Source: a virus. Taken from it: a stretch of 24,736 bases of DNA. The translations under genes were made by a program, and so were the position numbers. The notes under the pieces are model-generated. The model had not been told where the DNA came from, did no database searches, and was given only the letters and a program-made list of their open reading frames with translations. Of this stretch, positions 1-24,736 are shown piece by piece (position 1 is the first letter of the stretch; each line of letters starts with the position of its first letter). The stretch spans positions 1 to 24,736 of the IMG/VR virus record IMGVR_UViG_3300032092_000236; one strand, 5' to 3'.

Positions 1-1
1 T

Positions 2-1570
2 CGTCAGCGTGAGCTGGATGACATCATTGACCAGATGAAATTTGAACGCAGGAAGTTTGCCTACGGTCAAGAGGAGTCTGATAATCCAGCCAGCCGCGCT
101 ATCAGAAAGCGGATGAACATGATATTCCAGTACACCAGCATGATCCGCATGGGATTTGATGCTGCTAACCAGGTAAAGAACTTCATCTCTGGTAACGTGC
201 AGGCATGGATTGCTGCGGGTAATCATACTTCTGACCACTATAGTCGAGCAGATATGCTGTGGGCTAAGGGTAAGATATATGGATATGACGGATTCCTGCA
301 CAACTGGTTTGCGGACTGGGGTAAAGTATCTGATATCAGTGACTCTACCATGTTGTACCGGATGTATAATCCTGCACAGAAATCATTTACCCAGTACCTG
401 GACGAGGTAGCTGGCGGTCGTAACCGTCGTGCCAAAGCAACAATGCTTGGTGTGCAGGAGATGGGCTACATGATTCAGGACAAAGGAGATACTGAAGTAG
501 CACTGACAGTAATGTACTCAGTACTTAACCATTATAAGTTTGCCAAGATTAAAGGTTATGACAGCAATGGAGACCCTATCCTGGAGACCGATGAGAAAGG
601 TGAAGTGGTTATGATACCTGCACATGAGGCATACACTCGTGGAGCTAATAACATCCTGGAACGCAGAAGTGACGTGTTGTTTGACCAGGAGGATGAGAAC
701 CGTTTGAGAAACATTATATACTCAGAGATGCGTCGGGCACAGGGTAACTATGCCAGCTCAGACCAGACCAAGTTTGAAGAGACGGTTATTGGTAAGCTGG
801 TATTTTTCTACCGTAAGTACCTGGTACCACAGCTGTTGAATCGCTTTGGTTACCTGAGACCCAACTGGGAAGCAGGAGAAGCTGCGCTGGGATACTGGCG
901 TGCGGTAGCCATGAGCTGGAAATACTATGGTGCGTCCAATACACTCAAGCATTTTATCCTGGGTACCAAACTGGCGAATAAGATGGGTAGCACCGTGGAT
1001 CTGATTAGTGTCACTGACAAGTCAGGTCGTACTGTACAGCGTCAGGGGGATTTGTATACCCGCAAGATTGCACAAGCCCGCCGCGATGCAATGGTAATGG
1101 CCATGATGACTGTACTGGGTATGATGGTGATGAGCTACATGAGACGTAAAGACGATGACGATGAGGAGATTGGTATGCTGGAAGGAAACGCACTGCGCAT
1201 CTTCTGGGGTACCAAAGGGGAGGTCATGTCCATGTTCCCACTGGGTGGTGGATCTGAAGAATACATCCGCAACTTTACATCGCTGACGGTGTACACCCGC
1301 GAGCTGAACGCTATCAAGCGTATGGGAAGCCATGCCTGGAACCTGGCATTTGCCATGATGTATAATGGCGGAGAAGAACCAGACCCAGATGTAGATGGTG
1401 ATGCAGCGTATCAAACCTGGAAAGATGCATTCTATACCCGCAAGGCCGGGCGTTTTGAAGAAGGCGATGCTAAGATTGTAAAAGACATTGAAGACCTGAC
1501 TGGTATCCGCAACTTCCGCGACTTATTTGACCCATCAGACAGAGTGCAACAGATGAAGAGAAATCAGTAA
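2..1570 (+). CDS. C-terminal part of a very large probable virion protein (5' partial)
   Basis: The frame is open to the left edge (it reads RQRELDDIID before the methionine at 35), so this is the end of a longer gene, not a gene starting at 35. About 522 residues are visible. The sequence is mostly helical and charged. Counting from that methionine, a hydrophobic methionine-rich helix at about 351-369 (AMVMAMMTVLGMMVMSYM) is followed at once by the acidic run RRKDDDDEE, a likely membrane-active segment near the C-terminus. I see no catalytic motif in this part. Its position directly before the tail fibre, and its tail-end membrane helix, fit the giant internal or ejected virion proteins of Bacteroidota podoviruses and crAss-like phages, some of which carry virion RNA polymerase or peptidase domains further upstream. 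That assignment is inference from position and composition. The alternative is a large tail or portal-associated protein. Confidence 0.6.
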   Translation, partial: RQRELDDIIDQMKFERRKFAYGQEESDNPASRAIRKRMNMIFQYTSMIRMGFDAANQVKNFISGNVQAWIAAGNHTSDHYSRADMLWAKGKIYGYDGFLHNWFADWGKVSDISDSTMLYRMYNPAQKSFTQYLDEVAGGRNRRAKATMLGVQEMGYMIQDKGDTEVALTVMYSVLNHYKFAKIKGYDSNGDPILETDEKGEVVMIPAHEAYTRGANNILERRSDVLFDQEDENRLRNIIYSEMRRAQGNYASSDQTKFEETVIGKLVFFYRKYLVPQLLNRFGYLRPNWEAGEAALGYWRAVAMSWKYYGASNTLKHFILGTKLANKMGSTVDLISVTDKSGRTVQRQGDLYTRKIAQARRDAMVMAMMTVLGMMVMSYMRRKDDDDEEIGMLEGNALRIFWGTKGEVMSMFPLGGGSEEYIRNFTSLTVYTRELNAIKRMGSHAWNLAFAMMYNGGEEPDPDVDGDAAYQTWKDAFYTRKAGRFEEGDAKIVKDIEDLTGIRNFRDLFDPSDRVQQMKRNQ

Positions 1571-1584
1571 GAATTGAGTATATT

Positions 1585-1618
1585 ATATAGGAGGAGGTAT
1601 CACTGCCTTCTCCTATAT
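1585..1618 (+). terminator. Hairpin after the large virion gene
   Basis: Arms 1585-1597 and 1606-1618 can form a 13-bp stem with a single G:U pair around an 8-base loop (TATCACTG). It begins 14 bases after the stop of the upstream gene and ends 7 bases before the tail-fibre start. There is no strong T run after it, so it may be an mRNA-processing or partial terminator hairpin rather than a classic intrinsic terminator. It would separate expression of the virion protein from the fibre genes. Confidence 0.6.
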
Positions 1619-1625
1619 TCTACGT

Positions 1626-4600
1626 ATGCCGTCTAAGTTTCTTGTACCCCTTGAACTGCCTGATTTTCAGGGCACTCCGCTCAGTACAGCTGATGCGGGA
1701 TATGTACTGCTGTTTATCAAGTATGGATGGCTGACGTCACAATTACCTGATGGCACACAAGTAGATCTGGTATTACAACGTCCGCTGGACGGGTTCACAG
1801 AGGTGGACCGCTATGCTAATCCGGTCGTTGCTACAGACACTGTGCTTGGGGCAATAGAAAAAATCCAGCGCAGCTTAAGCACACTTAAACTTCAGGGAGA
1901 TGTGACGGGAACCGCAGCTTATGTTGGCGGTGAACTTGTCATTGAGACAACTGGCGGGGGAGGTATCGATTGCACTGAACTCTTAAACTGTCAGGTCATC
2001 ATAGATCTGGATGGTAGGATTTCCACGCTGGAAAACGCGCCCACAGCACCCAAAGTTGCTACTGAATTGGACACTTATCACTTCAGCGGTTACGGAACAC
2101 AATACGAACCTGGAGACCTGGTGTACTACCAGGGTCACATTTACTCAGCCAATTTAACAAACGATGGTGTTACTCCTGCGATTGGCGGTAACGTGTACTG
2201 GACAGACCTGGGTGTAGGTAACCGTTTACGTCAGATTCTCTCAGACTGGAACGCTACAGCAGGTGAAGCACAAATTCTGAACAAACCTACAGCACTTAGT
2301 CAGTTTACTAATGATGCTGGATTTATCACTTCATTCACAGAGACAGACCCGGTGTTTGCCGCCAGTGCTGCTGCTGCAATAACATCTACAGATATTACTA
2401 ACTGGAATACTGCATACGGCTGGGGTGACCATAGCACAGCAGGATACTTGTTAAGTGAAGCAGACACGCTAGACAGTGTTGTGGGAAGAGGTGATTACAC
2501 AGACAAGCCGGTAACCATTGACGGAAGAGTAAACATGGTTACACAAACTGGTTCACTGAATTCAGTACGCATTGGTCATACAGACACACCTGTTGCATTT
2601 GTAGACATACGTCCCTCATATGCAGGTCCTAATACTGGACTCTATGTACAAAATCCCGGTGTAACGGGAAACTCGTATACAATAATAGCACAAGCGCAGC
2701 AAAATAACGCTGCTACTAATAATATTGCAGGTTATTTTAATGCGCAGTATGGAGCTACCAACACGGCTATTCGCACGGATTATGGTAACAACCTGCTTAA
2801 TGCTTTGGGTGGAAACCTACTGGTAGGTACTATCGTAGATGCAGGATTCAAGTTAGACGTAAACGGATCAGTACGCTTTGGTCAATATTCAACATCAGGT
2901 ACTATTGAGTTTTATCCTGACGGCGGAAGTACAGGTACATACACAGTATTTAAGTCAAGACTAGGTAGTTCTACAGGTCCTATTGTTGCGTTTTATGGAG
3001 ATGTTGCTGGAACCTATAAAGGATATGCCTTATATGGTCCAGATGTATCTTATGATGGTTTACTACTTTACCGGGAAACTGGAACTTATGCAGAATCAAT
3101 ACTATTGGGAGTTGACAAAATTGTCATGCCCAACACCCAGATATTAGCATGGTCTTCAACAGGTCTTACGTACGAGACTGTCGATGTAGCACTGGCGCGT
3201 AATGCTGCCAACGTATTGGAAGTTAACAGCGGTACTGCTGGAAGCTTTGCCAAGCTGAAACTTAAGAACGCTATTATCAATGACCTGGTAGGAGGGAGTA
3301 CCCGCATGGTGGTGGCTGACGCTAACGGTGAATTGAACACGCAGCCTTTACCTAGTAGTACAGGCACAGTAACTTCCGTGGCATTAGCTACAGGTGCCAC
3401 TGGTACTGACATAAATGTGAGTGGTTCTCCAATCACCAGCTCTGGAACTATAACTTTGAATATCCCTGATGCATCAGCTACTTCCAGGGGTGTTATCACA
3501 ACAGGCACGCAAACAATTGTTGGTCAGAAAACATTCCGTTCACTTACTACTATATTTGACTCTACTGACAGCGGTACTTTTATTGAAGGTAGGGCCAGCG
3601 GTGTTCTTTATGGAGGGATAGTGTTTGGCTTGTTTATGCAGTACAACGCTTATCCAGCTGCAACTCAAGGATTTATTTGGAAGAACGGAGCAGGTAATAA
3701 CGTCATGGCTTTAGAGCAATCTGGGGTATTGACCGTACAAAATCTGGCAGGCACAGGAACCAGGATGGTTGTAGCAAGCAGTACAGGCGTCTTGTCTACC
3801 CAGGCCATACCAACAGGTAACAGTGGAACAGTAACTTCAGTAGCACTGGCTACAGGTACAACAGGTAGTGATGTCAATGTATCCGGTTCTCCCATTACAG
3901 GAGCAGGTACGATTACATTAAACATACCCGATGCGTCAACCAGCGCAAGAGGGTTGATTACTACTGGAACACAGACAATCACAGGTAGAAAAACATTTGA
4001 CTCTCCACATCGTATTATTACAACAGATGCTACGCTGACAGATGGAAATTTTGGCAGCTACATTGGTACTACGTTTGCTCCACCGGCAAACCGCACGGAC
4101 CGCAACCTGTACGGTGAACGCAACTCTATGGCCCTGGATTTAACACTGGGCACACTTACGGGTTCATCCACTTTCAACGTAACGGCACAGTACAACGAGG
4201 TATTTCTTGCGGCAGGTGGCGGTAGCACACAACCTATCCGCGCTATGATGACCGCATTGGTCGGTACGTCTGGTAAAGCTGCCATGAACGTTGCGGACTT
4301 CAGGTTCATGGAGATCAAGACTCCAGATAGCGGTGGTGTCACAGGACATGTGGTAACCACAGCAACAGGCCTGTACATCAATGATATAAGAAGCGCGCCT
4401 GGATACACTATAACTGATGCTTACGCAATTTACCAGGCAGGTACAACAGACATTGTATACATTGCGGGTAACTTGCGACTTCCATCTTATGCGTCACCAA
4501 GCGGTTTTGCATTTTTACTGACAGACACTTCAGGTGGCGTAGCTAGTCAAATGGTAACCTGGGACTATGTACTGTCTACTGCCACTGCGCCCTTTACATC

Positions 4601-5882
4601 TAATCACTTAGTTGATGGTGCCGGTTTTAGCTTTGGATTTGACGCACTAGCAAAATTTACGGTTAATTCAGTTGATGATTTTATCAGTCTGATTGCTACT
4701 GAGGCGACCAACACAACTGCAGTTGAACTTAAGCTGTGGAACGACGGACTTGCTACACTAACATCTAATAACACAATCTTAGGTTATACGGTGGCCATAG
4801 AAATAGACCCTGCAACCATGCGTTTAAAAACGCCACGTGTTACACAAAGCTTAGCGACTACGGGTCAATTCTTAAAACTGGTAAACGCAACAACAGGGGA
4901 AGTAGAGTTTGATACAGTATCTGGAGGGTCTGGTGGTGGTATTGCACTGACTGACTTGTCAGCAACATCACCTCTGCAGTATAACAACACCACAGGGGTA
5001 TTTAGTATTTTACAGGCAAGTTCAATTGGTAACGGATTCCTGTCTTCTACAGACTGGAACACATTCAATGGTAAGCAGAACGCACTGGTATCTGGTACAA
5101 ACATCAAAACCATAAACGGTGATTCTATACTGGGGTCAGGCAATGAACTGGTGCTTGATGGTGACCGTGCAAGATACGGTTATGAATACTTTAATGATTT
5201 TTTAAATTCTGTGACTGTATCAAATGGTACTGATGGTATAGGTCTCATAGCCTTTTTTAGTGGTACTGGTACGAGTCTTGCACCAAGTTCGGTTCCTGCT
5301 GTTCGCGCTACCAACCAACATGGATTTATTCAGCCTAATGCAGGTACAACTAACATCGGTGTTTCCGGCGTTTATAGCACAACTACTACAAGTAATTTTT
5401 TAATTACAGGTGGTGGTGAAATGGTGTTTGAAACATCGATTTTTGTACCAACACTGAGTGACGCTACTAATAGGTACCGTATTATTATTGGTTATGGTAG
5501 TACTGCAGGCAATGCAGCAGAAGTCAATGGTGTATTTTTTACTTATGATGAAGGTGGTACACTCAATGGATCTGTCGCTTCTGCCAACTGGCAATGCCTT
5601 TCTGTTGCAACCTCTGTGAGAACACAGACTACTACAACTGTGGCAGTAACAACCTCAGCATGGGTAAAACTAAGGATTGTTATCAATGCTGCAGGTAATT
5701 CTGCACAATACTTTATTGATAACATGACTGTGGCTGTAGCAACGCATAGTACCAACATACCAACAGGTGCTTCGCAATCAATAGTTCCAAAAATAGGTAT
5801 TCAAAAAGCAGCTGGCACGACTAGCCGTACGTTCTTCGCTGACTATATTTCTTACAGGCAGACATACACAAATACCAAATAA
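1626..5882 (+). CDS. Long tail fibre / receptor-binding protein with internal repeats
   Basis: 1418 residues, rich in Gly, Thr, Ser and Asn, as expected for a trimeric fibre. The N-terminus (to about 110) probably anchors to the virion. Residues 158-195 (GTQYEPGDLVYYQGHIYSAN, then a W at the end) resemble a chitin-binding-type (CBM5/12-like) module. Two long homologous repeats follow at about residues 559-637 and 712-791, both built as TRMVVA, then GTVTSVALATG, SGSPIT, GTITLNIPDAS and ending in TGTQTI..KTF. Further fibre-type segments include TDWNTFNGKQNALVSGTN near residue 1140. The C-terminal 240 or so residues look like a jelly-roll lectin-type domain (FETSIFVPTL, then AWVKLRIVINAAGN, YFIDNM), a plausible receptor-binding head. 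I see no endosialidase-type chaperone ending. The ATG at 1626 follows the hairpin directly. The role as fibre is well supported by composition and repeats; the domain assignments are by eye. Confidence 0.85.
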   Translation: MPSKFLVPLELPDFQGTPLSTADAGYVLLFIKYGWLTSQLPDGTQVDLVLQRPLDGFTEVDRYANPVVATDTVLGAIEKIQRSLSTLKLQGDVTGTAAYVGGELVIETTGGGGIDCTELLNCQVIIDLDGRISTLENAPTAPKVATELDTYHFSGYGTQYEPGDLVYYQGHIYSANLTNDGVTPAIGGNVYWTDLGVGNRLRQILSDWNATAGEAQILNKPTALSQFTNDAGFITSFTETDPVFAASAAAAITSTDITNWNTAYGWGDHSTAGYLLSEADTLDSVVGRGDYTDKPVTIDGRVNMVTQTGSLNSVRIGHTDTPVAFVDIRPSYAGPNTGLYVQNPGVTGNSYTIIAQAQQNNAATNNIAGYFNAQYGATNTAIRTDYGNNLLNALGGNLLVGTIVDAGFKLDVNGSVRFGQYSTSGTIEFYPDGGSTGTYTVFKSRLGSSTGPIVAFYGDVAGTYKGYALYGPDVSYDGLLLYRETGTYAESILLGVDKIVMPNTQILAWSSTGLTYETVDVALARNAANVLEVNSGTAGSFAKLKLKNAIINDLVGGSTRMVVADANGELNTQPLPSSTGTVTSVALATGATGTDINVSGSPITSSGTITLNIPDASATSRGVITTGTQTIVGQKTFRSLTTIFDSTDSGTFIEGRASGVLYGGIVFGLFMQYNAYPAATQGFIWKNGAGNNVMALEQSGVLTVQNLAGTGTRMVVASSTGVLSTQAIPTGNSGTVTSVALATGTTGSDVNVSGSPITGAGTITLNIPDASTSARGLITTGTQTITGRKTFDSPHRIITTDATLTDGNFGSYIGTTFAPPANRTDRNLYGERNSMALDLTLGTLTGSSTFNVTAQYNEVFLAAGGGSTQPIRAMMTALVGTSGKAAMNVADFRFMEIKTPDSGGVTGHVVTTATGLYINDIRSAPGYTITDAYAIYQAGTTDIVYIAGNLRLPSYASPSGFAFLLTDTSGGVASQMVTWDYVLSTATAPFTSNHLVDGAGFSFGFDALAKFTVNSVDDFISLIATEATNTTAVELKLWNDGLATLTSNNTILGYTVAIEIDPATMRLKTPRVTQSLATTGQFLKLVNATTGEVEFDTVSGGSGGGIALTDLSATSPLQYNNTTGVFSILQASSIGNGFLSSTDWNTFNGKQNALVSGTNIKTINGDSILGSGNELVLDGDRARYGYEYFNDFLNSVTVSNGTDGIGLIAFFSGTGTSLAPSSVPAVRATNQHGFIQPNAGTTNIGVSGVYSTTTTSNFLITGGGEMVFETSIFVPTLSDATNRYRIIIGYGSTAGNAAEVNGVFFTYDEGGTLNGSVASANWQCLSVATSVRTQTTTTVAVTTSAWVKLRIVINAAGNSAQYFIDNMTVAVATHSTNIPTGASQSIVPKIGIQKAAGTTSRTFFADYISYRQTYTNTK
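3300..3536 (+). repeat. Tail-fibre internal repeat, copy 1
   Basis: In-frame repeat of about 237 bases encoding a block from TRMVVADANG to TGTQTIVGQKTF. It matches copy 2 located 459 bases downstream. Protein identity is high while the DNA has diverged at many third positions, so this is an old, maintained duplication rather than a recent one. Confidence 0.8.
3759..3998 (+). repeat. Tail-fibre internal repeat, copy 2
   Basis: In-frame repeat of about 240 bases encoding a block from TRMVVASSTG to TGTQTITGRKTF. It is one codon longer than copy 1, with the extra residue around the TGNSGTV segment. The region between the copies (about 220 bases) is unrelated to the repeat and may be an inserted fibre domain. 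Confidence 0.8.
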
Positions 5883-6013
5883 TGATCATGCATAAGTACA
5901 GGATGCTATTTGACAACGGGTATATTGAAACATTAAGTCTGGAGGAGGCCCAGGCTCACGGTAACTATGTAGAAATCTGGGAGGAAGTTCCAGACCCAGA
6001 CCCTGCGCCTTAA
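5882..6013 (+). CDS. Small ORF of 43 residues, translationally coupled to the fibre gene
   Basis: The ATG shares its A with the TAA stop of the fibre gene (TAATG), the usual layout for coupled translation. The product begins MIMHKYRMLFDNGYIETLSL, continues with a Tyr/Trp/Glu-rich segment and ends in an acidic proline tail (PDPDPAP). It has no signal peptide or membrane segment. I do not recognise a family. Its place between fibre and spike genes suggests a small tail-associated or assembly protein. Support is the tight overlap, a clean reading frame and non-random composition; chance is possible at this length. Confidence 0.6.
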   Translation: MIMHKYRMLFDNGYIETLSLEEAQAHGNYVEIWEEVPDPDPAP

Positions 6014-6040
6014 GTTGAACCTATTTTCTCACAAGGATAA

Positions 6041-6313
6041 ATGAATGACATGATCAACAACATCTCTCCAGTAAGTATATGGAAAGACGGAACAACACAA
6101 TCAGCCACACAATTACTTTTGCGCATAGTGGCAGATGACCTGTACAGCCAGGCCATATTTTACTATGAGCTACTGACCGCCAATGATGATGTAGTCATCA
6201 ACGGCAATTTGACCCTTAACGGTACTGCGTATACCACCTGGAATACCAGTGCCAATGCCACGCCTGGTGCATTTACCTGGGCAACAGACCAATTGAATCT
6301 AACCCTAACATAA
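6041..6313 (+). CDS. Small probable tail or fibre-associated protein
   Basis: 90 residues, starting MNDMINNISP. It is polar, acidic and aromatic, and its second half (ING NLTLNGTAYTTWNTS) has the short beta-strand, Asn/Thr-rich style of fibre proteins. There is no signal peptide or membrane helix. It lies 27 bases after the 43-residue ORF and its stop is one base before the start of the tailspike gene, so it is part of the same late transcription unit. I do not recognise a named family. A tail accessory protein is the most likely role, from position and composition only. Confidence 0.65.
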   Translation: MNDMINNISPVSIWKDGTTQSATQLLLRIVADDLYSQAIFYYELLTANDDVVINGNLTLNGTAYTTWNTSANATPGAFTWATDQLNLTLT

Positions 6314-6314
6314 T

Positions 6315-7634
6315 ATGGCTACAATAAAACTTGAAACTTTTGGACCGGGTGCATTTGGAAGTACGGCTTCCTCATTGTTCCAGTCAAAACTGCTTAATGC
6401 AGTAAACACAGCTCCGGCAGGAACGGTGATTGATTGCACATCATACACAGGAACGCTGACTCTAACAGGAACTGTTACCATCAAAAAACCGCTTACATTG
6501 CTTTTTGGCAAGGTGATCATTAATTTTTCGACAGGTAATGGAAGACACATGTTTCACATTCAGTCAAGCAATGTGGAGATTATAGGTCTTAACCGTTCTA
6601 CAGCTACCGCCAGCGGAGATGCAGGGACATTGTTTAGAATGAATGTCTCTGGTGCAGGTTACCACATTTATGCGGCTAATACAAACACTACAGGTACTGC
6701 TTCTGCCAGTGGACTTGTGTTGGAAAACATAGACTTTGAAGGCCTGAAATCTACTTACACGTCAGTATCAAACGTTGCTACATACAGTTATGCCGGTGCC
6801 GGGGGAATACTGATTTCTGAAGGTAATCCTGATCAGTCAGGTTCAAACATAGCCAATATATCTTTGAAAAACATTCATGTGAATTCTGCCAGACATCATG
6901 GAATTATGATCTACGGTGCAATCACTTCACGCCTTGAGAAATGCCGTGTGAGAAACACTGGCGGACATGCTTACTATATTGCAGGCAGCTCAACATCTGT
7001 ACATTTTGATACATGCTATGCACTCTCTGCAAACCTTGCTGGTTTCTGCCTGCATGGTTCATCTTACAGTGTTTTGACAGCATGTGCTGCTGATAACTGC
7101 AGTGTAGGCTACTGGCTAAGAAGCGCTAAAGCAACTACGATTACATCATGTGGAGCAGAGGCGTCTACTATTAATACATCTACACTTCCGTATAACCTAG
7201 GCATTACATTGTGGAACTCTAGTGGTATAACAACCATCAATGACATAGGTTCTGACAACATTGGTTTCTTCAAGGGAACTAATTTCCTGCTGACAGGCGG
7301 TGACGGCAATATCCTTAATGCGTGTTACTCTAAGGATCCAGGTAACCGCGCAGGTCAAACCACTTATGCTCATGCAAAGACCTCACATTTTACAGTTGCG
7401 GGTGCTGCCACAAACAATCGCATATCTGTACCTACCATTGCAGGTACATCTCCAGTAAAGTATCGTTTCAGATACAATGCCATTGGTGGCGATTATCCAT
7501 TCTTCAACTTCCTGGACTACTACGTTTATACCGTGGAGACAACAGATGCAGAACCTGCTAACGATCCTGCAATGACTCCTTTACAGGAATTGTATAATCA
7601 AAACAATACTTACCTCATAACTTTTATTGACTAA
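6315..7634 (+). CDS. Tailspike-like protein with right-handed parallel beta-helix
   Basis: 439 residues. After a short N-terminal region there is a long series of strand-turn units between about residues 75 and 330, with the spacing typical of pectate-lyase-like beta-helices (for example NVEIIGL, LVLENIDFEG, ISLKNIHVNSARHHGIMIYG, LEKCRVRNTGGHAYYI, VHFDTCYALSANLAGFCLHG, LTACAADNCSVGYWL, TTITSCGAEAS). The C-terminal 75 residues form a different, probably globular part. Such proteins degrade or bind surface polysaccharide at the phage tail tip. No catalytic acid pair can be assigned by eye, so enzymatic activity is uncertain. It follows the 90-residue protein by one base and overlaps the next small ORF by one base. 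Confidence 0.8.
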   Translation: MATIKLETFGPGAFGSTASSLFQSKLLNAVNTAPAGTVIDCTSYTGTLTLTGTVTIKKPLTLLFGKVIINFSTGNGRHMFHIQSSNVEIIGLNRSTATASGDAGTLFRMNVSGAGYHIYAANTNTTGTASASGLVLENIDFEGLKSTYTSVSNVATYSYAGAGGILISEGNPDQSGSNIANISLKNIHVNSARHHGIMIYGAITSRLEKCRVRNTGGHAYYIAGSSTSVHFDTCYALSANLAGFCLHGSSYSVLTACAADNCSVGYWLRSAKATTITSCGAEASTINTSTLPYNLGITLWNSSGITTINDIGSDNIGFFKGTNFLLTGGDGNILNACYSKDPGNRAGQTTYAHAKTSHFTVAGAATNNRISVPTIAGTSPVKYRFRYNAIGGDYPFFNFLDYYVYTVETTDAEPANDPAMTPLQELYNQNNTYLITFID

Positions 7635-7771
7635 TGGCCAAAGTAAAACAATCTTCTAATACCTTTGCACCCAAGTCACGTCGTAAACGTCCCGGCGTGC
7701 ATGCAAAGAGTAGAACTTCTGGATTAAAGTCCAGCAAGCACTACAAAAAACTTTACAAAGGACAAGGATAA
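7634..7771 (+). CDS. Very basic 45-residue protein
   Basis: The ATG shares a base with the TAA of the tailspike gene (TAATG). The product starts MAKVKQSSNTFAPKSRRKRP and ends in HYKKLYKGQG. Of 45 residues 14 are Lys or Arg and none is Asp or Glu, so it is strongly cationic and likely binds nucleic acid or an acidic partner. It has no membrane segment. Short lysine/arginine-rich ORFs with a similar GVHAKSRTS..K.SK.YKK..KGQG pattern are, to my recollection, common next to structural genes of Bacteroidota phages, but without known function. A role in DNA condensation or as a minor head or tail component is possible. Reading frame, overlap and extreme composition support it as real. Confidence 0.7.
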   Translation: MAKVKQSSNTFAPKSRRKRPGVHAKSRTSGLKSSKHYKKLYKGQG

Positions 7772-7776
7772 CACCT

Positions 7777-8184
7777 ATGGAAAACACCAAAACCAAACTA
7801 ACGGTAGCAGAGCTGTGGGCACTCCATGGCGAATTAACTGGGACAGAGCTTCAGCAAGCCCTGTTGTCTCAGAAACTTTCTCTAACCACCAAGTTCTATT
7901 TGACCAAACTGGCCAAAGCCTGCGGTGAGCACAAGACCAATTTTGAGAGTGTGCGCAATGAAAAGATCAAAGAGCTGGGCGTTGAAGATGAGACAGGTGC
8001 CATCAGTGTACCTGAGATGGTTGATGGCAAGGTCAATGAGAACTTTCTTACATTACGTGATGCAGTGAATGAACTGCTGAAAGTAGAAGAGGAGATTGAG
8101 CACCCTGTGTTCAACATTGAGGATTTTGCTGCAGTAGAAACAGAAGGTTTCTATCCTGTATTTTTCAAACTTTTAGGACTGTAA
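7777..8184 (+). CDS. Hypothetical 135-residue protein, last gene of the structural block
   Basis: The product is acidic and largely helical (segments TVAELWALHGELTGTELQQA and NFLTLRDAVNELLKVEEEIE), without a signal peptide or membrane helix. The start lies 5 bases after the stop of the small basic ORF. The pattern of two helical segments around a beta-like middle (ETGAISVPEMVDGKVN) recalls short phage proteins of the DUF1617 type, but I cannot confirm that. It ends just before a hairpin terminator that closes the plus-strand block. Most likely a minor structural or accessory protein. Confidence 0.65.
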   Translation: MENTKTKLTVAELWALHGELTGTELQQALLSQKLSLTTKFYLTKLAKACGEHKTNFESVRNEKIKELGVEDETGAISVPEMVDGKVNENFLTLRDAVNELLKVEEEIEHPVFNIEDFAAVETEGFYPVFFKLLGL

Positions 8185-8190
8185 AAACAA

Positions 8191-8211
8191 AGGGAGGCAT
8201 TAGACCTCCCT
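8191..8211. terminator. Bidirectional terminator between convergent units
   Basis: Arms AGGGAGG (8191-8197) and CCTCCCT (8205-8211) form a perfect 7-bp stem with a 7-base loop. Read leftward the hairpin is followed by TTGTTTTT, a good T tract for the minus-strand genes; read rightward the tail (GTTGCTTTA) is weaker. It lies between the plus stop at 8184 and the minus stop at 8234. Confidence 0.85.
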
Positions 8212-8233
8212 GTTGCTTTACAAAATGTATTGG

Positions 8234-8857
8234 TCAGGGGCCAAAGTAATGGAACCCTGAATCAACATCGTCTACATTACCAGACTTAATGTTGTAGATC
8301 AGCGACGCCATGGTGGACGTCGTGCTTTTGCTTTTGTCTTCTTTCTTGACAAAGTACTTGCTGGTCTGCATGTAGGTGAAATCGTTAGCGTCCTCATAGA
8401 CTTTGACGTACATCTCTGTAGCAGTCAGTACATCCTCCCACGTATATTCTGGATACTCTTTGAAGAACCATTTGAAGCGGTCAAACAACTCTTTGGGATT
8501 GGTCCTGAACGTAACGCTTGACCCTATCTTTTTACCCTTTGGAAACATCTCGTTGTATTTCACAATCTGTTCTTCCCAGTCAGAGAAGGGAACCTCTGTT
8601 TTCTTTGCGCGCTTCATCTTGGCTAAGATCTGCTCAGCTTCACGAATGACGTGCAATCCTTTGTCAGTGATTTTGTATACGGGGGTCAGACCCCCGGATT
8701 TATCCTCAACCAGGTGACCCGTGAGTGCCAGTCGATACTGCTCACTCTTGTAGTTCACGTAGCTGGCGTACATGTAGTTTTGATGTGTGGTGTGCAGTAT
8801 GAACAACCCGTTGGGGGTGATCTTCTGTTGCACCAGGTAATCATATAGTTCTTTCAT
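8234..8857 (-). CDS. Hypothetical protein with winged-helix-like N-terminus
   Basis: 207 residues. The N-terminal 70 residues (MKELYDYLVQQKITPNGLF, then LALTGHLVEDKSGGLTPVYKIT and DKG) read like a compact winged helix: helices followed by a beta-hairpin wing ending in the typical ITDKG. A linker of lysines follows (about 80-90). The second part (about 92-190) has conserved-looking aromatics (KELFDRFKWFFKEYPEYTWEDV, MQTSKYFVKK). A DNA-binding or late regulatory role is possible, but I do not recognise the family. It is the last gene before the bidirectional terminator and is separated from the reductase by another hairpin. Start chosen at the only good in-frame ATG in front of the winged-helix segment. 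Confidence 0.7.
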   Translation of the reverse strand: MKELYDYLVQQKITPNGLFILHTTHQNYMYASYVNYKSEQYRLALTGHLVEDKSGGLTPVYKITDKGLHVIREAEQILAKMKRAKKTEVPFSDWEEQIVKYNEMFPKGKKIGSSVTFRTNPKELFDRFKWFFKEYPEYTWEDVLTATEMYVKVYEDANDFTYMQTSKYFVKKEDKSKSTTSTMASLIYNIKSGNVDDVDSGFHYFGP

Positions 8858-8877
8858 AACGTGTTGGTTTAAAGAAT

Positions 8878-8899
8878 GGGGCTGCCGTTATACAGCCCC
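8878..8899 (-). terminator. Terminator after the ribonucleotide reductase gene
   Basis: GGGGCTG (8878-8884) and CAGCCCC (8893-8899) form a 7-bp G/C-rich stem with an 8-base loop. Read leftward it is followed by ATTCTTTAAA. It sits 8 bases after the reductase stop and 20 bases before the start of the 207-residue gene, so it may uncouple the two or act in the leader of the second. Confidence 0.75.
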
Positions 8900-8907
8900 T
8901 TTCTAAT

Positions 8908-10827
8908 TTAGCGTACTGGACAAGCTCCGCCTTCGCAGTCAGCGATGTCCATATCGTCCAGGTTGATAGTGCTATCAAAACTAGAGATGGTCTTGACACC
9001 TGCTGATAGTTCAGCAAACTTCTCTTCTGTGATCTCTTCCAGGGGAGCTTGGTCAAAACCATGCTCGTTGTGTAACAGGAAGGATACACTCTTGACATTG
9101 ATGTAGTTTTCAGCCAACCACTGACGGATGGCTTCCAACTCTTCTTTGCGGTAGTAAATGGTGACAGACACCGCGTTGTCAGACCACTCCGTCTGCAGAC
9201 GCTTAATCACCTCCAGCTGGTCCAATGCAGTCATGTCATTGGCCAGTAATGTTCCTTCAGGAAACTTACATGGGAAAGATACCACTACAGTGGAGTGATC
9301 TTCTGTCCCGTCAAAGTTGCGCTGGTACTCCACGTGATACCCGTGACTCTTGCATACACCCACGATTGGGCTGTCAGAAGCCATGCGGATACGGCGGATG
9401 TAGTACTGCGAGTAACCTGGATGAGCACCTGATGTGACACCTGCCAACAGACTCAATGTACCAGAGGGCTTGACCGTGGTCAGCTTGATGGAAGGATTAA
9501 ATCCTTTGGCCTGGCTGTACTCATCGTCATACGCTCTCAGGTAGTTGTAACAATCTGACAACCAGCTTCTTTGTTCTTCAGTGGCTTGTAAATACCCGGT
9601 CACCCCAATACCCATGCGCATGTTCTTGTGCACGATGTCTTCAGTTTCCTGAACGGCACACTTGATTGCCAGGGAATGTTTGTTGATGCGGTACAGCAAT
9701 CTTGCTACCTCATACAACTCATTCTTGCTGTCAATGTTGGGCAGGTAGATCTCTGCCAGACAGCAGGTTTCATAGTTGGCCAGGGATTGTTCAGCACATG
9801 GATTGAATCCCATGACGTCATGGTCAGGATACTGCGTCTCCCCGGTGCGACCCATGCGACGAGCTGCCTCCAGGTTGATAAGACCATATGGTTCACCATT
9901 GCCTTTGTATCCTTCCCAGAACTCTTCTGGCAACTTGGTTACATCGTCACAGATCACGGAGTTGTTACTCATCGCTCTCCAGTTGGGGATGCCACCCAGG
10001 TCCCAACGCTTGGCGCGCAGGAATTCAAAATCGTCATAGTCACCCAGGGCGATCTGCGCTGAGCGTCTAACATTACCAGCTACGACAATGCGGCCAATAA
10101 TGTTCATCATATCCAGGCAGTCAATAGGGCGCAGGCGTTTGCCAGCACGCGTGTTCAACAGGTCATTGATGGCGGTCATGCCCCAGACCAGATCCTCCGG
10201 TCCAGAAGCTACCCCGCCAAAACCTTTGATGGGTGAACCCTTGGAGCGGATCAGATGCGTGGCAAAGCTGAAGCCTTTACCAGTGACAAATGAAGCTTCC
10301 AATACACGGTGAAGCAATTCTACCCAGCCTTCTCTTGAGTCTGGCACAATGAAGTCTGCGTCGTTTACATCCTTGCGCTCAATCTTTACCTTCTTTAAAA
10401 CCTTGGGGATCTGATAGACATGCTCGCGCTGGATGTTGAATCCAACGCCTGAGCCCAGCATCAACATCTCAAAGGTCCAGGTAAAAGGTCTGATCGGTGC
10501 GTCCACGACAACGAACGCACAGTTTTGTAATGAAGGCAGACCTAAGCGATCTACCGTTTTGGTACCTAACTGCCACAGGAAACGTCCTGCCACAGTTCCT
10601 TTCAGGTTCACCATCATGTGGCGGACCGCAGCTTCTTCAGCAGGAGTAAACCCTACATTCAGCTGTTCTTTGCAGGCCTTGACTACACGGTCAACGGTGT
10701 CAGGCCATTCTTCTGTTTTTCCATTCTTTGTTGGGCGCGAATAGGTGCGCTTGTAGGTTACATAACCTACTGGACCCCAGGGAATTAAAGACGACAATTC
10801 CCTAGGGCTGATGGGTGTTTCTGCCAT
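8908..10827 (-). CDS. nrdJ: Class II (adenosylcobalamin-dependent) ribonucleotide reductase
   Basis: 639 residues. It reduces ribonucleotides to deoxyribonucleotides using a thiyl radical generated from coenzyme B12. Visible key residues are C103 (LQNCAF), the radical site in FNPCAEQ (C344, E346), the partner C355 in NYETCC, and a C-terminal pair C631/C636 in CEGGACPV that re-reduces the active site. Spacing and tail match the monomeric Lactobacillus-type enzyme (C119, C408, E410, C419, C731, C736 in that enzyme), though this protein is about 100 residues shorter. The substrate loop TVKPSGTLSLLAGVTSGAHP (about 451-470) is intact. No intein or intron is seen. It is transcribed alone, away from the replication block, from a divergent region shared with the lysis cassette. 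It lets the phage make dNTPs with or without oxygen, provided the host supplies cobalamin. Confidence 0.95.
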   Translation of the reverse strand: MAETPISPRELSSLIPWGPVGYVTYKRTYSRPTKNGKTEEWPDTVDRVVKACKEQLNVGFTPAEEAAVRHMMVNLKGTVAGRFLWQLGTKTVDRLGLPSLQNCAFVVVDAPIRPFTWTFEMLMLGSGVGFNIQREHVYQIPKVLKKVKIERKDVNDADFIVPDSREGWVELLHRVLEASFVTGKGFSFATHLIRSKGSPIKGFGGVASGPEDLVWGMTAINDLLNTRAGKRLRPIDCLDMMNIIGRIVVAGNVRRSAQIALGDYDDFEFLRAKRWDLGGIPNWRAMSNNSVICDDVTKLPEEFWEGYKGNGEPYGLINLEAARRMGRTGETQYPDHDVMGFNPCAEQSLANYETCCLAEIYLPNIDSKNELYEVARLLYRINKHSLAIKCAVQETEDIVHKNMRMGIGVTGYLQATEEQRSWLSDCYNYLRAYDDEYSQAKGFNPSIKLTTVKPSGTLSLLAGVTSGAHPGYSQYYIRRIRMASDSPIVGVCKSHGYHVEYQRNFDGTEDHSTVVVSFPCKFPEGTLLANDMTALDQLEVIKRLQTEWSDNAVSVTIYYRKEELEAIRQWLAENYINVKSVSFLLHNEHGFDQAPLEEITEEKFAELSAGVKTISSFDSTINLDDMDIADCEGGACPVR

Positions 10828-10871
10828 AAGGTTGGGATTAAAAGTTAGTGTGTGTTCCTAAATGAGGGCTG

Positions 10872-10879
10872 CAAATATA
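10872..10879 (-). promoter_or_regulatory. Bacteroidota-type -7 box for the reductase gene
   Basis: On the minus strand this reads TATATTTG, an exact match to TAnnTTTG, 44 bases before the reductase ATG. No clear TTG is found at the usual 19-21-base spacing; instead a TTGTAGAC inverted repeat starts 8 bases upstream, which could replace or control the -33 element. Confidence 0.5.
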
Positions 10880-10887
10880 GGAGCATA

Positions 10888-10914
10888 TTGTAGACCTGCA
10901 CATATAGTCTACAA
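10888..10914. promoter_or_regulatory. Operator-like perfect inverted repeat
   Basis: TTGTAGAC (10888-10895) and GTCTACAA (10907-10914) form a perfect 8-bp dyad with an 11-base spacer. It lies between two divergent genes, so it cannot be a terminator for either. It is placed directly upstream of the -7 box of the reductase gene. The same half-site recurs in other control regions of the window. Confidence 0.55.
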
Positions 10915-10990
10915 AATAATTTCCAGACATTCTGCACATATGAATTAAGTTTTTGAAAGTGTGCGCGGAGTCACATAATTCCGTATATTC

Positions 10991-11031
10991 TTGTAGAGGG
11001 TGGTGGAGAAAGTATCTTATTATCTCTACAA
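10991..11031. promoter_or_regulatory. Second inverted repeat, in front of the holin gene
   Basis: TTGTAGAG (10991-10998) and CTCTACAA (11024-11031) form a perfect 8-bp dyad with a 25-base spacer. The right arm ends one base before the ATG at 11033. A near match to the -7 box (TATTCTTG, 10986-10993, one mismatch) overlaps the left arm. As RNA the dyad could mask the start codon region; as DNA it could be a looped or paired operator. Confidence 0.5.
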
Positions 11032-11032
11032 T

Positions 11033-11509
11033 ATGAATTTTGCATTTCTTATGAAAACCAAGATCTGGTTACTGGCTTCATTGTCCATTCTGTTACCGAT
11101 CAAAGAGCTGATGCTCACCGTTGGATTCCTTGTAGGCGCTGACCTTGTGGTCGGCATCTGGAAGGCCATAAAACTCAAACAACGTATACGTTCCAGACGT
11201 ATGAGTGACACCGTCACCAAACTACTCTTGTATCAGGTTGCAATCATCTCAGCATTCCTGATTGAAAAGTATGTCATTACAGAAATGCTACCCATTGCCA
11301 AACTTGTAGGTACTGTGATAGCCATTATAGAATTCAAGAGCATTATAGAAAGCATTGAAGCTGTGACCAAACAAGACATTTGGACCCGCATCAAAAACTT
11401 AATCGGTCGCAAGAGCGATGACTTGGTAGATGCCATGGGTCAAGACGCTGAGTCACCAGCTCCACCTAAAAAGAACAAGGCTAAGAAAGAGACAACGCCT
11501 GATATCTAA
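11033..11509 (+). CDS. Holin, four predicted membrane segments
   Basis: 158 residues from the ATG at 11033; a GTG at 11000 is in frame but the ATG directly after the inverted repeat is the better start. Four hydrophobic segments are visible at about 11-22, 26-45, 63-82 and 86-108. ADLVVGIWKAIK at about 36-47 and IEFKSIIESIE at about 99-109 resemble the DxxTGxxKA and ExxSIxEN signatures of the pfam05105 phage holin family. The C-terminal 30 residues are charged and rich in Lys and Pro (PAPPKKNKAKKETTPDI), as expected for a cytoplasmic holin tail. It would form the inner-membrane lesion for endolysin release. It heads a three-gene lysis cassette with the next start 7 bases after its stop. Confidence 0.8.
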   Translation: MNFAFLMKTKIWLLASLSILLPIKELMLTVGFLVGADLVVGIWKAIKLKQRIRSRRMSDTVTKLLLYQVAIISAFLIEKYVITEMLPIAKLVGTVIAIIEFKSIIESIEAVTKQDIWTRIKNLIGRKSDDLVDAMGQDAESPAPPKKNKAKKETTPDI

Positions 11510-11515
11510 TCCCCT

Positions 11516-12136
11516 ATGATTGACCGCAAAACCAGCTTCTTCACCGGGATCATTCTGGTCCTGGTTTTTATTATCCTATTGCAACGTGCCTGCACACCGC
11601 CTTGCCCTGAGGTACCTACCCCGGAGCCAGGTGTTCGTATAGACACAGTGTACAAGGAGATTGTTAAAACAGAGACTAAGCGCGTAACTGTATACAAAAC
11701 AGATACGCAGTATGTCCGTGAACCCTGGATGATTCCTGATACCAACTATGCTGTTCTCAAGAAACAGTTTGAAGAACTGGTGTCAAAATATGCTACCAAG
11801 CGCATATACCAGGACACCATTAAAATAGACTCCATTGGCACCCTTGTTCTGACAGACACAGTTCGCAAGAATATGCTGGCCCTCAGGACCTATGCTCATA
11901 ATTATAAGATCCCCACCATTATTGTAACTAAGACTGTTCCACTTCCACCCAAGCGACAAGTGTTTGTCGGAGGGGCCATTGGAGTTACTTATCCTGTATC
12001 CATATCTACAGTACAGGCAGGAGCCATACTCAAGAATAAAAAAGATCAGCTGTTTGGACTGCATGTCGGTCTTGACACACGTGGCATCTTGACCTACTCG
12101 CTTTCTTCCTACTGGAAAATATCCTTTAAACGCTAA
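11516..12136 (+). CDS. Membrane-anchored spanin-like lysis protein
   Basis: 206 residues. A short charged N-terminus (MIDRKTSFF) is followed by one hydrophobic segment at about 8-22 (FFTGIILVLVFIILL), then RACTPPCPEVPTPEPG, a proline-rich periplasmic linker. The cysteine at 26 is not in a convincing lipobox (QRAC). Residues 42-125 are polar with repeated beta-like units (DTVYKEIVKTE, VTVYKTDTQYV, QDTIKIDSIGTLVLTDTV). The C-terminal 60 residues (QVFVGGAIGVTYPVSIS, LFGLHVGLDTRGILTYSLSS, ending YWKISFKR) look like amphipathic outer-membrane-style strands. Its place between holin and amidase points to the outer-membrane disruption step of lysis. The spanin role is inferred from position and topology; it does not look like the classical Rz/Rz1 pair. 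Confidence 0.6.
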   Translation: MIDRKTSFFTGIILVLVFIILLQRACTPPCPEVPTPEPGVRIDTVYKEIVKTETKRVTVYKTDTQYVREPWMIPDTNYAVLKKQFEELVSKYATKRIYQDTIKIDSIGTLVLTDTVRKNMLALRTYAHNYKIPTIIVTKTVPLPPKRQVFVGGAIGVTYPVSISTVQAGAILKNKKDQLFGLHVGLDTRGILTYSLSSYWKISFKR

Positions 12137-12141
12137 TACCT

Positions 12142-12798
12142 ATGAACCTCAAACAAATTGAATTTCCTGCCACGCAGTATTTACAGGAGGAACATCCTAA
12201 ACGTCAGATTTATATTCACCACACAGCGGGTAACGCAGACGGTGAAGCCACCTTTAAAGGTTGGGCCAATAATACGGAGCGCATCGCTACATGTGTGACC
12301 ATCAGCGGTAAGATAAAAGGCAAACCTGAACTGGACGGTCAGATTGTACAAGGGTTTTCTTCTAAGTTTTGGGCATGGCACTTGGGCGTCAAAGAAGAAG
12401 TCTTTAAAAAGCACAGGGTTCCATACAAGAACCTCGACAAGATTAGCATTGGTATTGAGATCTGCAACTGGGGACAACTTACTCAGAGAAACGGCAAGTT
12501 CTATAACTACGTAGGTAGGGAAGTTCCTGCTGACGAAGTCTGTGAACTGGCCACTCCTTACAAAGGAAACAAGTTCTTCCACAACTACACAGATAAACAG
12601 ATCGAGTCTGTAAAGCAACTGCTGCTGTTGTGGAAAGACAGATATGATATTCCCTTGACTTATGATGAAGACATCTGGGAGGTAACACCCCGCGCTCTCA
12701 AAGGAGAGGCAGGAGTGTTCACCCATAATTCTGTCAGAAAAGACAAAACAGACATCTACCCTCATCCTAAGATGATAGAGATGCTCAAAAGCATTTAA
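12142..12798 (+). CDS. Endolysin, N-acetylmuramoyl-L-alanine amidase (Amidase_2 type)
   Basis: 218 residues forming one zinc amidase domain, with no signal peptide and no separate cell-wall-binding domain, so it depends on the holin for release. It cleaves the bond between muramic acid and L-alanine of peptidoglycan. Visible landmarks are YIHHTAG (H26/H27, first zinc ligand), the IGIEICNWG strand (E106), and THNSVRKDKTDIYPHP (H195 and D204, the other likely zinc ligands). The family usually has Cys or Asp at the last position; here it is Asp. It lies 5 bases after the spanin-like gene and is the last gene before the terminator at 12839-12866. Confidence 0.9.
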   Translation: MNLKQIEFPATQYLQEEHPKRQIYIHHTAGNADGEATFKGWANNTERIATCVTISGKIKGKPELDGQIVQGFSSKFWAWHLGVKEEVFKKHRVPYKNLDKISIGIEICNWGQLTQRNGKFYNYVGREVPADEVCELATPYKGNKFFHNYTDKQIESVKQLLLLWKDRYDIPLTYDEDIWEVTPRALKGEAGVFTHNSVRKDKTDIYPHPKMIEMLKSI

Positions 12799-12838
12799 AA
12801 GAACTACATAGTAGTTTGTTTATAGTTGGTTTCTTCCG

Positions 12839-12866
12839 CAAGGTCCTCACAACGGTGGGGACTTTG
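12839..12866. terminator. Terminator between lysis cassette and replication block
   Basis: Arms 12839-12850 (ending GTCCTCAC) and 12855-12866 (starting GTGGGGAC) form a 12-bp stem with two G:U pairs around the tetraloop AACG. Rightward it is followed by TGTTTA. It lies between convergent stops at 12798 and 12870 and could serve both strands. Confidence 0.8.
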
Positions 12867-12869
12867 TGT

Positions 12870-13196
12870 TTACAGACGTACCAACTCGTCGTGCTTCAGG
12901 ATCATAACATTGTTGTCAAGAGGGTCTGTGGTCTGTATGAAAGTTAGTACCAGCTGAAGCTCGCGCATCTGTGAATAATTCAGATAGTGTTTTTCAAGCT
13001 TTTCTTGCCACTTGATCTTAAACCCGTTACCATCATTGGTTACTGTCAAGATGTTCTGACCCCTTACAGGAGTGTGCCAGTCGTTGCTGTTGCTGTAGCT
13101 TAGACGATATACGTCATATCCTGTTTCATCGTCAACAAACTGGTCTAGGTGATACTTGACGCTGTCGTCAGTGGTATCTAAAATGTAGTGTCTCAT
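12870..13196 (-). CDS. Hypothetical 108-residue protein, last gene of the replication block
   Basis: Starts MRHYILDTTDDSVKYHLDQF. It is acidic, strand-rich in the first two thirds (YDVYRLSYSNSND, ILTVTNDGNGFKIKW) and helical after that (NYSQMRELQLVLTFIQ). There is no signal peptide, membrane segment or metal-binding motif. Its start overlaps the stop of the dNMP kinase gene (ATGA), so the two are translationally coupled. I do not recognise a family. Its place suggests a small early protein, possibly linked to nucleotide metabolism or host takeover, but the sequence itself gives no function. Confidence 0.65.
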   Translation of the reverse strand: MRHYILDTTDDSVKYHLDQFVDDETGYDVYRLSYSNSNDWHTPVRGQNILTVTNDGNGFKIKWQEKLEKHYLNYSQMRELQLVLTFIQTTDPLDNNVMILKHDELVRL

Positions 13197-13984
13197 TGTT
13201 CAATAATGTTTAGTTCTGTCATTAGTTTTCTGACCTTATTAATCAGGTCATTCAGGTTACCGTCGTTGACGATCACGTGCATGAATGGGTACTCATCAAG
13301 TGCTGTCTCAGAAGGATGGTCATTGAGTTTGATGCCTGGACGCTCGATGCGCAACAGTAAACCATTCTGCTCTTTGATCGCAGCAGCTTCATTGGGGAAA
13401 CGCACATCAGTAACGATCCAATAGCTGGGGTTATATTGTGACAGTTTGGGAAACCTGTAGTCTGCCATCAGTGCGTTAACCCACACGTTCTCGTGCAAAC
13501 CTTTTCTTAGACCTTCTGTACCAAGTTCCTGCAGAAGCTGGCGCACAGTCATGCGCTGCATGCCAATGACGTACTCAACAGGTAATGCTTTGAAAGACTG
13601 TTTGGCTATTTCTACAGCCTGTTCAGCCTCTTCTCTGGTCACAAAACGACCGGACTGTTGCAAAAGTTTGCGGTCCATAAGTACAGAAATGGTGTGGTAG
13701 TTCCATTCAGAACCCAGGTATTCCTTCTTGAACTCCTGGTCTTCAAATTTTTCTACAGGAATGCCTGTTAACAAAGAAGCAATCTGCTTCAGTTTACCTG
13801 CAAACTTTTTAATTTTGTAATGAGAACCACGGGCTACGTAGCCGTTGTGCTCAAGGTCTGCAATAATGTCTGCATTGGTCATACCATACACCTCAGGGTC
13901 TAAACTGAGGTATTGTATAATGCGGGCAACGGTATCTTTACCGCTGCCAATTTTGCCAGAAATGCCAATCAGGTTGGTGTTCAT
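13193..13984 (-). CDS. Deoxynucleoside monophosphate kinase
   Basis: 263 residues, close to the 241 of T4 gp1. It phosphorylates dNMPs to dNDPs and so feeds phage DNA synthesis. The N-terminal P-loop GISGKIGSGKDT (7-18) is intact. Other family landmarks are MTVRQLLQELGTEGLRK (145-161), TDVRFPNEA (192-200) and HPSETALDEY (223-232). The P-loop with VRFPNE is characteristic of the phage dNMP kinase family. The gene overlaps its neighbours on both sides by four bases (ATGA), so it sits in a coupled three-gene set. With the reductase and the uracil glycosylase it forms the nucleotide-pool part of the phage programme. Which bases it accepts cannot be read from the sequence. Confidence 0.85.
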   Translation of the reverse strand: MNTNLIGISGKIGSGKDTVARIIQYLSLDPEVYGMTNADIIADLEHNGYVARGSHYKIKKFAGKLKQIASLLTGIPVEKFEDQEFKKEYLGSEWNYHTISVLMDRKLLQQSGRFVTREEAEQAVEIAKQSFKALPVEYVIGMQRMTVRQLLQELGTEGLRKGLHENVWVNALMADYRFPKLSQYNPSYWIVTDVRFPNEAAAIKEQNGLLLRIERPGIKLNDHPSETALDEYPFMHVIVNDGNLNDLINKVRKLMTELNIIEQ

Positions 13985-14139
13985 TTGTTGTAAGTCTTAA
14001 TGCGTTTGACTATACTTGATTTGTCAATGGTGATGTGGTACTTCATGCGTAAGTAACGCATTAGTAAATACACCTTGTTGGTTTTGGAGGGTCGCTCTGC
14101 TACCTTGCAGAACTCCTCATATATCACGTCTTTCTTCAT
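13981..14139 (-). CDS. Small hypothetical protein (52 residues)
   Basis: I chose the ATG at 14139 (MKKDVIYEEFCKVAERPSKT), which removes 14 upstream residues encoded through the TGTAACC repeat cluster; a start at 14181 is possible but would put coding sequence into that repeat. The product is basic and helical (VYLLMRYLRMKYHITIDKSS), with a turn in the middle, and could be a small helix-turn-helix protein. The stop overlaps the start of the dNMP kinase gene (ATGA), which supports it as real. No family is recognised. Confidence 0.6.
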   Translation of the reverse strand: MKKDVIYEEFCKVAERPSKTNKVYLLMRYLRMKYHITIDKSSIVKRIKTYNK

Positions 14140-14160
14140 AGGTAGTAGATAAAGAGACAA

Positions 14161-14191
14161 CCGGTTACAATTTGTAACCAACTGTAACCGG
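14161..14191. repeat. TGTAACC repeat cluster with inverted repeat
   Basis: CCGGTTACA (14161-14169) and TGTAACCGG (14183-14191) form a perfect 9-bp dyad. Between them a further TGTAACC (14173-14179) gives a nested 7-bp dyad with the left arm (3-base spacer) and a direct repeat with the right arm at 10-base spacing, about one helical turn. It lies after the stop of the DUF932-like gene and before the 52-residue gene. It may be an operator, or an RNA hairpin with two alternative foldings. Confidence 0.65.
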
Positions 14192-14207
14192 CATCTCTGG
14201 TTTGTGT

Positions 14208-15017
14208 TTAAAATCTAGCTTCAGCCGCCAGCTCTTCAGCTTTTGGGATCAACGTTAATGGCTCACCTGTTGGAAGGCTGGCCGTCTTTGGCTCCAGGTA
14301 TAAGAGGTTGTCAAACACCTGGTGCACTTTACCCTGGTCATTCATCCAGTCAGCGGGGTGGCCTTCTTTCAGTGCCAGGGTAATGTGGTTGTACAACGCC
14401 CAGGCAGACTCCGGGTCAACTTTGTAGTCAAAACTTGGCTTAACAAGTTCACTTTTGACAATACCCATCTGCATACCATTAAGCACATTCTCTTCAAAAA
14501 AGAGCGTACCCAGGATGTGATGGCGGTCGTTTTTGGTCAGGTTGCGGTCACGCATGTTGTCCTTGTGACGGACTAGCGTACGCCAGTATTCGTCAGACTG
14601 GCGGATGTACTCCGCAATGTGACCTTCAGCCAACACATCAGCAGTGCCGGTGTGCACCCTGCGGTACGCACCAAACTTGCTGTTGTTGATCATCATGCCG
14701 TTCATACACACTTTCACCATGCCGCCCAGGTTGAACCTGAAGGCATACTGCTTGTTGTATGAGTTCATGAAGTTGGCCGCCAGTTCAATATCCATATCAG
14801 CTTTGTAGTTGATGCGGAAAGAACCTGTGGCAATGTCACCGTTGTTGGAGCAACGATAGTCTTCACCAGTAATGACAAACCCAGCGTTGGTGATCTCGCT
14901 TCTCACACGGTTGATGACCTGTGTGTGAGAGATGGGGGTATAAGATTTGGTGCGCTCAGGTAGGGTGGCGCCTATAATGGTGGCATACGCGGGCATGCCC
15001 TTGATTGTTCTTTTCAT
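14208..15017 (-). CDS. DUF932-like phage/plasmid protein
   Basis: 269 residues. Features that recall the DUF932 (TIGR03299 phage/plasmid-like) family are the central strand set SFRINYKADMDI, then AFRFNLGGMVKVCMNGMM, followed by long helices, and the late ESAWALYNHITLALKEGHP segment (family members often carry W.LYNAVTEALK). The family is widespread on phages and plasmids and its function is not established. No catalytic motif, signal peptide or membrane helix is visible. Its stop is followed by the TGTAACC repeat cluster, and its start is one base before the stop of the polymerase gene, so it is co-transcribed with replication genes. Confidence 0.65.
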   Translation of the reverse strand: MKRTIKGMPAYATIIGATLPERTKSYTPISHTQVINRVRSEITNAGFVITGEDYRCSNNGDIATGSFRINYKADMDIELAANFMNSYNKQYAFRFNLGGMVKVCMNGMMINNSKFGAYRRVHTGTADVLAEGHIAEYIRQSDEYWRTLVRHKDNMRDRNLTKNDRHHILGTLFFEENVLNGMQMGIVKSELVKPSFDYKVDPESAWALYNHITLALKEGHPADWMNDQGKVHQVFDNLLYLEPKTASLPTGEPLTLIPKAEELAAEARF

Positions 15018-15018
15018 G

Positions 15019-16998
15019 TTAGAACAGACTTAATTGTTGGTTTACTAAATGTGATGGTAATACAGGTGCTTTCTTCTCAATTTTGGCAATCTCATCATAG
15101 ATTTTGTCCAGGTAGTACTTTTCATCCACGTCATACTCCTCCCAGGTTTTCTCTTGGAATTTGTTGAGTATGGTTTGGTGGACGTTGCCACTCTCCAGTT
15201 GCATGGTTCTTCCATCGGGGTTGGCTTTAAGCAGCTTACTTCCCCGTTTAGAATTGTAGTAGCGGACCAGTTTCTTGAGGGTCTCCTCCTTGTACTGTCC
15301 GTCCTCTACATGCTGTCTGATGAAATACCAGTCGCCTTTCAGCTTGGCACCTGCGCAGTAGTCATGAATGTCCCGGTTGTTTTGTACAAACTCCCTGGGA
15401 TCTGTGCCATGTATAAAGTATGCATACCACGCCTTGGGTATGATAAGCATGCTTTTGTTCTTGTGCAGGGCCAGTTCGTCATATTCAAAGCGACCCTTGC
15501 ACTTGGTCTTGCCGTCCTTATACACGGCTATGTAGTTGTTGACGTCTCCAATGATCATCTTGCTGTACTCCACCATCTCCAGTTGCAGGGAGGTCATCTC
15601 CTCCCATTCCTTGCAGACCTGGTAGAACAGCTCTTCATGTTCCTCGTCGATCAGAAACTCCAGACCATCGGTGTTCTGCATCAGCGGTTGTGCACCCGGT
15701 ATGCGGGTGGCCAGCATCTCATAAAGCATGCTGAGCAACAACTGACCGTTGATGGTGATCTTGAACGTCAGCTCCGGGTCATACAGGAACGAGTGACGCT
15801 CCTTGCTGAGTCCATACGTGGCGTTCAGAATGATCTTGAACAGGTAGTTCAACGGGTTCTTCTTGTCATACTTCTTACGTTCCTCAAACATCCATTCATA
15901 CAGCTCACAGAATTCTTCCTTGGGCAAATGCGCTGGACTCCACTTGTTTCTAATGGCCAGGTTAGGGTAGAAGCTGGTCACATCCGCAGATATAATCTTC
16001 TTGCCTTGCTTGGCTTCATAGATTCCTGAAGCGATGCAGCCATGCAGACCACCCAATGCGTAATCCGTAGGCACCTTGCGGTACATCATACGATAGCTGG
16101 GTCCTTTTTTCTTCTGCTCAATGTCCTCCACATCAGCGGTGTCAACGACCAGAGCTTTAAACCAGTTGTGCACGGCTATAAACTCTGGTGTCTCAAACTT
16201 GATGTACGGGAGCAGGATGTCACGGACCACCACCTGATCACGCGGGGTGCGCATGTTGCGGATCACCTTCTTGTCCATCCCTAGTTTCTCACTCAGGAAG
16301 TGCAGGAAGATCTCCTTAGATATCTTTGGCTCAGAGGCACTGTACAAACGCACGTCGTACTTACGGCTTAGCTCCGCCCGCAGGTTAATCTGCGAGACCA
16401 TCACCTTTTCTCCCTTAGGATTGGTGAGGTTGAAGATGGCCTTGGTGCTTTGCACGTCGTTGATACAGTAGCTCACCACCATGTCAGTTGTCCCACGATC
16501 GCGGACAATTTCATAGTGCGGGTGAGGCATCTCTTCCACGTTGTGCCAGTCCATAGAGAACTGGATCCACTTCAGAGAACTGCTTTTGGCGCGGTTGTCC
16601 CAGTGGTTGAGCTTAAAGATATCCACACAAGGTATGGACAGCTTGAATTCTGGATAGTCAAGGAACTCGTTGTTGCGTGATTTGTTGATCACGGATTGTG
16701 CATACTGATAGATGACACTGGTGTAAACGTCAGCGTCCACATCCTTGCGGCAGAACATCTCCTGGTTGGCAAGAATATACTCAGTAATCTGGGCGTCAAA
16801 CCCTAAGTTGTTGAAACCTAGATGCCAGTCACCTGCTGCGCGTGATTCCATGAGGAACTCCGTAAAGGAGCGCATGTCGTTGTGATAGGGGTCTACCACA
16901 AAGACTTTACGCTCCTCACTGTTCATGTCCTCAAAGACGGCAACAAAGCAATTGACAATGGTTTCATAGTCCATTATCCAGAACTTGCGCTGTCTCAT
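15019..16998 (-). CDS. Family B DNA polymerase with 3'-5' exonuclease
   Basis: 659 residues, compact for the family. The proofreading exonuclease is intact by motif: Exo I DYET (D10, E12), Exo II GFNNLGFDAQ (D68) and Exo III SYCINDVQST (Y177, D181). The polymerase has motif A SADVTSFYPN (D339), motif B KIILNATYG (K388, N392, Y395, G396) and motif C QNTDG (D444), where the usual first Asp of DTD is Asn. A KxKG-like motif is at KCKGRF (about 499-504). The protein ends in QQLSLF, matching the bacterial beta-clamp-binding consensus QL[S/D]LF. No terminal-protein gene is visible nearby, so protein priming cannot be judged. It acts as the phage replicase with the primase and DnaB-type helicase of the same block. 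It follows the 135-residue gene by 2 bases. Confidence 0.92.
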   Translation of the reverse strand: MRQRKFWIMDYETIVNCFVAVFEDMNSEERKVFVVDPYHNDMRSFTEFLMESRAAGDWHLGFNNLGFDAQITEYILANQEMFCRKDVDADVYTSVIYQYAQSVINKSRNNEFLDYPEFKLSIPCVDIFKLNHWDNRAKSSSLKWIQFSMDWHNVEEMPHPHYEIVRDRGTTDMVVSYCINDVQSTKAIFNLTNPKGEKVMVSQINLRAELSRKYDVRLYSASEPKISKEIFLHFLSEKLGMDKKVIRNMRTPRDQVVVRDILLPYIKFETPEFIAVHNWFKALVVDTADVEDIEQKKKGPSYRMMYRKVPTDYALGGLHGCIASGIYEAKQGKKIISADVTSFYPNLAIRNKWSPAHLPKEEFCELYEWMFEERKKYDKKNPLNYLFKIILNATYGLSKERHSFLYDPELTFKITINGQLLLSMLYEMLATRIPGAQPLMQNTDGLEFLIDEEHEELFYQVCKEWEEMTSLQLEMVEYSKMIIGDVNNYIAVYKDGKTKCKGRFEYDELALHKNKSMLIIPKAWYAYFIHGTDPREFVQNNRDIHDYCAGAKLKGDWYFIRQHVEDGQYKEETLKKLVRYYNSKRGSKLLKANPDGRTMQLESGNVHQTILNKFQEKTWEEYDVDEKYYLDKIYDEIAKIEKKAPVLPSHLVNQQLSLF

Positions 16999-17000
16999 GA

Positions 17001-17408
17001 TTAACCTTCTTGCTCAGGTTGCTGGATAGACTCTACAGCTTGCTGTGGATTAGGAAACAACGTTTCAGCAATAACTGCTGCTTCATGGTTCACCACAAAT
17101 CGGTCAATGAACGTGGTTATATCGGTCATGTTGTCCATGTAGTACTCCGTGAATGTGCTGAGGATACGACGCTCCTCAACAAAGCGGGGTTGTGCAGGGT
17201 TGCTGCCTTTGACCGGGATGTTCTCACCCTTGTCATTCAACTTGGGAAGCATGATAGGTTTCTCCACTGTGGTTTTGCCAATAATGGCAAGCACTTTGGT
17301 GGTTGGGTCATAGATCGCCTCTACAAATGGACAATCATTGGTAATTGGCATCAGACGGAATGTCTTGTGCCCGTACCAGTCGGTACTGTAAGCAAGCATG
17401 TTCTGCAT
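17001..17408 (-). CDS. Hypothetical 135-residue protein before the polymerase
   Basis: Starts MQNMLAYSTDWYGHKTFRLM. It has alternating strands in the first half (CPFVEAIYDPTTKVLAIIGK), a lysine/proline loop, and an acidic glutamine-rich C-terminus (PNPQQAVESIQQPEQEG). There is no membrane segment or recognisable motif. The stop lies 2 bases before the polymerase start and the gene begins 5 bases after the next upstream gene, so it is a genuine member of the operon. The acidic tail could contact replication partners, but this is speculation. Family not recognised. Confidence 0.7.
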   Translation of the reverse strand: MQNMLAYSTDWYGHKTFRLMPITNDCPFVEAIYDPTTKVLAIIGKTTVEKPIMLPKLNDKGENIPVKGSNPAQPRFVEERRILSTFTEYYMDNMTDITTFIDRFVVNHEAAVIAETLFPNPQQAVESIQQPEQEG

Positions 17409-17413
17409 AGCTG

Positions 17414-17959
17414 TTAGGGATTATTGGTTATTGATTCTTGATATACTTCGCGTTCTCTGTCATAGCCTTCACAGAGTTCGCCCACCTGGCGGATGAGGTC
17501 TTCATCCACATCCAGGATCTTGGCGTACTGTGAAAAGTATTTCTCAGGGAACAGAAAGCTTTCTATATATACCCACTCTGGCGTGTGTACACCATAATAG
17601 TCAGTAAGTATTTTCTTTGACTCCACGCTCATGCGGGAGTATTTACCTTCAAGGAAAGCATCTAGGTCTTCTCTGAAAGGGTTCATGTCAAACACATAAG
17701 CAACGAGGTCATCCTCAACCGGAACAACCTCTGTAAAATTCTTATGCGTGATGAGTACTTCGCGCTCAAAATCGCGCCATTCGTCAGTGTCTTCTTTCTC
17801 ATACAAACACACCAGCTTGCGGTCGCCCACATCGCACACGCCCGGCCACGCCAGATAAGTCTGGTATGGCTTGGGGTGCTTTGATTTGTGGAATCCTAAC
17901 AAGGGGTATAAGAATGTGTAAGACTTTTGAAAGTATTTTCTATAGATCTCTGAAATCAT
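17414..17959 (-). CDS. Hypothetical 181-residue early protein
   Basis: Starts MISEIYRKYFQKSYTFLYPL. It has many aromatic residues and strongly acidic stretches (YEKEDTDEWRDFEREV, DVDEDLIRQVGELCEGYDRE). The FHKSKHPKPYQTYLAW segment and central beta strands suggest a folded alpha/beta domain. No nucleotide-binding, metal or membrane motif is seen. Its start overlaps the stop of the exonuclease gene (ATGA), which implies coupled translation and possibly a joint role in recombination. I do not recognise the family. Confidence 0.7.
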   Translation of the reverse strand: MISEIYRKYFQKSYTFLYPLLGFHKSKHPKPYQTYLAWPGVCDVGDRKLVCLYEKEDTDEWRDFEREVLITHKNFTEVVPVEDDLVAYVFDMNPFREDLDAFLEGKYSRMSVESKKILTDYYGVHTPEWVYIESFLFPEKYFSQYAKILDVDEDLIRQVGELCEGYDREREVYQESITNNP

Positions 17960-19014
17960 AGTGTTAACTCTTCATGGAGCAGGTACTGGAAGGGTAAGCT
18001 GAAGTCACGCTTTCTGAAATGGTAAGCTGCTTCGTTCAACTTCTCCCTGGTATCACTGATCCACTGGTTCAATTTTTCATCGCTCACCTTGATAGGTGCG
18101 ATCTGCATGTAAGGGTCAATGACGATAAACCTGAACTCGATCTTCCATCCTGCATAATACTCTGGTCTGGAGAGGTACTGGTCTTCTACCAGCATCGCAT
18201 ACATCGCTGCCTGAATCCAGTAGCGGAAGTACTCTATGCTTTCAGAAAAACTGTTGAGGTCCTTGCCGGTCTTCTTCACGTCGTTGACGCGGATGACTTT
18301 GTTCTGCGGATCAAAGACTAGGTTGTCTATGAAACCACGCAAACCAAAAGGCAACGCCTCAGGAAAGCTAATGATCTCTTTCTCATTCTCTTTGGTAATA
18401 CCATTGAAGCTGTCACCAAAGTAACCCATGCGGTCCATGACCGTAGGGTTGGAAGTGATCTTGTCCACCACGGCTTTACAGAAGTCATAGGTGTCCTGAC
18501 TTACAACGATCTTGCCTTCCATGGTAGTGAGATATCTCCAGTATTCTTCATGACGGGAAGTGATCATTTTCTCCAGGCGCTGTGCATCTGTCTTCAAAGA
18601 CTGGTACAGGTTAGCGTCACGCAGGATGTCCAGGATGGCATCGCCAAACTCAGCCAATTCTGTGCGGGTATCACCGTGCGCCTTTAGGTCTTTATGGTGC
18701 ATCAACAATGTTTCCAACACCTTGCGGGGGTTGTCGCTGGGCGGTTCCTGTACAGAGAGCACGAACTGGTTGTCAAAATGAGTGGGGTGCAACAGCAGAC
18801 AGTGAATGAGGCTGCCCTCGATCATGTTCTGGTCCATTGCATCATCTCGTTGCTTCAGCACATAATGCTGGTAAAACAGCGCAGGGCTGTATAATAGTCT
18901 GTTCAAACCTGAGTAAGACATCAGGAATGGTTTGCTGAAGAATTCTTCTTCTTTCTGAATACGCTCACTGAGGGCAGGTGGTGCCACGAACGATTTGGTA
19001 ATTGATGATGCCAT
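17956..19014 (-). CDS. PD-(D/E)XK superfamily exonuclease (RecE/RecB-nuclease-like)
   Basis: 352 residues. The order of motifs is that of RecE/RecB-type nucleases: an early helix with SYSGLNRLLYSPALFY (33-48), GSLIHCLLLHP with H71 (68-77), GLRGFIDNLV with D230 (224-233), VNDVKKT with D245 and K247 (243-249), and a Q..Y signature in YWIQAAMYAML (Q268, Y272). It probably degrades one strand of linear duplex DNA to make single-stranded tails for annealing. In this block the likely partner is the Sak4-like ATPase at 21338-22141, with the probable SSB protein. It overlaps the next gene by ATGA and starts 2 bases after the stop of the GIY-YIG-like gene. It could instead act in host DNA breakdown. 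Confidence 0.8.
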   Translation of the reverse strand: MASSITKSFVAPPALSERIQKEEEFFSKPFLMSYSGLNRLLYSPALFYQHYVLKQRDDAMDQNMIEGSLIHCLLLHPTHFDNQFVLSVQEPPSDNPRKVLETLLMHHKDLKAHGDTRTELAEFGDAILDILRDANLYQSLKTDAQRLEKMITSRHEEYWRYLTTMEGKIVVSQDTYDFCKAVVDKITSNPTVMDRMGYFGDSFNGITKENEKEIISFPEALPFGLRGFIDNLVFDPQNKVIRVNDVKKTGKDLNSFSESIEYFRYWIQAAMYAMLVEDQYLSRPEYYAGWKIEFRFIVIDPYMQIAPIKVSDEKLNQWISDTREKLNEAAYHFRKRDFSLPFQYLLHEELTL

Positions 19015-19015
19015 G

Positions 19016-19468
19016 TTAAAAACAGTTTTCCATATCCCGGTTGTAATAGCGGCCCAGGATGTTGCCGTTGTAGCTGTCGTTTTTCAAGACGTCAAGCTTG
19101 ACTTGCCAGCTGAGTTCACAATACGTCAGGTATTTCTTGGAGCAACACAGCTCCAGGATTTCACGCTTGAAGTGTTTGTTACCCTGCTTACTGATGTCTG
19201 CGCTCAAGTCTTTAGAGGACCCGTGGTACAGCAACCAGTCTGATTCCTTGATCTCAACGCGAAACTTCTTGCGGGTTCCGGTGAGGCGCTTCTCAGTAGC
19301 TGATATCTTCTTCTTGCGGGAGTGATACAGGCTTTTCTTGCCGATGTAAAACCTACCTGTCTTCAGGTTAGTGATCTTATAGACAAAGCCGACAATGGCT
19401 TCATGGTTGGGAAGTTGGTGTACCTTGGTGATCTCTTCACCAGTGGGTACATAGGTCCAGTTGTTCAT
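19016..19468 (-). CDS. GIY-YIG-like endonuclease (Seg-like)
   Basis: 150 residues. FVYKITN (28-34) and RFYIGKK (39-45) give the two-strand signature of GIY-YIG nucleases. The following KKISATEKR basic segment, SDWLLYHGSS (76-85) and the helix with E118 (KKYLTYCELSWQ) fit the Arg and catalytic Glu parts of the fold as seen in T4 Seg-type proteins. It lies between primase and exonuclease and has its own control region with a -7 box and three TTCTACA/GTCTACA half-sites, which suits a free-standing mobile homing endonuclease, but a DNA repair or recombination nuclease is equally possible. No intron or target site is evident next to it. Confidence 0.65.
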   Translation of the reverse strand: MNNWTYVPTGEEITKVHQLPNHEAIVGFVYKITNLKTGRFYIGKKSLYHSRKKKISATEKRLTGTRKKFRVEIKESDWLLYHGSSKDLSADISKQGNKHFKREILELCCSKKYLTYCELSWQVKLDVLKNDSYNGNILGRYYNRDMENCF

Positions 19469-19484
19469 AAGGATAAGCGGTGTA

Positions 19485-19492
19485 CAAATGTA
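19485..19492 (-). promoter_or_regulatory. Bacteroidota-type -7 box in front of the GIY-YIG-like gene
   Basis: On the minus strand this reads TACATTTG, an exact TAnnTTTG match, 17 bases before the ATG at 19468. It lies in the short gap after the primase stop and would allow transcription of the nuclease, exonuclease and polymerase genes apart from the primase. No clear -33 TTG at standard spacing is seen; TTGTAGA half-sites lie just upstream. Confidence 0.5.
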
Positions 19493-19498
19493 GTTATG

Positions 19499-19525
19499 TT
19501 CTACAAAAAGTCTACAGGTCTACAA
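19499..19525 (-). promoter_or_regulatory. Cluster of three TTGTAGA-type half-sites
   Basis: On the plus strand TTCTACAA (19499-19506), GTCTACA (19510-19516) and GTCTACAA (19518-19525) stand as direct repeats. On the minus strand they read toward the -7 box at 19485-19492, beginning 6 bases upstream of it. The first copy in transcription order overlaps the TAG stop of the primase gene. The 11-base string TTGTAGACCTG is shared exactly with the reductase control region (10888-10898). Confidence 0.5.
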
Positions 19526-20524
19526 CATTATTTCTTCTGCTTGGTAGGCGTTGATGGCACGATCAAGCACAGGCACCAGGTACTGCAGGGCTTTTTGTTT
19601 GCCATGCACCTTGATGATGTCGCTGATGTCTTTCTCCTGTGGCAGGTAGACATAAGGGATACCGTAGGTCTCCTTGTATTTTTGCATGCTGGCGATACCA
19701 GCCTGGTCAGAATCAAAGAGGGTGACGATTGCCTTGTAGTCTGCTTTGAATGCTTTGATCCTTTCTTCAGGGATCATCGTGTTCTCAGAGTCAGGGCAGA
19801 TCACATCTACTTTGAGTAAAGGTAAACTCTGCAAGGCCATGCAATCTTTCAGACCGCTGGCGATTACCAGGAAGCGGTTGCCCTGCAGCTGGTCTTCACC
19901 TTGCAGGTAATCGCAGATCTTGATGAACTTGCGGGAGCGGTTGAGTGGCTGGTAGATCTTATAGAGAACACCTTCACTGGTATAGTACCCGTATATATTC
20001 TTATTGGTCACCACGAATTCCTGAACCTGGATGCCATCTTCCATGGTCTTACCCATGACGTAGCGCTCAATAGGGCGAACGTTGTAACGCTCCAGCAACT
20101 GGCTGGAAATGTTGTACGGGCTCCAGAATTCAGCATCAGCTTTATTCCAGCCCCTGGTCTTCACGTCCACAACCTTCCAGGCACTGTGCTCTACGATTTG
20201 TGTATCGCAGCGCTTGCCCGTCTTGAGGTAATCCGCATAGTCCTGCATAATGCGGCTTGCGGTTTCTGCAAAGGGCAGGTTCCAGACATGCATCATCATG
20301 TCAATGGCACTGCCGCCTTTACCCGTGCTGAAGCACTTGTAGCGGTAGGCTTCTGCATCCCTGTTGTAGTATATGAACATGGACGGAGTTTTGTCAGCAG
20401 GATTGAACATGCTGTGGATACGCACGCGCTGTCCTGATAGTGGCTGCAGTCCCAGGTAGGTCTCAAAGATCCAATGGCTGGGTACGGCATGCACATCATT
20501 TATAAAACTTCTGCTTGAAAACAT
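19520..20524 (-). CDS. DNA primase (DnaG-like, TOPRIM domain) with degenerate zinc ribbon
   Basis: 334 residues. It makes RNA primers for the phage polymerase. The N-terminal part follows the CHC2 zinc-ribbon outline (IHSMFNPADKTPSMFIYY, 36-53, then YKCFSTGKGGSAIDMM, 62-77), but of the expected Cys/His ligands only C64 is clear, so zinc is probably not bound. The TOPRIM core is at about 217-285: FLVIASGLKDCMAL (218-231), where the usual EG..D has become SG.KD, then TLFDSDQAG (268-276) with the acidic pair. The protein is short compared with DnaG (about 580) and lacks a helicase-binding C-terminal domain. The gene begins 9 bases after the end of the T tract of a terminator hairpin, so its expression may depend on read-through. 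Confidence 0.8.
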   Translation of the reverse strand: MFSSRSFINDVHAVPSHWIFETYLGLQPLSGQRVRIHSMFNPADKTPSMFIYYNRDAEAYRYKCFSTGKGGSAIDMMMHVWNLPFAETASRIMQDYADYLKTGKRCDTQIVEHSAWKVVDVKTRGWNKADAEFWSPYNISSQLLERYNVRPIERYVMGKTMEDGIQVQEFVVTNKNIYGYYTSEGVLYKIYQPLNRSRKFIKICDYLQGEDQLQGNRFLVIASGLKDCMALQSLPLLKVDVICPDSENTMIPEERIKAFKADYKAIVTLFDSDQAGIASMQKYKETYGIPYVYLPQEKDISDIIKVHGKQKALQYLVPVLDRAINAYQAEEIML

Positions 20525-20530
20525 AGTGAA

Positions 20531-20563
20531 AAGAAAAAAGGGGAGAGCTGTGACACTCTCCCC
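20531..20563 (-). terminator. Strong intrinsic terminator upstream of the primase gene
   Basis: GGGGAGAG (20540-20547) and CTCTCCCC (20556-20563) form a perfect 8-bp stem with an 8-base loop. Read leftward it is followed by TTTTTTCTTTTC. This is the best intrinsic terminator in the window. It lies 22 bases after the stop of the probable SSB gene, and its T tract is the leader of the primase gene. Confidence 0.9.
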
Positions 20564-20584
20564 AGTTATTCATATGGGTAGGGA

Positions 20585-21325
20585 TTAAGGCAACTGAAGG
20601 TCACCCAATCCACCGGCTGCTGGAGTTGTACCCAAACCACCGAGTGGATCCTGTCCGCCAAAGCTGCTCACGCTTTCTGCACCGCTTTCAGCACCTGTAC
20701 GGCTCTTGTCAAGCAACACATACTTATCGCGGTCAAATGCAAGCAGATTCAAAGGCTGGCGGTCATCATTCTCAAGAGCTGAGAATGGGAACAATTTGCC
20801 TTCGTTCTTTGGGAAGAACATACGGTAGTTGGGTTTGTCATAGCCTTCCTGGAAATACTCCTGTCCACCAATGGTGAAGTAACCCCACAACTCTGGGTCA
20901 GTCAGGTATTTACCCACTACCTTTACATAATCCTCAATGGTCTCTGCTTCAACACCATCAGCGTTCATGCGGTCAAGCACACCCATTTGCTTAGCCAGGT
21001 TGTTCATCCAACGGAAGATCTGCTCATCGCGCTGAATGGTCTTACCCTGGTACTCATAGGTTGAGAAAGGATAGCGACCTGAACGCACGTTGGCGATCTG
21101 TCCGCGGTAGTTGCCAAGACTTGGGTTGTTCTTGTCAATGGCCACACCCTGGAAATCGTCACCACGGTCGGTGCCTTCCAGTAAGACGTTGATGCTGTAG
21201 GCTTCTGGATCATAAGGAGGTGTGTCCAACTTGATCTCTGCAATTCTACAGTAGTGAGTACCTGGTGTTAAGATCTTAGGTACTGATGAACCCGCATTGG
21301 GGTTAAAGGATGATGATTTAAACAT
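20585..21325 (-). CDS. Probable single-stranded-DNA-binding protein
   Basis: 246 residues. The first half is beta-strand-rich with an OB-like pattern (GTHYCRIAEIKLDTPPY, then AYSINVLLEGTD and FQGVAID), and the middle carries aromatics typical of ssDNA contacts (YPFSTYEYQGK, ELWGYFTIGGQEYFQEGY, YRMFFPKNEGKLFPFSAL). The C-terminus from about 205 is a low-complexity Gly/Ser/Ala tail ending GGLGDLQLP, comparable to the flexible tails of phage SSBs, although it is only weakly acidic. It lies between the Sak4-like ATPase and the primase, the expected place for an SSB. No sequence motif proves this. The strong terminator after it suggests it is expressed at a higher level than the genes that follow. 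Confidence 0.55.
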   Translation of the reverse strand: MFKSSSFNPNAGSSVPKILTPGTHYCRIAEIKLDTPPYDPEAYSINVLLEGTDRGDDFQGVAIDKNNPSLGNYRGQIANVRSGRYPFSTYEYQGKTIQRDEQIFRWMNNLAKQMGVLDRMNADGVEAETIEDYVKVVGKYLTDPELWGYFTIGGQEYFQEGYDKPNYRMFFPKNEGKLFPFSALENDDRQPLNLLAFDRDKYVLLDKSRTGAESGAESVSSFGGQDPLGGLGTTPAAGGLGDLQLP

Positions 21326-21337
21326 ACTGATTTGTGA

Positions 21338-22141
21338 TTATTCTTTAATGAAAACTTTACTCCAGTCAACTGATATGTTGCCGTCTTTGTCAATTTTGGA
21401 AATCTCAATTTCCTGGTTACGCAAGTGCTCAGGGCGTGCACCGCAGTTTACTTCATCTGTGGTCTTGAAACTCAAGATGGTCTTGTCACCTTTGCGGTAC
21501 AGATAACCAATGGCATCTGAGTGTGCAGCGGTGATGCTCTTGATACGACCGGTGAGTTGCAAGTCAAGGGCATTGAACTCTGTTCCGTTCTTCTCCAGGA
21601 GCGTGTCCTTCACGTGACCCAGCAGGATCACATGTGGAGCCAAGGTCTTGATGTAGGCAATGATCTTTTCAAACGCCTGGCGAAGGTATGGGTAACCTGC
21701 ACCGTTGGGCATGTTGGTGATCGAGCCATACTTCTGCTTACCATCGGTAAACCAGTTCTTACCCATCGGGGTCTTGCTGTACAGCTCCTCTGCATACGGG
21801 ATGCACATTTCTTCTAATGCGGTGATGGTGTCTACTGCAATGTACTTGTACGGTTTACCCTGCCCCAGGATCAGTGTACCAATCTTCACAATGTCTGTGA
21901 TGCTGTGCGCCTTAAGCTTAATTGCATCCACATAGTCAGAACCGTTCTCCAGGTCTAAGATTAAACAATCATCCAGGTTGGCCAACAGGGTAGTCTTACC
22001 CACCTTGGGCTTACTGAAGATGACCATATTCTTAGGGTTTTGTGACACGGCTTTGATTTTCTTGGTTGGTAACACGAATTCTGGTTGCGGGACCGCTGGT
22101 GCAATCGCTTCTTTTTTCTCTGCTACTTTTTCTGCTGCCAT
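21338..22141 (-). CDS. Sak4-like RecA-fold ATPase (recombination)
   Basis: 267 residues. After a charged Ala/Lys/Glu-rich N-terminus (1-30), the RecA-type core shows Walker A FSKPKVGKTTL (42-52), a following acidic strand LILDLENGSDYVDA (60-73), Walker B YIAVDTIT (100-107), and a sensor-like strand VILLGHVKDT (171-180). This is the layout of the single-domain phage nucleotide-binding proteins of the Sak4 group (AAA_24), which assist single-strand annealing or strand exchange. It overlaps the 220-residue gene by 19 bases and precedes the probable SSB gene by 12 bases. With the PD-(D/E)XK exonuclease it would form a recombination module. A packaging or DNA-repair ATPase is a less likely alternative. 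Confidence 0.8.
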   Translation of the reverse strand: MAAEKVAEKKEAIAPAVPQPEFVLPTKKIKAVSQNPKNMVIFSKPKVGKTTLLANLDDCLILDLENGSDYVDAIKLKAHSITDIVKIGTLILGQGKPYKYIAVDTITALEEMCIPYAEELYSKTPMGKNWFTDGKQKYGSITNMPNGAGYPYLRQAFEKIIAYIKTLAPHVILLGHVKDTLLEKNGTEFNALDLQLTGRIKSITAAHSDAIGYLYRKGDKTILSFKTTDEVNCGARPEHLRNQEIEISKIDKDGNISVDWSKVFIKE

Positions 22142-22785
22142 ACTTTACCTTTTTCAATTAATTGATTCAGCCATTTCTTGTTGCTTAAGGGTACGTTCTG
22201 CAAGACGCAGTACAGATCGCGGATGGTCATCTTGGTGTAATGATCATCTTCCATCTCACTGAACATCTCAGTATACTTGTCCTCACTTAACAGATCGTCC
22301 ACCGTGGCGCTGAATAAATCCACTGCGGGTGCGTCTGTTAACGTTGTTGTCATATCTGGTACAAGGGCTTTGACGCTGGTCTTGTTTACCATCACTAATT
22401 TGGTTACGCGGACCACGTAGGTAGGTGTGGTCAGCTTGGCACCGGATGCTGTGGTCGTGACTTCTTTGTAGTCAGGATTGGTTCTCCAGTGTGGATCAAA
22501 AGGCAGGTGATATAACACCCTGAACCCTTCATGATAGTGGCCCTGTTCCCAATTGAACAGTTCACAATAGATGCCATCTTCATTGTTCAGCTCATTGGGA
22601 AAGAACCGCACGCATTCTTCGCGTGATGTACCCCCGCTGAACTCCTTACCCATGTAGCACAGCTTTGCGGAAAACTGAGGATTAGGGTTGGATGTTTTGT
22701 CAAACACAGATTGCCAGAACGGACGATACTCCGCGGTGATCTCTGTGATGTGCTTTTTTGCAGAGTCTGCTTGAAAACTACTCAT
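22123..22785 (-). CDS. Hypothetical 220-residue protein between helicase and Sak4-like ATPase
   Basis: Starts MSSFQADSAKKHITEITAEY. It has a mixed alpha/beta first half rich in aromatics (EYRPFWQSVFDKT, FNWEQGHYHEGFRVLYHLPF), then Thr-rich strands (TTTASGAKLTTPTYVVRVTK) and a helical acidic C-terminus (SEDKYTEMFSEMEDDHYTKM) ending in a Lys/Gln tail. No catalytic or membrane motif is seen. It starts 10 bases after the helicase stop and overlaps the ATPase by 19 bases, so it is firmly part of the replication operon. A helicase loader or recombination mediator would fit the position, but nothing in the sequence proves it. Confidence 0.7.
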   Translation of the reverse strand: MSSFQADSAKKHITEITAEYRPFWQSVFDKTSNPNPQFSAKLCYMGKEFSGGTSREECVRFFPNELNNEDGIYCELFNWEQGHYHEGFRVLYHLPFDPHWRTNPDYKEVTTTASGAKLTTPTYVVRVTKLVMVNKTSVKALVPDMTTTLTDAPAVDLFSATVDDLLSEDKYTEMFSEMEDDHYTKMTIRDLYCVLQNVPLSNKKWLNQLIEKGKVWQQKK

Positions 22786-22795
22786 ACTTGTTAAT

Positions 22796-23806
22796 TTACT
22801 TTCTTGGTTGTTGCATAGGAGCTTTGGCTTCTACGATGGTCATTAAAGCATACTCTGCTTTGTACCACTGAATGCCTGTATCTCCAAAACGGTTCTTGAG
22901 TACGTGCATGGCCAGCAGGTACTTGTCATCCGGCTGGATGATGTACTTGAGCGGACCGTACAAACTCAGGTTGTACTTGGCAGGACGGTTGTACGCGATC
23001 ATGACGTCTGCGCATTGCAGCAGGTAGTCAGACCCGTATACGTCTGCTTCAGTGGGGTAGTTGCTAAGTGAACCAGGCTTCTGACGGTCAGGGTCATCGA
23101 TCTCACGGTTCAGCTGTGTCAGTACAAGAAATGTGATGGGCAGCGCATTCTTCATTTCTGTCATCATGGTTGCCAGGTTTTGTAGTGTCATCTGGCGATT
23201 GGTCTCTGTACCACTCTGCTTGACCAGCAGGGTATGGTCCAGGGTGACCACGAATGGCTTCTTTACTTCCTTGTAAAAATCAATGAGTGCTTTACGCATC
23301 TCAATAACGGTCAACGGGGTGTCAATCACATAGTCCTGGCGGTGTCCTTGTGTAGCCACATAGTCCACCAGCTTCTTCATGTCACCCGCACTAAGCGGTG
23401 GCATGTCTGCATCGCCTGAGCTTTGCAAGTAACGGATGTTCATGCGATTGGCACTGGACAGCTCTCTGAGGGCAAGGTTACGGCCCAGCATTTCAAACTG
23501 AAAGTGCAGGACGGCAAAGTCCTGGTCCTTGTTGATGCGCTGTAGCTCGCGGGTCAGGGAGGCTGCGATCAGTGTCTTACCTACGCCGGGTCTAGCTGCT
23601 AGTACATACAACGATTGCCACTCAATTCCGTTAAGCCCTATGCTGTTGAAACCTTCCCATTGTGTTCTGAGTGATTTAACCTCACCCTTGGCACGGGAAG
23701 AAATATAGTCAAGGCCCTGTTGCATAATGTCAGTGTACCTCTTCCAGGGCGAACGAGAGGTGACAGATTTAGTAGAGCCAGTTGTGCTGGCCGGTGCTTC
23801 AAACAT
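22796..23806 (-). CDS. Replicative DNA helicase, DnaB-type ATPase domain
   Basis: 336 residues. The RecA-like motor has Walker A AARPGVGKT (70-78), the catalytic Glu in FQFEM (E105), Walker B VVTLDHTLL (D190), QLNREID (231-237), and the KNRFGDTG segment (304-311) that in DnaB carries the arginine finger. These are the classical DnaB signatures. The N-terminal collar domain of cellular DnaB is missing; only about 60 residues precede the motor, partly a Ser/Thr-rich stretch. Without that domain, primase contact must differ from the bacterial case. It is the first gene of the helicase-to-primase run and starts downstream of a TGTAGAGC inverted repeat. Confidence 0.88.
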   Translation of the reverse strand: MFEAPASTTGSTKSVTSRSPWKRYTDIMQQGLDYISSRAKGEVKSLRTQWEGFNSIGLNGIEWQSLYVLAARPGVGKTLIAASLTRELQRINKDQDFAVLHFQFEMLGRNLALRELSSANRMNIRYLQSSGDADMPPLSAGDMKKLVDYVATQGHRQDYVIDTPLTVIEMRKALIDFYKEVKKPFVVTLDHTLLVKQSGTETNRQMTLQNLATMMTEMKNALPITFLVLTQLNREIDDPDRQKPGSLSNYPTEADVYGSDYLLQCADVMIAYNRPAKYNLSLYGPLKYIIQPDDKYLLAMHVLKNRFGDTGIQWYKAEYALMTIVEAKAPMQQPRK

Positions 23807-23846
23807 AAATATGGGACGGAAAAGAGGTTGCTAAAATAATAAATTT

Positions 23847-23874
23847 GTAGAGCAAAGACAAGTAAGCTCTACAG
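23847..23874. promoter_or_regulatory. TGTAGAGC inverted repeat before the helicase gene
   Basis: TGTAGAGC (23847-23854) and GCTCTACA (23867-23874) form a perfect 8-bp dyad with a 12-base spacer, in the 92-base gap between glycosylase stop and helicase start. Read leftward it is followed by AAATTTATTATTTT, so it might also work as a terminator for the glycosylase gene. Its half-site matches the TTGTAGA family of the other control regions. Confidence 0.55.
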
Positions 23875-23898
23875 AAAAAACGTCATTGTTTATAACTT

Positions 23899-24624
23899 TT
23901 ACCACACTACGGGAGTGTCCGTCAACAATGTGTTGACATCGTTGAAAATGTTGTTGCAGTCCCACTTTTGTTGCTTTTGATAAGCTGCAGAAGCAGGGTG
24001 TGAACATGTCAAGATGTGGTGGTGATCATCTACCATATCTGATAGAGCTTGTGCCTGCTTACCCATGAATACCCAAATGAGTGGACGGTCATTTTTGCTG
24101 AGCATGTCTATGAGGTACGCAATAAAAGGTTGCCAGATGTCAAAATGTTTACCTATCTTGCCTACCTCCGTTGTCAGTGCTGTATTTAACATCAGCACAC
24201 CTTGATTAGCCCAGCGTACTAAACTGGGATCCGCAAGTTTCACGTCATGTTTGCCATCATATACGGTGTCATTCACCGCATGAAGCATATACCGTAGCGA
24301 AGCCTCCGGCTTGCCGGTATTACCACATGAGAACGCAATACCATCTGCTACTCCTAGCTGAGGGTATGGATCTTGCCCGATCATAATGACACGTAGTTTG
24401 TCAAGCGGACATTCCTGGAATGCCCTGAACACTTGCTTGAGTGGTGGTGTGAAACGTTTGTCTTCACCTACTGCCGCAGCCAATGTGACCAGGATATTCT
24501 TGAAGTCCTCTGACACCAGAAATCCTTTTAACACACTGTGCCAACCGGAGTCCTTGAGCATCTCAGACATTTTAGAGACCACCTCATCATGATTGATGTT
24601 GGGCATTTTTGATATAGACGTCAT
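23899..24624 (-). CDS. ung: Uracil-DNA glycosylase (family 1)
   Basis: 241 residues from the ATG at 24624 (MTSISKMPNINHDEVV). An in-frame ATG at 24702 would add 26 residues overlapping the divergent gene and its promoter and is unlikely. The enzyme excises uracil from DNA. Visible motifs are the water-activating loop GQDPYP with D85 (83-88), the uracil-pocket strand VLMLNTALT with N147 (143-151), and the DNA-intercalation loop, here SHPASAAY (208-215, H209), where most family members have HPSPLS. The usual MGKQAQAL segment (187-194) is present. The gene is the most upstream of the leftward block and is separated from the helicase by 92 bases with an inverted repeat. It would clear uracil from phage DNA, or could attack host DNA. 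Confidence 0.93.
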   Translation of the reverse strand: MTSISKMPNINHDEVVSKMSEMLKDSGWHSVLKGFLVSEDFKNILVTLAAAVGEDKRFTPPLKQVFRAFQECPLDKLRVIMIGQDPYPQLGVADGIAFSCGNTGKPEASLRYMLHAVNDTVYDGKHDVKLADPSLVRWANQGVLMLNTALTTEVGKIGKHFDIWQPFIAYLIDMLSKNDRPLIWVFMGKQAQALSDMVDDHHHILTCSHPASAAYQKQQKWDCNNIFNDVNTLLTDTPVVW

Positions 24625-24657
24625 AATTTTAATGTTAGATTCAACTGTGTTTCTTAT

Positions 24658-24665
24658 TACATTTG
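24658..24665 (+). promoter_or_regulatory. Bacteroidota-type -7 box at the right edge
   Basis: TACATTTG on the plus strand is an exact TAnnTTTG match, 25 bases before the ATG at 24691. A TTA stands 20 bases upstream, one mismatch from the -33 TTG at normal spacing. It lies in the divergent gap between the glycosylase gene and the rightward gene. Confidence 0.5.
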
Positions 24666-24690
24666 TAAATAATCTTATAGAGCAAAAAGT

Positions 24691-24736
24691 ATGGAGCAGC
24701 AAAATCCAAACCCCATGTTGGAGATCATCGTACCTA
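24691..24736 (+). CDS. Start of a divergent plus-strand gene (3' partial)
   Basis: Only 15 codons are inside the window, reading MEQQNPNPMLEIIVP. The ATG is in an A-rich leader (AGCAAAAAGT) 25 bases downstream of a -7 box on the same strand, and no stop is met before the edge. The product cannot be identified from this length. It probably opens a rightward transcription unit facing away from the replication block. Confidence 0.45.
   Translation, partial: MEQQNPNPMLEIIVP

Follow-up and report, generated by a model that had tools for sequence, protein, structure and literature searches.

The window (the whole stretch of viral DNA analyzed, 24,736 nt) contains a replication module encoded on the reverse strand. 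This module comprises a DnaB-like replicative helicase (nt. 22796–23806; phrog_19, E = 8.7e-30), a Sak4-like single-strand annealing ATPase (nt. 21338–22141; phrog_124, E = 3e-32), a DnaG-type primase with a CHC2 zinc finger (nt. 19520–20524; phrog_12622, E = 9.6e-21; PF01807), a PD-(D/E)XK exonuclease (nt. 17956–19014; phrog_412, E = 2.8e-23; PF12705), and a family B DNA polymerase (PolB; nt. 15019–16998), with a ribonucleotide reductase and a dNMP kinase encoded on the same strand. A gene for a GIY-YIG SegE-type homing endonuclease (nt. 19016–19468, reverse strand) lies inside the module. The next gene after polB, here and in most loci examined, encodes a 269-a.a. DUF932 protein (nt. 14208–15017, reverse strand; PF06067, E = 2.5e-8).

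The window PolB (659 a.a.) matches phrog_1252 over residues 2–643 (E = 1.1e-136). Its 3′-5′ exonuclease motifs are D10xE12, N63...D68, and Y177xxND181, and its polymerase motifs are D339VTSFYP (A), K388xxxNxTYG (B), and NTD444G (C), with the residues of both sets invariant or nearly so in an alignment of 27 relatives. In motif C, NTD stands in place of the canonical DTD, which fits the divergence of the crAss-like group noted in one study (PMC7544198). The predicted fold led to family B polymerases in Foldseek (best E = 5e-14) with modest global TM-scores (query-normalised 0.34–0.49), so the family B assignment made in an earlier reading of the letters (hereafter, the sequence-only reading) is borne out by profile, motifs, and fold alike. 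The Pfam family B profile misses the window PolB, and the best-scoring relative reaches only E = 0.0018; given how barely this profile matches, we regard the window PolB as a divergent member of the family.

The C-terminal motif and its conservation

The PolB ORF ends in APVLPSHLVNQQLSLF, with VNQQLSLF as its last residues, and the stop codon occupies nt. 15019–15021, so that nt. 15019–15036 hold a terminal pentapeptide and the stop. This pentapeptide (QLSLF, residues 655–659, nt. 15022–15036, reverse strand) is a putative binding motif for the bacterial beta clamp (DnaN), and the exact match to the DnaN-binding consensus QL[S/D]LF pointed out in the sequence-only reading is present in the translated ORF. 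In this consensus, positions 1, 4, and 5 matter most and position 3 is free, and affinity is apparently unaffected by whether the motif takes its pentameric or hexameric form (PMC11139829, PMC12309361). A variable linker (KKAPVLPSHLVNQ, residues 642–654, nt. 15037–15075, reverse strand) separates QLSLF from the last long helix (residues 626–640), and residues 654–659, which follow the last helices, are predicted to be disordered (pLDDT < 50) in a model underlain by a shallow alignment. Based on amino-acid composition, the chance of a C-terminal QL[S/D]LF is ~1.3e-6 and that of a C-terminal Q[L/I]xLF is ~1.8e-5. Among the 231 predicted genes of the window and two complete related genomes, the strict motif ends only PolB, while the loose motif matches one non-PolB gene.

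Relatives of the window PolB were collected in a pair of IMG/VR scans that overlap (70 and 80 loci), with two further loci from genome assemblies, giving 76 distinct full-length proteins (46–100% identical). All 76 end in a form of the clamp motif, either a QxxLF-type pentapeptide or a QxxLxL-type hexapeptide; loss of the tail in close relatives, which the sequence-only reading had named as counting against its proposal, was thus not seen. The most common pentapeptide was QLSLF (33 relatives), followed by QLELF (8), QLTLF (6), QLTFF (3), and QTTLF, QISLF, and QFQLF (2 each), with QLRLF, QILLF, QLNLF, and QTSLFQ among the rarer tails. The hexapeptides were QLKLEL (10), QLTLDL (3), QLTLEL, QTKLEL, and QLELSL, and these occur at two separate places in the tree (QLKLEL/QLTLDL and QTKLEL/QLELSL). 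This natural variation agrees with the measured tolerance of DnaN.

The linker before the motif drifts in both sequence and length, with proteins ranging from 631 to 668 a.a., while the ending is kept. At the codon level, Leu4 is encoded by all six leucine codons across the relatives, Ser3 by both AGY and TCN, Phe5 by TTT and TTC, and Gln1 by CAA and CAG. Given that the motif is kept through such synonymous codon turnover, the C-terminal motif is, by this comparison of sequences, under selection at the protein level rather than merely preserved by recent common descent.

Clamp searches and distribution of the motif

The sequence-only reading had reported no phage clamp in the window and called for a search of the full genome. 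In profile searches, the DnaN family (PF02767) was absent from the window and from 15 long or partial relatives. Eleven relatives of 109–126 kb likewise gave no match at E ≤ 1 to phrog_947, PF02916 (gp45-type), or PF00705 (PCNA), nor to the clamp loader profiles PF13177 and PF06144, with three phages known to carry clamps (W01–W03) scoring as expected as positive controls. Two of these long relatives have at their ends direct repeats that are exact copies (237 bp in G001 and 69 bp in G007), which mark them as complete and make a missing fragment an unlikely reason for the absence of a clamp there. A custom HMM search of all ORFs in G001 and G007, run with the --max option, returned nothing below E = 1 (positive control, 8e-162). 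The reported absence thus stands for the window and extends to the 11 long relatives, though it is possible that a clamp is encoded that is too divergent for the profiles used.

The DUF932 protein was considered as a candidate for the phage's own clamp and rejected, as its AF2 model (35 orthologues, pLDDT 84.6) was not clamp-like; in a PDB comparison, no structure matched this model at E ≤ 0.001, and the 50 best hits included no clamp. Many DUF932 orthologues carry an acidic disordered tail ending in LPF, HPF, or TPF (e.g., EEIEELLPF), which resembles the C-terminal tip of SSB (DDDIPF). By this resemblance, the DUF932 protein may bind or anneal single-stranded DNA.

In a quick tree of 61 PolBs, the window clade (33 entries) carries the motif throughout, with the three entries flagged as lacking it by regular expression ending in QTKLEL, QFQLF, and QLTFF. 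The motif was also noted in 10 of 11 entries of a separate clade of gut-type crAss-like (Suoliviridae) PolBs, as QLNLF, QLSLF, QLSLW, QTSLF, QLTLF, QLELF, and QLTIF, and further Suoliviridae (cr60_1, cr109_1, cr4_1, cr130_1, cr131_1, and cr124_1) end in QMSLW, QLSLW, QLELF, or QLTIF. Suoliviridae PolBs such as those of cr1_1, cr4_1, and cr131_1 (QLNLF/QLSLW/QLELF at or near the C-terminus) belong to the same family as the window PolB but are only ~25–27% identical to it, and their polB neighbor is a segregation/condensation-like protein, as opposed to the DUF932 protein. The placement of the motif differs as well: directly after the last helix in the gut clade, which has no linker, and after the linker in the window clade. 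As for the window relatives, the PF02767 clamp was not found in the crAss-like (Suoliviridae) members tested.

Between the two motif-bearing clades lie mostly proteobacterial phages and the Flavobacterium phage FpV4, without the motif, a pattern that could possibly reflect two gains, or one gain and one loss. Most other phages with a phrog_1252 polymerase also lack the motif. Four phages, from Septimatrevirus, Seuratvirus, Lokivirus, and Titanvirus, have PolBs of the same superfamily and a bacterial DnaN-like ring, but differ from the window phage in that the ring is their own, encoded by a phrog_947 gene adjoining polB; their PolBs form another clade, without a glutamine-containing motif. Three of these (L100, L101, and L097) end in or near SASLF, LSFF, or PDLF, without glutamine, and two PolBs of the clade have SASLF and LSFF as their actual ends; such endings are perhaps a motif variant tuned to the phage's own ring.

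Across 14 records of phages lacking the motif, we found no convincing phrog_947 clamp, with one marginal match (E = 0.0024) in the Cellulophaga phage phi14:2. Given that these PolBs lack both the motif and a convincing clamp, a clamp appears not to be obligatory in the phrog_1252 family, and other solutions to processivity must exist. In the PolB of phi14:2 (L090), the motif is missing from the C-terminus, but QLNIFDL occurs ~60 residues ahead of it and is possibly a relocated clamp motif. The suggestion in the sequence-only reading that use of the host clamp explains a compact PolB did not hold up, since sizes are similar whatever the motif status (631–668 a.a. with the motif, 611–775 a.a. 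without it, and 661–711 a.a. in phages with their own clamp).

Proposed use of the host clamp

The same docking chemistry is known from cellular and mobile-element proteins. PolC, the Firmicutes replicative polymerase, has QLSLF as its clamp motif in 98% of sequences (PMC3919608) and binds DnaN with it from the extreme C-terminus, as in B. subtilis (PMC12309361, PMC3919608). PolC, however, is a C-family enzyme working with the cell's own clamp, whereas the window PolB, from family B and a phage, would use the clamp of another organism. The family B fold is shared by Pol II of E. coli, which works with bacterial DnaN (PMC5731819, PMC11139829) and ends in QLGLF (residues 779–783), mutation of which shortens its lifetime on the clamp (PMC5731819). 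Pol II is nonetheless a chromosomal repair and translesion enzyme of 783 a.a., and the window PolB profile hardly detects its sequence (E = 0.25). That mobile elements evolve such tails to exploit the host clamp is seen in insertion-sequence transposases (IS1634 and others), which attach to the beta clamp by a C-terminal QLxLF (PMC4549789); like PolB they are proteins of mobile elements, but the process affected is transposition and not replicative processivity.

Among phages, the gp43 of T4/RB69 is a family B polymerase tethered to the gp45 ring through its C-terminal tail, and T4 encodes both its own ring and a loader. The window-type phages, in contrast, appear to encode neither.

Since the tail is conserved in all 76 relatives and a phage clamp goes undetected, the host clamp is probably borrowed. 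We consider it quite likely, from these sequence comparisons, that PolB binds the host DnaN ring via its tail for processivity, with no clamp or loader of its own. In this scheme, the family B polymerase, helicase, and primase that copy the phage DNA would be the phage's own, no sliding clamp or loader having been detected. The host clamp loader would place the DnaN ring on DNA, the flexible tail would seat its QLSLF in the hydrophobic pocket where that ring takes up peptides, and the docked ring would tether the phage polymerase, presumably giving processive synthesis and making it a competitor of the host Pol III for the ring. As bacteria in general have DnaN with such a pocket, this reading is independent of the host phylum.

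Cross-binding has been shown between clamp and PCNA-type motifs (PMC4549789), so the identity of the ring cannot be read from the motif by itself. That the tail instead binds a clamp of the phage's own, too divergent to recognize, as T4/RB69 polymerases bind gp45, strikes us as unlikely: related PolBs of Septimatrevirus, Seuratvirus, Lokivirus, and Titanvirus do adjoin a DnaN-like clamp, and most genes in the complete relatives are without annotation here, but neither the clamp-family profiles in the 11 long relatives nor the sensitive ORF searches of the two complete genomes gave a match, no clamp loader was found, and the syntenic DUF932 fold has no clamp match. We also give little credence to host takeover as the main role of the tail, in which docking on the host DnaN would serve to shut out or displace Pol III or repair polymerases and would change the processivity of PolB itself only slightly. 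QLSLF closely resembles the tightest binders known, polymerases share one groove competitively (PMC5731819), and several phrog_1252 PolBs manage without both motif and clamp; however, the tail sits on a polymerase whose catalytic motifs are intact and for which tethering is an obvious benefit, and the strict motif ends no other gene in the genomes checked.

Short linear motifs are promiscuous, and the tail could be kept for another partner (e.g., the phage helicase, the DUF932 protein, or SSB), its likeness to a clamp motif being only that. We judge this very improbable, given that the variation of the tail obeys the code of the DnaN pocket, down to the switch to QLxLxL hexapeptides, and that a second clade has the motif as well, in a geometry of its own. 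A chance match without function would have in its favor that the motif is only five residues long and that loose matches occur elsewhere (QLNLTLT in the window ORF at nt. 6041–6313, and QVTLL in one G001 gene), yet it was rejected as vanishingly improbable on the conservation of the motif in 76/76 relatives, with synonymous codon turnover within it and a drifting linker alongside.

Extending the host-clamp reading beyond the window, we lean towards the view that many crAss-like phages, in both the human gut Suoliviridae and the environmental lineage of the window, adopted the host DnaN ring via a PolB docking peptide, through at least two acquisitions or a loss in between. In the literature searched, which did not cover the viral-replicase surveys of Kazlauskas and Venclovas (2011, 2016), we found no paper that notes this motif for family B polymerases of phages or describes phage polymerases using the host clamp. 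The available parts of two studies covering PolB diversity, polymerase swapping, and crAss-like phages (PMC7544198, PMC11348598) do not discuss the motif. The docking chemistry is already known from PolC, Pol II, and transposases; what appears to be new is that the replicase of a crAss-like phage with no detected clamp would, as the sequences suggest, make conserved use of it.

If correct, a viral replicase of family B would here be working on the clamp of a bacterial cell, not on a viral one. The crAss-like phages are among the most abundant human gut viruses, and broad adoption of the DnaN ring would fill part of a replication mechanism called unknown in a 2023 review (PMC10136315). Docking to DnaN could also bear on the frequent swaps between PolA and PolB in crAss-like phages, reported in PMC11348598, for which the docking peptide offers a testable variable. 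With the conserved peptide as a concrete, mutable handle, such phages would be expected to depend on the DnaN and clamp loader of their host and to compete with its polymerases.

Phage affiliation and host

In the complete relative G001, terminase and portal are of crAss-like type: the large terminase subunit (TerL) is 25–27% identical to those of crAss-like phages, and the portal protein matches phrog_6547 (E = 2.7e-84). The capsid protein of this relative matches that annotated in the crAss-like phage cr116_1 over only 36%, and its major head protein (L071, nt. 7978–9636) is closest to that of the Leptolyngbya phage Lbo-JY46 (26.7%), a cyanophage of 125 kb. Given this capsid affinity, we refer to the window phage as a crAss-like relative and not as a placed member of the Crassvirales.

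A Bacteroidota host is plausible. The window ribonucleotide reductase is 61–62% identical to those of a Maribacter phage and an unclassified phage, and no enrichment of Shine-Dalgarno sequences was found upstream of genes in the window (0/20), G001 (4/68), or G007 (2/58), which fits Bacteroidota but other phyla too. Two relatives (L108 and L109) lie on MAG contigs binned as Pseudomonadales (114.7 kb) and Sphingomonadaceae; these bins were rejected as host assignments, as they are probably mis-binned phage, with the 114.7 kb contig approximating the length of a related phage genome.

Two minor observations concern other proteins of these phages. The 90-a.a. product of the window ORF at nt. 6041–6313 (forward strand) has an ending, QLNLTLT, close to the hexapeptide clamp motif, while the corresponding 90-a.a. 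ORF of G001 (nt. 72984–73256) ends in TKLNLTLS, so the glutamine of the window ORF is not conserved. The Lbo-JY46 phage, which the G001 major head protein links to the crAss-like group of the window, carries an annotated 450-a.a. "putative DNA polymerase".
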